From Anaerolineae bacterium (GTDB lineage Bacteria > Chloroflexota > Anaerolineae > Promineifilales > Promineifilaceae): a stretch of 64,000 bases of DNA. The position numbers and the translations under genes are program-made. The notes beneath the pieces are model-generated. The model did no database searches, had not been told where the DNA came from, and saw nothing but the letters and a program-made list of their open reading frames with translations. The stretch spans positions 62,001 to 126,000 of the forward strand of contig JAMLHW010000006.1 in the NCBI GenBank assembly GCA_023954475.1. Reading direction: 5' to 3'. Of the stretch, positions 1 through 64,000 are shown piece by piece. Numbering within the stretch: the stretch's first letter is position 1; each line of letters starts with the position of its first letter.

Positions 1-1447
1 GCTCAAAAGGGTCGATTGGCGTTGCCTCCAGACCCAACGCTTGCGCCAAAAAGCTTTCCATTTGATTGACCGTGTTGGCGCGGAGCACATAGACGGGAAT
101 CTGGTTTTGTTCCGCGTCCATGATCAGCCGCCTGCGCTTGCGATAAAAGCTCTTCAGTGTGACCAGATAATCAGCATCATCAAGCTGATCGACGATTTCC
201 AGATGAATGCCCAGGTTTTTAGCTGCGTCGAGCAACCGGTTGCGGGCTACACCATAGGCAAAGACGGCGGCACGTTTTTTCTGGGGTTCGGCCGAACCGA
301 TTTCCATTACGTGCTGGACTGAGTTGCCGTTCGACTTGCCGTTATCGGCCGAACGGCGTCCTCTCGCACTGCGTAGCGGCTGATCGACGAGGTCCGGCAA
401 GTCAGCCCTGCGCCCTGTCACGCTTGGCGTATTGGTCATGACTTCCTGCTGTTCGACATGGATTTGGCCGGCTTCGTCGCGATAGCGCAATTCCACCTGG
501 GCCGCTCGGCCGCGCAGCATCGCATCGACAGATGCGGTGACATCGCGATGTACCAGCAGGCGTTGTCGCTCCTGAATTTCGATCAAGATGTCAAACGTCG
601 CCGGCGCACGCCGTTCCAACACTGTTTTTTGCGTACCGCGTCGGCGTGCTTCATCGTCAGAAAGCGTAACACTCTCGATGCCACCGACCAGATCGGAGAG
701 GGTCGGGTTGAGCAAAAGGTTTTCCAGTGTGCGACCATGCGCTGTGCCGATCAACTGCACACCACGTTCGTTGATAGTGCGGGCTGCGGCCGCTTCACGC
801 TCGCGTCCAATTTCGTCGATGATGATCACTTCGGGATTGTGGTTTTCTACCGCTTCGATCATCGTTTCGTGTTGGTACGACGGGCGTGGCACTTGCATGC
901 GTCGTGCCCGTCCGACAGCCGGATGGGGAATGTCGCCGTCACCGCCGATTTCGTTAGAAGTGTCGACTATGACGACGCGTTTATCTTCCGCGAGGATACG
1001 TGCCATTTCACGCAGCATCGTCGTTTTGCCGACTCCAGGTCGGCCGAGCAGCAACACACTGCGCTCTTCTTCAATGAGGTCGGCGATGATGTCGATGGTG
1101 CCGTAAACAGCACGCCCAATGCGGCATGTCAAACCAACCACATCGCCGCGTCGGTTGCGAATTGCCGATATGCGGTGCAGCGTACGGGCGATGCCGGCGC
1201 GGTTGTCATCGTCGATTTGTCCCGTTCCGGCAACAACCTGATCGATCTCGGACTGCAATACTTCGGCGTCACGCAGAAACTCTTCACGGTCCGCAAAACG
1301 CGCGGAAGGTTGTCGGCCGAGATCCATAACTACTTCGACCAGCTCATCGGCGTGACCGGTATTCATGATTGGTTCACGAATGGTGGCAGGCAAGATTTCG
1401 AGAAATAGTTCCAAATCTATATGTGTTTGTTGTGACTGATTAGTCAT
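1..1447 (-). CDS. Ycf45/SpoIIIAA-like AAA ATPase (3' end outside window)
   Basis: The minus-strand frame is open from an ATG at 1447 to the window edge (about 482 codons), so the C-terminus is missing. The translation has a Walker A GRPGVGKTT at about residues 135-143, a Walker B region NPEVIIIDEIGRE, and a GTAHG motif further on. This arrangement is typical of the plastid/cyanobacterial Ycf45 family, related to SpoIIIAA and secretion-type ATPases. In this family the ATPase is usually followed by an R3H or KH nucleic-acid-binding domain; none can be confirmed because the gene is cut. An N-terminal region of about 100 residues precedes the ATPase. A nucleic-acid-associated ATPase role is inferred from the family; the substrate is unknown. 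Long plus-strand frames in this interval are shadows. Confidence 0.85.
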   Translation of the reverse strand, partial: MTNQSQQTHIDLELFLEILPATIREPIMNTGHADELVEVVMDLGRQPSARFADREEFLRDAEVLQSEIDQVVAGTGQIDDDNRAGIARTLHRISAIRNRRGDVVGLTCRIGRAVYGTIDIIADLIEEERSVLLLGRPGVGKTTMLREMARILAEDKRVVIVDTSNEIGGDGDIPHPAVGRARRMQVPRPSYQHETMIEAVENHNPEVIIIDEIGREREAAAARTINERGVQLIGTAHGRTLENLLLNPTLSDLVGGIESVTLSDDEARRRGTQKTVLERRAPATFDILIEIQERQRLLVHRDVTASVDAMLRGRAAQVELRYRDEAGQIHVEQQEVMTNTPSVTGRRADLPDLVDQPLRSARGRRSADNGKSNGNSVQHVMEIGSAEPQKKRAAVFAYGVARNRLLDAAKNLGIHLEIVDQLDDADYLVTLKSFYRKRRRLIMDAEQNQIPVYVLRANTVNQMESFLAQALGLEATPIDPFE

Positions 1448-1630
1448 AAATGATCTGTTTATACCTGTTTTTCAGCTGACTTTTTGGCAATACGCCGTCT
1501 CTCGAACGGAGAATAGTTCGGTGGCGTATGCCGCAAAAGTTAGTTTGGTTCAATGTGATGCACGGTCGTGATGCCGGCGCTTGCGTGTGTTGGACTGCTT
1601 CTGCTCGACAAGAATGCGCCAGCCTGTTCG

Positions 1631-2620
1631 TCAAGTGGTCAATGTTGTGTGCTCATGATCGTCACGTTCGTATTTTTGTGCCAGGGGCGTTGATCGCGCT
1701 GTGGCACTTTCCTCTTGCATGTATGATTCCAACGGGCGCAATGGCTTCTTGATGTGCTGCACAATGTGCTTGACCATTACGGCCTGGCTGCCCCAATATT
1801 CAAACCCATTGGCCTGCAGCGCACTTTCGACCCACTGCTGTGAACGGCGCAGACGACAGAAAATCGGCCGATTCTGTGTTGGTGGTCTCTCGTTCAAAAT
1901 AGTCCCAACAAAGTCATCCAAAGGCGCAGCGACGTTAGGGTGCACAAACAAGCGCATCCACGATGCATCGCTACCGCGCTGCAAATGGGCATAGGTCATC
2001 AATTCGCCGCTTTCGCGCAAAACCCATTTGTCTTCGCCGTCCAGCGGTGGACGTGGTTCTACTAATTGAATCATTTGCGGCACAGTATGGGCATAAAGCA
2101 ATTCAATGTCCCGTTCATCTTCGCGACCAGCGACACTAATTGCCTGTCGCGCTGTGACCGGTGCCACAAACCCATTGTGAACCCAGATGTCTTGCCGCGT
2201 GTAGACGGCGAATCCGGCCCGACGCAAAATTGGCAACTCGGGGCCGTTTTCCGGTGCTTCGGCAACGACACTGAGCACACCTAATTTGCCAACCTCGACC
2301 ATCGTCTGATCGAGCATTGCCAGCCAGATATCTTCGTTGATAGGCAAATCGGTGTCTGCTCCGTTATCGGCCGAACCCATGTAGAGCAAGTGCGCCTGCG
2401 TCTTTGTTTCGTTGATTAACAATTGCACAAAGCCGACGGCGTCGTTTTCGTCCGATTTCCAAATGAACGTCGGCGCTTCACCGCTCCCCACCATATCACG
2501 CAGGGCGTTCCAAAGCGAGTGCGATTGCCGGGTGAGTGCGGCTTCCGCATTCAGCGGAATTTTGTGCCGATCAAGCCGGTGGAGCAGGTTGAAGTCTGGC
2601 AATTGAAAAGGCCGAATCAT
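1631..2620 (-). CDS. GNAT-like N-acetyltransferase family protein
   Basis: A 329-residue soluble protein starting MIRPFQLPDF. The pattern of an N-terminal MIRPF strand, a segment with VGFVQLL, then VLSVVAEAPENGPELPILRRAGF resembles the GNAT fold: the central strand, the acetyl-CoA-binding turn, and the typical L.RAGF element after it. The first half is the more GNAT-like; the second half may be a second degenerate GNAT unit, as is common for double-GNAT proteins of this length. The acceptor substrate cannot be told. It is convergent with nothing on its 3' side; the ATPase gene downstream runs in the same direction, 183 bp away. Confidence 0.55.
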   Translation of the reverse strand: MIRPFQLPDFNLLHRLDRHKIPLNAEAALTRQSHSLWNALRDMVGSGEAPTFIWKSDENDAVGFVQLLINETKTQAHLLYMGSADNGADTDLPINEDIWLAMLDQTMVEVGKLGVLSVVAEAPENGPELPILRRAGFAVYTRQDIWVHNGFVAPVTARQAISVAGREDERDIELLYAHTVPQMIQLVEPRPPLDGEDKWVLRESGELMTYAHLQRGSDASWMRLFVHPNVAAPLDDFVGTILNERPPTQNRPIFCRLRRSQQWVESALQANGFEYWGSQAVMVKHIVQHIKKPLRPLESYMQEESATARSTPLAQKYERDDHEHTTLTT

Positions 2621-2741
2621 GTTAAAAGTAGTGTAGCAGTCAGCGTAATTGAACGCAAGAGTCGGTAACCGTGGAAACTGGAATCGTTAACGCTTTTTTT
2701 GGTGCTTGCATTGATTAGCTAACCCAACGATACAAAGATTA

Positions 2742-2770
2742 TTGACATAGTAGAACAGATGTGCTATTCT
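2742..2770 (+). promoter_or_regulatory. sigma-70-type promoter with structured leader
   Basis: TTGACA at 2742-2747, a 17-bp spacer, and TATTCT at 2765-2770 form a near-consensus promoter reading into the gene at 2868. The expected start near 2777 gives a leader of about 90 nt. The leader can fold: GGCC/GGCC arms around 2805-2817 and CCAC/GTGG arms around 2808-2836. It ends in a strong Shine-Dalgarno AAGGAGG just before the ATG. Confidence 0.7.
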
Positions 2771-2867
2771 ACAGAAATAGAACGTGCGTTCCGGTAAATT
2801 AGTCAGGGGCCACCTTCGGCCGAAACCGGGACAGTGGCGCAACACCAGCATCTGAAGGAGGTGCTCA

Positions 2868-3830
2868 ATGAAAAGCGAACTGATGTATTCCCCACAAAAA
2901 GACCCGTATCGGTCCGATCCGCCGCCATTTATGTGGCGCATACGAGCCAAATACGCAGCTATCAGAAGCGATAGCTCGTTATCGCGCCAGTTGATCATTG
3001 CCGGCATTCTGGCCGTTTCCCTGATTGCGTTTGAGATATTCAATTTCGATACGACCCGCTTTGCCCTTTCAAATTTCCTCAGCGGTGCCAGCTTTATTGG
3101 CATTTCATGGGCTGCGATTCTCGCCGTCGCCTTTTGCGCCATTGACTTTGCCGGCCTGGTGCGCATGTTTACGCCGGAAACCGGAATCGATGAGCACAAA
3201 GCCGTATGGTATTTGATGGGAGCGTGGTTACTGGGCGCAACGATGAATGCAGTCATGACATGGTGGGCCGTTTCTTTGACTTTGCTCGACCATAATTTCG
3301 GCAATGAAGTACTCAGCCGTGAGCAATTATTGCGTTTTGTGCCGATTTTCGTCGCTGTTCTGGTCTGGCTCACACGCATCCTGTTCATCGGTGCCGTGAC
3401 AGTGACAGGCGAAAAACTGATCAACCAACACCGTTCGCAACGTGCACAACCTGCGACCAATACGCGAACCGGCTCCAGCTCTGCTAAATCCCGGCAGTCA
3501 GTGACGCAAACGCCGACCAGATCTTCCACTGTGTCGCCACAGCGAGGGCGTGCACAGATGAAAGAACGCCCGGCATCAATGCCGTCGCATAGACCGGCGC
3601 CAAAGCCGGCACCAAAGTCGACACCTCAGGCGAATAGCAACGCCGGTCGCAATCCGATGATGGACGACTATCCGACACAAGTCGTTGAGCAGATTCCCGT
3701 GACACCTGCACAACCTGCTAATCGGCCGACAACCACCAGAACCCGTGTCAAACGACGCCCTCCTACCGTGGGCAATGGCAAACCACCAACGCGCGGCGCC
3801 AGTAACATTGAAGCGCGGGCACGCCGTTAG
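2868..3830 (+). CDS. four-helix membrane protein with basic, Pro-rich tail
   Basis: 320 residues, family not recognised. Four hydrophobic segments are visible at about residues 41-59, 75-96, 113-138 and 157-179. From about residue 185 the protein is low-complexity, rich in Pro, Arg, Ser, Thr and Lys (for example PAPKPAPKSTP), ending in IEARARR, so a long disordered basic cytoplasmic tail is likely. The ATG follows a perfect AAGGAGG and is driven by the promoter at 2742-2770. It is followed 62 bp later by a membrane-anchored lytic transglycosylase in the same direction, suggesting a joint cell-envelope role (inference). The tail could bind nucleic acid or membrane surface, but no motif proves it. 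Confidence 0.75.
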   Translation: MKSELMYSPQKDPYRSDPPPFMWRIRAKYAAIRSDSSLSRQLIIAGILAVSLIAFEIFNFDTTRFALSNFLSGASFIGISWAAILAVAFCAIDFAGLVRMFTPETGIDEHKAVWYLMGAWLLGATMNAVMTWWAVSLTLLDHNFGNEVLSREQLLRFVPIFVAVLVWLTRILFIGAVTVTGEKLINQHRSQRAQPATNTRTGSSSAKSRQSVTQTPTRSSTVSPQRGRAQMKERPASMPSHRPAPKPAPKSTPQANSNAGRNPMMDDYPTQVVEQIPVTPAQPANRPTTTRTRVKRRPPTVGNGKPPTRGASNIEARARR

Positions 3831-3892
3831 TGGCTGTCCTGCAAAAATCCATCAACTCAAACTATTCAAGACAGATTGCGGGGTAATGAAAA

Positions 3893-4837
3893 GTGGCGGA
3901 TAATACGTACTTGTTAACAGGGGACGTGGAAAATCATAGAGTTTCACTGAACTCTGCTGCTGTCCCGATTCAACCACATTTTAGAAATGTGCCTATGGTG
4001 ACGCCGCAAAACGACGTACACGAATTTCATACATACCATGCCGTAGAGACACCGATTCACTTCACCGAGTATGATTTAGGCGTATCCGGTGATCCGATTG
4101 CGCGTCGGATGGTGATTGTTTTGGGCATGGTTATACTGACCTTTGTTACGTTCTTTACGTTGTATACATTGTTTGGTGAAGGTGAAACCCTTACCGTCGC
4201 TAATAGCCAATCTGGTGCAGGTGTGGTGCCGCTGCCTGAGACTGGCAGTGTGGATGCACCTAGTGCACGACAGGCAGAGGATATTAACCGTGGATTGCCT
4301 CCTCTCGGTTCAACAGACCTGAATGGGTTGATTGCACCCGTGTTCACACCTGAGGTTTTGCGTTGGAGTGACAAGATCGTTGACTGGGCACAAGCTGCCG
4401 GTGTTGATCCTAATCATGCGGCGATCATCATGCAAATTGAGTCGTGTGGTGATCCGCAAGCTGGTTCCAGTGCCGGGGCACAAGGCTTGTTCCAGGTGAT
4501 GCCGTTTCACTTCACGGCAGGCGAAGATATGCGTGACCCGGACACGAATGCACGGCGCGGCTTAAACTACTTCGCAGAGCGTTTAGTTCAGACGAATGGT
4601 GATGTTGGACGTGCGTTTGCCGGTTATAACGGCGGTCATGGCGCCGCTGGTTCGCCTTACAATTCATGGGCAGCAGAGACGCAGCGTTACTTCTACTGGG
4701 CAACGGGTATATTGGAAGATATCGAGGCTGGGCGGAGTGATAGCCCACGCTTGCAGGAGTGGCTCAACGCCGGTGGGTCTGCGTTATGTCGTCAGGCAGC
4801 CCAGCGACAAGGAGTGGATGCATTGTTGGCGCAATAG
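3893..4837 (+). CDS. membrane-anchored lytic transglycosylase (SLT domain)
   Basis: 314 residues from a GTG start. One transmembrane segment lies at about 72-93 (MVIVLGMVILTFVTFFTLYT), so the C-terminal domain is extracellular. The SLT lysozyme-like domain begins near residue 150: IIMQIESCGDPQAGSSAGAQG carries the presumptive catalytic Glu at about 183, followed by GLFQVMPFHF and the AGYNGG motif near 244-248. Family members cleave the MurNAc-GlcNAc bond of peptidoglycan, giving 1,6-anhydro products. It probably shares a transcript with the upstream membrane protein and is closed by the terminator at 4862-4890. Confidence 0.85.
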   Translation: MADNTYLLTGDVENHRVSLNSAAVPIQPHFRNVPMVTPQNDVHEFHTYHAVETPIHFTEYDLGVSGDPIARRMVIVLGMVILTFVTFFTLYTLFGEGETLTVANSQSGAGVVPLPETGSVDAPSARQAEDINRGLPPLGSTDLNGLIAPVFTPEVLRWSDKIVDWAQAAGVDPNHAAIIMQIESCGDPQAGSSAGAQGLFQVMPFHFTAGEDMRDPDTNARRGLNYFAERLVQTNGDVGRAFAGYNGGHGAAGSPYNSWAAETQRYFYWATGILEDIEAGRSDSPRLQEWLNAGGSALCRQAAQRQGVDALLAQ

Positions 4838-4861
4838 CATCCAGGTTGGCGACTTTCTTGT

Positions 4862-4890
4862 AAGGAACGGCATTGCCGTTCCTTTTTTTA
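4862..4890 (+). terminator. rho-independent terminator
   Basis: A 10-bp stem AAGGAACGGC / GCCGTTCCTT with a 3-nt loop, followed by a run of T, 25 bp after the transglycosylase stop codon. Confidence 0.9.
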
Positions 4891-5248
4891 TAGGGTAGCA
4901 AGCTTGCGCAAATTTCGAACAAGACACGCCTGCTTGACCACTGATTGGTTGCGATTGCATTTGTCTCAGCGGCGCATTTGGAGGCGCATTGAAATGATAC
5001 GTCGTTTCAGTTGCGATGAAGTAGCATTCTATCTTGCCCCAACCGTGTTAACGTTCCGTAAATTATCAGATTAGCGCCAGGCTTGGCTCGTTTGCCCGCC
5101 CAAATCGACTTGACGGTAATATCTATCATTTCTATAATAATAACTTGCGTTATTCCTACATGCATTCAGTATAATTTGAGCCATATGAAAAATTCCAAGC
5201 GTCTTGAACTGTCCTAATCGCTTAACATCAGCCAAAAGGATAAAAATC
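4891..5248 (+). promoter_or_regulatory. upstream region of sigma factor gene with two promoters
   Basis: This gene-free stretch holds two sigma-70-like promoters reading into the sigma factor. The first is TTGACG (5110-5115), 17 bp, TATAAT (5133-5138). The second is TTGCGT (5145-5150), 19 bp, TATAAT (5170-5175). A Shine-Dalgarno AAAGGA (5235-5240) precedes the ATG at 5249. I see no other feature between 4891 and 5100. Confidence 0.7.
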
Positions 5249-6325
5249 ATGACATCAAAACGTAACCTGACCCAAGTTAAACCCGTTGACGAAGAAGACC
5301 TAGAAGAGTGGGACGACGAGGAGCTTGCGGATGGGTTTGATGATTCGGCCGATGATGAAGCCTACGACGATGACACGTTGTTTGAGGACGTCACACATGC
5401 TGACCTGGACGACTTACCAACCGAAGATGGGCTGGACCTCTACTTTCGGGCAATGAGTCATCATCCGCTGTTGACCAAGGAAGAAGAAATTCACCTGGCA
5501 AAAGCGATTGAGAGCGGTAAAGCTGCGGCAGAAGCATTAGAAAATCAATATGCGGTTAGCGACGAAGAACGAGATGAATTGGAACGAATCGTTGAATCTG
5601 GACGGCTGGCGCGTGATCATCTGATTCGCTCTAATACGCGCCTGGTGGTGAGCATTGCCAAAAAGTATCGCGAACGTGGTTTGTCTTTTCTTGATTTGAT
5701 TCAGGAAGGCAATATCGGGTTGATCATTGCCGTCGAAAAATATGATTACCATCGAGGCAATCGGTTCAGCACTTATGCGACATGGTGGATCAGGCAATCT
5801 GTTTCGCGAGCTATCGCCAATTATGGGCGCACCATACGCATTCCGTCCCATCTGCACGGGCGTATCAACAAACTGCACAAAACCCGTCAGGAATTGGAAC
5901 AGGAACTAGGCCGCATGCCGACAACGGAAGAAATTGCGGAAGCGCTCGAATGGCTGCCGGGTCGTATTGAGTGGCTGGAGAAGTCGACGCGTCCCGCGAT
6001 TCCACTAGAGTCACGCGTCGGTGATGATCAGGACTCTGAGCTCGGTGATTTCATCCCTGATGACAGTTCACCAACGCCAAGTGACGAGGTTGCCGATAAG
6101 ATGCTCACAGCAGAAATGCAGAAACTGTTGGAGCAGTTATCGCCACGTGAAGCTCGTATCTTGCGCTTGCGCTACGGTTTGTACGACTCACAGCCGCGCA
6201 CGTTGAAGGAAGTCGGCCGATTATTTGGTTTGTCTCGAGAAAGGGTGCGTCAGTTGGAGCGCAGTGCGTTGCACAAGCTGCGTTCGCCCAAACTCGGCGG
6301 CGATTTGTGGCAATATCTGAGCTAA
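5249..6325 (+). CDS. RNA polymerase sigma factor, sigma-70 (RpoD/SigA-type)
   Basis: 358 residues from the ATG at 5249, chosen for its Shine-Dalgarno AAAGGA 8 bp upstream; an upstream in-frame start lacks one. An acidic N-terminus (residues 13-55, mostly Asp/Glu) resembles a short region 1.1. Region 1.2 follows (GLDLYFRAMSHHPLLTKEEE, 61-80), then region 2 with FSTYATWWIRQSVSRAI (173-189), region 3 (PTTEEIAEALEW), and region 4.2 helix-turn-helix TLKEVGRLFGLSRERVRQLE (319-338). It binds core RNA polymerase and recognises -10/-35 promoters. Regions 2.4 and 4.2 are of the housekeeping type, in keeping with the TTGACA/TATAAT promoters seen in the window. It may be the primary or a group 2 factor. 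Confidence 0.93.
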   Translation: MTSKRNLTQVKPVDEEDLEEWDDEELADGFDDSADDEAYDDDTLFEDVTHADLDDLPTEDGLDLYFRAMSHHPLLTKEEEIHLAKAIESGKAAAEALENQYAVSDEERDELERIVESGRLARDHLIRSNTRLVVSIAKKYRERGLSFLDLIQEGNIGLIIAVEKYDYHRGNRFSTYATWWIRQSVSRAIANYGRTIRIPSHLHGRINKLHKTRQELEQELGRMPTTEEIAEALEWLPGRIEWLEKSTRPAIPLESRVGDDQDSELGDFIPDDSSPTPSDEVADKMLTAEMQKLLEQLSPREARILRLRYGLYDSQPRTLKEVGRLFGLSRERVRQLERSALHKLRSPKLGGDLWQYLS

Positions 6326-6358
6326 TTGTTGGCGCAAATTCGCACATTTCCTACAATC

Positions 6359-6395
6359 AAGCCGGTTGATTATGCGTGATCAACCGGCTTTTTTT
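6359..6395 (+). terminator. rho-independent terminator of the sigma factor gene
   Basis: A 12-bp perfect stem AAGCCGGTTGAT / ATCAACCGGCTT with an 8-nt loop, followed by a T run. It lies 33 bp after the sigma factor stop and argues that the next coding sequence begins downstream of it. Confidence 0.92.
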
Positions 6396-6449
6396 GTCGC
6401 GCAGACAGCTTGTTTGCAGCAAATAGATGGCCGTTCTGTTTTACTGGAC

Positions 6450-7667
6450 ATGTTACCGACGCAGACGATTGAATTAACCGAATTTGGCACAGTGACGTTG
6501 GCGCGGACTGCATTGACAGATGTCGATGCACGACTGGTTGAGGCAAATTATGGAGGTCGACTCTTGGTGATACCGCCGTCATACCAGACACATGACCGCT
6601 GGGTACTGAAAGCGCAAGGTTGGATCGGTCACATGCCTTTGACGTCGGATTTGATGGTTGTCGTCACCCCAAAAGTTGACATCAATAATGTCTTTCGCAT
6701 GTTGGAATACGTTTACGACATTGATATGTTCTTGCCACAACGGGATACACAGGTGGCGACATTGCTTGAATTTTATGATCGATTGGCCCAATTGCTGGCC
6801 GAACGCGTTCTACAGCGCTGTGGCCAAGGTGTATACCGTGCCTATGAACGCCGCGAAGATCGTCTGTACACAGTGCGCGGGCGGCTGAATATGCGTGCAA
6901 TGGCGCAGCAGCCGGTTGATGTGATGTTGCCGTGTGCTTATGAGGAATTTTCGGCCGATACGCCGCACAACCAGATCATCCACTGGACATTGCACTGCAT
7001 TTTGCGCACCGGACTCTGCAAGCCGGAAACGCAGCACAGCGTTCGTCACGCGTACAATTTGCTCAACAGCCTGGTGACGCTGACTCCGTTTGCTGCCGAC
7101 GAGTGCCTGGGGCGCTCGTATACACGGCTGAACGGGGATTATCGGCCGATGCACCTGCTTTGCCGCTTCTTCCTCGACAATAGTGGCCCAGCTCACTGGC
7201 ACGGCGAGGTTGACATGCTGCCGTTTGCCATCAACATGGCGGCCCTGTTTGAAAAATTTGTCGCCTGCTGGTTGCAGTGCCATCTGCCCACCCATCTCAC
7301 GATCACGGCACAAGAACGGCGCACACTCGACAATGGTGCACTGAATGTCAACATTGACCTGGTGCTGCGCAATCGAGCGAGCGGGCGCGTCCTCGCCGTT
7401 CTCGACACCAAATATAAAGCCGACAAACGGCCTTCGCCCAACGATATATACCAAATCGATTCGTATGCTGACATTATGGATACGTCCAACGCTGTCTTGA
7501 TCTATCCGGAACCGTTTGCGCAACCGTTGTCCACGCGCCATGGCCATGTTCACGTACGCAGTGTCTGTTTCGACCTCTCTGGCAATCTGGAAGAATCCGG
7601 ACAGCAACTGCTTACCCAATTGCATCTTCACGTTGCGGATGTTTCCCGACGCCACTTTATCTCGTGA
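6450..7667 (+). CDS. mcrC: McrC-family subunit of McrBC restriction system
   Basis: The frame is open from 6366, but the sigma terminator (6359-6395) covers that start, so I place the start at ATG 6450 (405 residues, MLPTQTIELTEFG). The N-terminal half has the McrC pattern (GWIGHMPL..DLMVVVTPKVDINNVFRMLEY). The C-terminal half carries a PD-(D/E)xK nuclease core: NVNIDLVLRN followed by VLAVLDTKYK (Asp, then D-x-K). In McrBC, McrC stimulates the McrB GTPase and provides the endonuclease that cuts methylated DNA. There is no McrB next to it; an McrB-type GTPase lies 39 kb away at 46784-49255 on the other strand. There is no good Shine-Dalgarno, so the start is uncertain. Confidence 0.85.
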   Translation: MLPTQTIELTEFGTVTLARTALTDVDARLVEANYGGRLLVIPPSYQTHDRWVLKAQGWIGHMPLTSDLMVVVTPKVDINNVFRMLEYVYDIDMFLPQRDTQVATLLEFYDRLAQLLAERVLQRCGQGVYRAYERREDRLYTVRGRLNMRAMAQQPVDVMLPCAYEEFSADTPHNQIIHWTLHCILRTGLCKPETQHSVRHAYNLLNSLVTLTPFAADECLGRSYTRLNGDYRPMHLLCRFFLDNSGPAHWHGEVDMLPFAINMAALFEKFVACWLQCHLPTHLTITAQERRTLDNGALNVNIDLVLRNRASGRVLAVLDTKYKADKRPSPNDIYQIDSYADIMDTSNAVLIYPEPFAQPLSTRHGHVHVRSVCFDLSGNLEESGQQLLTQLHLHVADVSRRHFIS

Positions 7668-7705
7668 TCTCTGCGTCGCCTTCGCACTGCAATGCCAACT
7701 TCCGC

Positions 7706-7732
7706 TATAATAGATACACCCCACGCAAGGAG
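7706..7732 (+). promoter_or_regulatory. -10 element and RBS of decarboxylase gene
   Basis: TATAAT at 7706-7711 is followed by an AAGGAG Shine-Dalgarno at 7727-7732 and ATG at 7739. Only a poor -35 (TTCGCA, 7681-7686, 19-bp spacing) can be seen. Confidence 0.55.
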
Positions 7733-7738
7733 ACGTTC

Positions 7739-9172
7739 ATGGGCCACCCAATCATCGGCTGGGAGCGTGAAGTACCTGTTCCCGATAAACATCAATTTAA
7801 CCATTTTCTTTCGGCCGAAAACGGGCGTCTGCACCTGGCCGACTTTGACTTGATGACCTTATTCGAAGATTCGGCCGAGACACCTACCATGCCATCCCCG
7901 CTCGAAGTCGTCTATTTGCCCTTGATTGGCCGGCGCATCGAGGCCATGCGCCAAATTTTCGCTGACGTGATTGATGAAATCGGCTATTCAGGCAAATTTC
8001 ACTACGCTTACGCCTCCAAAGCCAACGCAGCAGAAGAAGTTGTCCGCACGACATTGGGTGCAGGTGCGCACCACGAAATGTCCTCAACGATTGATGTTGA
8101 AATTGGTCGGCTGATGGTCAGGCGCGGTTTGCTAACGCCAGAGCGCATGGTTATTTGCAACGGGTTCAAGCCCAGTGGTAGCGAATACGCTGACAACATC
8201 ATTCGATTCAAGCAAGAACATGCCAACTTGATTCCCGTTATCGAAGATTTGAGCGAAATACCGCCATTGATCGCTTCGCAATTGCCGTTTGACGTGGGTA
8301 TTCGTCAAAAGTGCTACGGTAAGCACGAAAACATATACGATATGGATGACGCTAATTCACGCTTTGGCATGCATCTGGACGACATCTGGCGGGCTGCCGA
8401 TTACATTGAAGCGTCACCCAACTTGACCCTGAAACTGTATCATGCGATGGTCGGCAGTCAGATATTGCGTCGCGAGGATTTTGTCGACTGGCTTGAGCCA
8501 CCGATTGAGATTTTTGCCAAGCTGCGCCAGAAATATCCGACGCTGAGTATTTTCAACTTCGGCGGCGGCATGCCCGTGCCGATGACGCTCGACTTTGATT
8601 TTGACTATCATGCGTTTGTGCGGTTGCTGTTGACGCGTATCCAGGTGACGTGTGAGCGCTATGGCGTGCTTGCACCGGACATCATGGGTGAATTCGGCCG
8701 ATATACGACGGCCGAACACGGCGCACACATTTTCAAAGTCATTCTGGTCAAAGATAACGACTCTGAACTGCCATGGTACATCATCGATGGCTCAATCATG
8801 ACATCCTTCCCCGACGCGTGGGCATTGCACGAGCATTTCATCGTCTTGCCGCTCAACTACCTCGATAGGCCATTTCAGCAGGTTCAACTCGGCGGTGTGA
8901 CATGCGACAGTGATGACGTCTATCCGCCTAAATTAAGCAAATCACCACTGTATCTGCCGGTAGAAACAGAAGATCTTCATGTCGGTTTCTTTAGTATTGG
9001 CGCTTATCAGGAGATGTTGGGCGGTGTGAAAGGCAGCAAGCATTGTGTGCTGCCGGAAGCGCAAGAAGTGATCATTGATCGCGCCGCAGACGGCAGTTTG
9101 ACATTTGAGGTGGTTGGTGGACAGCAACCGGCCGATGTGTTGCAAAATCTCGGCTACCGCGTAACAAGTTAG
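7739..9172 (+). CDS. PLP-dependent arginine decarboxylase-like enzyme (fold III)
   Basis: 477 residues from the ATG after AAGGAG. It matches the alanine-racemase-fold decarboxylases: YAYASKANAA near residue 90 holds the Lys expected to form the PLP aldimine. It is followed by GAGAHHEMSS, the ICNGFKPS segment typical of SpeA-type arginine decarboxylases, a Gly-rich phosphate-binding FNFGGGMPVPM, and EFGRYTT. The protein is shorter than E. coli SpeA (about 650), lacking part of the inserted domain, but ICNG(F/Y)K favours arginine decarboxylase over diaminopimelate decarboxylase. It would make agmatine for polyamine synthesis (family inference). It sits alone, with its own -10 element. Confidence 0.75.
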   Translation: MGHPIIGWEREVPVPDKHQFNHFLSAENGRLHLADFDLMTLFEDSAETPTMPSPLEVVYLPLIGRRIEAMRQIFADVIDEIGYSGKFHYAYASKANAAEEVVRTTLGAGAHHEMSSTIDVEIGRLMVRRGLLTPERMVICNGFKPSGSEYADNIIRFKQEHANLIPVIEDLSEIPPLIASQLPFDVGIRQKCYGKHENIYDMDDANSRFGMHLDDIWRAADYIEASPNLTLKLYHAMVGSQILRREDFVDWLEPPIEIFAKLRQKYPTLSIFNFGGGMPVPMTLDFDFDYHAFVRLLLTRIQVTCERYGVLAPDIMGEFGRYTTAEHGAHIFKVILVKDNDSELPWYIIDGSIMTSFPDAWALHEHFIVLPLNYLDRPFQQVQLGGVTCDSDDVYPPKLSKSPLYLPVETEDLHVGFFSIGAYQEMLGGVKGSKHCVLPEAQEVIIDRAADGSLTFEVVGGQQPADVLQNLGYRVTS

Positions 9173-9368
9173 CCGATTCGGGACATGTTATTGCGTTGCA
9201 GGATCGCGTTCTATTTGAATGACACGTGAATACCGCAACGCCTACAAGAAAATCCCCGTATAGAGTGCAGATATGGGTCTAGAAGCACAAATTAGAAGTA
9301 TAGCCCCCGATTTATGCACGAGTAACCGATAATCAGTAAGCACCGAAATTTCCAAGCGGAGGAGAAAA

Positions 9369-10988
9369 ATGGACAGAACGCGCATTATTTTTGCCGCCAT
9401 CATCGGCGTCACGTTGATCATCATCTGCGGCGTTTTCACGTACAATTTTATCAGCGACCGAGCCGCGACTAACGCGACGCCCGAATTCACGGCTGTAACA
9501 CCCGGTGCGGCTGCTTCGACGCCAATCGTCCAACTCGACTCGCCTGATCCTGTTTTTGGCGCGAATTACGATTCGGCCGATGGCCTGCCCACCTACATCT
9601 GCGGTGCCGACGCTTTTGGCAGTTACTTCACACTGCAACAAATGCAGATGTCCGGCAAAGATATTGAACACGGCTTTCATCTCGGTATCGTGCCGTTCTT
9701 CCTCGACGATGATCCCGCCTACGACGTCTCCGAAGAACAGCGCACCGCGTTACTCGAAAGCGGTCAATGGGAATGCTTGCTGACGACGTTGGACAGCGTG
9801 GCGTTGAAAAGTCCGGGCGTTATCACCGCCATCGTCGATGAAAGTGCTGGAGCCGACCAATTCTGGGGACGCGACATTGAAACTCTCAACGATCTTGACG
9901 GCAAGCGTATCACCTTTGCCCGTGGCAGTGTCGGTGAATATTTTACTTATTACGTGCTGTCTATAGCCCGTCTCAACCCCCGTTTTGACGTGACGTTGTT
10001 GCCGCAGGATAGCGTCGCCGATGCCGTCGCATTCTTTAACGAAGGCAGTGCCGATGCCGTTTCCGGCTGGGAACCTGACATTTACGATGCCGAAGGCGGT
10101 GGCGGTAATACCTTACTCAGTTCAGAACAACTGCGCATTGTCATTGATAGCATTGTCACTTCGCGGCAGGCAATTGCCGACGATGCCGACCTCGTACAAC
10201 GTTTCCACGATGCCTGGTTCGACACACTCAAAGCACAGGTCGAAGATTTCGATACAGCGGCTATGCAGATTGCTGAATGGGGTCACAATGACTGGAGTTT
10301 TGTTTATCCGGAGTCCGCTACGGACGATTTTGCTATCTGGCTGGAAAGTGTGGCGCAGGCTGACTTGGGCGACAACATAGCCGTCATGCGCGACACACGC
10401 CCATTAGTTAACCGACTCGAAATTGCACGTCGAGTGTGGGCGGCGGCTGGTCTGGATGTGCCGGATGACGACGTGGAAGCGTTAATTAACCCTGGCTTTG
10501 TCAGCCGTTCGGCATCCCAGGCTGCTTTGCAAGCAAATGGCAAACCGGTCAACGATAGCTTTTCGATTGCAGCGCAGATCGATGTCAGTACGATTGCAAA
10601 CTCCGGAGACGCGACAACGCTGGCCGTCTTACCGTGTCGCCGCTTCTCGTTTTTGCCGGAATCGACCGAATTGACGCTGGAGTCACGGCGTATCCTCGAC
10701 GATTGTGTGGTGCCGACAATGTCGCAGAGTATCGGCTTGTTGCTGGAAGTGGAAGGGTCATCAGCCTGGCCCGGACCAGCTGGGACGTATACTGAAACAG
10801 AGATCATCGAATTTGCGGAGGCGCGGGCACAATCTGTGGTCGATTATCTGATTTCGCAGGGAATTGATCAGGCGCGTTTTGTGGTAACAGCCGTTCTCCC
10901 ACCGGAAGATCACCGTGAATCGGAAGATCCGCTGGTACAGCAGGAAGATCGCTTTGTTGAGATGACGCTGATCACGAGTGGACGGTAG
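9369..10988 (+). CDS. solute-binding protein fused to OmpA-like domain
   Basis: 539 residues, ATG after GGAGGAG. An N-terminal membrane anchor (IIFAAIIGVTLIIICGVFTY) is followed by a periplasmic-binding-protein domain of the NMT1/THI5-SsuA or phosphate type. Visible parts are ITFARGSVGEYFTYYVLSIA and DAVAFFNEGSADAVSGWEPD. The C-terminal 110-120 residues form an OmpA-like peptidoglycan-binding domain: a LPCRRFSFLPESTELT strand, then EFAEARAQSVVDYLISQGID and RFVVTAVLPPEDHRESEDP. The protein is probably tethered to the membrane and bound to peptidoglycan while sensing a solute or anion. It is followed 2 bp later by a second solute-binding protein fused to a VWA domain, so the two form a unit. 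No permease or ATPase gene is nearby. The ligand is unknown. Confidence 0.75.
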   Translation: MDRTRIIFAAIIGVTLIIICGVFTYNFISDRAATNATPEFTAVTPGAAASTPIVQLDSPDPVFGANYDSADGLPTYICGADAFGSYFTLQQMQMSGKDIEHGFHLGIVPFFLDDDPAYDVSEEQRTALLESGQWECLLTTLDSVALKSPGVITAIVDESAGADQFWGRDIETLNDLDGKRITFARGSVGEYFTYYVLSIARLNPRFDVTLLPQDSVADAVAFFNEGSADAVSGWEPDIYDAEGGGGNTLLSSEQLRIVIDSIVTSRQAIADDADLVQRFHDAWFDTLKAQVEDFDTAAMQIAEWGHNDWSFVYPESATDDFAIWLESVAQADLGDNIAVMRDTRPLVNRLEIARRVWAAAGLDVPDDDVEALINPGFVSRSASQAALQANGKPVNDSFSIAAQIDVSTIANSGDATTLAVLPCRRFSFLPESTELTLESRRILDDCVVPTMSQSIGLLLEVEGSSAWPGPAGTYTETEIIEFAEARAQSVVDYLISQGIDQARFVVTAVLPPEDHRESEDPLVQQEDRFVEMTLITSGR

Positions 10989-11029
10989 CCATGATTTCGG
11001 AACTGAGATTTCGGATTGCGGAGAACAGG

Positions 11030-12673
11030 ATGAAGGTTGCAACGTTGCGTCCGTGGTTATTGCTTCTAGTTATGCTGGCGTTAACGGTTATGGCATGCGG
11101 TTTTGGTGGTGGGGATGGTGTGCCGCGCAATGCGGCAGCGGCAACGGTTGTGGTCAACAGCAGCACGGCGGACTGGATTACAGCGGCGGCGGCGGCGTTT
11201 AATGAGCAGGAAATTGAATCGGCCGATGGTCAGCAAGCGTACATCAATCCGATCATTTCGGCCGAAACCGGCAATGCCATCGTCCAGATGCAAAACGGTG
11301 CAATGCCTGATATGTGGATTCCCGATGACGGAGTCTGGACTGAAATCGCAGCCGATCAAGGTGTAGCTGGTTTTGGCGATGATTGCGTCTCTGTCGCAAC
11401 CAGCCCGCTCGTCATCGGTATGTGGGAAGATGTGGCGCGATCACTGGGCTGGCCGGGGCGCGACTTGGGTTGGCTCGATGTGGGTAGCGTAGCGGCTGAT
11501 CCGTCGGCGTGGCAATATTTCAGCGGTGGGCAATACGGCGAGTCGCTGCGCTTGAGCCACACACATCCCGGTCTGTCAGCGACGGGTGCAAATACGCTGC
11601 TCGCACTGGTGCAATCGGCCGAATCGAAAACCGACGCCGTCACCCCCACTGACATCAGCCAGCCAATCGTGCAAGCTTCCGTCGGTGCGTTTGAAAGCGC
11701 CGTCTCGTGGTTCAGTCAGGAAACGAACGGTCTCGCGCGCGAAATGTTCAATCGCGGCGCAGATTTCTTGGGCGCAGGCGTGATGTATGAAAGCGATGCT
11801 GTCATACACGGTAACGGGCAAATCGTGCCGATTTATCCGTTGGAAGGCACATTTGTGGCAACCCATCCCGCGTGCATCAACGCCAACAGTTCGGCCGAAG
11901 CACGGGTAACGGCGCGGCTCTTCCGCGATTTCTTGCTCAGTGACGAAGGCCAGGCGTTGGCAGCCCAATACGGCCTGCGTTCGGCCGATGGGGAATTGAG
12001 CGGGCCCTGGTTATCGGCCGAAAACAGCGTCGATCCCGACCAGCCGGCTATCATCTTCGACGCGCCAACAGTCGAATCGATCTACGCCGTACAGGAATTA
12101 TGGCGGTCAGCGCGTAAACCGATCAATCTCGTCATGCTGCTCGACAGTTCCGGCAGCATGGACGGCGACAAGATTGAGAACATGATTTCGGCGGCGGCAG
12201 CTTTCGTCACCCAAATGGGCGACGAAGATTATCTGACCATTGTCGAGTTCTATACTGAACCCTATGTCATTGTCAACCACGAACAGGTTGGCCCCAGCCG
12301 CAGCGAAATTATCAACACGATTCGCGCATTGCAGGCGGGAGGAGACACAGCGCTTTATGACGCTGTAGCTTTGGCTTCGAGCGTTATAGCCGGCACAACG
12401 TCGCCGGAGACGAGCAATGCCATGGTTGTCCTCACGGACGGGCAGGACACGTCGAGTATTTCCAATTTCGACCAGACGTTGATCGACAAAGCCCGTGCCA
12501 ACGGCACATCGCTGTTCACGATTGCCTATGGCCGAGACGCCGAGCAAGTGATACTCGAACAATTGGCGCTGGCAGGTAACGGACGGTTTTATCTGGGCAC
12601 CGAAGCGAGCATTGCCGATATTTACGATGAAATGTCGGCGGCGTTTGGCGGCAGTGTCGGAATAGGGCGCTAA
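11030..12673 (+). CDS. solute-binding lipoprotein with VWA domain
   Basis: 547 residues from the ATG at 11030, chosen because it gives a normal lipoprotein signal (MKVATLRPW, hydrophobic core, lipobox LTVMAC). An in-frame ATG at 10991 is the alternative. Residues up to about 350 form an extracellular solute-binding domain (TVVVNSSTADWITAAAAAFN, AETGNAIVQMQNGAMPDMWI). The C-terminal 200 residues are a von Willebrand A domain with an intact MIDAS motif (LDSSGSMDGDK), a later GGDTALYDA threonine and VVLTDGQD. The VWA domain should bind a divalent cation and a protein partner. With its upstream OmpA-fused partner it looks like a surface binding complex rather than a transport system. Confidence 0.78.
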   Translation: MKVATLRPWLLLLVMLALTVMACGFGGGDGVPRNAAAATVVVNSSTADWITAAAAAFNEQEIESADGQQAYINPIISAETGNAIVQMQNGAMPDMWIPDDGVWTEIAADQGVAGFGDDCVSVATSPLVIGMWEDVARSLGWPGRDLGWLDVGSVAADPSAWQYFSGGQYGESLRLSHTHPGLSATGANTLLALVQSAESKTDAVTPTDISQPIVQASVGAFESAVSWFSQETNGLAREMFNRGADFLGAGVMYESDAVIHGNGQIVPIYPLEGTFVATHPACINANSSAEARVTARLFRDFLLSDEGQALAAQYGLRSADGELSGPWLSAENSVDPDQPAIIFDAPTVESIYAVQELWRSARKPINLVMLLDSSGSMDGDKIENMISAAAAFVTQMGDEDYLTIVEFYTEPYVIVNHEQVGPSRSEIINTIRALQAGGDTALYDAVALASSVIAGTTSPETSNAMVVLTDGQDTSSISNFDQTLIDKARANGTSLFTIAYGRDAEQVILEQLALAGNGRFYLGTEASIADIYDEMSAAFGGSVGIGR

Positions 12674-12689
12674 ACAACAGGAGAAGTTG

Positions 12690-13181
12690 ATGCAACCGGA
12701 TCGGGACTTAACACTGGATGTCATTTACGATAATTGGCGCGACTACAACGGAAAGCTGCAAGCCTGTGTTGCCCCTCTGACAATTGAGCAGCTAGCGCTG
12801 CAACCTGCACCCCATATGTGGCCGCTGGGACAAATTGTCCAGCACATTATTTCGGTGCGGGCTGGGTGGTTTAGTGGTACGTTGCAGGATGACGATGAAG
12901 CGATGAATGCGTATATGGCCTGGGGCCAACGTGATTCGCCAAATCGCAATGCTACGGAACTGGTACGTGGACTTGCAGACACATGGGCATTCATCGAAAG
13001 TCGCTTGCGTGCCTGGACATCGGCCGATTGTGCGCAAACCTTTCCCGATGAATGGGATGGTCAAATTTTCGAGGTATCACGCAGTTGGGTTATCTACCAC
13101 GTCCTGGAACACGATCTGCATCATGGTAGTGAAGTTTCGTTGATCGCCGGCATACACGGCTTGAAAGGTCTTGATCTCTGA
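12690..13181 (+). CDS. DinB-like four-helix metal-binding protein
   Basis: 163 residues, ATG preceded by AGGAG. The sequence has the DinB/YfiT pattern: WPLGQIVQHIISVRAGWF (first metal-binding His on helix 2) and, near the end, VIYHVLEHDLHHGSEVSLIAG with the His pair on the last helix. Three His residues would coordinate a divalent metal. Members act as thiol transferases or enzymes of unknown function; the substrate cannot be assigned. It starts 16 bp after the VWA protein and is followed by a MazG-like gene, so it may be cotranscribed. Confidence 0.8.
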   Translation: MQPDRDLTLDVIYDNWRDYNGKLQACVAPLTIEQLALQPAPHMWPLGQIVQHIISVRAGWFSGTLQDDDEAMNAYMAWGQRDSPNRNATELVRGLADTWAFIESRLRAWTSADCAQTFPDEWDGQIFEVSRSWVIYHVLEHDLHHGSEVSLIAGIHGLKGLDL

Positions 13182-13188
13182 ATGAATT

Positions 13189-13596
13189 ATGCTGACTAAT
13201 GCGCAGAAGATACGTGAGTTTCATGCGGCAATGGGACGGCCACACCCCGATGCGCCGCAGATGCCCGATACGAACACGCTGCGTTTGCGCCGGACGCTGG
13301 TGAGCGAGGAGTATCAAGAGGTGATGGCGGCGTTTGAGACGGTTTTGGCGCAGGAAACAAACGATTCGGCCGAATTGATCGACCTGATCCACGAACTAAC
13401 CGACTTACTCTATGTCACTTATGGCGCGATTACTGCCTGTGGCGTCGATCCGGATGCCGTCTTTGCCGAAGTTCATCGCGCCAATATGCAGAAGGCGAAT
13501 GGCCCACGTCGCGCTGACGGCAAAGTGATGAAACCGCCGGACTTCCAATCGGCCGATGTTGCTGCCGTCATCGCTGCCCAACAAAAAAGCCCGTGA
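13189..13596 (+). CDS. MazG-like / PRA-PH nucleotide pyrophosphohydrolase
   Basis: 135 residues. The all-alpha NTP pyrophosphatase core is visible: RLRRTLVSEEYQEVMAAFE (EExxE metal ligands), then ELIDLIHELTDLLYVTYGA (E..D ligands). It ends with NMQKANGPRRADGKVMKPPD, a common C-terminal segment of phosphoribosyl-ATP pyrophosphohydrolase-like proteins. It should hydrolyse a nucleoside triphosphate or related nucleotide to the monophosphate and PPi, a housecleaning role. The gene begins 8 bp after dinB-like, implying cotranscription, and ends at the hairpin at 13585-13613. Confidence 0.82.
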   Translation: MLTNAQKIREFHAAMGRPHPDAPQMPDTNTLRLRRTLVSEEYQEVMAAFETVLAQETNDSAELIDLIHELTDLLYVTYGAITACGVDPDAVFAEVHRANMQKANGPRRADGKVMKPPDFQSADVAAVIAAQQKSP

Positions 13597-13613
13597 CTAT
13601 GTCACAGGCTTTG
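13585..13613. terminator. bidirectional hairpin terminator
   Basis: AAAAGCC(C)GTGAC, loop TAT, GTCAC(A)GGCTTT with one mismatch, between the convergent MazG-like and L,D-transpeptidase genes. A-rich and T-rich flanks allow use from both sides. Confidence 0.65.
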
Positions 13614-13636
13614 ATTCTAAGCATCTCAGCTTTCCA

Positions 13637-14752
13637 CTAGCCATCTGCATTCGAGACAGCGAACTTGTCAAAATAATGTAGCGGGTCTGACTCGTGGACC
13701 CATACCCACAAACCGCCGTTTTCATCATAACCGTCCGGATTGACGACTGTATCGGCGCTCCAATCATATACCCATTCCGCATCCAGTGGCGGCATATTGA
13801 CACAGCCATGACTGTGCTTGTAGCCAAAACGGTCGTGCCAGTACGCCCCGTGCAGGGCGATTTCGTTGTCAATATCGAAAAACATCGTGTTAGGCACGTC
13901 TTCGACGAGATAGTAGTCGATCAACCCTTCCGCGCCTGACATGTTTGTGTAGTCATGCCGGTAGCGTACGCGGAACAAACCCTCATAAGTCGGCCATCGG
14001 TTCAAACCAGAGGAAATCAGCGTGGCAAAAACCATGCGGTCACCTTCGTAGGCTGCCAATGACTGTTCATACAGGTCAACCTCAACCCATTTGTCGTTCG
14101 GTCCGATATCATCGGGCCGCTTGTTCACGTCGACCAGACTGACGTATTGTTGGTTGATCCACATACCGTTGCCGATGTCATACCACAGCCAGCCGTCGTC
14201 AGCCTCAACCGCGTCATAGACTTCAAAGAAATAGTAGCGCTTGATTTTTTCGAATTGATAATCGGGCTCTCCGCCGGGAACGGAACTCGGCCGAAAATCG
14301 ACAATAAACCAACCAAATGGGCGTTGCGGCTGTCGATCAAGCACGACGCCATGAAAGTCAGAAATCGAAACGATAGCTACTTCGGCTGCACGCACGTATT
14401 CACCGATGTTAATCTCGTACCAGCGCTCACCCTCTGACTCCATAGAACGGCGAATAGTAGCGTAAAGGAATCCGTCACCGACATTGCGGACAACGGGCGA
14501 GGCTGCGCTTGGTTGTGAGTAGACGTTGGCAAAATCCGCAATGCGTCCCACCCACATTCTGGTCAGGATGTTGTCTTCACGGAGTTCAGGTTCGGCAAAT
14601 ACCGGGCCGGCCGGTTCCAGCGTCGAGGAAATTTCACAGGAGTTTAGATCGTCGCCGCGCAACCGATAACAGATCGCTTCGGCCGAATCGACCCATAGCA
14701 GGCTCAATCCGATTAAACTCGCTATGACAGCGACCAAGAAAATGCGTTTCAT
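13637..14752 (-). CDS. L,D-transpeptidase (YkuD) with SH3-like domains
   Basis: 371 residues with a Sec signal peptide (MKRIFLVAVIASLIGLSLLW). The middle contains SH3b-like wall-binding segments (FANVYSQPSAASPVVRNVGD and a further one around DDGWLWYDIGNGMWINQQYV). The C-terminal YkuD domain carries the catalytic signature HGAYWHDRFG followed by SHGCVNMP with the nucleophilic Cys. Such enzymes make 3-3 crosslinks in peptidoglycan or attach proteins to it, and resist most beta-lactams. It is a stand-alone gene on the minus strand; the SH3 and YkuD order is common in Chloroflexi and Actinobacteria. Confidence 0.9.
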   Translation of the reverse strand: MKRIFLVAVIASLIGLSLLWVDSAEAICYRLRGDDLNSCEISSTLEPAGPVFAEPELREDNILTRMWVGRIADFANVYSQPSAASPVVRNVGDGFLYATIRRSMESEGERWYEINIGEYVRAAEVAIVSISDFHGVVLDRQPQRPFGWFIVDFRPSSVPGGEPDYQFEKIKRYYFFEVYDAVEADDGWLWYDIGNGMWINQQYVSLVDVNKRPDDIGPNDKWVEVDLYEQSLAAYEGDRMVFATLISSGLNRWPTYEGLFRVRYRHDYTNMSGAEGLIDYYLVEDVPNTMFFDIDNEIALHGAYWHDRFGYKHSHGCVNMPPLDAEWVYDWSADTVVNPDGYDENGGLWVWVHESDPLHYFDKFAVSNADG

Positions 14753-14916
14753 ACTATGTGATACTCCAGAAACATTGTCAATTCAGTGCGAGAAAGCGTC
14801 ACAAAACGACAATTATGCTCCGCACCTTACTCATATTATAGAACATCTGCCCAACAGCGTACAGTGACGTACAGCAATTGTAGCCTACGCTAAACCACTG
14901 AACGATGTCAGACTGC

Positions 14917-16257
14917 TTACAAAGCACCTTGGTATTCAGAACAGGCAGGTGAGTTCGTGCCAATGCCTGCAGAAAATACAAAGGCAAATGCACCTGTGAT
15001 CAATCCCAATTGCATCCATAACAAAATACCTGACAAAGCGCCGATTTCAATCGCATCGGTCAGCCCGTATACATGCAAAGCCACTATGCCTGCCCACGCA
15101 CCCAAAGCCAGCAGTGTCACCGATGAGCGCTGCCAAAACAGCTTCCACGTCAGCGCAGTTGCGCCCAGCAGCATACCTAAATAGGCGATCAGACCGGGTA
15201 AACCTACGTCGAGGGCGGTTTGCAGAAAAATGTTGTGGGCATGTGTTCCGACATATGTTGCCGAAATCGCGATAGGATACAGACGGTGGACAACTTCCGG
15301 AAATGCCGCTAAACCGGTTCCGGTAAACGCAAAATCACCCACTGCCGTTATGGCCCAGCGCCACACTTCCTGGCGAAAAGTCAGCGTCGCCAACGAACCA
15401 ACCGCTGTTTCGCGCGGCGGCTCTGTCCAAATCTGTTGCAGAAAATCTGCCGGCAAACGCCACACAACGACTACGGCGATGACAAGACCAAACAGCAAAG
15501 CGCTGGCAAACAGCAGGCGTGGCAAGCGATCACGATGGTGAATTGCCAATGCAAATATGATAAAAGTGGTCACTACGACCATAGCCAACCAGGCGCTGCG
15601 AGATTGTGACAGCAACAACACACCAGCTAAACTGATCACACCGATCAACCAAATCAGCCGCTCAAACCAACGCATGCGCGGTGACAATACCATGACAAGT
15701 GACAGTGGATAAGCCATTACTGCGGTTGCTGCCAGTCGATTGGGATGCGTCTGACCCAGAGTGGTGGGGGCAAAACGACTCAATTGCGCAATGGTTTCGA
15801 TTACAGGTTCCAATTGCGGCAGTTTGACATTCCAGCGCGTGGTGATCAGTCCGAGGCCGGTCAATCCTAGTGCCAACAGCAACGTGGCCAATGCGCCGAT
15901 GTGCAGCTTGCGCTCGGAAGTGACAGCCTGGCGGGTCAGCAGGCGCCACCAGCCAATGCCCAGCAAAACGCCCAGACCATTCGGCCGAGAGAGATCGGGA
16001 TCGGCCGAAACCAGCACACCGACCACGACAAACACCAGAAACACCCACAGGGAAAACGTCAATGGGGTGCGTGGCAGCAACGGCTGTTTGAGAACGAAGC
16101 ATTGGATTAGCCAGACCAGGAGTATAGCAACGGCTACTGCTACGGCTAATGACCACCACATCTGAGGTTGGAGCAGTAGTGGTGTCGCCAACAATACCAG
16201 CAATATCTCTGCTGTATCCAGCCATCGGCCTATTTGCTGCGTCTTTTCCCCTGGCAT
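14917..16257 (-). CDS. O-antigen ligase / Wzy_C family membrane protein
   Basis: 446 residues with about ten hydrophobic segments. The Wzy_C-type core is seen around the long outer loop: LLSQSRSAWLAMVVV (the conserved SRS.WL element) and, later, VGTHAHNIFLQTALDVGLPG, the H.HN.(Y/F)L motif of O-antigen ligases. It would transfer or polymerise lipid-linked glycans outside the membrane. In a probably monoderm host, the substrate is more likely a wall glycan or glycolipid than LPS (inference). The glycan genes at 20948 and 24773-26532 could feed it. moaB lies just upstream on the same strand. Confidence 0.8.
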   Translation of the reverse strand: MPGEKTQQIGRWLDTAEILLVLLATPLLLQPQMWWSLAVAVAVAILLVWLIQCFVLKQPLLPRTPLTFSLWVFLVFVVVGVLVSADPDLSRPNGLGVLLGIGWWRLLTRQAVTSERKLHIGALATLLLALGLTGLGLITTRWNVKLPQLEPVIETIAQLSRFAPTTLGQTHPNRLAATAVMAYPLSLVMVLSPRMRWFERLIWLIGVISLAGVLLLSQSRSAWLAMVVVTTFIIFALAIHHRDRLPRLLFASALLFGLVIAVVVVWRLPADFLQQIWTEPPRETAVGSLATLTFRQEVWRWAITAVGDFAFTGTGLAAFPEVVHRLYPIAISATYVGTHAHNIFLQTALDVGLPGLIAYLGMLLGATALTWKLFWQRSSVTLLALGAWAGIVALHVYGLTDAIEIGALSGILLWMQLGLITGAFAFVFSAGIGTNSPACSEYQGAL

Positions 16258-16310
16258 CGTAGATTTTATTGCATCAGCCTATCGGCTTTGATTGGATTGC
16301 CTTATGGATT

Positions 16311-16832
16311 CTAGCGCCACACTTCCCAGGCAACGTGCTGCAACTCCGGCGCAATTAGCTTCTGCCATGCCAGTTGCACCGCTTTGTGTGATCCCGGTGT
16401 CGAAAACACGACCGTGCCGCGATAAACACCGGCCGTCGCCCGCGACATCATCGCCGCTGCGCCGATCTGATCCCAACTCAACATGCGAAACAACTCGCCA
16501 AAACCGGGAATTGTTTTGTCCAACTTGCGTGCCAATACGTCGTAGGTCGTGTCACGTTGGGAAATTCCGGTACCGCCGTTGAAAATGATGACCTGCGCTT
16601 CACCGGATGCAAACGCGTCCAATGTCACTGCAACTAAATCCGGTTCATCTTTTATGATGCGATAAGCCACGACCCGATGCCCTGCAGCTTCTATTTCGCG
16701 GCGCAGATAGTGATAGTTCGTATCCGTTTCCAGTGTGCGGCTGTCACTGCACGTGACAATGGCAACCGCGATTGGTCCGCGCTCAGCGGCGAATTGCTTG
16801 TGTTCCTGGCTGCTTCCGACTGGTTCACTCAT
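16311..16832 (-). CDS. moaB: molybdenum cofactor biosynthesis protein MoaB
   Basis: 173 residues of the MoaB/MogA family. Visible: [20 protein letters not shown] at the N-terminus, then [20 protein letters not shown], the molybdopterin-binding GGTG loop followed by [17 protein letters not shown] (the TPGS motif) lies near the C-terminus. It adenylylates molybdopterin or takes part in an equivalent step. No other moa or moe gene is nearby. It lies 72 bp downstream of rpmG, separated by that gene's terminator. Confidence 0.9.
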
Positions 16833-16845
16833 GGGCTATAAGCAC

Positions 16846-16876
16846 AAAAAGCCGCCGACGGAACCCGTTGGCGGCT
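16846..16876 (-). terminator. rho-independent terminator of rpmG
   Basis: On the minus strand, a 12-bp stem (AGCCGCCAACGG / CCGTCGGCGGCT, one G-U pair) with a 3-nt loop, then TTTTT. It lies just after rpmG and before moaB. Confidence 0.88.
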
Positions 16877-16904
16877 GAAAATGACACGGTTCGGTGTTAA
16901 AAAC

Positions 16905-17072
16905 CTAGCGTTTTTCTTTGTAAACAACGTGACGACGCAAAATCGGATCGTATTTTTTCAATTCCATGCGTGACGGGTCGTTGCGGCGGTTCTTCGATGT
17001 AATGTACATGTGACCGCTTTCCGTGCTCATCATGCGAATGACAATCCGTGCGCCTTTCTTTTTGCTGGCCAT
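16905..17072 (-). CDS. rpmG: 50S ribosomal protein L33
   Basis: A 55-residue protein starting [20 protein letters not shown], with the L33 signature [18 protein letters not shown] and ending VVYKEKR. It has no zinc-binding CXXC pairs, so it is the Cys-minus (zinc-independent) form. It is a component of the large ribosomal subunit near the E site. It is too short for many gene finders. It is closed by the terminator at 16846-16876. Confidence 0.95.
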
Positions 17073-17178
17073 GCTACAAGCTCCGTAATCTCTCTGAAAA
17101 TCGACCTGTAATTATACAGACTTTCTGCCACCTGCAAAACATCAGTCTCGTTTTCTTATGCTTTGAGCAACGATTTGT

Positions 17179-17278
17179 ACCTTACGCCAGCTTCAGCGGG
17201 CGCGGGCCGAGCGGTCTCGTAGGTCAAACGGAACGAATGAGCAGCGACCTCGCCGCTCCGCTGCAAGCATTGTTAGCC
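17179..17278 (-). repeat. attC-like imperfect palindrome
   Basis: Read on the minus strand: GGCTAAC (R''), 5-nt AATGC, TTGCAGCGG (L''), a central GAGCGG...CCGCTC hairpin, CCGCTGAA (L'), 6-nt GCTGGC, GTAAGGT (R'). The spacer lengths (5 and 6), the extra unpaired G in L'' and the total length of 100 bp match integron attC sites. The two R boxes each deviate from consensus by one base, so the site may be inactive. Confidence 0.55.
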
Positions 17279-17327
17279 GTAAGTCGGCATCTACACTGAC
17301 TTTAATAATGGAGCATAACTCGAATTA

Positions 17328-18200
17328 TTACACTTGCTGATTGCCAAACGCGTTTATATGCCAAAGGTCGCGCTCTCCTAATCTGGTAACAATGAGGTTA
17401 TAGCTTCCCATTTCCTCAACTGTTTTTACACGCTGACGAAAATCAGAAGAATTTTGCCAACGTCGCAACACTTTTTCGTCACTGAAGATAATTTCGCGAA
17501 ACGTGTTTCCTATTGTACGTCGTCGAAATTCTCTCATTTTGCTACGTTTTATAGAACGCTTAATGTGCCATTCGTTCTCTCTAGCGTTCATGCTAGAAGA
17601 GATTTCTAGCATCAGACGAGGAGAAAGGGCAGTCATTATGCTATTCGGGTTTACCAAAACCGCAGAGTCAGTTAATGGGAAAGTATCTCTTGCGGTTCTG
17701 TAGAGCGTCCACTGTGAGAAAACAAGTGGAGCCACAGCTTTAAACAATAGATCCGCATCAGATAGCATCCACTTTAGTTGAATAAAATATTCAAATTTCT
17801 CCTGGCCAAGTTCCGAATTCATCTCAAGCATCGAATTCATGATAGCATGACTGCGAAGTAGTTGAAGAAAAACAAAGGACGCTAGAAATACTTTTTCTTG
17901 AACAGTGGCTATCGATTGATGCTTAATGACCTTAAGGAGTATTTGATATGATGGCATATTCTCGATTGCCGTAAGTATTTCTTCAAAATCAATGTAAACT
18001 GGGTATTGATCTTCTGTACTCTCTTGACAAAACTCTTCATACTTGTCTGGGTGGTGACGTTTACAAAACTCCTTTGCGGTTTCTAGGGTAATTTCAGCAA
18101 CCCCAAGATATTTGTCGAAATGTACATTTTCCACAGTTGTGCGATAAATCTTGTCAGATTTAACGTTCAAAGCATATACAATTTGCTCCCGGGCCCTCAC
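17328..18200 (-). CDS. AT-rich hypothetical protein, putative integron cassette gene
   Basis: 290 residues from a GTG start, with an in-frame stop five codons upstream. No family is recognised. The protein is charged and mostly helical, with no signal peptide. One hydrophobic stretch (EKVFLASFVFLQLLRSHAIM, about 122-141) may be a buried helix. The C-terminal third is very basic (SIKRSKMREFRRRTIGNTFR). The gene is visibly richer in A+T than its neighbours, has no TCGGCCGA octamer, and lies between attI-like and attC-like sites, so it was probably acquired as a cassette. An abortive-infection-like function is possible but unsupported. Confidence 0.65.
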   Translation of the reverse strand: MRAREQIVYALNVKSDKIYRTTVENVHFDKYLGVAEITLETAKEFCKRHHPDKYEEFCQESTEDQYPVYIDFEEILTAIENMPSYQILLKVIKHQSIATVQEKVFLASFVFLQLLRSHAIMNSMLEMNSELGQEKFEYFIQLKWMLSDADLLFKAVAPLVFSQWTLYRTARDTFPLTDSAVLVNPNSIMTALSPRLMLEISSSMNARENEWHIKRSIKRSKMREFRRRTIGNTFREIIFSDEKVLRRWQNSSDFRQRVKTVEEMGSYNLIVTRLGERDLWHINAFGNQQV

Positions 18201-18320
18201 CTTGTCAACGAATTACTCAGAGACTGTTTGTAATAGTCCTGATTCAATAAGCTGTCCAAAAACAAGGATTGTAATGATTACGTTTTGTAAATTCCACAAT
18301 AGTCCCTATTTTCAAATTGC

Positions 18321-18327
18321 AGCTAAC
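18321..18327 (-). other. attI-like core site
   Basis: The minus strand reads AAAAACGTTAGCTGC; GTTAGCT resembles the GTTRRRY core of attI/attC crossover sites. It lies between the integrase fragment and the cassette gene, where attI is expected. It is short and therefore weak evidence on its own. Confidence 0.4.
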
Positions 18328-18407
18328 GTTTTTATCTAAATATGACTAAACTGGTCAAAAATTGTATATTATTTTCGCTGAATTACAAAGTTGTGTACAG
18401 TTTAAGT

Positions 18408-18701
18408 ATGAGTAGGTTTCTGCAACGAGTCCGGGAAAAGGCCCGTACTGTTGGTCTAGCGGATGCGACAGAACAGGCGTAAACGAGTTGGATTAGACGC
18501 TATATTCTCTTTCACAGTTTTCAGACTGAATTGGAGATCAGTCGATCGCCCCGTGAGGATATTGAAGCTTTTATCTCTTTTTTGACGAACGAGAAGCAGT
18601 TGAGTGCTTCTTCTGTCAACCAGGCGATCAGTGCACTGGTGTTTTTGTACAAAGAGGTGCTGCGGGTCGATCTACCCACATGGTGTCAGCGAGCCTATTG
18701 A
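18408..18701 (+). pseudogene. integron integrase (IntI-type tyrosine recombinase) fragment
   Basis: Reading from ATG 18408: an N-terminal segment ending DATEQA, an in-frame TAA at 18480-18482, then TSWIRRYILFHSF, EDIEAFISFLTNEKQLSASS and NQAISALVFLYKEVLRVDLP, with a stop at 18699-18701. This is the N-terminal SAM-like core-binding domain of integron integrases, whose typical form is TEQAY.(R/D)WIRRFILFH...FLYREVL. The TAA replaces the expected Tyr codon (one base change). The whole catalytic domain with the R-H-R-Y residues is absent. The gene is therefore doubly inactivated: nonsense and truncation. Confidence 0.85.
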
Positions 18702-18728
18702 GTGCACTATTCTGCTGTCACTTTTCAC

Positions 18729-19538
18729 TCAAATATCGGCGAGAAATATTCGGACCGCACTGACAAACTGCTCATATTGATCATAATGGGCCATGTGGCC
18801 GGCACCCTTGATCTGCACAACGCTTCCGTCGTTCCATAACGCGGCCATGGCACGCACATCGTCTTGTGTAATCAGGCCATTGTTCAGGTCACCGGTTAGC
18901 AACAAGATTGGGCAATGAATTTTGGGGAGAGCCTCCTGCCAATGTGGCTCGGGCTGTTGAAAAGTTTGCACTACATGGGGGCTTACCAGGACTTTACTCT
19001 CCACTTGCCAGGCAAGTTCCTCTTCTGTCCAGTTTGGATTGTCCTCTTGCCATTTCGTGGTTAGCTCCTCTCTCGTCATGGAGATTGTGTCATTGAACCA
19101 GTCGGTCATCCCATCCGCCGTTGCCTGCCATCCGCCCCATCCGCTCCCCCAGCAGGGTTCATAAAGAATCAGGCCGGCCACCCGATCCGGGTGATCTGCC
19201 GCAGCAATGATGGCCGCAGCAGCACCCCCGGAATGCGCGATGAGTCTCAGGTTTTCCACGTTTAGGGCGGCTATGAAGTCGATTAAATCGGCTGCATGTT
19301 CTTCAAATGTATATCCCGTATCCAACTTTTCGGAATAGCCATGCCCTCGTTTATCGTACAATATCACGTCATAGTCATCCTCCAGCGCTTGTGCGACACG
19401 TGAATAGCCTATGCCCATGTCGGTTACACCAGTGGCGACTATCAGGACTGGTTTGCCGTTGCCGTCACGTCCACCAGTACGATAATAGTGTAGACTGACC
19501 CTGTTGGCGATTACATTGCCTTCAAACCATTCTGTCAT
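18729..19538 (-). CDS. alpha/beta hydrolase
   Basis: 269 residues from the ATG at 19538, which has a GAGAGG Shine-Dalgarno; a longer frame upstream lacks support. The fold is clear: VLIVATGVTDMGIGYSRVAQ, DVILYDKRGHGYSEK, nucleophile elbow IAHSGGAAAAIIAA, an acid in LLLTGDLN, and the terminal His in KGAGHMAHYDQ. The substrate is unknown; it resembles haloperoxidase/epoxide-hydrolase-like esterases. The gene ends only 28 bp from the integrase fragment, consistent with an insertion boundary. Confidence 0.88.
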   Translation of the reverse strand: MTEWFEGNVIANRVSLHYYRTGGRDGNGKPVLIVATGVTDMGIGYSRVAQALEDDYDVILYDKRGHGYSEKLDTGYTFEEHAADLIDFIAALNVENLRLIAHSGGAAAAIIAAADHPDRVAGLILYEPCWGSGWGGWQATADGMTDWFNDTISMTREELTTKWQEDNPNWTEEELAWQVESKVLVSPHVVQTFQQPEPHWQEALPKIHCPILLLTGDLNNGLITQDDVRAMAALWNDGSVVQIKGAGHMAHYDQYEQFVSAVRIFLADI

Positions 19539-19755
19539 GTTCCTCTCCGTGGATAGTTGCGCAAGTAGCTCGGCCGAACCCTGCCACCTTATCCTACGCC
19601 CTAAAACACCAACATACCACATGTCGCCAATGCTGCCATACTTGTCTCAGAGTAGCGAGATGCGCCATTTTGTCAACGTGATCAATGCTGGGTGCTAAGC
19701 GGCGTTAAACTGTAGAAAACAGAGACGTTCGCAAGTCCGTGTAACCGAAATCCAC

Positions 19756-20676
19756 TTAAGGCTTCAGTAAATTGTCATCAAAGAACACGATCAGATGTTG
19801 TTCGTAGGCCACCGGTTCAAACTGTTCAAAATCGACATGGCCGGCCTTCGGTACAAGCCACAACTCCTTCGGTTCGCGTGCGGCATCGCAAAGCATTTGC
19901 CCGTCATCGCTTCCTACCTTGGCATCCGCTCCGCCGTGGATGATCAAGATAGGCCGAGGACTGATATCGCCGATGACAGCCGCCGTGTCCAGCGCATCGA
20001 CGGAGAATCCCCACTCCCTTTCTGCCCAGAAGAGTATTGAACTGGCCAATAGCGGCACGGCCCAATGGGGTAGATCCGGCTGCTCAAACTGAATAAATGT
20101 CTCGATGGTGTCTTGCGAGAGCGAATAGGCGCTGCCCGTAGCAACTGCTTTCAGTCCATCGTTGTGCGCAGCGTAAAGGATCGCCGTGCCACCTCCCATC
20201 GACTCACCAAAAATGCCGATGCGCTCGGGATCGACATCATCACGCGTCAGCAGATAGTTGTACCAGGCGTCGAGATCTTTTTGCTCATGGTAGCCAAAGC
20301 TAATCAACTCTCCGTCACTGGCACCGTGAGCGCGGAAGCAGGACAGCAGCACGTTGTAACCGTGCTTGTTGAGAAATGCAGCCTCGTAGAGCGAGTCCGG
20401 CATTGGGCCGGGCGATCCGTGCTGAGCGATGACAGTCGCGCCGTTGGTACCCGGCACATACCATCCCGTCAAGTTGAGGCCGTCTTCTGTGGTGACAGTA
20501 ACTTCTTCAAATGCCATACCGAAATCTGTCGGTGTCTGCTCGATCTCGGGCCGTTCTGCCGCAGGATGATAGATGATGTCATGGGCAATTCCGCGCGTGA
20601 AAAACGCTACGCTGATGACTCCGACGATCACGATCGCGCTTACAACCAATATCCCGATTTTGACCCATTTATTCAT
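19756..20676 (-). CDS. membrane-anchored alpha/beta hydrolase (BAAT/S9-like)
   Basis: 306 residues. An N-terminal transmembrane anchor (IGILVVSAIVIVGVISVAFF) is followed by an extracytoplasmic hydrolase domain: LTGWYVPGTNGATVIAQHG, HGASDGELISFG, nucleophile elbow IFGESMGGGTAI, acid PILIIHGGADAKVG, and His KAGHVDFEQ. It belongs to the YfhR/Bem46-like group of alpha/beta hydrolases. The GGAGG Shine-Dalgarno supports the start. The substrate is unknown. It is separated from the other hydrolase at 18729-19538 by about 220 bp. Confidence 0.87.
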   Translation of the reverse strand: MNKWVKIGILVVSAIVIVGVISVAFFTRGIAHDIIYHPAAERPEIEQTPTDFGMAFEEVTVTTEDGLNLTGWYVPGTNGATVIAQHGSPGPMPDSLYEAAFLNKHGYNVLLSCFRAHGASDGELISFGYHEQKDLDAWYNYLLTRDDVDPERIGIFGESMGGGTAILYAAHNDGLKAVATGSAYSLSQDTIETFIQFEQPDLPHWAVPLLASSILFWAEREWGFSVDALDTAAVIGDISPRPILIIHGGADAKVGSDDGQMLCDAAREPKELWLVPKAGHVDFEQFEPVAYEQHLIVFFDDNLLKP

Positions 20677-20934
20677 GGCACACCTCCGCGACTGTCTGGG
20701 AGGCGGTGTTTACTTCACGGACCAAGTGCTGCACTGCATGAATCGATTGTATCTATCCACGGAAACAGCCACCCCCGCACCTTGTTTGTAGTATGGCATG
20801 TAAGGAATCGAAGTGTCAAGTGATTTTTGTCACATGTACGGGGCAAACACTGTGTGCATTGTCGCTTCATCTTGCCCTTCGGCCGAACCGACCCACTACA
20901 CTTTTTCTCACCTGCCTGACTCGGCCGAAACCGC

Positions 20935-20940
20935 TATAAT
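20935..20940 (+). promoter_or_regulatory. -10 element implying a leaderless mRNA
   Basis: TATAAT ends 7 bp before the ATG at 20948, and no Shine-Dalgarno precedes that ATG. Transcription would begin at or next to the start codon. Confidence 0.55.
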
Positions 20941-20947
20941 CTCCCGC

Positions 20948-21793
20948 ATGCGAATATTCATCATCGGCGCCAAAGGGCAACTGGGCACAGCCCTGACGCG
21001 GTGCCTGAACACACACACATTGACGTTACGCGATTTGCCGGAACTGGATATGACCGATCGGGAGGCGCTTTCGGCCGAAATCGATACCGTTCAGCCCGAT
21101 CTCCTGATCAACGCCGCCGCTTACACCAACGTCGACGGCTGCGCCCAAAACCCACAACTCGCCTACCGCGTCAACGGCCTCGGCCCGCAAAATCTGGCGT
21201 TGGCGTGCGCCGAACACGACATCCCGCTCGTCCACGTCAGCACCAACGAAGTCTTTCCCGGGCGCAAAGCGGCAGGCTACGATGAATGGGACACGCTCGA
21301 ACCGGTTAATCCCTATGGTCGCTCCAAGGTGGCTGGCGAACACAACGTGCGTGCGTTGTGGCGCAAACATTACATCGTCCGAACAGCGTGGCTCTACGCC
21401 CCCGGTGGGCGCAATTTTATCCACGCCATTTTGCGTTTTGCGCGGGAGCGCGGCGCGATTCGCGTCGTCACTGACGAGATCGGCAATCCGACCAATGTCG
21501 CTGACCTGGCGGCAGCCATCAAACTACTGATGACGACCGGACAGTACGGCACCTACCATTTCGTCAACAGCGGCGCGTGTTCACGCTGGGAATTCGCCAA
21601 CGAAATTCTGCGCCTGGCAGATCTGGAAAACGTGCTGAACGAACAGATTTTGAGCAGCGAATTTGACCGCGCATCGACACCGCCACCGCTCGGTGCATTG
21701 AACAACAATGTCGGAGCAGCGATTGGGATTGCGCTGCGACCGTGGCAAGTTGCTCTGGCGGACTATTTTCGCGCGGAAGCCCTTGATTCCTGA
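20948..21793 (+). CDS. rfbD: dTDP-4-dehydrorhamnose reductase (RmlD family)
   Basis: 281 residues from the ATG at 20948, which starts the Rossmann motif MRIFIIGAKGQLGTAL. The SDR features are present: INAAAYTNVDGCA, HVSTNEVFPG, and YGRSKVAGE with the catalytic Tyr-x-x-x-Lys. It would reduce dTDP-4-keto-L-rhamnose to dTDP-L-rhamnose with NAD(P)H. No rfbA, B or C gene is adjacent. The upstream in-frame extension is not used: the -10 element at 20935-20940 overlaps it. It is followed 23 bp later by oligopeptidase B. Confidence 0.85.
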   Translation: MRIFIIGAKGQLGTALTRCLNTHTLTLRDLPELDMTDREALSAEIDTVQPDLLINAAAYTNVDGCAQNPQLAYRVNGLGPQNLALACAEHDIPLVHVSTNEVFPGRKAAGYDEWDTLEPVNPYGRSKVAGEHNVRALWRKHYIVRTAWLYAPGGRNFIHAILRFARERGAIRVVTDEIGNPTNVADLAAAIKLLMTTGQYGTYHFVNSGACSRWEFANEILRLADLENVLNEQILSSEFDRASTPPPLGALNNNVGAAIGIALRPWQVALADYFRAEALDS

Positions 21794-21816
21794 CTGGAAG
21801 ATACACTTTATCAGCA

Positions 21817-23877
21817 ATGAAAAATAACTTGAAACCACCTGTGGCCGCTATTCGGCCGAAAAACCTCACCATCCACAACCACACGCGCACCGACAACTAC
21901 TATTGGCTGCGCGAAAAGCACAATCCAGAGGTCATCGCCTATCTCGAAGCAGAAAATGCGTATACCGAAGCGATGACTGCCCACACCGCCGATCTGCGCG
22001 ACAAATTGTATGAGGAGATGGTCGGCCGAATTCAAGAAACCGACGACACCGTTCCGGCCCGCAAAGGCGACTACTTCTACTACTCACGCACCGAAGAAGG
22101 CAAACAATACCGCATCTACTGCCGCAAACACGGCAATCTCGACGCACCTGAAGAAATTCTGCTCGACATGAACATCTTCGGCGATCAGCACGACTACGTT
22201 GTACTCGGTATCTATGAGATAAGTCCGGACCACAATCTTCTGGCATACGGTCTTGACACGAGCGGTGCGGAGACATACACCATTCGCGTCAAGAATCTGG
22301 CAACGGGTGACTTGCTAGACGATGTGATTGAGCAGGCCGCCGGTTCGGCCGAATGGGGCGACGACAACACCCTCTATTACACGACCGAAGACGACGCCAA
22401 ACGCGCTGATAAATTGTGGCGGCACACGCTCGGCGCACAACAAGCTGATGACACATTGATCATCCACGAGCCGGACGCCCTCTACCGCGTCTTTCCGCAC
22501 AAAACGCGTGACGAACGCTATTTGATGGTCAAGCTGTACGGCATTGAAACGCAGGAAACGCAGTTCATCGACCTGGCACAACCAAACGGTGCTTTAGTGC
22601 CGATTCAGCCGCGTATTGCCGGCATGCGCTACACTGTCGATCATCGCGATGGTCTGTTCTACATTGTGACTAATGCGGATGAATCGCCGAATAATAAGGT
22701 GGTGACGGTTTCGGCCGATAATCCCGCCAAAGCCAACTGGCGCGACTGGCTGCCCCACCGCGACGATGTCAAGCTCGACGCCATCGACCTGTTTGCCGGA
22801 CACATGGCCCTCACCGAACGCGCCAACGGCCTGCGCCAACTGCGCATCTTTGATTTTGACAGCACAGAAACCCACACAATCAGCTTTCCGGAACCAGTTT
22901 ACACCGTCACTGTGAATCGTAATCCTGAGTACAATACGACCTTGCTCCGTTTCACCTACATGTCGCTGACAACGCCCGACTCGGTTTACGATTACGACAT
23001 GGACAGCCGGCAACGTGAACTGAAAAAGCGCAAACCGGTGCTTGGTGGGTACGAGCCTGATGATTATCAGTCAGAGCGTATCTTCGCCACCGCGCCGGAC
23101 GGCAAGCAGGTTCCGATCTCCATCGTCTACCGCAAAGGCGCCCGCGACAATGGCACTGTGCCGCTCCACCTCTACGGCTACGGCTCTTACGGGTACACCA
23201 TTGACCCGACTTTCAATTCAAATCGACTGAGCTTGCTCGACCGCGGCGTCATTTTCGCCATTGCCCATGTGCGCGGCAGTCAGGTCATGGGACGCCAATG
23301 GTACGACGAAGGCAAATTCCTCAGCAAGAAAAACACGTTCACCGATTTCATCGCCTGCGCCGAACATCTCATCGCCAACCGCTACACGACGCCGCAGCAG
23401 ATGACAATGGAGGGGCGCAGCGCGGGCGGTTTGCTCATGGGCGCGGTGCTCAACATGACGCCACACCTGTTCAAGGGTGCGGTTGCCGGTGTGCCGTTCG
23501 TCGATGTGGTCACGACGATGCTCGACGAAAGCATCCCGCTGACGGTCGGCGAATTCGACGAATGGGGCAACCCGAAGGACAAGACATACTACGATTACAT
23601 GCTGTCCTATTCGCCCTACGACAATGTAGAGGCGAAGGATTATCACAACATCCTCGTCACCGCCGGACTCAACGATCCGCGCGTCCAATATTGGGAACCG
23701 GCGAAATGGGTCGCCAAATTGCGCACGCTGAAGACGGATGACAATGTCCTGATCATGAAAATGCACATGGGTGCCGGCCATTTCAGTTCGTCGGGTCGCT
23801 ACGACTATTTGAAGGATGTCGCTTTTGACTACGCCTTTATCCTGGATATGCTTGTACTAGCTCATCGCAAGTACTGA
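21817..23877 (+). CDS. ptrB: oligopeptidase B (S9A serine peptidase)
   Basis: 686 residues, the usual length for the family. The N-terminal half is the beta-propeller gate, starting with the PR.D.Y.WL(R) type element HTRTDNYYWLREK. The C-terminal catalytic domain has GYGSYGYTIDPTFN, the nucleophile GRSAGGLLMGAVLN, VPFVDVVTTMLDESIPLT typical of PtrB, the acid in GLNDPRVQYWEPAKWVAKLR, and the terminal His in MGAGHFSSSGR. Family enzymes cut short peptides after Arg or Lys in the cytoplasm. It may be translated from the rfbD transcript. Confidence 0.93.
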   Translation: MKNNLKPPVAAIRPKNLTIHNHTRTDNYYWLREKHNPEVIAYLEAENAYTEAMTAHTADLRDKLYEEMVGRIQETDDTVPARKGDYFYYSRTEEGKQYRIYCRKHGNLDAPEEILLDMNIFGDQHDYVVLGIYEISPDHNLLAYGLDTSGAETYTIRVKNLATGDLLDDVIEQAAGSAEWGDDNTLYYTTEDDAKRADKLWRHTLGAQQADDTLIIHEPDALYRVFPHKTRDERYLMVKLYGIETQETQFIDLAQPNGALVPIQPRIAGMRYTVDHRDGLFYIVTNADESPNNKVVTVSADNPAKANWRDWLPHRDDVKLDAIDLFAGHMALTERANGLRQLRIFDFDSTETHTISFPEPVYTVTVNRNPEYNTTLLRFTYMSLTTPDSVYDYDMDSRQRELKKRKPVLGGYEPDDYQSERIFATAPDGKQVPISIVYRKGARDNGTVPLHLYGYGSYGYTIDPTFNSNRLSLLDRGVIFAIAHVRGSQVMGRQWYDEGKFLSKKNTFTDFIACAEHLIANRYTTPQQMTMEGRSAGGLLMGAVLNMTPHLFKGAVAGVPFVDVVTTMLDESIPLTVGEFDEWGNPKDKTYYDYMLSYSPYDNVEAKDYHNILVTAGLNDPRVQYWEPAKWVAKLRTLKTDDNVLIMKMHMGAGHFSSSGRYDYLKDVAFDYAFILDMLVLAHRKY

Positions 23878-23893
23878 ATGAAGGAAAAGAACG

Positions 23894-24709
23894 ATGTTTG
23901 AATGGCAAAAAGAGATAAGGGATGGAATGTTATTGATGGTATCCCAAAACAGAGGATACATTGAAGCAACACACAACATCTTACGGTACGTGCATGAAAT
24001 CTATATTGAAAACAATTCTCACCTTTATACAGAGTCTGAATTGTATTGGATAACCCATTATCTGGATAGTGTGGTCTACAAATATTTTTTGCTAAGGTTA
24101 GCAGTTGAGCAACTCCAGTCCGTAAGACACGGAAGAATTTATGAGTCCCTTTGGCCAGCTATTGAGAATAGCGTACAAACTCTGGATTGCTCCGATGATG
24201 AGCAGATATTGGTCTCCTTTGCTCTGGAAGCTTTCTTATTCGAAGCTAGATCGTTTCTCGATATTTACATGATACTTGTATGCTTACTGTTAAAAACCGG
24301 GTTCACAAAAGGTCATATGAGCAAGTCGACATTCTTTAGTGAACTAGACAAAGTGACGATACCTCCTTTTGCACAGAAAGCAGATTGGATGAAGCAATAC
24401 TTTGAAAAAAAGGTGTTCGGTCATGAAGAAAATCCTGGTGCTACAGTGTCCCGTAATGATTGGGGTACTTTGTTGAGAAGCCTAAGAGATAGAATTGCAC
24501 ACAGAGATATTATTACCTTATCGTTTGATAGCCAAGAAAGATTTACAAATGATATTCGCCTTGATTGGCCAACTTTAAAAGGTATCACGTACCATTTATT
24601 TGCCGAAACCATTGGAAATGAAGTACATGCTCTATTTCATCAGGCACTTTGTCACATCTATGAATTGAAATGGGACGATTATCAAGCGGTTGCTCAAGAA
24701 GCAGTCTAG
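23894..24709 (+). CDS. AT-rich hypothetical protein, probably acquired
   Basis: 271 residues, no family recognised. Mostly helical with many aromatic residues; there is a hydrophobic stretch (FLDIYMILVCLLLKTGF, about 126-142) and a C-terminal region with RNDWGTLLRSLRDRIAHRD. The RDRIAH(R)D element resembles the R-x4-6-H motif of HEPN-like proteins, but this is suggestive only. Composition is clearly more AT-rich than the flanking genes, and no TCGGCCGA octamer occurs from about 22.7 to 24.95 kb, so recent transfer is likely. It begins 16 bp after ptrB. Confidence 0.6.
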   Translation: MFEWQKEIRDGMLLMVSQNRGYIEATHNILRYVHEIYIENNSHLYTESELYWITHYLDSVVYKYFLLRLAVEQLQSVRHGRIYESLWPAIENSVQTLDCSDDEQILVSFALEAFLFEARSFLDIYMILVCLLLKTGFTKGHMSKSTFFSELDKVTIPPFAQKADWMKQYFEKKVFGHEENPGATVSRNDWGTLLRSLRDRIAHRDIITLSFDSQERFTNDIRLDWPTLKGITYHLFAETIGNEVHALFHQALCHIYELKWDDYQAVAQEAV

Positions 24710-24772
24710 CTATATTTGTGTCGATGAAAAGTACAGATACAAAGGGTTAAATTCTCGATTGAGTAACCCATC

Positions 24773-25738
24773 GTGAACATTGTCTCAATCATTATTCCGC
24801 ACCTGAACGGCAAACAGCATCTCGACGACTGCTTGGGCAGCCTGCGCCGCCAGACATTTACCGATTTTGAGGTGTTACTGGTCGATAACGGCTCGACGGA
24901 CGGGTCGCAGGCGTATGTTCGAGATGAGTTTCCTGAAGTAGAGGTGATCGAAATCGGCCGAAATCTCGGCTTCACCGGCGCATGCAACCTCGGGTACGAA
25001 AAATCCAAGGGCGACATCGTCATTCTGCTCAACAACGACACCGAAGTCGATTCCCATTGGCTTGAACATATCGTCAACGCCTTCGCAACGCATCCCGAAG
25101 TCGGCAGCGTCGCCGGCAAAATGTTGCTGTTCGACCGGCGCGACACCTTTCACACGGCCGGCGACTTCTACCGCGTAGACGGCATTCCCGGCAATCGCGG
25201 CGTTTGGCAGCAAGATCAAGGCCAATACGACACAGAGGAACCGGTATTCTCTGCCTGTGGCGGCTCTTCTGCCTATCGTCGCGCCATGCTTGACGAAATC
25301 GGCTTTCTCGATGACGATTTCTTTTTTTCCTGCGAAGATGTCGATTTGGGTTGGCGCGCACAATTGGCCGGCTGGCGTGTGCTCTATGTGCCGGAAGCCG
25401 TCGTCTACCACAAACTTAAATCATCCGGCGGCGGCACGATTAGCAGCTACTACGACGGTCGCAATTTCCTCTACCTAATCTGGAAAAACTATCCCACGAG
25501 CCTGCTCAAGCAGAATTGGCCGTCGATCCTGCGGGCGCAATGGCGAATTTCACGCGAGGCGCTGGCAGCATGGCGCGGTGCAGCCGCACGTGCGCGATTG
25601 CGTGGACAAATCGCGGGTTTGATCGGGGTGTTCAAGATGTGGCCGAAGCGCCGCCGGATTCAGGCTAACCGTCGCGTTTCTGACGATTACCTGATTTCTA
25701 TCCTCACACCGGTTGACGAGACTCAGTCAGATGGGTAA
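24773..25738 (+). CDS. family 2 glycosyltransferase (rhamnosyltransferase-like)
   Basis: 321 residues from a GTG. GT-A fold: VSIIIPHLNGKQHLDDCLGS, LVDNGSTDGSQAYVRD, NLGFTGACNLGYEKSKGDIV, and the DxD-type LLNNDTEVDSHWLE. Later come FFFSCEDVDLGWRAQLAGW (the ED base region) and VVYHKLKSSGGGT. This pattern is typical of cell-surface polysaccharide GT2 enzymes of the WcaA/rhamnosyltransferase type. With RfbD at 20948 a dTDP-rhamnose donor is plausible, not shown. A second GT2 follows 32 bp later, suggesting one operon. Confidence 0.88.
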   Translation: MNIVSIIIPHLNGKQHLDDCLGSLRRQTFTDFEVLLVDNGSTDGSQAYVRDEFPEVEVIEIGRNLGFTGACNLGYEKSKGDIVILLNNDTEVDSHWLEHIVNAFATHPEVGSVAGKMLLFDRRDTFHTAGDFYRVDGIPGNRGVWQQDQGQYDTEEPVFSACGGSSAYRRAMLDEIGFLDDDFFFSCEDVDLGWRAQLAGWRVLYVPEAVVYHKLKSSGGGTISSYYDGRNFLYLIWKNYPTSLLKQNWPSILRAQWRISREALAAWRGAAARARLRGQIAGLIGVFKMWPKRRRIQANRRVSDDYLISILTPVDETQSDG

Positions 25739-25770
25739 GATTGCCCGTTCACTAAAAACGGCCTATCTCT

Positions 25771-26532
25771 ATGAGCGAGTCACCTTACTTAAGCGTCATT
25801 ATTCCTGCCTATAACGAAGAACGGCGTATCGGCCGAACCCTTGACGCTATCCACACCTATCTGCAACAACAGACGTTTTCATGGGAAATTCTGGTCGTCC
25901 TTGACGGTGTTTCCGACAATACTCTCGACGTCATCACCACGTTTGCCGACCAGAAAGAGCATATCCGCTGGATCGACCGCAAAGAGAATCGCGGCAAAGG
26001 GTATACGGTACGCGAAGGGATGCTGGCAGCCGACGGAACTGTGCGCCTCTTCACCGACGCCGACAACTCTACTGACATCTCCCACTTTGACCTCATGCGA
26101 CCTGAGTTTGACGCCGGCATCGATGTCGCCATTTGTTCGCGTGACAGCAAGGATGTGTCCACGGCGCGACAAGCTGTGCCGCAACCGTTCTTGAAGCGCA
26201 TGTTGGGTGACCTGGGCAATCTGTTCATTCAGATCATGGCGGTGCGCGGCATCTGGGATACGCAGTGCGGTTTCAAGGCGTTTTCGGCCGAATCAGCACA
26301 ACAAATCTTCACCCAGGCTCGCATTGACGGTTGGGGCTTTGACATTGAAGCGTTGGCATTGGCACGACGATTTGGCTACGCGATCAAAGTGCTCCCGGCC
26401 GATTGGATCGATGACACAGACACACATGTCAGCCTGTTAAATTACTTCGGCACTTTCTGGGAAACGGTCAAAATTCGCTGGTATCTCTCCACCGGCAAAT
26501 ATGGGTCTAAATCTAGCAGAACCACCAGATAA
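25771..26532 (+). CDS. dolichyl-phosphate-glucose synthase-like glycosyltransferase (GT2)
   Basis: 253 residues. LSVIIPAYNEERRIGRTLDA at the N-terminus, LVVLDGVSDNT, ENRGKGYTVREGMLAA, and the DxD motif in LFTDADNSTDISHF. These match the ALG5/DPG-synthase group, as does DTQCGFKAFSAESAQQIF. It would transfer a hexose from a nucleotide sugar to a polyprenyl phosphate. No membrane helix is seen. It forms a glycan gene pair with the upstream GT2. The next gene, RNase HII, starts 93 bp later. Confidence 0.85.
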   Translation: MSESPYLSVIIPAYNEERRIGRTLDAIHTYLQQQTFSWEILVVLDGVSDNTLDVITTFADQKEHIRWIDRKENRGKGYTVREGMLAADGTVRLFTDADNSTDISHFDLMRPEFDAGIDVAICSRDSKDVSTARQAVPQPFLKRMLGDLGNLFIQIMAVRGIWDTQCGFKAFSAESAQQIFTQARIDGWGFDIEALALARRFGYAIKVLPADWIDDTDTHVSLLNYFGTFWETVKIRWYLSTGKYGSKSSRTTR

Positions 26533-26625
26533 ATGGTATGATTGGGGTAGGCTGGAACGTGTTATTCGGCCGAAAACCATCAATCCGACGCCCGAACCAG
26601 GGTCATCGACCAGCGGAATATTGCA

Positions 26626-27255
26626 GTGCCGACACTCGATATCGAACACAGGGTCGCCCAAAAACGCCAGATCAGCCTCATTGCCGGTCTCGACGAAGTC
26701 GGACGCGGTGCACTGGCCGGCCCAGTAGTCGCCGCCGCCGTCGTTTTACCCCTCCACGATCTGGAAAAACTGGAACGCCTCGCCGAGGTCAACGATTCCA
26801 AACGACTCAGTCCTAAAAAACGCGAACAACTCTACGATATCATCATCGCCAACGCCGTTGCACACGGCATCGGCAGCGCATCTCCTATCCGCATCGACAA
26901 CGAAGGCATCATGGCTGCCACCCGACACGCCATGCGCGAAGCATTGCACCACATCCAGCCGGAACCGGAATTCCTGCTGATCGATGGCCGCATTCGGCTC
27001 AAAGATGTCAACATCCCACAGCAAGCGGTGGTCAAGGGTGACTTATTGAGCCTGAGCATTGCCGCTGCCTCGATTCTTGCCAAAGTCAAACGCGACCGGT
27101 ACATGATTGCTCTCGCCGATCTCTACCCGCAGTTCGGTTTTGATCACCACAAAGGGTACGCGACTCCCCAACACCTCGCTGCCTTGCAGGAAAACGAACC
27201 AATCGCCTTGCATCGCCACTCGTTTTCCCCTGTGCGGCTGCGTCTGATTGAGTGA
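26626..27255 (+). CDS. rnhB: ribonuclease HII
   Basis: 209 residues from a GTG. It has the RNase HII signature GLDEVGRGALAGPVVAAAVV (D and E of the DEDD active site), VNDSKRLSPKKRE, FLLIDGRIRL with the third acid, SIAAASILAKVKRD, and FDHHKGYATPQHL (H-x3-GY). It removes ribonucleotides from RNA-DNA hybrids, including single misincorporated ones. It is a housekeeping gene. No strong Shine-Dalgarno is visible, so a slightly different start is possible. Confidence 0.93.
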   Translation: MPTLDIEHRVAQKRQISLIAGLDEVGRGALAGPVVAAAVVLPLHDLEKLERLAEVNDSKRLSPKKREQLYDIIIANAVAHGIGSASPIRIDNEGIMAATRHAMREALHHIQPEPEFLLIDGRIRLKDVNIPQQAVVKGDLLSLSIAAASILAKVKRDRYMIALADLYPQFGFDHHKGYATPQHLAALQENEPIALHRHSFSPVRLRLIE

Positions 27256-27402
27256 TCCACACACTTGCGTTTAGCTCGGCAGTCGTCTCGCCGGTGAAAT
27301 CTCCCAACTCAAATACGTTTACACAAAATTAATAGCCAAAAGTAATTCGGTGTCGTACTATTCGGGCACGAAGCAACACGGGTTCGCTTGCCGGAGGTGT
27401 AT

Positions 27403-27939
27403 ATGACACGAACGAACGTCTTTGACAGCCACAAACGCGACAAATGGCTGCGTTTCTCACAGGAGCTCAGTCCCGAAACCAATCCCGAAGTGATCCGGCT
27501 CATGGGTCAACTGCGCATGGTTTCGCATTCGTTGTATGTATCGAGCGAGCAAAACCTGAGTGAATCAGGCTTGTCTTATGCTCAATACCGCATTCTGGTC
27601 AGTTTGCTCTACAACGAGATGATCGAAGGTAATCCCACGCTCAATCCGTCTGAAATCAGTCATATGCAGGGCACGAGTCGCAATACGGTCAGCGCGCTGA
27701 TCCGCTCACTGGAGGAAGCAGACCTGATTGTGCGCGAATTGGATGCCGATGATCGGCGCAAATTCAACATTCGACTGACGGACGCAGGCCGTGATTTGGT
27801 GAGGGAACATTCGGCCGAACATTTTCACTTGCTCGATCAGGTCTTCGCTGTTCTCGTACCGGACGAAATGGAAACACTCACCAGCCTATTGGAGCGCATC
27901 AGTGAGGCGATCTACAACGTACGCGCCGTCATGGCGTAG
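27403..27939 (+). CDS. MarR-family transcriptional regulator
   Basis: 178 residues. The ATG at 27403 has GGAGG 6 bp upstream and is preferred to a TTG 15 bp earlier. Winged-helix features: GLSYAQYRILVSLLYNEMIE, SEISHMQGTSRNTVSALIRS (recognition helix), LIVRELDADDRRKFNIRLTD (the wing with the D-x-R-R element). It should bind DNA as a dimer and respond to a small molecule. It lies 23 bp before a two-gene ABC exporter operon and most likely represses it, as in other MarR/ABC exporter pairs. Confidence 0.9.
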   Translation: MTRTNVFDSHKRDKWLRFSQELSPETNPEVIRLMGQLRMVSHSLYVSSEQNLSESGLSYAQYRILVSLLYNEMIEGNPTLNPSEISHMQGTSRNTVSALIRSLEEADLIVRELDADDRRKFNIRLTDAGRDLVREHSAEHFHLLDQVFAVLVPDEMETLTSLLERISEAIYNVRAVMA

Positions 27940-27962
27940 CAACGCAATTAGGGAGAAAGAGT

Positions 27963-29882
27963 ATGCAAATGTCTATGCAGAATCGCAGGGCGCAGCGCAG
28001 AAACCGGCAAAATGACGGCCCCAGTGCCCTCAGGCGCAGCTTGAGCTACATACGTTCGTATCCACGCCTCGCCATTTTGGCAGGCATCGCACTGGTCATT
28101 GCCACGACGGCGCAGCTTGCCGTGCCCCAGTTGGTGCAAAACATCATCGATACGATTACCGGCACAGCACGGGATCAGGCGATTTTGGATTTACCTCCGG
28201 CACTGTTGACCTTCCTGAACAGCCAGGGAATCCAAACGGCCGATTTAACGGCCGAAGCCAAAACCGGTATCGAAATGGCGCAATCAGCACTGATTACGTC
28301 CGGACTGGTCATTGTCCTGTTTGCGGCAGCACGTGGTATTTTCGCCTTCACGCAAACGTATTTGTCGCAGGCACTGTCTGAACACATTGCCTTTGATCTG
28401 CGCAATGATCTTTTTTCCAAGATTCAGCGGCTTAGTTTCAGCTATCACGACAAAAATCGCACAGGGCAATTGATGATTCGCGCCACCGATGATGTTGAGC
28501 GCCTGCGTGTTTTTATCGGACAGGGTTTGCTCATGGCGTTGCAGGCATTCATTCTGTTGACGGGCGCGTTGATTATTCTCGCTTTGACCAACTGGCGCCT
28601 GATGCTCGTCGCATTGCCTGTTTTGCCCATTGCCTTTTTCCTGTTTATGCTCTTTGGCAGGATTGCACAGCCTTTGTTTCGTGAAGCGCAAAGGCGGCTT
28701 GCAGCGGTCAACAATGTGTTGCAGGAAAATCTGGCCGGATTGAAAGTCGTCAAAGCGTTTGCCAGTGAAGAGCGGGAACAAGCGCGTTTCGGCCGAAGTA
28801 TTGATTCACTGCGCGACCAGCGCATCCGCATCAGCCGTACACTGGCATTGTTGTTCCCCACTATCTTCCTCGTCGCCAATCTGGGGCAGGCAGCCGTACT
28901 CTACTTTGGTGGTGCGCAAATCATCAACGGCACACTGACGCTGGGTGAATGGCAAAAATTCAGCCTGTACTTGACACTGGTCTTCATCCCGATGGGACAG
29001 CTCGGTTTTATCATTTCGCTGATGGCGCAGGCTTCTGCCAGCGCCACACGCATTTACGAAATTCTCGACGCTGAAAACGCAGTCACCGATAAGCCAGATG
29101 CTCTGGTATTGGATGAAGTTGAGGGACATGTAACTTTTTCAAACGTGACCTTCCGCTATTTTGCCGGTGGTGACCCCGTGTTGACCAACATCAATTTGGA
29201 AGCTGAGCCGGGGCAGACGGTTGCCCTTCTCGGTTCCACAGGCAGTGGTAAAACCTCGATTATCAACCTCATTCCGCGTTTCTACGATGTGAGTGACGGC
29301 AGTGTCACCATTGACGGTCACGATGTACGCGACGTGACCATCGACAGTCTCCGGCGCAACATCGGCATTGTGCTGCAGGAAACGACGTTGTTCTCCGGCA
29401 CTATTCGCGAAAACATCGCTTTCGGCCGACCCGATGCGAGCGATGCCGAAGTAATAGCCGCCGCCAAAGCCGCCGCAGCCCACGACTTTATCGACGGATT
29501 CCCGCAAGGATACGATACGCCTGTCGGTGAACGCGGCGCTACCTTGTCAGGCGGTCAAAAGCAGCGCATCGCCATCGCCCGTGCGTTGCTGATGAATCCG
29601 CACATTCTGATTCTGGACGACTCGACAAGCAGTGTTGACCTCAACACCGAATACGAGATTCAGAAAGCGCTGGACAAGTTGATGGAGGGACGGACGAGTT
29701 TCGTCATCGCGCAACGTATCAGCACCGTTCTCAACGCCGACCAGATTCTCGTGCTGGACAAAGGTCAACTCGTCGCACGCGGTGTGCATGAGGAATTGCT
29801 GGAGAACAGTCCGATTTACGCTGAAATATATTACTCGCAGTTGGCTGAAGATGTCGCGCCCGATGCGGCAGCTAGCGCATAA
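27963..29882 (+). CDS. ABC exporter half-transporter with degenerate ATP site
   Basis: 639 residues: a six-helix exporter domain followed by a nucleotide-binding domain. Walker A is LLGSTGSGKTS, the signature LSGGQKQR is intact, but Walker B ends ILILDDSTSSVD with Asp in place of the catalytic Glu. The switch His is Gln (FVIAQRIS). These are the substitutions seen in the degenerate-site subunit of heterodimeric exporters such as TM287/288 and BmrC/D. It pairs with the next gene, 12 bp downstream, and is probably controlled by the MarR protein upstream. Substrates are likely drugs or lipophilic compounds. Confidence 0.92.
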   Translation: MQMSMQNRRAQRRNRQNDGPSALRRSLSYIRSYPRLAILAGIALVIATTAQLAVPQLVQNIIDTITGTARDQAILDLPPALLTFLNSQGIQTADLTAEAKTGIEMAQSALITSGLVIVLFAAARGIFAFTQTYLSQALSEHIAFDLRNDLFSKIQRLSFSYHDKNRTGQLMIRATDDVERLRVFIGQGLLMALQAFILLTGALIILALTNWRLMLVALPVLPIAFFLFMLFGRIAQPLFREAQRRLAAVNNVLQENLAGLKVVKAFASEEREQARFGRSIDSLRDQRIRISRTLALLFPTIFLVANLGQAAVLYFGGAQIINGTLTLGEWQKFSLYLTLVFIPMGQLGFIISLMAQASASATRIYEILDAENAVTDKPDALVLDEVEGHVTFSNVTFRYFAGGDPVLTNINLEAEPGQTVALLGSTGSGKTSIINLIPRFYDVSDGSVTIDGHDVRDVTIDSLRRNIGIVLQETTLFSGTIRENIAFGRPDASDAEVIAAAKAAAAHDFIDGFPQGYDTPVGERGATLSGGQKQRIAIARALLMNPHILILDDSTSSVDLNTEYEIQKALDKLMEGRTSFVIAQRISTVLNADQILVLDKGQLVARGVHEELLENSPIYAEIYYSQLAEDVAPDAAASA

Positions 29883-29893
29883 GGGGGTGCACT

Positions 29894-31879
29894 ATGTTTA
29901 ATAACTCTGCACAACTATTTGGTCAAGAAACACTGAAAGCCTCCAATGTACGCAGCACACTGCGGCGCTTTCTGGCTTACTTTCGCCCGTACTGGCTGAT
30001 ATTGCTCATGGTGCTGGTCTTTCTGGTTGGCAGCACGTACATGACTGTGCTCGTGCCGGATTTGATCGGCCAGTCTGTTGACTGTTATCTGACGCCGTTC
30101 ATCGCCGGAGAACAGGCGGCCGAATTCATGCCGTTTCTGGCGGATTTGCCGGAATCGGTTACGAGTCAAATCACTCCCGATGCCGGTTTTGAATCAAATT
30201 GCTGGTACACGACGCCCGATTTGAGTCTGTCATCTAGCCAAGCGCTCAGCGCATTTGGCGGCCTGATTCTGCTAATTGTTGGTCTGTATGTGTTTAGCGC
30301 CATATTCACCGGGCTGCAATTTTATCTGACGAGTTGGGCCGGTTATCACGTGCTGCGCGATCTGCGGGCAAAAGTGTTCGTCCATGTGCACCGCCTGTCA
30401 CTGGGTTATTTTTCCAAACATGAAGCAGGCGATGTCATGAGCCGCTTCACAAACGACATGGATACGATTCAACAAGTGATCGGCTTTGGTCTGGTGCAGG
30501 TTGCCAGCGGCATTATGCTGTTGTTCTGGATTATCTGGACCATGATGCGACTGAGTGTCGGCTATGCCTTGCTGACGTTGATTACGTTGCCGTTCATGTT
30601 TGTTGTAACCGTCTGGTTATCGTCGCAGGCACGCAAAGCGTTCCGCCGCGCCCGGCAGGAAATCGGATCGGTTAACGCCGATTTGCAGGAAAATATCGCG
30701 GCCGTACGCGAGGTGCAGGCTTTTGGTCGTGAGGAAGAGAATATAACGCAGTTCCGCGAAGGCAACGCCGCCAACCGCGATGCCAATATCCGGGCACAGG
30801 CTTTTTCGAGTGCGCTGGCGCCGTCTTTGGAAGCATTGAGTTACGTTAGCATGGCAATTGTCGCCGTGGTCGGTGGACTCGTATTGATCAACGGCGGCTC
30901 GCTGCTGGGCACGACGGTTAGTCTCGGTTTGGTAATCACGTTTATCGGCTATTCACAGCAGTTCAACCGCCCGGTGCAGCAGATTGCGATATTGTGGACC
31001 AATATCCAGAACGCGATTGCCGGTGCTGAGCGTATTTTCAACTTGCTTGATGCGACGCCTGATGTAACCGATTCGGCCGATGCCATTCCTCTGCCGCCCG
31101 TTGCCGGACATGTCAAACTCGAAAACGTCTGGGCCGAATACAATCCCGGCGAGCCGGTTTTGCGCGGCATTGACATCGAAGCCCAACCGGGCGAAACCGT
31201 TGCCATCGTCGGCCCGACCGGTGCCGGCAAAACGACGATTATCAATCTGCTGCCCCGATTCTGGGATGTCAGTGCGGGCAAAGTGACGTTTGACGGCTAC
31301 GATGTGCGCGACGTGACCCGCCACAGCTTGCGCAGCCAGATCGGTATCGTCTTGCAGGACACGTTCCTCTTCAGCGATACCGTTGCCAACAATATTCGTT
31401 ACGGCAAGCCGGATGCCACGGACGAAGAAGTGATCGAAGCGGCTAAACTGGCGCGTGCCCACGACTTCATTCAAAACCTGGAAAACGGCTACGAGACTAT
31501 ATTGGGCGAACGTGGTTCCGGCCTGAGTCAGGGACAACGGCAGCTGATTGCCATCGCCCGTGTCGCCATGACTGACCCGCGCATCCTGATTCTGGACGAA
31601 GCGACGAGCAGTGTCGATACGCGCACCGAGCGTGAGATCCAGGCAGCGCTGAATAAACTGCTCGCCGGACGCACCAGCTTCGTCATTGCACATCGCTTAA
31701 GTACCATTCGCAACGCGAATCAAGTATTGTATGTCGAAGCCGGCGAGATTGTCGAAAAAGGAACCCACACGAGTTTGCTGGAGCAGCAGGGCAAATACTA
31801 CGATTTGTATATGAGCCAGTTCCGCCGTACGGTGACAGACGAAACGGTGGATGAAGAGTTGACTTTTATCGCGGATTAG
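29894..31879 (+). CDS. ABC exporter half-transporter with consensus ATP site
   Basis: 661 residues: six membrane helices plus a nucleotide-binding domain. An extra region of about 60-70 residues is inserted in the first external loop (around residues 60-115: DCYLTPFIAG...NCWYTTPDLS). Walker A GPTGAGKTT, Walker B ILILDEATSSVD with the catalytic Glu, and the switch His FVIAHRLS are intact. The signature is LSQGQRQ, with Gln replacing the second Gly. This complements its partner: one composite ATP site (this Walker B plus the partner's LSGGQ) is competent and the other degenerate. Confidence 0.92.
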   Translation: MFNNSAQLFGQETLKASNVRSTLRRFLAYFRPYWLILLMVLVFLVGSTYMTVLVPDLIGQSVDCYLTPFIAGEQAAEFMPFLADLPESVTSQITPDAGFESNCWYTTPDLSLSSSQALSAFGGLILLIVGLYVFSAIFTGLQFYLTSWAGYHVLRDLRAKVFVHVHRLSLGYFSKHEAGDVMSRFTNDMDTIQQVIGFGLVQVASGIMLLFWIIWTMMRLSVGYALLTLITLPFMFVVTVWLSSQARKAFRRARQEIGSVNADLQENIAAVREVQAFGREEENITQFREGNAANRDANIRAQAFSSALAPSLEALSYVSMAIVAVVGGLVLINGGSLLGTTVSLGLVITFIGYSQQFNRPVQQIAILWTNIQNAIAGAERIFNLLDATPDVTDSADAIPLPPVAGHVKLENVWAEYNPGEPVLRGIDIEAQPGETVAIVGPTGAGKTTIINLLPRFWDVSAGKVTFDGYDVRDVTRHSLRSQIGIVLQDTFLFSDTVANNIRYGKPDATDEEVIEAAKLARAHDFIQNLENGYETILGERGSGLSQGQRQLIAIARVAMTDPRILILDEATSSVDTRTEREIQAALNKLLAGRTSFVIAHRLSTIRNANQVLYVEAGEIVEKGTHTSLLEQQGKYYDLYMSQFRRTVTDETVDEELTFIAD

Positions 31880-31891
31880 TCGTATTCAAAA

Positions 31892-31923
31892 CAGGTCAGA
31901 GGCCTTGAGAGGCTTCTGACCTG
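31892..31923 (+). terminator. hairpin after the ABC exporter operon
   Basis: A 13-bp stem (CAGGTCAGAGGCC / GGCTTCTGACCTG, one G-U) with a 6-nt loop, 13 bp after the stop. No T run follows, so it may be an mRNA-stabilising or partial terminator. Confidence 0.5.
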
Positions 31924-31955
31924 TGATCGTTGTCAACCCTGGGGGAGTGAGGTTT

Positions 31956-32549
31956 GTGGATTATTCGGCCGAACAATACGATAACGGCATGAAGCCTCTG
32001 GAGCGCTTCAGTCTGGCGCAACGGCGTAAACGGCTGCTGCGCCACGTTACAGGTCGTGTTCTAGAAATTGGGGCGGGTACGGGCGCAAATGCAGACAAAT
32101 ACGCCGCTTTGGCGGACGATCCGGATGGGTTATTGGTGGCAACGGATGTCCATTTCGGCCGATTAACCGCCATTCCCCACAAAAACCCCAATGCGACGGC
32201 AGCATGCCTGGACGCACAACGATTGCCATTTTCTGACAACAGTTTCGACTTCGTCGTCGGAACGCTCGTGTTTTGTTCGATACCGGAACCGTTGACGGCG
32301 TTAGCGGAGATTAAGCGGGTGATTCGGCCGAAAGGGCGACTCATTCTGCTCGAACACGTGCGCGGCAACGGCGTTATCTCACGTCGCTTCACCGATTGGG
32401 GACAAATAGCGTGGGGTGCGCTGCAAAGTGACTGTCATCTCAACCGCGAAACAGTGCAAGCAGTCGGGAAAGCCGGTTTCACAATTACCGACTACGATCA
32501 ATCAGGCTGGTTTGGTATCCTGGCCGAAATCCAGGCCGTCGCTCTGTGA
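31956..32549 (+). CDS. class I SAM-dependent methyltransferase
   Basis: 197 residues from GTG 31956, which has GGGGGAG 8 bp upstream; GTGs at 31947 and 31923 are alternatives. Motif I VLEIGAGTGANADKYA binds SAM, followed by LLVATDVHFGRL, the motif II/III region FDFVVGTLVFCSIPEPLTAL, and LILLEHVRGNG. It resembles the UbiE/thiopurine-type methyltransferase group (Methyltransf_11). No substrate can be assigned. It follows the ABC exporter operon. Confidence 0.85.
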   Translation: MDYSAEQYDNGMKPLERFSLAQRRKRLLRHVTGRVLEIGAGTGANADKYAALADDPDGLLVATDVHFGRLTAIPHKNPNATAACLDAQRLPFSDNSFDFVVGTLVFCSIPEPLTALAEIKRVIRPKGRLILLEHVRGNGVISRRFTDWGQIAWGALQSDCHLNRETVQAVGKAGFTITDYDQSGWFGILAEIQAVAL

Positions 32550-32574
32550 TTTTCACCAACAACCGGATACGCAT

Positions 32575-33009
32575 CTACGCACGGCGTTCGCCGTGTAGTG
32601 TAACGATCAGTCGTCTGCCACGTGCCCGGTCCCGATGCTCACAAAGATAGATACCCTGCCACGTCCCCAGATTAAAACGGCCATTGGTAATTGGCACAGT
32701 CACCGAACTGCCCAGCAGCACCGCTTTGATGTGGGCCGGCATGTCATCCGGACCTTCGTATGTGTGGACAAAATACGGCGTATTTTCCGGAACGAGTGCG
32801 TTGAAATGGCTTTCCATGTCGATACGCACGGTCGGATCGGCGTTTTCGTTGACGGCAAGGGATGCAGAACTATGTTGGATGAAGATGTGTGCTGTGCCGA
32901 TAGTGAACGAACCCAATTCGGGCAAGCGGCGCTCAATTTCACCTGTTATGAGGTGAAATCCTCGTCGTCGTGCGTCAAGTTGTATGGTGTGTTGTAGCCA
33001 GTTACTCAT
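32575..33009 (-). CDS. YjbQ/UPF0047 family protein
   Basis: 144 residues, the family's usual length. The signature HIFIQHSSASLAVNENADPT and the later GRFNLGTWQGIYLCEHRD are diagnostic; the conserved His residues and D/E probably bind a metal. The family includes secondary thiamine-phosphate synthase activity in vitro, but the physiological role is unsettled. A stand-alone minus-strand gene. Confidence 0.93.
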   Translation of the reverse strand: MSNWLQHTIQLDARRRGFHLITGEIERRLPELGSFTIGTAHIFIQHSSASLAVNENADPTVRIDMESHFNALVPENTPYFVHTYEGPDDMPAHIKAVLLGSSVTVPITNGRFNLGTWQGIYLCEHRDRARGRRLIVTLHGERRA

Positions 33010-33078
33010 GTGGTTGTCTCATTTCGGCCGATTTGCTCACCGATTATAGCGGACAGAAGCGATGGTACGGCAATACGT

Positions 33079-33987
33079 TCAGGGCAATAGAAACAGCATA
33101 GCCACGCCACAAAGCGCGATGAGCGTGCCGGTGACGCCGCGTGCCGTCGGCCGATCACCAAAAAAGAGAAAGGTCATGGGAATCAGCAGCACAGGCGGCA
33201 GTGCCATAATCGTGGCGGCGATGCCGACGCGTGCATTTTGCACTGCCACCAGCGAGAACCAGATACCCAGAAACGGCCCGACCAGCGCTCCGCCCATGAT
33301 GGCATACAGTGCGCGGCGATCATGGAGTTTGACGATGGTCGGCCGAACGTTGCGTCGCAGCGCGGTATAGCTCCACAGCACGATGCCACCTATCAAAATG
33401 CGAATTTGTGTGGCCGACAGCGCCGAATAGCCGTCAAGCAGCGCGAATTTGGAGAATATCAGGTTCGATGTCTGGCCCAGTACGCCGAGAAATGCCATCG
33501 TCAGGCCAAGTCGATAGTTGCGCTGCTGTGCGGATCGGGATTCGGCCGAAACCGTTTGCTTTTCCGTCACCACCAGCGTCACACCGCTAATAGCAACGAC
33601 AATACCCAGCATCTCGGTACTGTCGATCACCTCGCCAAAAAACAACCAGGCGAAAAACGTACTCATGATTGGTACCAGCGCCATGACCAGCATCGCCAGT
33701 TGCGGCCCAATCAGCACATAGGAAAAAAAGAGTGCCGCATCGCCCAGCACCAGCCCCAGCACGCTGGAAAGCGCCAGCCAGCCCCAACGCCACGGTTCCG
33801 TTCCCCAGGGGAAAACAGCACCGAGTAGTAGCAAATGAGCAATCGAGATGAACAGAAACGCGAAAACCAGACGGGTGCGGTTGACGACGTCAGACCCGAC
33901 ACGTCGTCCACTGTAGCTGAAAAAGATCGCCGTAAATGACCAGCAGACTGCTGTACCGAAGGCGGCAAAAATGCCAATGGCGTTCAC
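33079..33987 (-). CDS. EamA/DMT-family transporter
   Basis: About 302 residues with ten hydrophobic segments in two EamA repeats (first AFGTAVCWSFTAIFFSYSGR, second TMAFLGVLGQTSNLIFSKFA). A conserved segment sits near the end of each repeat: MALVPIMSTFFAWLFFGEVI and ALPPVLLIPMTFLFFGDRPT. It is a drug/metabolite exporter of unknown substrate. I choose the GTG at 33987, which overlaps the upstream stop codon as GTGA; a TTG at 34005 would add six residues. It is coupled to the upstream VOC protein. Confidence 0.85.
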   Translation of the reverse strand: MNAIGIFAAFGTAVCWSFTAIFFSYSGRRVGSDVVNRTRLVFAFLFISIAHLLLLGAVFPWGTEPWRWGWLALSSVLGLVLGDAALFFSYVLIGPQLAMLVMALVPIMSTFFAWLFFGEVIDSTEMLGIVVAISGVTLVVTEKQTVSAESRSAQQRNYRLGLTMAFLGVLGQTSNLIFSKFALLDGYSALSATQIRILIGGIVLWSYTALRRNVRPTIVKLHDRRALYAIMGGALVGPFLGIWFSLVAVQNARVGIAATIMALPPVLLIPMTFLFFGDRPTARGVTGTLIALCGVAMLFLLP

Positions 33988-34403
33988 GCGTTCAGTCGCT
34001 GCCAAACCAACGGGTAATGTGAAGCTTCGATTAGCTCAAGACTGTTGTCATCGGGATCGCGGAAGTAGATCGAATGTGTCCCTTGTGACCAGGTTTGTTC
34101 GTGTTCGATGGGGACGCCGTGCGCGATCAGACGCTCGCGCCACACATCGAGTTCGGCCGATGGTATGGCCAGGGCAATGTGTCCGCGCCCATGCGCACCA
34201 TGTGCGGGAATGACGCTGACGCGTTTTTCAAGTGCGACCAGGTCAAAAAGAATGATGGTCGAATGTTGCCCTGTTTGCAGGAAGCAGGCGTCGCCAAAAT
34301 CGGCCGAAACCGCCAGTCCCAGCACATCGACATAAAACTGCCGCGCACGCGCCAGGTCGGACACGTACAAAACCGCTTCTGCTACACCGAGAATTGTTGT
34401 CAT
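33984..34403 (-). CDS. VOC/glyoxalase-fold protein
   Basis: 139 residues with two beta-alpha-beta-beta-beta modules: AEAVLYVSDLARARQFYVDV in the first and HIALAIPSAELDVWRERLIA in the second. The end SIYFRDPDDNSLELIEA carries the metal-binding Glu typical of the glyoxalase/dioxygenase/fosfomycin-resistance superfamily. His in GHIALAI is another ligand. It could be a resistance protein or isomerase; the substrate is unknown. It overlaps the EamA transporter by 4 bp, hinting at modification or export of the same compound. Confidence 0.85.
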   Translation of the reverse strand: MTTILGVAEAVLYVSDLARARQFYVDVLGLAVSADFGDACFLQTGQHSTIILFDLVALEKRVSVIPAHGAHGRGHIALAIPSAELDVWRERLIAHGVPIEHEQTWSQGTHSIYFRDPDDNSLELIEASHYPLVWQRLNA

Positions 34404-34548
34404 TTGTCTGCCTATTGTATGAGTGCCGTTATCGGCCGAAGCTGCGCCCGTTTACAATCAAACGGCACGGGCTATAATTCAGAATGCGCAATTTTACGTT
34501 GCCACGCAACCATGCGCCATCCCTCAGTCACAGACGGACGACACATTT

Positions 34549-35835
34549 ATGACAAATGCAACAACAAAAACGATACTGGATAATGGCTTGACCGTGGTCA
34601 TGAAAGAGATGCATCACGCGCCTGTTGCCACGTTCATGGTGTGGTATCGCGTGGGCAGCCGCAACGAAAAACCAGGTAATACCGGCGCGGCACACTGGGT
34701 CGAACACATGATGTTCAAGGGCACGCCGACCATTCCCGCCGGAGAGCACGACCGCACCGTTGCCCGCGAAGGGGGCCGTTTCAACGCCTTTACCTGGCTT
34801 GATTTCACCGCATACTACGAAACGCTACCGTCTGACCGCATTGAATTGGGTTTGCACATGGAATCTGACCGCATGATAAACGCGATCATGCACCGTGATG
34901 AAATTGAATCGGAGCGTACGGTGATCATTTCCGAGCGCAATATGTATGAAAATCAGCCGCTATTTCATTTACGCGAAGAATTGTCTGCGGCAGCATTTCG
35001 CGTTCATCCATACCATCATGAAACGATTGGCGACGCCGCTGATTTAGCCACGATGACACGTGACGATTTATACGGTTTCTATCGGCGTCACTACGCACCC
35101 AATAATGCGATTGCCGTTGCCGTCGGCGACTTTGATTCGGCCGAAATGCTGCGCAAAATCGAACACTACTTCGGCGATTTACAACCCAGTCAACCACCTG
35201 ACCCCATCACCCGCACCGAACCGCCACAAAAAGGGGAACGCCGCGTCACAGTCAAAGGCCCCGGCAATACAGCCTACCTCATCGCCGCTTACAAAGCTCC
35301 GGCGGCCACTGATCCTGATTATTACGCCTTAGCTGTTCTCAACTCCGCATTCGCTGGTGGCGGCAGTCTCGGTTTCTTTGGCAGCAGCACGACCAACAAA
35401 AGCTCACGGCTCTACAAAGCATTGGTGAACAGTGAGCTTGCAGCAGGCGTTTCGGCCGGTGCGACACCGACCATTGATCCGTATCTTTACACCATCACAA
35501 CCGTGGCACGACCGGACCGGACATTAGCCGAAGTAGAAGCGGCACTCGACGCCGAAATTGCGCGGTTGTCCATGGAACCGATTACGCAGGCCGAACTCGA
35601 CAAAGCGCACAAACGCGCTCGTGTTGAATTCATCATGTCTGGCGAAAGCATCACCAATCAGGCGCAGTTGCTGGGCATGTCTGAAGTCGTCGCCGGTGAC
35701 TATACGTGGTACGAAACCGCTCTGGAACGGGTCGGCGCTGTCACACTGGCCGACATTGAACGCGTGCGCGACCGCTATCTGCGCTCTGACCAGCGCACCA
35801 TCGGCCGCTATGTGCCGCAGAACGGTGCAGTTTGA
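34549..35835 (+). CDS. M16 zinc peptidase, catalytic subunit
   Basis: 428 residues from the ATG at 34549 (MTNATTKTILDNGLTVVM). It carries the inverted zinc motif HWVEHMMFKG (HxxEH) near residue 50, the downstream Glu in the E.ERTVIISERNMYE region, and the M16 middle signature YRRHYAPNNAIAVAVGDFD. It cleaves peptides inside a clam-shell chamber formed with a partner. The next gene encodes an M16 protein without the zinc site, so the two form an alpha/beta-type heterodimer. A TATAAT near 34472 could be its promoter. Confidence 0.92.
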   Translation: MTNATTKTILDNGLTVVMKEMHHAPVATFMVWYRVGSRNEKPGNTGAAHWVEHMMFKGTPTIPAGEHDRTVAREGGRFNAFTWLDFTAYYETLPSDRIELGLHMESDRMINAIMHRDEIESERTVIISERNMYENQPLFHLREELSAAAFRVHPYHHETIGDAADLATMTRDDLYGFYRRHYAPNNAIAVAVGDFDSAEMLRKIEHYFGDLQPSQPPDPITRTEPPQKGERRVTVKGPGNTAYLIAAYKAPAATDPDYYALAVLNSAFAGGGSLGFFGSSTTNKSSRLYKALVNSELAAGVSAGATPTIDPYLYTITTVARPDRTLAEVEAALDAEIARLSMEPITQAELDKAHKRARVEFIMSGESITNQAQLLGMSEVVAGDYTWYETALERVGAVTLADIERVRDRYLRSDQRTIGRYVPQNGAV

Positions 35836-35892
35836 TGGTTTGTTTGCTATCGGACAACAACCTATCAAATATTCGACCCTTTTGGAGACATT

Positions 35893-37167
35893 ATGTCTAA
35901 AAGTTTCCCCAACGCAGACACCATTCACCGTTACAAACTGGCAAACGGGATCACAGTATTGGTGTACGAGAATTTTTCGGCCGAAACATTTGTGATCAAC
36001 GGCGTCATGCGTGGCGGTGCAATAGCTGAATCGGCCGAAAAAGGTGGCCTTTCCGCCTTTACTGCAGCATCCTTGATGCGTGGCACGGTGACGCGTTCAT
36101 TCGACGACATTTACGAACAACTGGAAGCAGTCGGTGCTGATCTCAGTTTCGGCAGCGGACGCCTGCTGACCAGCTTTTCGGCCGATGCATTGGTTGAAGA
36201 TATCGATCTCGTCTTGTCTCTGCTCGCCGACAGCCTGCGTGTGCCGACTTTTCCCGCAGTTGAGTTGGAAAAAGTTCGCGGCGAAATCATGACACGACTG
36301 CATATGCGTGCCAACGATACGCGCAGCATGGCGGGTCTGGCTTTCAGCGAATTGCTGTACGGCGATCACCCATTGGGGAAGCCGGTTAGCGGTCACATTG
36401 AGACAGTAGCAACTATCACACAGGATGATATCGTCGATTTCCATCGCCATGTCTACGGGCCGGACGGCATGATCATCACAGTTGTCGGCGCAATTTCGGC
36501 CGAAGATGCGGTTGCACGCATAGAAAGTGCACTCGGTGATTGGCACACGCCTGATCGTGTGGCATTATCTGCCATTGGCGCGGTACACCGTCCCGATGAG
36601 TTGGTGCGAACCCATGTGGATATGCCCGATAAAAGCCAGTCTGATATTGTCCTCGGGTTGCCCGGTCCGCTACGCAGCGCACCCGATTATCTCGATGTAC
36701 GTGTTGCCAATACGATTTTAGGTGTGTTCGGTATGTTTGGTCGGCTGGGCAAGAACGTGCGTGAAGAAAAAGGCTTGTCGTATTATGTTTACAGTGTGTT
36801 GACTGGTGGCCTGTTGCCATCACCGTGGACGGTACGTACCGGCGTTGCGCCGCACGATGTCGAGTTGGCTATCGATAGCATTCGCGCAGAAATCAGGCGC
36901 ATTCAAGATGAACCGGTATCGGCCGATGAATTGGCCGACACACAAGCCTATCTCACAGGATCACTGCCGGTCAGCCTGGAAACGAATGACGGGCTGGCAT
37001 CAATTATCGAAGACCTCGAACTTTATGACCTCGGTCTCGACTATCTGGACAACTATCGGGATGCCATTTATACGGTATCGGCAGAACGTGTCCAGCAAGC
37101 GGCTCAGACGTATTTCAGCGCCGACGAAATCGCCATTGCTGTTGCCGGCCCACAACGGTCATCTTGA
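35893..37167 (+). CDS. M16 peptidase-like protein, non-catalytic subunit
   Basis: 424 residues. It has the M16 domain pair, but the HxxEH position reads GLSAFTAASLMRGT, lacking both His and the Glu. Other M16 features remain: EKVRGEIMTRLHMRANDTRS, FHRHVYGPDGMIITVVG, and the substrate-binding R/Y pair region LGKNVREEKGLSYYVYSVL in the C-terminal domain. It follows the active subunit by 57 bp. Such pairs function as heterodimers in which the active chain supplies zinc and this one the R/Y binding residues. Confidence 0.92.
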   Translation: MSKSFPNADTIHRYKLANGITVLVYENFSAETFVINGVMRGGAIAESAEKGGLSAFTAASLMRGTVTRSFDDIYEQLEAVGADLSFGSGRLLTSFSADALVEDIDLVLSLLADSLRVPTFPAVELEKVRGEIMTRLHMRANDTRSMAGLAFSELLYGDHPLGKPVSGHIETVATITQDDIVDFHRHVYGPDGMIITVVGAISAEDAVARIESALGDWHTPDRVALSAIGAVHRPDELVRTHVDMPDKSQSDIVLGLPGPLRSAPDYLDVRVANTILGVFGMFGRLGKNVREEKGLSYYVYSVLTGGLLPSPWTVRTGVAPHDVELAIDSIRAEIRRIQDEPVSADELADTQAYLTGSLPVSLETNDGLASIIEDLELYDLGLDYLDNYRDAIYTVSAERVQQAAQTYFSADEIAIAVAGPQRSS

Positions 37168-37249
37168 TCACGATTGACAGGTTTCCGCGTTTGCAGACAT
37201 CTGATTTCCAAATTCTCGAAAAAACCAGGTTGGTCGTTCTCGCAAAGCA

Positions 37250-37612
37250 ATGATAGCATCCGGAGTAGATATTATCGCAGTCGATCGTGTTGCGCGCGCC
37301 GTAGAACGCAGTGACACGTTTCGCAATCGCGTGTTTACGGCGCAGGAGCAAGCGTATTGCGACGGCAATGCTGAACGGTATGCCGGACGGTGGGCGGTCA
37401 AAGAGGCGGTTGCCAAAGCGTTAGGCACAGGTGTCGGCGACGTTACCTGGCTGGAAATCGAGGTTGTCTGCGACGAACGAGGAAAACCGGAATTGCAGTT
37501 AAGTGGTGCGGCGGCTGTGTTATCGGCCGAAAAAAACCTGCTGCACTGGTCAATCAGCATCGCTCACGACAATGGCATGGCAATCGGATATGCTGTCGCC
37601 ACCGATCACTGA
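37250..37612 (+). CDS. acpS: holo-[acyl-carrier-protein] synthase
   Basis: 120 residues. It begins MIASGVDIIAVDRVARAVER with the Mg-binding Asp, then ERYAGRWAVKEAVAKALGTG with the conserved W-x-x-KEA motif, and ends WSISIAHDNGMAIGYAVA (S.SH-like). It transfers 4'-phosphopantetheine from CoA to ACP for fatty acid synthesis. It is followed 24 bp later by a PIG-L deacetylase gene. Confidence 0.93.
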   Translation: MIASGVDIIAVDRVARAVERSDTFRNRVFTAQEQAYCDGNAERYAGRWAVKEAVAKALGTGVGDVTWLEIEVVCDERGKPELQLSGAAAVLSAEKNLLHWSISIAHDNGMAIGYAVATDH

Positions 37613-37636
37613 ACACTCATCACTGTCTACAACCAA

Positions 37637-38485
37637 ATGTCTCGCACACTCCTCACCATTTTGGCTCATCCCGATGACGAATCATTCGGTATCGGTGGTA
37701 CGCTGGCCAAATACGCGGCTGAAGGCGTCGACGTTCACATCTGCATTGCCACAGACGGCGTTGCCGGATCGGTTGCCAAAGGACATGAACAATCCAAGAG
37801 CGAGTTGGTCGCCGTGCGGCGGCGCGAACTGGATGAAGCGGTGGCCGTACTAGGCGCGACATTGCATCGGTTGGATTACCGAGATTCCGGTATGACGGGT
37901 GATCCGGGTAATGATCATCCCGAGGCATGGATCAACAGTGACGACGATGAAGCTATCGGCCGAATTGTGCAGTTGATACGCGAGATTCGGCCGAATATTG
38001 TCATTACCCACGACGAAACCGGTGGCTATTTCCATCCCGATCACATTCGCTGCTGGGAAATCGTCACACCGGCGTTTTTTGCTGCCGGCAATCCGGAACA
38101 ATATCCTGAGATCGGCCCCGCGCCTTTTCAACCGGCACGACTTTACTACACCGCTTTTCCCAATACACTGGTAAAATTCTTTGTATTGATGATGCGTTTA
38201 CGTGGTAAAGACCCGACGAAAGTCGGCCGCAACGAAGATATCGATCTGACTCGACTCGGTATCCCACCTAAAAAGATACACGCTCGCATCGACTATCGAC
38301 ATTATTGGGACGTCAAACGCGCAGCAAGCGCCGCCCACGCCAGCCAGGGTGGTGGACAAATGGGCTTCAGTCAATGGATTCCAATTTGGATTCAAAAGCG
38401 TCTTCTGGCTAAAGAAAGTTTTATGCGAGCCTACCCACCGGCACCGGATGGCTTTCGTGAGAACGATTTGTTTGAGCGCGTGTAG
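37637..38485 (+). CDS. PIG-L/LmbE-family deacetylase
   Basis: 282 residues. Zinc site motif LAHPDDESFGIGGTLAKYA (H-P-D-D) at the N-terminus, CIATDGVAGS, then THDETGGYFHPDHIRCWEI with the third ligand (HPDH). Family enzymes deacetylate GlcNAc-containing compounds, for example in GPI, mycothiol or bacillithiol synthesis. There are no thiol-biosynthesis neighbours, so the substrate is not assigned. It is in line with acpS upstream and an alpha/beta hydrolase downstream. Confidence 0.9.
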   Translation: MSRTLLTILAHPDDESFGIGGTLAKYAAEGVDVHICIATDGVAGSVAKGHEQSKSELVAVRRRELDEAVAVLGATLHRLDYRDSGMTGDPGNDHPEAWINSDDDEAIGRIVQLIREIRPNIVITHDETGGYFHPDHIRCWEIVTPAFFAAGNPEQYPEIGPAPFQPARLYYTAFPNTLVKFFVLMMRLRGKDPTKVGRNEDIDLTRLGIPPKKIHARIDYRHYWDVKRAASAAHASQGGGQMGFSQWIPIWIQKRLLAKESFMRAYPPAPDGFRENDLFERV

Positions 38486-38501
38486 CAAGGAGCAATGAGT
38501 T

Positions 38502-39470
38502 ATGACTTTATTTTCACGGACATTGCGCCTGTTTTTCTTCCTGATAGGTTTGGGCGTCGGCCTAATGGCAGCCATCATTGCACTTCTGACGCGTCAAATG
38601 GTTAATCCACCGCGACAGCGGCTCTGGACAAACCCCAAAGACATTGGATTGGACTACGAGGATGTACAGTTCCCGGCGCGTGACGGCGCACGCTTATCCG
38701 GTTGGTTTATTCCCGGTTCATCAATGAAAACCGATGAGAATACCGGCAAACGGCCGACTATTTTGCTTGTGCATAGCTGGATGTGGAATCGATTGGGCAA
38801 TTCGGCCGAATCGATGCTCGACAACATGAGCGGCGCACTGCCCGTCGACTTGTTGCGTTTGACCCACGCCCTGCATCGCGCAGGTTACAACACGCTCATG
38901 TTCGATCTGCGCAACCACGGTCTCAGTGCGTCTGTGCCGCCAACTACTTTCGGGCTGCAAGAAGCCAACGACTTGCTCGGTGCAGTTGACTACGTGGCAC
39001 AACGAAGTGACGTCGACGTGCAGCGAATCGGCGCAATCGGCTTTTCGGTTGGCGCCAATGCCATTCTATTTAGCCTGCAACACACTTCCCAACTCAATGC
39101 GGCTGTTCTGGTGCAGCCGGCTTCACCCTCTTCTTTTGCCGACCGATTTTCGGCCGATTTGCTCGGTCCGTTAGGTGCACCCGTGATCATGCTTGCAGAA
39201 ACTGCTTATCGCGTCTTCGGCGGTCTGCCGATGCGCACCATCAGACCCATCGACGCTGCTGCCGGAGCCGGAAAAACGCCGCTGCTGTACGTGCAAAGCA
39301 ATCGCGACCGCTGGGGCAGTCTCGATGATGTCGCCGATATGGTCGCCGCAACACCTAAAGCATCGCCCCCGGTCTACATCGACGCCGGTCATCGTTTCAC
39401 CGGCTATCAATACATCCTCAACCAGCCACACGTTTGTATCGACTTTTTCAACGCGCAATTTGCCAGCTAA
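38502..39470 (+). CDS. membrane-anchored alpha/beta hydrolase
   Basis: 322 residues. An N-terminal transmembrane helix (LRLFFFLIGLGVGLMAAIIA) is followed by a hydrolase domain: LSGWFIPGSSM, ILLVHSWMWNRLG, LMFDLRNHGLSAS, nucleophile elbow IGFSVGANAILFS, and the final H in DAGHRFTGY. It is most similar in style to the Bem46/YfhR-like protein at 19756-20676, so the two may be paralogues. It is close to the PIG-L gene (16 bp) and the FAD oxidoreductase (11 bp), making one probable operon. Confidence 0.87.
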   Translation: MTLFSRTLRLFFFLIGLGVGLMAAIIALLTRQMVNPPRQRLWTNPKDIGLDYEDVQFPARDGARLSGWFIPGSSMKTDENTGKRPTILLVHSWMWNRLGNSAESMLDNMSGALPVDLLRLTHALHRAGYNTLMFDLRNHGLSASVPPTTFGLQEANDLLGAVDYVAQRSDVDVQRIGAIGFSVGANAILFSLQHTSQLNAAVLVQPASPSSFADRFSADLLGPLGAPVIMLAETAYRVFGGLPMRTIRPIDAAAGAGKTPLLYVQSNRDRWGSLDDVADMVAATPKASPPVYIDAGHRFTGYQYILNQPHVCIDFFNAQFAS

Positions 39471-39481
39471 GGAGTCGGGAG

Positions 39482-40840
39482 ATGCAGGCGGATGTACTCA
39501 TTTGTGGCGCGGGCATTGCCGGTGTGGCAACGGCGTACGAACTGGCTGTCAAGCATGGTATGCATGACGTGGTGCTGATCGATGAGCGTGCCCCGCTGAC
39601 GCTGACCAGCGATAAATCGACAGAAGCGTATCGCAACTGGTGGCCGGGGCCGGATGATGCCATGATTCGGTTGATGAATCGCAGCATCGATTTGTTGGAC
39701 GAACTGGCAGAAAAAACGGGCAATCGTTTTTTACTCAACCGGCGCGGCTATGTGTATGCAACGGCGCGTCCGGAGCATGTGAAAGCAATGCGGGCTTCGG
39801 CCGAAAATGCGTCACAGAACGGCGCAGGCCCTTTGCGTATTCACGAGCAACCTGATAGCGACTATACGCCCCATTCGGCCGAAAACTACCGCAATCAACC
39901 TGATGGCGCCGACCTCCTGCTCAATCCTGAACTGATCCGAAAACATTTCCCCTATCTGAACGACAAAACCGTTGCGGCTTTGCACGCACGGCGCTGCGGT
40001 TGGTTCAGTGGCCAGCAATTAGGCATGGCGATGCTCGAAGCGGCACAGGAACACGGCGCACGGTTTGTCAATGGACGTGTGACGGCAGTCGATTCGACCG
40101 GCGGCAAAGTGCATTCAGTCACGTTGGCGGACGGCACAGTGATTGCGACACTGGTTTTTGTCAATTGCGCCGGGCCATTTGCGACCGACGTTGCCCGTTT
40201 GCTCGGCGTCGATCTGCCGTTGTACTCGGAGCGACATATCAAGCTGTCGTTTCCCGATCATCTGCAAATCATTCCGCGTGATGCGCCAATGGTGATTTGG
40301 GAAGATCCGCAGTTTTTGCCGTGGTCGGATGAGGAACGCGACTGGTTCATTGATTCGGCCGAAGATCGGTGGCTGTTGGACCGATTTCCGCCTGCTGCTC
40401 ATTTCAGGCCGGAAGGTGGCGGCAGCAGTCAGAATGTCCTCTTGTTGTGGTCATACCACACGGAGCCGGTGGACCCAATCTTTCCGCTGCCGGTTGATCC
40501 ACTGTATCCGGAAATCACGCTGCGTGGTATGGCGACGGTTGTTCCCGGACTGAGCGCGTATTTTGAAGCATTGCCGAAACCGTGGGTCGACGGGGGCTAT
40601 TACACGCGTACCAGCGAAAATCGGCCGATTATCGGGCCGCTCCCGATTGAAGGCGCGTTTACACTATGTGCGTTGTCAGGATTTGGGCTCATGGCGGCAA
40701 CGGGATCGGCCGAACTGCTAGCCGACCACATCGTTGGTGCGACACTTCCAGCCCATGCCGGCAAATTCATGCTGAGCCGCTATGACGATCCGGCCTATCT
40801 AACGATGCTTGCCGACTGGGGATCGGACGGGCAACTATAA
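39482..40840 (+). CDS. FAD-dependent oxidoreductase (DAO / sarcosine oxidase-like)
   Basis: 452 residues from the ATG at 39482 preceded by GGAG. The dinucleotide-binding motif ADVLICGAGIAGVATAYELA is at the very start, then DKSTEAYRNWWPGPDDAMIR, GQQLGMAMLEAAQEHGARFV with an FAD-contact strand, and the C-terminal SENRPIIGPLPIEGAFTLCA...GFGLMAATGSAELLA typical of the DAO family. It probably oxidises a secondary amine or amino acid. The SxxxRNWW region resembles sarcosine/glycine oxidase and dimethylglycine oxidase beta-type proteins. Confidence 0.88.
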   Translation: MQADVLICGAGIAGVATAYELAVKHGMHDVVLIDERAPLTLTSDKSTEAYRNWWPGPDDAMIRLMNRSIDLLDELAEKTGNRFLLNRRGYVYATARPEHVKAMRASAENASQNGAGPLRIHEQPDSDYTPHSAENYRNQPDGADLLLNPELIRKHFPYLNDKTVAALHARRCGWFSGQQLGMAMLEAAQEHGARFVNGRVTAVDSTGGKVHSVTLADGTVIATLVFVNCAGPFATDVARLLGVDLPLYSERHIKLSFPDHLQIIPRDAPMVIWEDPQFLPWSDEERDWFIDSAEDRWLLDRFPPAAHFRPEGGGSSQNVLLLWSYHTEPVDPIFPLPVDPLYPEITLRGMATVVPGLSAYFEALPKPWVDGGYYTRTSENRPIIGPLPIEGAFTLCALSGFGLMAATGSAELLADHIVGATLPAHAGKFMLSRYDDPAYLTMLADWGSDGQL

Positions 40841-41102
40841 ACTGACAGAAAGGCGGGTACTGTGCAACTTTTCGGCCGAAATCCACGTATAGGTGATTGT
40901 TGCGGCTGGTTGGTTACTGGTCGTTGCAGCTACCCATCACCACTCCGACAACACGGCAACATGACGTCTAAGCACAATAAACAGCTTAGAATCATTTTGC
41001 AATATTCAATTGGCGATCATTCATTGCTATAATGCAAAATATGATTGCAAGCAATAACCGCATCGTACGTTACCTGTACGAGTCGTAAAAAGGAGCAAAA
41101 CC

Positions 41103-41903
41103 ATGCAAGGTTGGATAGCGCTGATTCTCGTTATCATCGGGTTTGTTGTCGTCATCTCGATGTTTATTAAAATCGTAAAAGAATACGAACGCGCCGTCAT
41201 TTTCCGCCTCGGTAAAGTGCTGGAAGGTGCAAAAGGTCCTGGTTTATTCATCCTGGTTCCCTTTGTCGACAAGATGGTCAAAGTCGATATGCGCACCATC
41301 ACACTCGATGTGCCATCGCAGGAAGCGATTACACAGGACAACGTCACTGTACGCGTCAACGCCGTGACCTATTTCCGCGTGCTTGACCCGGTCGCCTCCG
41401 TTGTCCAAATTGAAGATTATCGCCGTGCCACGTCGCAAATTGCCCAGACGAGCTTGCGCAATGTCATCGGGCAATCGACCCTGGACCAACTGTTGCAAAA
41501 CCGCGAAGCGATCAACGATCAGTTGCAGAACATTATAGACGAGGCCACCGAACCCTGGGGCATCAAGGTTGCAATTGTAGAGATCAAGGACGTCGAACTG
41601 AACACGCAAATGATACGCGCCATGGCCCGTGAGGCAGAAGCCGAACGCGAGCGGCGCGCCAAAGTCATCCACGCTACTGGCGAGTTGGAAGCATCCAAAG
41701 AATTGGCGGAAGCGGCACGCGCCATCAATGCTGAGCCAGGTGCAATGACATTGCGGTACCTGCAAACGCTGACTGATATTGGTGTCGAAAACAATACGAC
41801 GACGATTTTTCCGCTGCCCATCGATATACTGGCACCGTATTTGCAGCATCAGGCGCAGAAATGGGCCGTCGATGCGCAAAACGGCAGCAAATCGGCCGAA
41901 TAA
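41103..41903 (+). CDS. SPFH/stomatin-like protein (slipin)
   Basis: 266 residues. One N-terminal membrane segment (WIALILVIIGFVVVISMFI) is followed by the prohibitin/SPFH domain: IVKEYERAVIFRLGKVLEGA, PGLFILVPFVDKMVKVDMRT, QDNVTVRVNAVTYFRV, SQIAQTSLRNVIGQSTLDQL. A coiled-coil-forming EAEAERERRAKVIHATGELEAS follows. Such proteins form membrane-bound oligomers that organise lipids and regulate proteases. No NfeD partner is adjacent. A TATAAT (41027-41032) lies upstream, and a terminator closes the gene. Confidence 0.92.
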   Translation: MQGWIALILVIIGFVVVISMFIKIVKEYERAVIFRLGKVLEGAKGPGLFILVPFVDKMVKVDMRTITLDVPSQEAITQDNVTVRVNAVTYFRVLDPVASVVQIEDYRRATSQIAQTSLRNVIGQSTLDQLLQNREAINDQLQNIIDEATEPWGIKVAIVEIKDVELNTQMIRAMAREAEAERERRAKVIHATGELEASKELAEAARAINAEPGAMTLRYLQTLTDIGVENNTTTIFPLPIDILAPYLQHQAQKWAVDAQNGSKSAE

Positions 41904-41929
41904 CGGATCACAACTCGGATGGAAATATC

Positions 41930-41965
41930 AATCCCCGTTTATCTACAAGATATCGGGGATTTTTC
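41930..41965 (+). terminator. rho-independent terminator
   Basis: AATCCCCG / CGGGGATT stem with a 16-nt loop, then TTTT, 27 bp after the slipin stop codon. Confidence 0.8.
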
Positions 41966-42143
41966 TCGTGTAATGCCAGGTACGCTAAACAGTTGGTAAA
42001 TTTCAGTCAATTGCCATTTGCTCATTCGCACACAATCGACTACAAATGCGAGTGTAGAAGTCAGGCGTCTGAACCATCATTAACGCGGCGACACACATCC
42101 GTTTTTCAACCGTCATTATTCTTGATTCATACTCGGAGTCAAT

Positions 42144-43529
42144 TTGTCCAGAAGACTATTAACAGCGAGCTTGTTGAGTATCATCCTGTTTGTCACCGGA
42201 TGTTCTCTGATTAGCCCTCCGGAACGACCGCCACTGCCTACGCCACCGGCAACCGCAGTGCCGTTCGGCGGTGGCCAGCTAGTCAGCGAAGGCGATGCCC
42301 TTCTCGACCCGTTTACACCGGTGCGTCCAGACGTTGATCCTGACATTCTTGCCTTGATGAATGCTGTTTCACAACAACAACTTACTGCATATATCCAGCA
42401 ATTGGGTGAGTTTGGCACGCGCAACAGTTTCAGCGAAACACAGAGTGATGTATACGGCATCGGTGCAGCACGACGCTGGATTTTTGATGAGTTTAATCGT
42501 GTGGGGCAGGGGCGTTTACAGGTAGAGTTCCAGGACTTCCAGCTTGACTATCAGGGTTTTTCGACGCCGCAGCGCAACATCGTCGCTACACTGCCCGGAA
42601 CCGGTAATTATCCTGGCGTAGTTGTTGTCGGTGCACACTATGATTCCCGCGTGGGTGAGCCGACAAACAACACCGCGCTTTCGCCGTCTGCCAACGACAA
42701 CGGCAGCGGCGTTGCCATGCTGCTTGAGTTGGCGCGATTGATGAGTTCGCGAACGTGGAACCAGACAATTGTGTTTGTGGCGTTTGCTGCTGAGGAGCAG
42801 GGTACTGCGGGCAGCCGTCGTTTTGTCACCAATTCAATTTTGAATGGGCCGTCTATCGATTTGGCAATTAACAATGACTCGATCGGCGGTCGCGCCGGCA
42901 TACCGCAGCACATGCGTCTGTTTGCACCACAAATGGAAACGTCACCTTCTGGTCAGGTAGCACGGTATATTGATTTTCTCAATCGTCTTTATTTGCCGGA
43001 CTTTCCGCTGGTTAAACTTAATACACTGGACCGCGAAGGGCGCTACGGCGATCATCGGGAATTTATCAATGCACAGATCGGCGCCGTGCGTTTGATCGAG
43101 TCAGATGAAGACCCGGAAATGTTAAACAGTCCGCAAGATACGTGGGATAAGATCGACTATAATTATCTGGCAAATTCGACCAAAAACAACTTGATTACGA
43201 TTGCTAATTGGGCCGGTGCCCCGGCGCCAACGCCGCCGCCCGCGATTTCGCGGATGGCAGACCCGTCGATGATTTTGGTTTCATGGCAATCAGATCCAGC
43301 AGCAGCAGGCTATGCGTTTTCATTTCGGCCGATTGAATCGATCGAAATGCCCGAATTGCGCATGGCCGGTGCAGAAACAAATGGCCGGGTACGCTTCACT
43401 GGAATCGACCCGGCCATTACCTATGCCGTCAGTGTTGCCCCGATTGGGACAACAGGGCGCATCGGTGGTTTTTCACCTGAGATCATTTTACCGGCGTTGA
43501 CCGACGAAATCGCGGCACAAAGCCCGTAA
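42144..43529 (+). CDS. M28-family metallopeptidase lipoprotein
   Basis: 461 residues from a TTG start, supported by GGAG 6 bp upstream and by the lipoprotein signal that begins there (SRRLLTASLLSIILFVTGC, Cys at the lipobox). The zinc peptidase core shows VVVVGAHYDSR (His ligand), SPSANDNGSGVAMLLELARL (Asp ligand), FVAFAAEEQGTAGSRRFV (the EE pair: base and ligand), and NNDSIGGRAG. A C-terminal Fn3-like segment (MILVSWQSDPAAAGYAFSFR) follows. It is an extracytoplasmic aminopeptidase or carboxypeptidase tethered by lipid. Confidence 0.9.
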   Translation: MSRRLLTASLLSIILFVTGCSLISPPERPPLPTPPATAVPFGGGQLVSEGDALLDPFTPVRPDVDPDILALMNAVSQQQLTAYIQQLGEFGTRNSFSETQSDVYGIGAARRWIFDEFNRVGQGRLQVEFQDFQLDYQGFSTPQRNIVATLPGTGNYPGVVVVGAHYDSRVGEPTNNTALSPSANDNGSGVAMLLELARLMSSRTWNQTIVFVAFAAEEQGTAGSRRFVTNSILNGPSIDLAINNDSIGGRAGIPQHMRLFAPQMETSPSGQVARYIDFLNRLYLPDFPLVKLNTLDREGRYGDHREFINAQIGAVRLIESDEDPEMLNSPQDTWDKIDYNYLANSTKNNLITIANWAGAPAPTPPPAISRMADPSMILVSWQSDPAAAGYAFSFRPIESIEMPELRMAGAETNGRVRFTGIDPAITYAVSVAPIGTTGRIGGFSPEIILPALTDEIAAQSP

Positions 43530-43561
43530 CGCTTCATTATTCGGTCTCAAAATACGTTTTC

Positions 43562-43594
43562 AGAAACCGGGTTTTTGTCAAAAACTCGGTTTCT
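43562..43594. terminator. bidirectional terminator
   Basis: A near-perfect 16-bp inverted repeat (AGAAACCGGGTTTTTG / CAAAAACTCGGTTTCT) between the convergent M28 peptidase and LppX-like lipoprotein genes. Confidence 0.85.
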
Positions 43595-43599
43595 CTTAT

Positions 43600-44412
43600 T
43601 TACGGCAACTGCAATTCGACCGCTTCACACCCTGCCGGTGCTTCAATCACGGTTCCATCATCCGTTCCAACCACATTGTAATCGATGCGGAACTGACCGT
43701 TTTGTATCTGTGGAGCAGCACCGAAAACATCGAAGTTGATTTCGCCGGCTCCGTTTAGTTCCATGCGCACGATGTATTGACCATCGACGGCGACGAAGAT
43801 ATTGCCGGTCGCCTGCTCCAATCCGGCAGCTTCCAAATCACCGAGGGCACTTTCATCAAATGTGAATTGCGCTACTTCGATACCGCTGATTTCCACATTG
43901 GGGATACGACGGCGCAATTGGCCGGGATCGATAACAAGGCGTGTGGGATCAAAGACATCGTGCAACGTCTCCGCTACGTCGAGACCAATTTCAGCCGGTA
44001 TGACAGTACACGGTTCGCCTTCGGGCGCGACGTATACTTCATTAGACAGCGCCGTCAACGTGATCGACGAGGTGGCTGGGGATTCGGCCGATTCGCCACC
44101 CTCAAACGCGAAAACGACTTGCTGTGCCGGTTCTTCAGCATTTGATGACCATGTCAGCCGCATATTCTGTGCTGGAACGGCGTTGTCTTCAGCTTCCAGC
44201 GTCATGGTGCTTTCCCATGTGTAGCTGGTAAAGGCGCTGTCCAGTGATTGAATGATGCTCAACGCATCATCCGGGACGGATGCGACCAAATCAGTAACCG
44301 CTTCTTCCATTTCCGGGGGCACAGCAACAGGCGTTTCATCACACGCCACAGTAAAAACCAACAAAACAGCGAAACCAATCACAATTAATGCACGTCGTTT
44401 TAGTTCAAGCAT
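43600..44412 (-). CDS. LppX/LprG-like lipoprotein
   Basis: 270 residues with a lipoprotein signal (ALIVIGFAVLLVFTVAC). The mature part has the LolA/LppX-like pattern of a mostly beta protein, with AFTSYTWESTMTLEAED early on and NIFVAVDGQYIVRMELNGAG later. This resembles the LprAFG family that carries lipids in a hydrophobic cup. It is a paralogue of the next lipoprotein gene (44626-45798): both share the strand pattern RRRIPN-ISGIE/INGIETI, TGNIFVAVDG or NGDIYIAADGGYLVRM, and an acidic Cys near the end (PEGCDA or PAGCEA). Confidence 0.7.
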   Translation of the reverse strand: MLELKRRALIVIGFAVLLVFTVACDETPVAVPPEMEEAVTDLVASVPDDALSIIQSLDSAFTSYTWESTMTLEAEDNAVPAQNMRLTWSSNAEEPAQQVVFAFEGGESAESPATSSITLTALSNEVYVAPEGEPCTVIPAEIGLDVAETLHDVFDPTRLVIDPGQLRRRIPNVEISGIEVAQFTFDESALGDLEAAGLEQATGNIFVAVDGQYIVRMELNGAGEINFDVFGAAPQIQNGQFRIDYNVVGTDDGTVIEAPAGCEAVELQLP

Positions 44413-44625
44413 AAATCACGCTCCTTGTACGCCAATCAGCGTCACATTTTTGCACCTATTTAGAAAAACACGACGCCACATAGCTGGTACAGTAAATTTC
44501 TAGATCTGTGGGTTGGAGCGCCACCATCTTGGTCGCTTCGTATTTGGCCAGCAGAATGCTCGCGCCCCTGGAACCCCTCAAGATCATCAAATCAGGGTAC
44601 TCGTATGTGGTGTCATTGACAGGAC

Positions 44626-45798
44626 TCATTCATCGGCCGCTATCAAAACCTGCGATCCTTCATCGCTGCCGAATATGGAAACGGTTACTTGCTCGCCGTC
44701 ACGAGTGAAAATATGTGTCTGGAACGGACCAGTGGTCACTGACCCTTCCGCTACAAATGTCCAGCCGTCAGCAGGCATCGCTTCCTGATAAAACGCGCCC
44801 AACTCATCGGCCGACATTGCGCTGGTATAGGAAGCGAAACCGACAAACGTAGCCAGTTCGGCGGCGTCTTCGGCAATTGGATATTCAGCGCCGCCACTAT
44901 CGGCATCACATCCTTCCGGCAACGTGATCTCGATCGGCTCATTGACCTGCATCACATTGTATTCCATGCGGAACAGATTGGCTTCCGTCACGCCGTCCAT
45001 CATCGTCATATCGGGACCGGTGCCCTCGGCGACCATGCGCACGAGATAACCACCGTCTGCAGCAATGTAAATGTCGCCGTTAATGGTTGCGAGATCCAGT
45101 TCTTCAGTCGTGATAAAACTGCTTTCATCAAATTGATAGTGAATGGTCTCGATGCCGTTGATTGTCTCATTCGGCCGAATGCGACGCGCTTTATTCATTT
45201 CACTGGTGAAGTCCGATGGCGAAAACAGTGTTTCAGTTGGATCCATACCGTCAGTTTCCGCGCTAGAAAACGAGAAGCATCCTTCTCCCGGCACAGACAT
45301 ATACGCGGTGTCACCGATGGTGGCAAACGTAAATCCGCCTGCCGCCAACGCGCCCGCACCGGCCGCATCATCTGCAGAGACGCCTTCGGTGCGCATGGCA
45401 ATCAGTTCACCGGGTGGATCCTGGCTGAACTGCATGTCCATGATCACGACTGAATCGGGCTGACCATCGGCCGAAAACGTCATGGTTAACTGCGCTATTG
45501 CAGAGTTGAATGCTTCAACATCGGCATTCAATGCGGTCAGATCGGCAAATTCTTCTTCGGCAACCGTTGGCTCAGGTGTCGGTTCCGGCGTATCTGTTGG
45601 CGCAGGTACCGGTGTCGCTGTCGGTTTAGGTGCTTCACTGTTGTCAGCGGCAGCAGTGTCGTCATCGGTCTCGGCAAGCGTTGTTTCACCTGCGGAATCT
45701 TCTACAGCAGGTGTTTCTTCTTCAGCCCCACCACAGGCGACCAAAGCTATACTCAGCAACAACAGGATTATCAGTATCCAGGAAAAACGTTTCCTCAT
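44626..45798 (-). CDS. LppX-like lipoprotein with acidic Thr/Pro linker
   Basis: 390 residues from the ATG at 45798 (Shine-Dalgarno GGAGAG). Lipoprotein signal MRKRFSWILIILLLLSIALVAC. A low-complexity acidic/Thr-Pro linker (about residues 25-85: EETPAVEDSAGE, PTATPVPAPTDTPEPTPEPT) spans the wall. Then comes an LppX-like domain (MNKARRIRPNETINGIETIHYQF, INGDIYIAADGGYLVRMVAE). An extra C-terminal domain of about 90 residues (SADELGAFYQEAMPADGWTF) resembles small lipoprotein-associated domains. It is a paralogue of the shorter lipoprotein downstream. A lipid-transfer role is inferred from the family. Confidence 0.7.
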   Translation of the reverse strand: MRKRFSWILIILLLLSIALVACGGAEEETPAVEDSAGETTLAETDDDTAAADNSEAPKPTATPVPAPTDTPEPTPEPTVAEEEFADLTALNADVEAFNSAIAQLTMTFSADGQPDSVVIMDMQFSQDPPGELIAMRTEGVSADDAAGAGALAAGGFTFATIGDTAYMSVPGEGCFSFSSAETDGMDPTETLFSPSDFTSEMNKARRIRPNETINGIETIHYQFDESSFITTEELDLATINGDIYIAADGGYLVRMVAEGTGPDMTMMDGVTEANLFRMEYNVMQVNEPIEITLPEGCDADSGGAEYPIAEDAAELATFVGFASYTSAMSADELGAFYQEAMPADGWTFVAEGSVTTGPFQTHIFTRDGEQVTVSIFGSDEGSQVLIAADE

Positions 45799-45856
45799 AA
45801 TTCTCTCCAATGGGCAAGCCACCTTTACAAAGGTGACAGATCTAGGTTGGCAGGCT

Positions 45857-46543
45857 TTATAGTTGATAGGTTTGTTCAACAGTCATGACGATGGGCTTGA
45901 CGTCGGTTTCGGCCGAAACGCGATCAGCCCAGCCGTTGACGTCTACTTCGATATAAGGCCACGTGTTGTAGTGGCAGGGAATGACCACTTTCGGTTTGAG
46001 ATAACCCAGTGCCAGCAGCGCATCATCCGGCCCCATCGTGAAATTGTCGCCGATTGGGATGATGGCAACATCGATGCCATGCGCCCCGGTCAGCGCCATG
46101 TCAGAATAGAGCGCTGTGTCGCCGGCGATGTAAATCCTGGTTGAATCAGTTGTCAGCAAGAAACCGCCCGGATTGCCGCCGTAGCTGCCGTCGGGTAAGC
46201 CACTGCCGTGAATGGCGTGGGTCATTTTGACGTGGGCAAATGGATGCTTGTAGCCACCGCCGATGTGCATCGGGTGTGTGTTGTCAACACCCTTGCTGCC
46301 GAGCCAGTTGACGATCTCGAAGTTGGCGATCACCGTTGCGCCGGTGCGTTTGGCTAGTGGAACGGTGTCGGCAATGTGGTCACCGTGACCGTGTGTCTGG
46401 AGGATGTAATCGGCCGAAATCGCTTCCTGTTTGACTGTGGCCAATGGATTGTTCGGCGCAAAAAACGGATCGACGACGACCTTGGTGCCGTCAATATCCA
46501 GTGAAAACGTGGCGTGACCGTGATAAGTGATTGCAATTGACAT
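45857..46543 (-). CDS. UPF0173 metallo-beta-lactamase-fold hydrolase
   Basis: 228 residues from the ATG at 46543 (Shine-Dalgarno AGGGGG). It starts MSIAITYHGHATFSLDIDGT, as UPF0173 proteins do, with the metal motif QTHGHGDHIAD (HxHxDH), then KMTHAIHGSG, IYIAGDTALYSDM (Asp) and VVIPCHYNTWPYI (His). The length of about 228 is standard. The substrate is unknown. It lies 58 bp upstream of the lipoprotein gene on the same strand. Confidence 0.92.
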   Translation of the reverse strand: MSIAITYHGHATFSLDIDGTKVVVDPFFAPNNPLATVKQEAISADYILQTHGHGDHIADTVPLAKRTGATVIANFEIVNWLGSKGVDNTHPMHIGGGYKHPFAHVKMTHAIHGSGLPDGSYGGNPGGFLLTTDSTRIYIAGDTALYSDMALTGAHGIDVAIIPIGDNFTMGPDDALLALGYLKPKVVIPCHYNTWPYIEVDVNGWADRVSAETDVKPIVMTVEQTYQL

Positions 46544-46783
46544 GGAAACCCCCTGATTTTTCAGAATTTGGCTATTTGTTAGTGCGCTACATGGCGCTGC
46601 GTCTGACCAGAAAGCTGATGCCAAACGCAACTCACATACCACATAATACAGTATAAGCGGCGCTCAAGGCCACGTCAAACGGATAAAAACTATCGCACTT
46701 TAATTCGGCCGAATTCCCAATTCAGCCATTTACTATCTGATGCGTGTCATGCTGCTGGATGACTTTTAGCGCATCTTTACGTT

Positions 46784-49255
46784 TCAGGCGAGCTTACTTG
46801 TCACCGCGCCCCAGCGGTAACGGCGCATCAGTTCAGTGTTGCCGAAGAAATGCTCTTCCAAATAGGGTTCGATCTCCAATCGCCAAATGTCGGGCAGGTA
46901 CACGGCGAGATCAGGAACGAGGAAGAAGGAGACACCTACGGCGTAATTGGAGTCGCCGATATCAGCGTTGAGTTCTTGTAATAGGGTGATGAGAGGTTCG
47001 ACAGGATAGCCGGTTGCGGCGTGAAAACGCCGCAGGAGGTCGAAGTTGGGTTGGAGGTGGATGAAGGCGAAACGGCGACGCAGCGCGTGGTCGACGAGGG
47101 CGATGGAGCGGTCGGCGGTGTTCATCGTGCCGATAATGCGCACGTTGCGGGGGATGCTGAACGGTGTGCCATGGGCGAGTTTTATGGTCTCGTCGCGGTA
47201 TTCGAGCAGGTACATCAGTTCACCAAAGACACGGGAGAGATTGGCGCGGTTGATTTCGTCGATGATCAGGACGAAGATGTCGTCGGGTCGTTGGCGGGCG
47301 CGGTCACAGAATTGGCGAAAGCGGCCGGGCACAAGGTCATAGGAGAGCTGGCCGGCGCTGGTTTTCGGCCGAATCCCTTCCACAAAATCTTCATATGCGT
47401 AAGCCGGATGAAACTGCACCAAATCCTGCCGCGAGTCGTCGCCATTGGTCAGGTAAGCGGCCAGCTTGCGTGCCAGAAACGTCTTGCCTGTTCCCGGTGG
47501 CCCGTAGAGTACAATCTGTTTTTTTCTGGTGAGGGCATTGATTATTCGTCGCACTTCACTTTCTTCGGCATACACATCGCCAACCAGCATTTCAAATGAA
47601 AAGGCATTTTCATGGTGTGCCGTCGGAGTATGGGTAGAATCGTCAGATGCAGCCTTGTCTGCTTCCTCACCCGGATGAAACATTACAGAGCCACTCAAAT
47701 CATATTTGTGGATAGTAACTAACCAGTGGCAGAATGTATCAAAAATGTCAGCAGTCCGTGCCGATACATCGCGGGAAGGATTGAGTATTACCTTCAACGA
47801 CTCGAATAACTCAAATGCAAGAGTATTTATAGCAGGGTAATCTATCAACTTCTGACTAAACTTGGTGCAAGCAAAATAGTTGATCACCTTACGTGATTTG
47901 TTGTTTATTAGAACAAAACTTCTCGGGTCAAGAGCGCTTAGCATAGGAGTAAGTGTGCCGGTCTGAAAGCCTTTGGAGAAACGTGATTGCGAAAAATCCT
48001 CACAGAGTTCCGTAAGCCTTTCCGGAGCATCAACTGCATTTTGTACAAACTCGAAAATGGCCTTAGAAATAGCAGGCCAATCATTTGCGACTGCCCACTT
48101 CTTAGCCTCAAACTTTACTTTCAAATCTCCAGTAAAAGCTGGCGCGATTGAAATCCAGGCTCCGCGATTTCGATTGAATTCAGTATCGCTATGTGGCAGA
48201 AGTCCGTTCAGAACCAAGTCAGTTATGTCTTCATGAGCCTGGGCAGCTTTAACCACTCGTTTGAAATTGGCCCTTGCTTGGATTCTGTTGCTTTCGTAGG
48301 TTGACAAATGTTTCTTACCTTCGGGTTTCAGCAGGAAATCCGTTGTAAATATTCGAAATAGTCTTGAAAACTCGTCAACAGCTTGTTGAGAAAGATGTGG
48401 TTGGGCGGTTTGGTCCATAATTGATGCCTGTGCTTCACGAATTATCATTTCTCGAGAGGTTGATTGATAGTCAGCTGCAGGGACGCCGAGTTCGATCTGG
48501 CCTTTGGTATTCAATCGGCCGATACGCGCCTTACTTTCCCTGTGTGCTACCCAAATCAAACTCTGCACGTCGATCATGTCGCGCGGTTTGAACTCGGCCA
48601 ACGCAGCTTTGAGTGCATGCGCGTTCTTGCGAATCAGGCCATATATCTGTCCGGACGGCACTGGTTGGTAAACGTCACCGGCACCGACAAAGCGCAAAAA
48701 CCATTCAGCCGCTGTCGGCTTGACGAAAAACTCGGCCGACGGGTGCAAAAAAAACAGGAAAAAAGTTGGAAACGCCCACGTATTGGGCAGATTGAGCGAA
48801 AAAAGCGCCTTGACGTAGCGATCAAAGCGGACTTCAATCGGGTCACGACTGTGCAGCAAATCGTTGAATTGAGTGCAAAAAGTGGCTTTGTCGAGATTGT
48901 CAGCGTAAAGAATACGCAGGTCACCGCTGCTCGGTTGGGCATTGTAGAGGAGGTTGGTCATTCGGCCGATGCGTTCAATTCGGCCGATAATCTCATCATA
49001 TGCTTGTTCATCCAGCAACTGCTGCAACGCGCCGCGCCCCAGCAACTGACGTGCTTGCTTTGCCGCTTTGCGTTTGTACGTGATTTCATCCGCGACAAAC
49101 GGTGTGTGCGTGAAGCTGTCCCAATCCGGATAGCGCTCATGAATCAACTCGACCAACTCTGTCGCGTACTGTTCCATTCCTGCGTGTGTCACCGTTTCCA
49201 CCGTGCTGAATTGTGAGTGATGAGAGTTGGCGCCGTTGTTTTCAATTCCATCCAT
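46784..49255 (-). CDS. mcrB: McrB-family GTPase subunit of McrBC restriction system
   Basis: 823 residues. The C-terminal AAA+ motor has Walker A YGPPGTGKT (about residue 575-585), Walker B FVLIIDEINRANLSRVFGEL, and GTMNTADRSIALVDHALRRR, with the NTAD element that marks the GTP-specific McrB group. The N-terminal part of about 550 residues is longer than E. coli McrB's and should hold the DNA-recognition region; no domain is named with confidence. Codons for roughly residues 260-540 are AT-rich and free of TCGGCCGA, whereas both ends contain it, suggesting a swapped recognition module. The nuclease partner McrC is not adjacent; a candidate lies at 6450-7667. Confidence 0.85.
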   Translation of the reverse strand: MDGIENNGANSHHSQFSTVETVTHAGMEQYATELVELIHERYPDWDSFTHTPFVADEITYKRKAAKQARQLLGRGALQQLLDEQAYDEIIGRIERIGRMTNLLYNAQPSSGDLRILYADNLDKATFCTQFNDLLHSRDPIEVRFDRYVKALFSLNLPNTWAFPTFFLFFLHPSAEFFVKPTAAEWFLRFVGAGDVYQPVPSGQIYGLIRKNAHALKAALAEFKPRDMIDVQSLIWVAHRESKARIGRLNTKGQIELGVPAADYQSTSREMIIREAQASIMDQTAQPHLSQQAVDEFSRLFRIFTTDFLLKPEGKKHLSTYESNRIQARANFKRVVKAAQAHEDITDLVLNGLLPHSDTEFNRNRGAWISIAPAFTGDLKVKFEAKKWAVANDWPAISKAIFEFVQNAVDAPERLTELCEDFSQSRFSKGFQTGTLTPMLSALDPRSFVLINNKSRKVINYFACTKFSQKLIDYPAINTLAFELFESLKVILNPSRDVSARTADIFDTFCHWLVTIHKYDLSGSVMFHPGEEADKAASDDSTHTPTAHHENAFSFEMLVGDVYAEESEVRRIINALTRKKQIVLYGPPGTGKTFLARKLAAYLTNGDDSRQDLVQFHPAYAYEDFVEGIRPKTSAGQLSYDLVPGRFRQFCDRARQRPDDIFVLIIDEINRANLSRVFGELMYLLEYRDETIKLAHGTPFSIPRNVRIIGTMNTADRSIALVDHALRRRFAFIHLQPNFDLLRRFHAATGYPVEPLITLLQELNADIGDSNYAVGVSFFLVPDLAVYLPDIWRLEIEPYLEEHFFGNTELMRRYRWGAVTSKLA

Positions 49256-49278
49256 CCCCAGAAATCTGACTGACCATC

Positions 49279-50028
49279 TCAGCCACTGTCGTCGACCGCT
49301 TTGCGCTCTGCGGGTGGGGCGACAGGTTTGGCCCCTTCTGTTTCAAGACAAAACGGCATGGGATCGTCACCCCGTAGCAGCGCTGCCAATGCCGGACTGT
49401 CGGCGTAGTAACCACGATGGCGTTCCGGCAACTGGGCCGCGATGTGAATCATGATGTAGTGCGAATAGGCATCGAGGTCTTTGCCACGTGGTCTTCGGCC
49501 GATTTCAGGCAAGGTAAAGGGTGGCCCGGCGTGAATTTCCAGTGGCGTACGGCGCAAGCGCTTCAGATTCGCCTTGTACAGATTGGTGTTGACAACGCCT
49601 ACCGGCAGCAGCGGTACACCAGCGCGTAGCGCCAGATACGCAGCGCCGTTTTTTGCACGTGCCATCTGCCCGTTCTTACTCCGTGTTCCTTCGGGCGCCA
49701 TGCCGAGAACCTTGCCGTCATCCAGCGCCGCCTGAATTTTCTTCAATGCCGCCCGGTCAACTTCGCCACGATTGATAAAAATGGCACCAGTCCACGTCAT
49801 CAACCGCCCCAGAATCGGCACCTTTTCCCACTTTTCGCCGGCCATGTAGGCGCGTCGTAGTGGCGGTGCAAACGCCAGTAGCAAAACAGTGTCCATCACG
49901 CTCATGTGGTTGACGACAGGGATAAATGGGCCGGTCTCCGGAATATTTTCATACCCGGAAGCAGTAATCTTGGCAGTGAAAAACAGCAGGATTCTGAGGA
50001 CGATACGGACGAAACGGGCAAATAGCAT
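49279..50028 (-). CDS. 1-acyl-glycerol-3-phosphate acyltransferase (PlsC family)
   Basis: 249 residues with an N-terminal hydrophobic segment (FVRIVLRILLFFTAKITA). Acyltransferase motif I NHMSVMDTVLL (H-x4-D), motif II around GAIFINRGEVDRAALKKI, motif III MAPEGTRSKNGQM and motif IV GVPLLPVGVVN are in order. It makes phosphatidic acid from lysophosphatidic acid at the membrane, or acylates a related lipid. It lies just upstream of mcrB (gap 23 bp). Confidence 0.9.
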   Translation of the reverse strand: MLFARFVRIVLRILLFFTAKITASGYENIPETGPFIPVVNHMSVMDTVLLLAFAPPLRRAYMAGEKWEKVPILGRLMTWTGAIFINRGEVDRAALKKIQAALDDGKVLGMAPEGTRSKNGQMARAKNGAAYLALRAGVPLLPVGVVNTNLYKANLKRLRRTPLEIHAGPPFTLPEIGRRPRGKDLDAYSHYIMIHIAAQLPERHRGYYADSPALAALLRGDDPMPFCLETEGAKPVAPPAERKAVDDSG

Positions 50029-50089
50029 GATGATTTTCGCTCGGTGTAAAAATAGGTAGCTGTCGCTGTCAACTCAATAGTAACACAGG

Positions 50090-51067
50090 TCAGGGCAATG
50101 GGATACGCACGCCTTGTACATGAACGGCAGCACTGACGACTGTTCCGCCTGGCGGCGCGACGGCGGCGTTGAATGCGCGAGTCGCTCCTGGTTGCAACGG
50201 CTCAGTTTGGAAGAGCTGCATGGTTCCGCTGACGTTGCCCTGTATGTCGTACAGCGTGGCCACAATGGTCAACGCCGCGACTGTTTCCGTGCCTGTATTG
50301 GTGACGTTTCCGCTGATTGTGGCGCGATTTTCGGCCGAATCCACCTGCACATTCTCTGCAACCAGATCGAGATAGCGCGTACCCAGATCGATTACTGTAC
50401 TGCCGCCAATCACAGACGCCACGCCATTGATCGCGCCTGTATCCGGGGCCAATTCCACGAGTACACTGAATGGTGCAACTTCCCCGGACGGGATGACACC
50501 CGGTACGACCCACGCCTGCGCCACGCCTGCCGTTTGACCGGCGTTATCCAAAAGGGCAATTTCCACGCGCACATTTTCCGCCGCCGCTTCACCGCGATTG
50601 CGTATCTCGCCGACCACCCAGACCGCCCCGACCGGCGTGCGATAGGTGCGCAAATTGGTGACATCAACGCTAATCGGAACGGGTGTCGCGCGACCATCCT
50701 GAAAAACCGGCGTAGCCGGTGGCGGCAGGATCAACTGCTGACCGATTTGCAGCGTTTCAGGGCGTACATCGGGGTTATTGGCGACGATCTCTTCGATGGT
50801 CGTATAGTTGAGCCAGGCGACATCCCATAGCGTATCGCCTTCGACGATGGTATAGACGATCGGGGTGGCTGTCGGCAATGGGGTGGGAGTTGGCAGTGGT
50901 GTCGGCGTCACCTGGATAACGGCGACGGTTGGCGGCACACGCGTGGCGAAGTCGACGCCGATTTGCGGCGTGGCGGTGGGCGTGGCGGTCGGTGGTGGCG
51001 GCTCTGTTTCGGCCGAATTGCAGCCGATCAATACCACACACAATAAGACAAACAAAATGAGTCGCAT
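50090..51067 (-). CDS. LysM lipoprotein with FxLYD domains
   Basis: 325 residues from the ATG at 51067 (lipoprotein signal MRLILFVLLCVVLIGC). A Pro/Thr-rich linker (PPPPTATPTATP, then PTPLPTPTPLPT) leads to a LysM domain (YTIVEGDTLWDVAWLNYTTI) that binds peptidoglycan. Two FxLYD-type beta-sandwich domains follow (TYRTPVGAVWVVGEIRNRGE and RATISGNVTNTGTETVAALT). It is anchored in the membrane and in contact with the wall. The partner of the FxLYD domains is unknown. Confidence 0.88.
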   Translation of the reverse strand: MRLILFVLLCVVLIGCNSAETEPPPPTATPTATPQIGVDFATRVPPTVAVIQVTPTPLPTPTPLPTATPIVYTIVEGDTLWDVAWLNYTTIEEIVANNPDVRPETLQIGQQLILPPPATPVFQDGRATPVPISVDVTNLRTYRTPVGAVWVVGEIRNRGEAAAENVRVEIALLDNAGQTAGVAQAWVVPGVIPSGEVAPFSVLVELAPDTGAINGVASVIGGSTVIDLGTRYLDLVAENVQVDSAENRATISGNVTNTGTETVAALTIVATLYDIQGNVSGTMQLFQTEPLQPGATRAFNAAVAPPGGTVVSAAVHVQGVRIPLP

Positions 51068-51202
51068 AGACGACGGCAAGTATAGCCAATGATTGATGAA
51101 TGTTAAATGATGTACGGCGAATTGTGAAAGCGGTACAGAAATACGCACTTACCACGCGTTGCCCGTTCGCCTCAGTCTGGTGACTGCGCTAAACTTCCTG
51201 TG

Positions 51203-52159
51203 ATGGATTACATCACCTGGCTGCGCAGCAAACTCGGTTCACAAAAAATCATTCTGGTATACAGCGACATCATATTGCGCGATGAAGCCGGTCGTATTTT
51301 GTTGCAACTGCGCGTCGATAACGGTCTGTGGGGTCTCACCGGCGGCATACTGGAAATTGGTGAGTCCTGGGAGCAATGCGCTCGCCGTGAGTTAGCTGAA
51401 GAAACGGGTTTAGTCGCGGGGCCGCTGCAACTGGTCGGCATTTATACCGACCCGCGCTACGATAGCGTGTATCCCAATGGGGATGCCGTGCAGCAATTCA
51501 CGGTCTGTTTTATGGCACAGGCGGCAGGCGGTGTGATGCAAGCGGATTCGGCCGAATCGCACGCATTGCGCTGGTTTGATCCCGACAGGTTACCCCGTTC
51601 TCAAATGGATCTCTTTTATACGACGATGATCGATGCCATGTTGGCCGGAGCGCCGCCTGTTTTTCTGCCGCCATCCCACAATGGCACCTTGCGCGAATAT
51701 TACGCCATTGCCCGCCGTTTTGTCGGGCATGAGACGCTGATTTTGCCGGGGGCAATGGTTATTGTCGAACGTGCCGACGGTCGCATTTTGCTCATTCGGC
51801 GTAGTGACATCGGTGAGTGGTGGCCGCCGTCCGGATACACGATGCTCGGCGAAAATGTGGCTAATACAGCAGTGCGCGAGGTTTGGGAAGAGGCTGGCTT
51901 ACGCATCGACGTGGACCGCATTATCGGCATCTATTCTGAGCCGTACCACGTTTTTCCCAATGGGGATCAAGTGCAAAATGCCGGCATACTGTTTCGTGCG
52001 CATCCGCTTTCGGCCGAATTGCAGCCCAATTCGGCCGAAGTGAGCGATGTTGGCTGGTTCACGCGCGATGAATGGCTCCAAAAGGCTGTCGAATATCCAT
52101 TTGGGAGACTGGCTCGACTCGCCACAGACCATCTCGACCAAGGAGTGTTCATCGCATGA
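51203..52159 (+). CDS. tandem NUDIX hydrolase
   Basis: 318 residues made of two complete NUDIX domains. First Nudix box: GGILEIGESWEQCARRELAE followed by ETGL. Second: GYTMLGENVANTAVREVWEE followed by AGL. Both keep G-x5-E-x7-RE-x2-EE-x-G. Each hydrolyses a nucleoside diphosphate linked to another group; the actual substrate is unknown. The domains are similar and probably arose by duplication. The stop overlaps the start of the potassium channel gene (ATGA), giving translational coupling. Confidence 0.9.
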   Translation: MDYITWLRSKLGSQKIILVYSDIILRDEAGRILLQLRVDNGLWGLTGGILEIGESWEQCARRELAEETGLVAGPLQLVGIYTDPRYDSVYPNGDAVQQFTVCFMAQAAGGVMQADSAESHALRWFDPDRLPRSQMDLFYTTMIDAMLAGAPPVFLPPSHNGTLREYYAIARRFVGHETLILPGAMVIVERADGRILLIRRSDIGEWWPPSGYTMLGENVANTAVREVWEEAGLRIDVDRIIGIYSEPYHVFPNGDQVQNAGILFRAHPLSAELQPNSAEVSDVGWFTRDEWLQKAVEYPFGRLARLATDHLDQGVFIA

Positions 52160-53154
52160 ATAACCGCATTCTGCGTTTGATTATCGGTGTCGGCACGCTA
52201 CTTGCAATTAGCGTCATTGGCTACATGCTTATCGAGAACTGGACATTCCTCGATGCACTATACATGACTGCCATTACTCTCAGCACCGTTGGCTTTGGTG
52301 AAATCCATCCGCTGAGCGACGTTGGCAGGATATTTACGGTCTTGATCGTGCTCGCAGGCGTCGGCATCATCGCTTACAGTGCCAGTTTGTTCACTTCATA
52401 TCTGTTCGAAGCCGGATTTGCGGGTAGTTTCAGGAGAAGACGGATGGAAAGACAATTACAATCCCTAGAAAATCACGTTATCGTCGTCGGCTATGGTCGG
52501 GTTGGGCGCAAGGCCGCGCAGGCGTTATTGGGCGAGGATCGTTACGCGGTAGTTGTTGTAGATGAAGATCAGGAAACTGTGGAACAGGCAAATTCAGAAG
52601 GGTTTCTGGCATTCCAGCTCGATGCGACCCGGGATGAAGCATTGTATGCGGCAGGTATCGAGCGTGCCAAAGGGATTCTGGTTTGTTCTGGCAGTGATGC
52701 GACCAACCTGTTCGTGGTCTTGTCGGCACGCGAGTTAAATCCGGGACTGCGCATTGTTGTGCGCTGCAGCGATCAGACGAGTGAGACTAAGATGCTTCGT
52801 GCGGGGGCAAACAGTGTCGTATTGCCGCACACGATTGGCGGTGTGCGCATGGCAAATTCGCTAATGAAGCCCAAGGTGACGGAGGTGCTGGACGTGGTTT
52901 CGGCCGATAGCGGTGTCCATTTTGTCATCGAAGAGGCCTCGATTCGCGCCGATTCCGAACTGACCGGACAGACAGTGGGTGAGGCCGATTTGCGTCGGCG
53001 TGCCGGCGTTACTCTGATTGCCATTGTGCGGGCCAGCGGCGAAGTCGACCTCGACATCAGTAGCAGCACGCGCATCAACATGGGTGATCAGTTAATCGTG
53101 ATGGGCATGCGTGACAGCATTCGCCGTTTTGAAGCTATTGCCGGCACAATTTGA
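52156..53154 (+). CDS. potassium channel with RCK (TrkA-N/C) domain
   Basis: 332 residues from the ATG at 52156 (AAGGAG upstream, 4-bp overlap with the NUDIX gene). Two membrane helices flank a pore loop whose filter reads TLSTVGFGE (TVGFG). The cytoplasmic part has a Rossmann TrkA-N domain (HVIVVGYGRVGRKAAQALLG, VVVVDEDQETVEQANSE) and a TrkA-C domain (LTGQTVGEADLRRRAGVTLI). The architecture matches MthK-like channels gated by Ca2+, NAD or nucleotides. Fusion in one operon with a NUDIX hydrolase suggests nucleotide-linked gating (inference). Confidence 0.92.
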   Translation: MNNRILRLIIGVGTLLAISVIGYMLIENWTFLDALYMTAITLSTVGFGEIHPLSDVGRIFTVLIVLAGVGIIAYSASLFTSYLFEAGFAGSFRRRRMERQLQSLENHVIVVGYGRVGRKAAQALLGEDRYAVVVVDEDQETVEQANSEGFLAFQLDATRDEALYAAGIERAKGILVCSGSDATNLFVVLSARELNPGLRIVVRCSDQTSETKMLRAGANSVVLPHTIGGVRMANSLMKPKVTEVLDVVSADSGVHFVIEEASIRADSELTGQTVGEADLRRRAGVTLIAIVRASGEVDLDISSSTRINMGDQLIVMGMRDSIRRFEAIAGTI

Positions 53155-53163
53155 GCGTTTCTG

Positions 53164-55329
53164 CTACGGTAGGCGGAAGCGCAGCGCCGGATCGCCAAGC
53201 AAGTTAAATGTGTGAATGACTTCCGCCAGTGATGGATCATCGGCCGAAGCTTGTTTAGCTGCCATCAACGCCTCGCCTAGTGTGACCGTTTCTCCAGATA
53301 GTAGATCTTTGTAAAACTCATCTGACAACGGTTCTTGCTGATCGGGCAAAGACCGCCCAGACGGTGCAATGGCGGCAACAATGCCACCGTCTTCTGCCCA
53401 GAGCAAGGCTTCAGCCAGTGCATCGTCAATGGGGTGGTTGAAATAGCCGTTGAGACAGGTGAATGTCGTGAAAATCGGCAGGCGTTTGATGTTGATCAAC
53501 GTCTCCGCATCACTGGCCTGGAACACTTTTTCGTCACCCCAGACTCGAACACTGCCATGCCCGATATAATTGATGAGACCGACGCCGTTGTTTATAGCAC
53601 CCATGATGGCATCGCGAATGTCCTCATTTTCGGTCATATACAATTTCTGGACTTCATATCCGCCGTTGTCAAGTGCGTCGGCCAGCCGGTTGGAAGCGAG
53701 ATCGAAATGGGGTTCGTCGTCAGAGACGAGCAATGCATGTCTCTGCCACTCTTCGGGGGCGCTAGTTTCATAGGCGATTGTTTTCTCGACCATTGTGTTC
53801 AACTGTTCAATATTTTGCGCGGGAAATCGGCCGATGGCGATTTGGGGTTCCAGCGAATCATCCTCAAAGATACCGAACAATGTATCGCTGGCGACATGAC
53901 CGGCAAATGTCGTGTAAACCAAAAATGTCGGCAACAGATTGGCGTTCTGGCCATTTTCAAAGTCATAGACATCGTACGTTGCATCTCCAACCAGCAATGC
54001 AAAACGAGGCGGCAGCTTCCAATTGCCGTATGCATAGGCGAGGAAATCACGCAGCGCCTGTGGCGTTTGGCGTCCAAATCCAAATTCATCAAATACCTGC
54101 TGTGCCGAAACCACCATTGTCGTCGCTCCCTGGCCTTCGCGATGCGCAATAAGCGGCTGCAAAGCCTCTTCAAAGCCGGTAACATCAGCGACGATAGCGA
54201 TGTAGTCTGCTGTATTGTCCGGTGAGCGCAATGTGCGTTCCCATTGCGGCGCGACAGTCATGGGGATATGATGGGCGCTGTCTGGCTCTAAAGCAATGTA
54301 TTGGCTGCCCACACCGCTTCCCAGAAACGTGACACTGTCATCGCCGTACTCCAGATCTGTTAACAAGATTGGTCGATCAGGCTCGGTGATGTCAAATACG
54401 AGTGCTTCTTCACTGGAATTAAGAATAGAAATATTGTTATTCAGGACGCTCGATGCGGGGTGACTGAAGTGCAGTTGTTCATCGTTGAGAGCGAGGTTGC
54501 TCTCATACTCGAGATCGATCCAGTCGATGTAGATGGCTTCTCCTGCTGCGCCTGTATCACCGGGGGCGGACAAAACTATCGTGTTGGTGCCTTTGCGCAA
54601 TATGTTTTTAGGGATATCGCCGTTGATCGTTTCAGATTTGATGCCGTCCCAGGTTTGGTCGGCCAGCAGATGCCCGTTGAGCGTGACGATCAAATGGTGA
54701 TCCGGGTTGGGTGGTGCGGCATTGTTCGACCACACATGAACGGTCAGTTTGCCTTCACTTGCGACGGGGTCCAGATCATTGATTGTGATCGGAAATTCAG
54801 TCGGCGCAAAGATGCGCGGTCCCAACCAAACATCGTCATTGGTGGCCTGTGCGAGAAAATTTTCATTTTGCTCCCAGTGGTAAATTTGCTTGCCAATTGG
54901 TGTCCCTTCAGCCGTGGGTGCGGCATCGCTTGTATTCATGGCCATGCCGGTTCCTGGAGCTAACCAGTAAACGACTGGGGCATCGAGTGTGTTTGTCATT
55001 ACCTGGGCGTAGAAATACAAGGCGCCTTCTTCTAAATCGCCAACTACGTGGAATGGAACGGGTTCTCCGTTGCGGGTTAGGGAGAGGGTATCGGCCGATA
55101 AATCTGTAACCGGCAGTAATGCCTGGCGAATCTGTTCGGCCGAAACGGATGCGATCCCGTTGTTCATAACCGTAAGGCGCAACGCCGCCGACTCTGAACC
55201 ACCGGGAAGTGGTTCTAACATAGATGCTTCCGAATTTACATCCGGCTCACCACGGAGGGTGTAGAAAGCGGCCGCCAGAAAGCCGACTGTGAGCAGAGAT
55301 AGCGCGGTAATAACAATTGTTCTACGCAT
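53164..55329 (-). CDS. gingipain-like C25 cysteine peptidase
   Basis: 721 residues with an N-terminal signal/anchor (TIVITALSLLTVGFLAAAFY). The C25 domain is in the second half: YIAIVADVTGFEEALQPLIA, then VFDEFGFGRQTPQALRDFLA and RFALLVGDATYDVYDF. The catalytic His is in LINYIGHGSVRVWG and the Cys in FTTFTCLNGYFNHP. The end ATFNLLGDPALRFRLP-type motif (NLLGDPALRF) is standard. Upstream is a beta-sandwich propeptide-like region. Family members are secreted proteases cutting after Arg or Lys. It is the last gene of the minus-strand locus starting at 63.6 kb. Confidence 0.88.
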   Translation of the reverse strand: MRRTIVITALSLLTVGFLAAAFYTLRGEPDVNSEASMLEPLPGGSESAALRLTVMNNGIASVSAEQIRQALLPVTDLSADTLSLTRNGEPVPFHVVGDLEEGALYFYAQVMTNTLDAPVVYWLAPGTGMAMNTSDAAPTAEGTPIGKQIYHWEQNENFLAQATNDDVWLGPRIFAPTEFPITINDLDPVASEGKLTVHVWSNNAAPPNPDHHLIVTLNGHLLADQTWDGIKSETINGDIPKNILRKGTNTIVLSAPGDTGAAGEAIYIDWIDLEYESNLALNDEQLHFSHPASSVLNNNISILNSSEEALVFDITEPDRPILLTDLEYGDDSVTFLGSGVGSQYIALEPDSAHHIPMTVAPQWERTLRSPDNTADYIAIVADVTGFEEALQPLIAHREGQGATTMVVSAQQVFDEFGFGRQTPQALRDFLAYAYGNWKLPPRFALLVGDATYDVYDFENGQNANLLPTFLVYTTFAGHVASDTLFGIFEDDSLEPQIAIGRFPAQNIEQLNTMVEKTIAYETSAPEEWQRHALLVSDDEPHFDLASNRLADALDNGGYEVQKLYMTENEDIRDAIMGAINNGVGLINYIGHGSVRVWGDEKVFQASDAETLINIKRLPIFTTFTCLNGYFNHPIDDALAEALLWAEDGGIVAAIAPSGRSLPDQQEPLSDEFYKDLLSGETVTLGEALMAAKQASADDPSLAEVIHTFNLLGDPALRFRLP

Positions 55330-55350
55330 AATGTTCAGACTGTTGCCCTC

Positions 55351-55390
55351 GCTTGTACAACGTCACATGCTTTTTTAGCGTTGTACAAGC
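55351..55390. repeat. 12-bp inverted repeat between Fn3-like and C25 genes
   Basis: GCTTGTACAACG (55351-55362) and CGTTGTACAAGC (55379-55390) are perfect complements with a 16-nt loop. Each arm also contains the palindrome TTGTACAA. There is no T run after it on either strand. It could be an operator or an mRNA processing/stabilising stem separating the C25 gene. Confidence 0.6.
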
Positions 55391-55407
55391 TATCAGCGCG
55401 GATGAAG

Positions 55408-56442
55408 TTAAGCTTGACGCCGTCGCAGTAAAAGCAGAACTAAGGCTGCAATGGCGAGCAAGACGATGACAAAGACAAACGCCGATCCCATGATCAGGGC
55501 GGTGCGTGTTGATGATGAAGGTTGTGTGTCGCTGCTGGATGTGGTTGTCGCCACGTCGGATGTTAAGTTCGGGTTTGCTACGCGTTGACCTATAATCCGT
55601 GCATCTGCCTCTGCACTACTATCGGCCGAAGCAATGGCTTGCGCAGAGTTGTCCGTATCGGCCGAACCCAGAACTGTGGGTTCGGACAGCGACTCGGCTG
55701 CAACACCGGCACTGTCGTCCACACCGGCATCCGCCGGATACGCGTCGTCAAGGCCTGTCTCTTCAACCGGCGCTGGTTCAGGCGCTGTAGAGTCTTCCGG
55801 TGGGGTGGTTGATGAGTCATTATCAGCACCGCTATCAGCGCCAGTGGCGGCTAAAGTTGCCGCCGGTTCCGGCGTTGCTGTCGCATTCGGTGTTGCCGCG
55901 GACTGCGTTGGTGTTGCTGTTGCTGAGGCGGCTGGAGTCGCGGTTGCCGTTGCTGTTTGTGTAGCTGTTGCAGCTGTTGCGGGTGTTGCTGTCGGTAAGC
56001 CAATCTCCTCGTTGAGTACCAGCGAGGCCGCTTCTGGTCCTTTATGGAAAACTTCTGTTCCGGTAGAAGCGATGATCTCGGATAAATAGTAGTAGTAAGT
56101 TTTCTCTTGCTCGACATCGTCGTCCACAAGCTGATAATCGGCCGGTGAGGTGCCGCCGGTCGGCGCGATCAAACCGATATTGACCGTTTCGGCATCAAAC
56201 GGATCTTCTTGCATGTCTGCGAGTGTGTATTCAGTTTCGCTGCGCCAGACGTTGAAGCCCAATGTGTCGAGTTCTGTTTCCGTATGCCACGCCAGCACGA
56301 TCTCGTCTTCGGTTCCGGCCGCCGTGAAGTTAGTCACAACGACGTTAGCCAGCGTATGCGGCGCTAACAGAAGTAAAGCGATTGCGTTGGCAGCCAGAAC
56401 GAGACCGATGATGCGGAAAAGTTGTCGACGATTGTGTTTCAT
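55408..56442 (-). CDS. Fn3-like anchored surface protein with Thr/Ala linker
   Basis: 344 residues. Signal peptide (IIGLVLAANAIALLLLAPHT), then an Fn3-like domain with HTETELDTLGFNVWRSETE and KTYYYYLSEIIASTG. A long Ala/Thr/Pro and Ser/Asp/Glu-rich stalk (about 150-305) follows, and a C-terminal helix (SAFVFVIVLLAIAALVLLLL) ending RRRQA, a membrane-anchor tail reminiscent of sorted surface proteins. The Fn3-like motif recurs in the 141-residue protein at 63204-63629, at the start of the locus. It is 14 bp upstream of the S26 gene's stop. Probably a wall-spanning adaptor; function unknown. Confidence 0.8.
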   Translation of the reverse strand: MKHNRRQLFRIIGLVLAANAIALLLLAPHTLANVVVTNFTAAGTEDEIVLAWHTETELDTLGFNVWRSETEYTLADMQEDPFDAETVNIGLIAPTGGTSPADYQLVDDDVEQEKTYYYYLSEIIASTGTEVFHKGPEAASLVLNEEIGLPTATPATAATATQTATATATPAASATATPTQSAATPNATATPEPAATLAATGADSGADNDSSTTPPEDSTAPEPAPVEETGLDDAYPADAGVDDSAGVAAESLSEPTVLGSADTDNSAQAIASADSSAEADARIIGQRVANPNLTSDVATTTSSSDTQPSSSTRTALIMGSAFVFVIVLLAIAALVLLLLRRRQA

Positions 56443-56456
56443 AGAAAGTCCTCTGC

Positions 56457-57146
56457 TTATGATTGTCTGCTCGGTTTAGTTACGGTTGCGAGTCGTGCGG
56501 CGACGGCGACGACGAGATGTGTCCAGATTGCCAATCCTAGGTGCACGCCACGTGCATAGTAACGTGCCAGTTTTTGGGGATGTCGGGTTGCTGTAATGAG
56601 TCGCTTTTCGGCCGAATCCCACTCATCCCGCGTGCGAAAACCTGAATCGCCACACAATCGCTCTTCGGCCGTTGCAACAAATGCCAGGTGCCGATTGAGA
56701 TAGCTACCGACACCTGTTTCAAATGCCAGGATGTGATGAGCGCGTTTACGACTCGTGACGCGTCCAACCAATGCCGTTGCCGGCCATAACGGATCAAAAC
56801 GGATAGAACGGTCACCGCGGGTTATCAACATCAAGCCGTCTGTATTTGGCACCACACCGCGATAACGATGCGTGACAAAGCTGTCATGAGCCTGTAACAG
56901 AATGATGTCACCGGGTTCAAGCTTTGATGCAAGACAGTTCGTGACGGAAATGGTGTCGCCTCTGCGCAGCAACGGCGCCATGCTGTTGCTGATAACGGTG
57001 ATGTGTGGTGTTTTACCGTCATGCAACCCGGAACGGATGATCGCGGTGACTGTGGCGATATCGGGTTTTTCGGCCGAATCGTCCAGATAGCTGTTTTCAT
57101 CAATCCCGTTGCTTTTTGTCGTCAAAACTGATTCCACGGTTGTCAC
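56457..57146 (-). CDS. S26 signal peptidase-like protein, ER/archaeal type
   Basis: 229 residues from a weakly supported GTG. The catalytic Ser lies in VISNSMAPLLRRGDTISV (SM-P-L..GD), and the general base position reads FVTHRYRGV, His instead of the bacterial Lys, as in Sec11/archaeal enzymes. GLMLITRGDRS gives the conserved GD.. region. A C-terminal hydrophobic helix (HLGLAIWTHLVVAVAARLAT) could anchor it. It sits between a C25 peptidase (19 bp) and an Fn3-like surface protein (14 bp) on the same strand, so it may process secreted products of this locus. Confidence 0.78.
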   Translation of the reverse strand: MTTVESVLTTKSNGIDENSYLDDSAEKPDIATVTAIIRSGLHDGKTPHITVISNSMAPLLRRGDTISVTNCLASKLEPGDIILLQAHDSFVTHRYRGVVPNTDGLMLITRGDRSIRFDPLWPATALVGRVTSRKRAHHILAFETGVGSYLNRHLAFVATAEERLCGDSGFRTRDEWDSAEKRLITATRHPQKLARYYARGVHLGLAIWTHLVVAVAARLATVTKPSRQS

Positions 57147-57165
57147 AGGTTGGGTCGTACGAAGC

Positions 57166-60100
57166 CTATGGATTCATAATGGTCGGCAAGTTGATGAATG
57201 CCGAAGGTCGCCACAAATTCAGTTGCAGCGACGGATCACCAATCAACATGAAGGTGTCATGCAAATCTTGTGTGGTAGCTGGCCCCTGTGCTGCAAGATT
57301 GAGTTTTGCCTCATAGATTGCTTCGCCCAGTGTGGCCACATGATCAGTAAACAGCGCATCGTAATATCCTGCAATCAGAAAATCATGCCCCGTCTGCACC
57401 TGCAGACCGGTCGGTGCATACCCAGCAACAGCCCCACCACCACTTTTCTTGACCAGTGCTTCAGATAATCCATTGCTACTTGTATCGCCCAGATCAAAGC
57501 GATGGGTTTGCCCTTCAAGGCAGGTCATCGGCAGCATGATGGGCAGTTTGCCCGCATTGTCCAGTAACGGCACATCGGGAACCTGGAAGTAGTTTTCATG
57601 ACCCCAGTTTGTGATGCCGGAATGTCCGGTGTAAATGATATGTTGAGCGCCACTGCGGAAGGCGTTGATGACTTCGTTTTTGAACGTTGTTACGGTGCGT
57701 TCGTAATACGGCTTTGTCTCAGGATAGCAGGTCAGGGGAGCGTAGTAGATTTTTTGTGCCTGCTGACCCTGTGCAAGTTTCTCACTGACAAACGTATCGA
57801 CCGTGTTGTGAAAATCTCCGGCACCATCCGTCTCACAGTCTGGTGTTAACCTGTAGTTGTCGGTGGCGAAGACGTGGTTGCTTTGCCATGATGCAGCCGG
57901 AGCGTCTTCGTATGTCAGTATTTTTTGCACCATGACGCTCATTTCGGCCGAATTGGAGGCCGGCAGTCGCCCTAGCAAGAAGAAAGGCAGATTGTTTTCA
58001 GGTGCGTCGCCGGAACTCTCGAACGCCACGTACTGGTTATCAGCTGCCGCTTCACCGATGTAGGTATCGATGCCTGAACGCAAGTAAACGGGGACGAGAT
58101 TGCGCCCGGCGTTTAGCCCCATGACATCGCGATGGTCATAGCTGGAATCGCCGGCGAGCAGAACGTAATCGCGATCACCGCCCCAGTTTTCGTAGACATA
58201 TTGCAGAAAGTCGCGGATTGCCTGCGTGCTGTAGCGTCCGTAGCCAAATTCGTCAAAGATGTCTTGCACGTAGACAACGGCGACATCCATTCCCTGATTG
58301 GTACGGCGATTGACGAGGGGCGTCATTGCGCTATCCAGCGACGGATCCGTGATGATGATCATATCGGCCGAATTGCTCGTCGCCCGCAAATCAGATGCAC
58401 TGTCTTTCTCTACCTGCAGCGTACTGTTGTCTGTATTGCGTAGACCGGAAAGCGTCGCCATTTCAAAACGCGTCGATACCAGGTTGGCGCGTTCAAACTC
58501 GCCATCGATGACACCGGTGATTTGCTCAGGTGCAAGCGAATCGGTCACGTCAAAGACAAGTGGATTGGTGGTAAAGCTGGCAGAATCGGCTTGATAGCGC
58601 CACGTGCCTGATGCAGATTGCTCAAATGCCAGACGATCATCTTTTGCAACCAATTCGCGCGGCAGGTCGATGTGAATCCAGTTGAGAATCATGGTATGCA
58701 AACCACCGCTGATACCGCTTTCGTTATCGAGCAGGCGAACTGTTACGGAGTTTGATCCTTCCTCCAGCAACGAAGAGTCAAAATCGGCCGAAAATAAATG
58801 CTTCCCACTCTCATTCAGAGCACTGCCGGTAAATGTCGCAATTGAACCGACCATTGTGCCATTGATCTCAACCTGATAGCGATGGTCATCATTCGCACGA
58901 AAGCCCCATACTTCCACTTCGATATGCGCCGTGCCACTGTCGATATCAGAGACGGTAAACGTTTTGCTGATACTGCATGTCGCACAACCGTTTGTCGCAT
59001 TGTAGGAAAGCGGCACGTAGTCGCCCGCGACGAGCGGTCCGTCGAACCAGTGATCGTAAGCATCAGACGGATCATTTAACGGAAAGTTGGTGTAGTAAAG
59101 CGTGTCGCGTTCAATTTGCACCGGGTGATCATACACATCGACAACGGTCGCACTCGCCGGGGTGCCGTCTGCCGTTGCCATAACCAATGTGCTGCCGCTG
59201 CCATACGTCAACCAATACGCATTCGTCTCTATATCGTGGGTTTTGATCGCTTCGCCATAAAAAATAATGCGGTCGGTGGCGTTGAGCGTGCCGTTGCTGT
59301 TGACATCGTCTACTTTGATGTGTATTTCGCTGTCTTCGTAACACATGCGCAGTGAGTTTACAGATGGTTGTGCGCCGAGGTCGCTGCCGTAAATGACATA
59401 CATGCCGGTTTCAGACAGGGTAATGCGGTGGGCATTGCTGCGCAGCGTACTGTTGGCCAGGCACGGCGACGCCGGAGGGATTGTCTGTGGTGCCTGATAC
59501 GGTGTGCGCCAATTCGCGCCGGATTCGAAATTGAGTACTGTGTTGCGCAGCAGGTTTGTGAACGTGTCGCTTTCGGAACGCATCGTTGATGGTGTGCGTT
59601 TGCCGTCAGGATAATCAAACTGAATGGATACCGTGATCTGGGAATGGACGCGAGCTTGTCGTGTGGCGTTGTTAACTTGGACTGGATGCAGTTGCACCGG
59701 TACTAGCGTGTAGTCGCGCAGTTTGACCGGTTCGCCCAACGTTACCGGTTCGGCCGAAATCCAGCGGTCAGCCGCGTACACAGCCCGATTAAAGCGATCC
59801 GTTGCCGTAAAGGTGGGCGTGGCGTTGGGATCGTCGAAATCGTATGCTGCCAGCGTTTGAGTTGTAACCGGCGCGGCGATCACGTCTTGCAGGGTAGTGG
59901 TTTCGGCCGAAATCGAGCCCAACACCGGCACAGCACCGGGGGGCACGGCGATCCAGAAACTGGTCACGGGCAAATCAGGTGCGCCTGGGTCGCCGCTGTT
60001 GCTATAGCCGTCGATAAGCAGCTTTTCGGCCGATTGCCCATCGATCATGGTTGCTATACGTTGCAGAGGGGGAACATCGACTATAAATTCAACGGCTTGA

Positions 60101-60273
60101 TCGGAACTCGTAACCAGCGCAATGTCGGGTATGGGGCTGGTCAGAGAAGGGGTTTCTGCTGCTGCACCGGGTAGTCGGACTGTTGTCGCGACAAGGGCAA
60201 CGACACCAAACAGCAGTAAACCAAGTAAGGCCTGTGTTGAAGGGCCTTGCTTGCGGTTGCGGAAAAAGTGCAT
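57166..60273 (-). CDS. large gingipain-like C25 cysteine peptidase
   Basis: 1035 residues from the ATG at 60273 (AGGAG upstream). Signal segment TQALLGLLLFGVVALVATTV. The first about 500 residues form beta domains (propeptide and a metal-binding-like module, DVNSNGTLNATDRIIFYGEA). The C25 domain follows: IITDPSLDSAMTPLVNRRTN, DYVLLAGDSSYDHRD, His in IIYTGHSGITNWG, Cys in LPMTCLEGQTHRFD, and the end FMLIGDPSLQLNLW. It is the gene directly after the RiPP precursor and could be its leader peptidase or a target of the system (inference). Confidence 0.88.
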   Translation of the reverse strand: MHFFRNRKQGPSTQALLGLLLFGVVALVATTVRLPGAAAETPSLTSPIPDIALVTSSDQAVEFIVDVPPLQRIATMIDGQSAEKLLIDGYSNSGDPGAPDLPVTSFWIAVPPGAVPVLGSISAETTTLQDVIAAPVTTQTLAAYDFDDPNATPTFTATDRFNRAVYAADRWISAEPVTLGEPVKLRDYTLVPVQLHPVQVNNATRQARVHSQITVSIQFDYPDGKRTPSTMRSESDTFTNLLRNTVLNFESGANWRTPYQAPQTIPPASPCLANSTLRSNAHRITLSETGMYVIYGSDLGAQPSVNSLRMCYEDSEIHIKVDDVNSNGTLNATDRIIFYGEAIKTHDIETNAYWLTYGSGSTLVMATADGTPASATVVDVYDHPVQIERDTLYYTNFPLNDPSDAYDHWFDGPLVAGDYVPLSYNATNGCATCSISKTFTVSDIDSGTAHIEVEVWGFRANDDHRYQVEINGTMVGSIATFTGSALNESGKHLFSADFDSSLLEEGSNSVTVRLLDNESGISGGLHTMILNWIHIDLPRELVAKDDRLAFEQSASGTWRYQADSASFTTNPLVFDVTDSLAPEQITGVIDGEFERANLVSTRFEMATLSGLRNTDNSTLQVEKDSASDLRATSNSADMIIITDPSLDSAMTPLVNRRTNQGMDVAVVYVQDIFDEFGYGRYSTQAIRDFLQYVYENWGGDRDYVLLAGDSSYDHRDVMGLNAGRNLVPVYLRSGIDTYIGEAAADNQYVAFESSGDAPENNLPFFLLGRLPASNSAEMSVMVQKILTYEDAPAASWQSNHVFATDNYRLTPDCETDGAGDFHNTVDTFVSEKLAQGQQAQKIYYAPLTCYPETKPYYERTVTTFKNEVINAFRSGAQHIIYTGHSGITNWGHENYFQVPDVPLLDNAGKLPIMLPMTCLEGQTHRFDLGDTSSNGLSEALVKKSGGGAVAGYAPTGLQVQTGHDFLIAGYYDALFTDHVATLGEAIYEAKLNLAAQGPATTQDLHDTFMLIGDPSLQLNLWRPSAFINLPTIMNP

Positions 60274-60726
60274 GGAAAGCTCCTGAACGGCATAACACTG
60301 CTGCATGACAAGTCAGATTGAAGGTACTGAATCGCGATGCAAGCAGGTCGAGTTGGGCAGAAATTATTGGCTTTGAACCCGGTAATGTATCACTAGAAAT
60401 CAAAACCAGATCGGGCACGACTGCGTTACCCGATGTGTCTTTCTGCGACGGCGCGTATTGTACCGTAGCGTTACTGTCATTAAACCATAGCTAATCGCCA
60501 AGTTATGGCTTTTAAGCATATGCTAATTGGCTTGTCACGAGTCTCTCACGCTTTGATAGTCGGCCGAAAATGTCACGGAGACAACAAGAACTTTGTCCCG
60601 ATTTCGGCCGAATGGGATGCAATATTTCCTATGTGGTTGGCGGAAAACTATGTGCAATCTCGAATCGGCATGCATGCCGATAGAGAAAGGTCGTGTTACC
60701 CCGTAACGTGCCTTCAGGCCAAAAAA
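60274..60726 (-). other. intergenic region between precursor and C25 gene
   Basis: No convincing coding sequence on either strand. It holds two TCGGCCGA octamers (60560, 60603), a perfect 18-bp palindrome (60664-60681) and a GTTAC-CCC-GTAAC dyad (60695-60707), both just downstream of the precursor gene. These may form an attenuator or operator setting a different expression level for the peptide and the peptidase. Confidence 0.5.
60664..60707. repeat. two adjacent dyads downstream of precursor gene
   Basis: ATCGGCATGCATGCCGAT (60664-60681) is a perfect 18-bp palindrome; GTTAC CCC GTAAC (60695-60707) is a 5-bp stem with a 3-nt loop. Neither is followed by a clear T run, so they are either operators or mRNA 3'-end structures. 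Confidence 0.5.
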
Positions 60727-60885
60727 CTAGCTCATCAGAAATGCAGAGCAACCGGAATCTTCTTTGCCACCGATGTTTGTGTCACAAACGCCGGCAACTG
60801 CTTCAAGCGTTTGACGATGGATGACGGCCGGCTTTTCGTAAGGCTTTTTTTCGTTCTTGGGCTGGGGTGCAGCTTGCTGGTTCAT
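60727..60885 (-). CDS. RiPP precursor peptide
   Basis: A 52-residue peptide starting MNQQAAPQPK, with AGGAG 7 bp before the ATG. The leader has KKPYEKPAV: a Y-x-x-P element typical of leader peptides bound by PqqD-like recognition domains. It is followed by TLEAVAGVC. The C-terminal part has Cys34 and Cys46 flanking DTNIGGKEDSG and ends SAFLMS. The two Cys are the probable sites of radical-SAM thioether or related chemistry. The gene has its own consensus promoter (60945-60916) and lies between the radical SAM maturase and a C25 peptidase. The product class is not known. Confidence 0.75.
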   Translation of the reverse strand: MNQQAAPQPKNEKKPYEKPAVIHRQTLEAVAGVCDTNIGGKEDSGCSAFLMS

Positions 60886-60915
60886 TGAAGCTCCTGACGA
60901 TTGGTTGATACTGTG

Positions 60916-60945
60916 ATTATAGGGATGAGAAAGGGGAAGTGTCAA
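60916..60945 (-). promoter_or_regulatory. consensus sigma-70 promoter of RiPP precursor
   Basis: On the minus strand TTGACA (60945-60940), 18 bp, TATAAT (60921-60916), both perfect consensus. It predicts a start near 60909 and a leader of about 24 nt containing the AGGAG ribosome-binding site. It is the best promoter in the window and implies high expression of the peptide relative to the maturase. Confidence 0.85.
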
Positions 60946-61027
60946 TGCAGTGTGACTAGACTCATTAAGTTGTCATGCGTCCCTTGCTTGTCAAACAGAG
61001 CGCTTTGCATTGCAGTTTTCTGCACGA

Positions 61028-62098
61028 CTAATCGGCCGAAACCATATTCCCATGGTACGCCATTCGGCGCAAACGTGCTTCACGGTACGCAATCGACGAG
61101 CAGCCAAGCAGATCGCCGTCTTCAAACGCCGCAGCGCCGTGACAACGAACGCAAAACGGCTGCAATTCACACGTCGCACACACGGGCAACGCACCCAATG
61201 TCAACGATGCTGTTTCCTGCCACACGGGCGAATTGTGCCAGATATCGGCCAGTGACTGTCTGCGGATGTTGCCGGCATAGACACGCGCACCGACGCAAGT
61301 ATAAATGTCACCCAATGGCCCAATGGTCATACCGTTCATGCCGATACCGCAAAACCGAAAGTGATCGTCGGACGGCGGTATATTCCAGGTTTCCGGCGTG
61401 ACGGTGCGGCGCATGAATGCCAGCCACTCGTCATCCTGCGGGCGGTGACGCAATGGCGATGGATCGCCGGTGTGTTTCGAAACGACGGTGGGATCGTAAG
61501 CAAAGCGGATGCCGTATTGGGCAGCGATGGCACGTAAACCGTCGAGATCGTGAATATTTTCGCGCATCAACGGCGTCTTGATCATGCAGCGCACACCGCG
61601 TTCGGTGAGCAAGTCGATGGCTCGTAACGTGAGCGCATGTGACCCGGGAATTTGGGTAATGGTGTCATGGACTGCCGGGTCGGCGCTATACAGGCTGACT
61701 TCGACCAGGATCGGCCTGGTTGCAGCAATCTGATCGGCTAACTCCGGCTTGACCATGATGCCGTTGGTGTAGTAGCGAATGGCAAAGCCGCGTGCGCGGG
61801 CGTAGTCGACGATGTCAAACAGGTCGCTGCGCAAGAATACTTCGCCGCCGGAAAATGTGATGGTGAGTGCGCCGAGTTCGGCAATTTGATCGACCAGATC
61901 GCAGGCTTCCTGTGTGCTCAATTCGCCAGGCACACGTGCACCCGGCGGCAGCACATCCAGATAGCAGTGGGTACAGCGTTCGTTGCAGCGATAGGTCAAC
62001 TCCCAATGAACAGAGAACAGGCGGTGACGCTTTTGCGTGTTTTGCACGATGCGGTCGTAGGCGTTGATTTCAGGCGCGGCGATGTACTGATCAGACAT
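61028..62098 (-). CDS. radical SAM/SPASM peptide maturase
   Basis: 356 residues. Radical SAM motif ELTYRCNERCTHCYLDVLPP (CX3CX2C, Cys38/42/45), then TITFSGGEVFLRSDLFDIVD (the GGE SAM-binding motif). The C-terminal SPASM region carries extra Cys: FCGIGMNGMTIGPLGDIYTC, LPVCATCELQPFCVRCHGAA and GCSSIA, enough for auxiliary Fe-S clusters. Such proteins modify RiPP precursors by C-S, C-C or C-O bond formation. It starts 1 bp after the PqqD stop, so it is translationally linked, and is followed by the precursor. Confidence 0.92.
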   Translation of the reverse strand: MSDQYIAAPEINAYDRIVQNTQKRHRLFSVHWELTYRCNERCTHCYLDVLPPGARVPGELSTQEACDLVDQIAELGALTITFSGGEVFLRSDLFDIVDYARARGFAIRYYTNGIMVKPELADQIAATRPILVEVSLYSADPAVHDTITQIPGSHALTLRAIDLLTERGVRCMIKTPLMRENIHDLDGLRAIAAQYGIRFAYDPTVVSKHTGDPSPLRHRPQDDEWLAFMRRTVTPETWNIPPSDDHFRFCGIGMNGMTIGPLGDIYTCVGARVYAGNIRRQSLADIWHNSPVWQETASLTLGALPVCATCELQPFCVRCHGAAAFEDGDLLGCSSIAYREARLRRMAYHGNMVSAD

Positions 62099-62099
62099 A

Positions 62100-62390
62100 T
62101 TATTGTGCTGTTTCGGCCGAAAAAACTAACACGTTTTGCGCGACCATGCTTTCTACAAACGATGTCACATCCTGCTCGGCAACTGTGGCTGAAACATCAA
62201 ATTCGTCGATGATACATTCCGTAATTTGAGCCACCGTATGATGACCGTCCGACAACTCAAAAATGCGTGCGCCGACACTATTGAGCACCGTCACTTCACC
62301 GACATCGGTCAGGATAAGAACAGCTTCGTCGTCAATGACGCGCCCGGCTGTCTGCGGGTGTGGTTGAGGGCTGAGATGCGAGATACTCAT
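62100..62390 (-). CDS. PqqD-like RiPP recognition protein
   Basis: 96 residues from the ATG at 62390, which follows a TTGGAG ribosome-binding site and overlaps the HPr-kinase-like gene by 59 bp. PqqD pattern: VLILTDVGEVTVLNSVGARI then FELSDGHHTVAQITECIIDE (the G.HTV..I element) and VEQDVTSFVESMVAQNVLVF-like last helix. Family members form a winged-helix that binds the leader peptide and presents it to the radical SAM enzyme. The frame could start 24 nt earlier. Confidence 0.85.
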   Translation of the reverse strand: MSISHLSPQPHPQTAGRVIDDEAVLILTDVGEVTVLNSVGARIFELSDGHHTVAQITECIIDEFDVSATVAEQDVTSFVESMVAQNVLVFSAETAQ

Positions 62391-63195
62391 CGATAACGCT
62401 CCAAAAGGTATCAACTTGACGGAAAGCTAGCGCCGCGGTGGGCACAGCGGCTACCAGTAAGGCGGCAATGTTCAGAATGCCAAGTCCGGTCTGTGGCGTG
62501 GCATTGGCAAACGGTGTGGCTGCTGCAAGTGCAGCTAGTGCCTTCGCTGGAGAAAGCGGCATAATGCTGTGTTCATGTGCCTGTTGTAGTCGGAACATTG
62601 CCCTCAGTGGGACTGACTCGTTGCGGTGCGATCCGATGGCGAAGCTACCGCGAAACGGGACGCCGTGCAAGCGGAACCCGTTGTGGTGGCGTCGTACCAA
62701 AACCAGATCATCGCTGAAAACAGTGGTATGTAGCAGCGACAAGTGCGCAATTGTGCTTTTGCCCGCTCCGCTGGGACCAAAGAAAACATAGCCCAAACCT
62801 CCACGCACGATACCGGCAGCGTGAAGCAGGAGAGCGTCGTGTTTGAGACATAGCACGGCGTAGGCGACGCGGAGAAAGTTCTCAATATCGGCGTTGGGGG
62901 CTATTTCGAGATGGCTGCAATTCCGGGCGAGGTCAATCGTGCCGCGTTCGGTGTACGATGTGAAAGTCAGTTCAGATTGGCGCACCTGAATGTCGATGTC
63001 GAGGAAGGATCCGGGTAAGGGACGATTGAACTGCACACCCGGTTTGGTCGTGATAGTGATATTGAGGAGTGGTGCTTCGGCCGAATCGATGCTGAACCCG
63101 GCATATTGCGCCCGTAACCGCTGCGCGAGGGCATGATCTTCCGTGTGTAGCGCTACCTTGAGTCCGGCGATATCGATGGAAACAGTGTCACTCAT
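62332..63195 (-). CDS. HPr-kinase-like P-loop protein
   Basis: 287 residues. An N-terminal beta-rich half (residues 1-115) is followed by HDALLLHAAGIVRGGLGYVF and the P-loop FFGPSGAGKSTIAHL (140-148), as in HPr kinase/phosphatase C-terminal domains. TVFSDDLVLVRRHHNGFRLHG continues the HprK pattern (S-D-D). Such truncated HprK-like proteins recur next to PqqD and radical SAM genes in RiPP loci. They may phosphorylate or otherwise modify the peptide or act in regulation. No HPr or PTS gene is near. Confidence 0.82.
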   Translation of the reverse strand: MSDTVSIDIAGLKVALHTEDHALAQRLRAQYAGFSIDSAEAPLLNITITTKPGVQFNRPLPGSFLDIDIQVRQSELTFTSYTERGTIDLARNCSHLEIAPNADIENFLRVAYAVLCLKHDALLLHAAGIVRGGLGYVFFGPSGAGKSTIAHLSLLHTTVFSDDLVLVRRHHNGFRLHGVPFRGSFAIGSHRNESVPLRAMFRLQQAHEHSIMPLSPAKALAALAAATPFANATPQTGLGILNIAALLVAAVPTAALAFRQVDTFWSVIDEYLASQPSTTPADSRARH

Positions 63196-63203
63196 CAGGA
63201 TCG

Positions 63204-63629
63204 TTAGCGGGCAGTTAGTTCGATAGGGCCTTCAAATTCGCTGTTGCCTTCGCGTCCGACCGTTTCCAACTGATAGAAGTAAGTCACACCACGTTGAACG
63301 TTCGTGTCTTTGAATTCATGTTCACTACTGCGGGTGGGATCGTTGTTGGCCGGGATCAGGGTATCGGTAATCTTGACGTATTCGCCATCGGCCGATTCGG
63401 CACGATAGAGATTATAGCCAATTGTGTCCAGCTCATTCTCCGTCGTCCATTTGATCGTCAGGCTGGGTGGTTGAAAAAACAGAACATAGATCGTTGCTGC
63501 GATCAGAATAAGGGCAACGGCGCTAAACAGCACGGTGCCGATTGTCCAACGGCGTGTTGAAGCTGCTTTGATACCTGGTTCTTGGCTACTGTTGTCGTTT
63601 GTTGCTGTGTTGGAGTCGAGCATATTCAT
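63204..63629 (-). CDS. membrane-anchored Fn3-like protein
   Basis: 141 residues: a short cytoplasmic N-terminus, one transmembrane helix (TIGTVLFSAVALILIAATIYVLFF, about 29-52), and an outer Fn3-like domain with IKWTTENELDTIGYNLYRAE and VTYFYQLETVGREGNSEFEG. The ENELDTIGYNLYRAE motif matches TELDTLGFNVWRSE in the larger protein at 55408-56442, tying the ends of the locus together. It begins the probable operon and stops 8 bp before the HPr-kinase-like gene. Function unknown. Confidence 0.75.
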   Translation of the reverse strand: MNMLDSNTATNDNSSQEPGIKAASTRRWTIGTVLFSAVALILIAATIYVLFFQPPSLTIKWTTENELDTIGYNLYRAESADGEYVKITDTLIPANNDPTRSSEHEFKDTNVQRGVTYFYQLETVGREGNSEFEGPIELTAR

Positions 63630-63659
63630 ACAATTGCCTTTTGTATGCTGTCCGTGGTC

Positions 63660-64000
63660 TCAATACACCTCTTGCCATTCCAGTTCAATGTCGCCAAATG
63701 AGACCATGTCACCATCGCGTACACCAGCTTCGCGCAGCGCTTCATTGACGCCCAATTTGTCCAGTATCCGTTGAAAACGCATCGCCGCGCCATCGAGATC
63801 GAAGTAAGTGCGAGCTGCCAGCGAGGTGACGTTTTCACCGACGACACGCCATTCCCGCGATCCGGTGCGTTCGATGTGAAATTGTTCGGGATCGCTTTTC
63901 GGCCGAATCACGATGTGCTCATCTTCAAGTGATGTCGGATCCGGAGCTTCTGCCAGAAGTTGTTTGACGCGATAGAGCATGTCACGTACTCTCTCGCCGG
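63660..64000 (-). CDS. obgE: Obg GTPase, C-terminal fragment at window edge
   Basis: The frame is open to the window end, with an in-frame ATG at 63980 that is internal. The sequence matches the Obg OCT domain: SREWRVVGENVTSLAARTYF, FQRILDKLGVNEALREAGVR, then DGDMVSFGDIELEWQEVY. The preceding GERVRDMLYRVKQLLAEAP fits the end of the Obg G domain. Obg is an essential GTPase in ribosome assembly and stress response. The rest of the gene lies beyond position 64000. It is upstream of, but probably not part of, the RiPP operon (30-bp gap to the Fn3-like gene). Confidence 0.9.
   Translation of the reverse strand, partial: GERVRDMLYRVKQLLAEAPDPTSLEDEHIVIRPKSDPEQFHIERTGSREWRVVGENVTSLAARTYFDLDGAAMRFQRILDKLGVNEALREAGVRDGDMVSFGDIELEWQEVY

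Follow-up and report, generated by a model that had tools for sequence, protein, structure and literature searches.

A probable LPP-like RiPP precursor with a predicted radical SAM step in a conserved cassette of Chloroflexota and other bacteria

A minus-strand frame of 52 residues in the 64,000-bp stretch of an Anaerolineae contig analysed here (the window) raises the question whether so short a frame is a gene and, if so, what its neighbours make of the product. Its translation, MNQQAAPQPKNEKKPYEKPAVIHRQTLEAVAGVCDTNIGGKEDSGCSAFLMS*, contains Y16-E-K-P19, Cys34, Lys41, Cys46 and a C-terminal Ser52, confirming the two-cysteine frame of the preliminary description. Clear homologues (E 5.6e-9 to 1.1e-6) were found in related genomes, several of them in the same position next to the same neighbour genes, hence the frame is not a chance open reading frame. 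Such a frame might be suspected from its shortness and from the Pfam and NCBIfam scans, which matched no family model, but with sequence, position and motif conserved in many genomes the probability is negligible. The frame is almost certainly a RiPP precursor.

The ATG with its ribosome-binding site is the credible start; the TTG at 60945 of a 72-residue version, implied by coordinates, falls within the -35 box. The AGGAG and the TTGACA-18-TATAAT pair reported earlier are both present upstream. The pattern TTGACA-N15..19-TATAAT has one match in 64 kb (60945..60916) and none in 100 dinucleotide-preserving shuffles, and a local promoter scan returned it as the sole 12/12 site. A perfect promoter as a family trait was rejected after comparison with 18 relatives. 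In 17 of these the precursor overlaps the maturase gene or starts at most 110 bp from it, and promoter-like sites are mostly absent; L060 has a gap of 1.2 kb between precursor and maturase gene. A site clearly above the shuffles was seen in L068 alone, where it overlaps the ribosome-binding site of the precursor. The strong promoter is thus a local feature. The claim that the peptide is made in large excess over its maturase is narrowed to the organism of the window, for which excess expression is a plausible guess. Downstream of the precursor, a local scan revealed no terminator-like site, and the RNA fold, considered as terminator or attenuator, was nothing special (z = -0.42). The following 420 bp or so up to the first C25 peptidase gene (60307-60726) contain no convincing gene; the matching place in the related clusters L177, L214 and L215 is taken by an exported-protein gene.

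Thirty-four distinct precursor sequences, the window's own included, were assembled from profile matches and, for the most distant ones, from short frames read beside a radical SAM gene; since the set was partly picked by motif and position, its counts are somewhat biased towards the motif. The sequences originate from Chloroflexota, Acidobacteriota, Nitrospirota, Verrucomicrobiota, Bdellovibrionota and one deltaproteobacterium. In all 34 the leader motif [Y/W]xxP is present and the core has two or more cysteines, in agreement with the preliminary description, which had made its reading depend on these two traits. Most of the family adjoins both PqqD and radical SAM genes. The first Cys follows the Tyr at a distance of 18 residues in 29 of the 34 precursors. 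Between the first and the second Cys, 31 have a Lys, mostly as GK. In 32 the last Cys is 5-7 residues away from the C-terminal end, and the C-terminal residue is Ser in 29 and another residue in five. Two low-scoring matches (L042, L043) look like chance frames. In a class-wide sample of 396 genomes, the precursor was detected in 15 at E <= 1e-10, and close relatives of the radical SAM enzyme gave about 20 matches at E <= 1e-119. Most precursors are neighboured by genes for an HprK-like kinase, a PqqD-type RRE protein, a soluble protease resembling signal peptidases and a radical SAM/SPASM enzyme. Secreted C25 peptidases of the gingipain/PorU family and FN3 surface proteins are encoded next to many of them as well. 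Almost every two-Cys locus has the radical SAM/SPASM gene directly beside the precursor, and the radical SAM tree did not resolve all of these loci as one clade. With members in at least six bacterial phyla, the family forms a branch of such peptides that has apparently not been described so far.

In the window, the precursor is the fifth of nine minus-strand genes (Table 1), in the order FN3, HprK-like kinase, PqqD, radical SAM/SPASM, precursor, C25a, SpI, FN3b and C25b. The cassette is flanked upstream by obgE (L098:2161-3498; the DUF1967/Obg extension was matched in the window) and on the other side by a convergent potassium-channel-like gene. The order is repeated in L032, L033 and L036, as far as the contigs extend in L034, L035 and L040, and, according to a GTDB scan, in many further genomes. 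Outside Chloroflexota, the core cassette is also present in Acidobacteriota, Nitrospirota, Verrucomicrobiota, Bdellovibrionota and a deltaproteobacterium. The C-termini of the C25a peptidases (57166-57200 in the window, and relatives) carry short motifs such as IYLPIVLK, IYLPLILR or FINLPTIMNP, possibly another sorting tail, and the C25 peptidase of the deltaproteobacterial cluster (L069:5941-9111) has a MYXO-CTERM-like end with CAGC, a membrane segment and RRRR.

Table 1. Features of the cassette and its surroundings in the window, and tailed exported proteins beside precursors (given as locus:positions)
Feature	Position	Strand	Basis
-35 box TTGACA	60940..60945	-	sole perfect pair in window; not conserved among relatives
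-10 box TATAAT, 18-nt spacer from -35	60916..60921	-	pattern search of window
Ribosome-binding site AGGAG, 4 nt 5' of ATG	60890..60894	-	sequence
Precursor peptide, 52 aa, leader with RRE motif Y16-E-K-P19	60727..60885	-	translation, homologues
Core peptide GVCDTNIGGKEDSGCSAFLMS (residues 32-52) expected from a leader cut after A31 (AVA|G)	60730..60792	-	LppA register, homologues
FN3-domain membrane protein (lipoprotein-like in several relatives)	63204..63629	-	domain search, relatives
HprK/PEPCK-fold kinase	62332..63195	-	profile search, motif, AlphaFold model
PqqD-family RRE protein (true start probably an ATG few codons inside)	62100..62414	-	PF05402 2e-14
Radical SAM/SPASM maturase, CNERCTHC and SPASM Cys set	61028..62098	-	profile search, motif
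Secreted C25 peptidase a (C25a), PorU/gingipain family, 1046 aa	57166..60306	-	PF01364 1.5e-75
Signal-peptidase-I-like soluble serine peptidase (SpI), candidate leader peptidase	56457..57146	-	profile, S55/H93/D118, model
FN3 surface protein (FN3b), C-terminal transmembrane segment and RRRQA	55408..56442	-	relatives, sequence
Secreted C25 peptidase b (C25b), 721 aa	53164..55329	-	PF01364 1.2e-84
Potassium-channel-like gene	52072-53154	convergent to cassette	named from sequence alone
Tailed exported proteins beside maturase-distant precursors	L037:8482-9633, L039:272-1519, L178:9461-10801, L210:6322-8535		
Tailed exported proteins beside in-cluster precursors	L214:7563-9059, L215:7317-8711, L177:10799-12304		

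The preliminary description had recognised the precursor, a status that stands, but had not noticed the HprK-like kinase, the SpI-like peptidase, the C25 and FN3 genes or the near-invariance of the C-terminal Ser. With these the reading shifts to a phosphorylated RiPP similar to the linear polyphosphorylated peptides (LPPs; Popov et al. 2026, PMC13381572), a class reported to be confined to Bacillota. In LPP systems the RRE binds YxxPxVLxHQxIxFETxxS, the kinase places several phosphates on Ser3, and a SpI-like peptidase cleaves after T(-1), with the Tyr at -16 (PMC13381572). The cassette shares with them a discrete PqqD-like RRE together with the YxxP leader, an HprK-like kinase with the essential residues H/G/G/G/K/DD and a SpI-like peptidase with S/H/D. 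The kinase keeps H125, G140, G143, G145, K146, S147, D162 and D163 at about the spacing of the BsfK motif tested by mutation (H148, G163, G166, G168, K169, S170, D186, D187; PMC10368454). A PDB sequence search with the kinase gave no useful match, therefore the fold was checked with an AlphaFold model (pLDDT 92.3), whose Foldseek matches were PEP carboxykinases (PEPCK) and HPr kinases (HprK). The SpI-like peptidase has no N-terminal membrane helix and keeps S55, H93 and D118, spaced approximately as S29/H68/D93 of LppS (PMC13381572); its model matches signal peptidases and LexA.

The LPP leader motif aligns in register with YEKPAVIHRQTLEAVAGVC. Read as YEKPAVIHRQTLEAVA|GVC, the precursor has its Tyr at -16 and Cys34 where LPPs have Ser3; positions -3 and -1 hold small residues, and cleavage would fall before core residue 1 as in LPPs. 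The predicted cut after A31 follows from the register with LppA (PMC13381572) and from the homologues, in which small residues precede the first Cys. Several differences set the cassette apart. LPP systems are without a radical SAM/SPASM enzyme, they carry the phosphorylated core Ser3 (ETxxS) where the window and nearly all homologues have a Cys, and they occur in Bacillota, not in Chloroflexota and the other phyla of this family. The cassette adds C25 peptidases and FN3 proteins to the LPP set and is devoid of the NTP transferase and MsbA-like exporter of LPP clusters: neither an NTP transferase nor an ABC/MsbA-like or other dedicated exporter was found among the genes of 53164..63629 or just upstream. 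Some related clusters have an NTP transferase and an ABC exporter.

Phosphorylation of a terminal residue is known from lasso peptides. In paeninodin-type clusters, the kinase target is a conserved Ser at the C-terminus (PMC9266682). The kinase of the Bsf system (PMC10368454) acts on Ser3, as do those of LPP systems. Both lasso types resemble the window in a discrete RRE that reads a leader motif and in the essential kinase residues, the paeninodin type also in the combination of a kinase with intact motif and a conserved C-terminal Ser. They differ in a macrolactam cyclase and a B2 protease; the cassette genes include neither an asparagine-synthetase-like cyclase nor a B2 protease, and a radical SAM enzyme is present instead.

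We therefore arrive at a maturation scheme whose order of steps is presumed. The frame, its conservation, the cassette and the catalytic motifs were observed directly; RRE binding, phosphorylation and leader cleavage are deduced from homology at the level of motifs, and the radical SAM product and the role of the C25 peptidases are conjectural. The PqqD-type RRE would bind the leader motif Y16-EKP19 and present the peptide. The radical SAM/SPASM enzyme would modify the two-Cys core, most likely by a Cys-based crosslink; Cys-directed radical chemistry is likely, with Cys34 and Cys46 as its probable targets. The HprK/PEPCK-fold kinase would phosphorylate a Ser, most likely Ser52, because a Cys replaces Ser3 and nearly all homologues retain the C-terminal Ser; we lean towards this assignment with some reserve, as kinase and terminal Ser are not strictly coupled. 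A strict coupling is ruled out by the five of 34 precursors lacking the terminal Ser and by sister clusters described below. The soluble SpI-like Ser-His-Asp protease would cut the leader after AVA (AVA|GVC) and yield GVCDTNIGGKEDSGCSAFLMS, a role that is fairly likely. Both secreted C25 peptidases, together with the FN3 surface proteins, might act outside the cell on or with the product. Taken as a whole, an LPP-like, kinase-tailored and SpI-processed RiPP precursor with a radical SAM step, matured by the surrounding cassette, has a probability of roughly 0.7. If correct, it extends the LPP logic from Bacillota to no fewer than six other phyla and brings radical SAM chemistry to peptides that are tailored by a kinase and cut by a signal-peptidase-like enzyme; we found this combination in no paper or family model. 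In open-licence papers on RiPPs, radical SAM enzymes, PqqD and HPr kinase, on SynChlorMet and on gingipains or Chloroflexi, the cassette was not described. Four enzymes with predicted substrate residues are each open to separate testing.

An ordinary thioether RiPP of the sactipeptide or ranthipeptide type, in which the HprK-like protein phosphorylates another target or has a regulatory role, would explain part of the observations. The maturases of these peptides, such as SkfB, are likewise radical SAM/SPASM enzymes acting on a Cys-bearing core (at least two Cys in 34/34 precursors, two of them invariant), and the radical SAM enzyme of the window is related in NCBIfam profiles to mycofactocin, NirJ and StsB-type sactipeptide maturases, with PqqE and SkfB as nearest solved structures and 5wgg as a further PDB relative. 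Unlike those systems, the cassette has a kinase, a SpI-like leader peptidase and C25 peptidases, and a thioether is here only putative. Kinase, RRE and SpI-like peptidase occur together repeatedly across phyla, their motifs match those of enzymes with demonstrated precursor phosphorylation and cleavage (PMC13381572, PMC10368454), and the terminal Ser is near-invariant, all of which makes the thioether explanation unlikely.

A different role for the C25 peptidases is suggested by exported proteins. In one related family, precursors distant from a maturase adjoin genes of exported proteins with a PTAVTLSSFxA-like end followed by a membrane segment or a short basic tail; further examples lie within clusters (Table 1). 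Such tail genes are few per genome, 7 in G093 and 6 in G344 (E <= 1e-4), as detected with a profile that was built from six exported proteins near precursors and is biased accordingly. The tailed neighbours at L210, L214, L215 and L172 were found after the profile had been built. This suggests that peptide and tailed protein work together, perhaps via the C25 (PorU-family) peptidases. The latter could function as sortases in the manner of PorU and attach the modified peptide to the tailed proteins or anchor these with it. Precursors adjoin PTAVTLSSF-like-tail genes in G093, G344, G204 and G169, some far from any maturase; a RAGSP-type precursor (L172) also lies beside a tailed exported protein; and the T9SS sortase PorU itself belongs to C25 (NF033707 1.6e-73, below cut-off). 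On the other hand, no tail protein is situated beside the window's own precursor, the detection bias applies, and transpeptidation by these C25 members is only putative; they may be plain proteases. Sortase function is consequently doubtful, and equally speculative is a radical-SAM-modified phosphopeptide, made from scattered precursors, that serves as partner or anchor of exported proteins and is joined to them by C25 outside the cell. It would be a RiPP serving protein sorting, neither antibiotic nor cofactor. The frequent link to C25 and exported proteins offers an approach to the biological role of phosphorylated RiPPs.

It is very improbable that the peptide is a mere building block of a small redox cofactor or pigment, comparable to PQQ or mycofactocin, with no peptide product. 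The mycofactocin maturase gave the best maturase score, PqqE matches too and a PqqD is present, but the scores are far below the family cut-offs (mycofact_rSAM 148.8 vs 265 bits, PQQ 83.5 vs 381.35 bits), and the inter-Cys segment is 8 to 17 residues long, whereas a cofactor core would be fixed. The SynChlorMet cassette (ScmC, ScmD, ScmE, ScmF; NCBIfam) resembles the window in combining HprK-like, PqqD-like and radical SAM/SPASM genes; here as well the scores were far below the equivalog cut-offs (ScmD 45 vs 100, ScmC 40.5 vs 125, ScmE 103 vs 400 bits).

Sister clusters (L166, L167, L168, L169, L170) encode radical SAM, PqqD, HprK, SpI, C25 and FN3 proteins, though not every gene at each locus. 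Their precursors follow the pattern WxEPxI...LEVHADGPP (LEVxADGPP)..., have a single Cys near the end and lack a terminal Ser, thus the kinase does not need a terminal Ser in all systems. Lasso-like precursors with a related leader and the core start LEVRAGSPLG were seen at L045, L123-L134, L172 and L173; L045 has HprK, PqqD and C25 genes and no radical SAM gene. The palindrome TTCGGCCGAA, an over-represented site of the HIP1 kind, occurs at 46 sites in the window versus 0.15 expected (e.g., 60603-60612 and 62112-62121). As TCGGCCGA it is frequent in L046 and almost absent from L049, L050 and L068.
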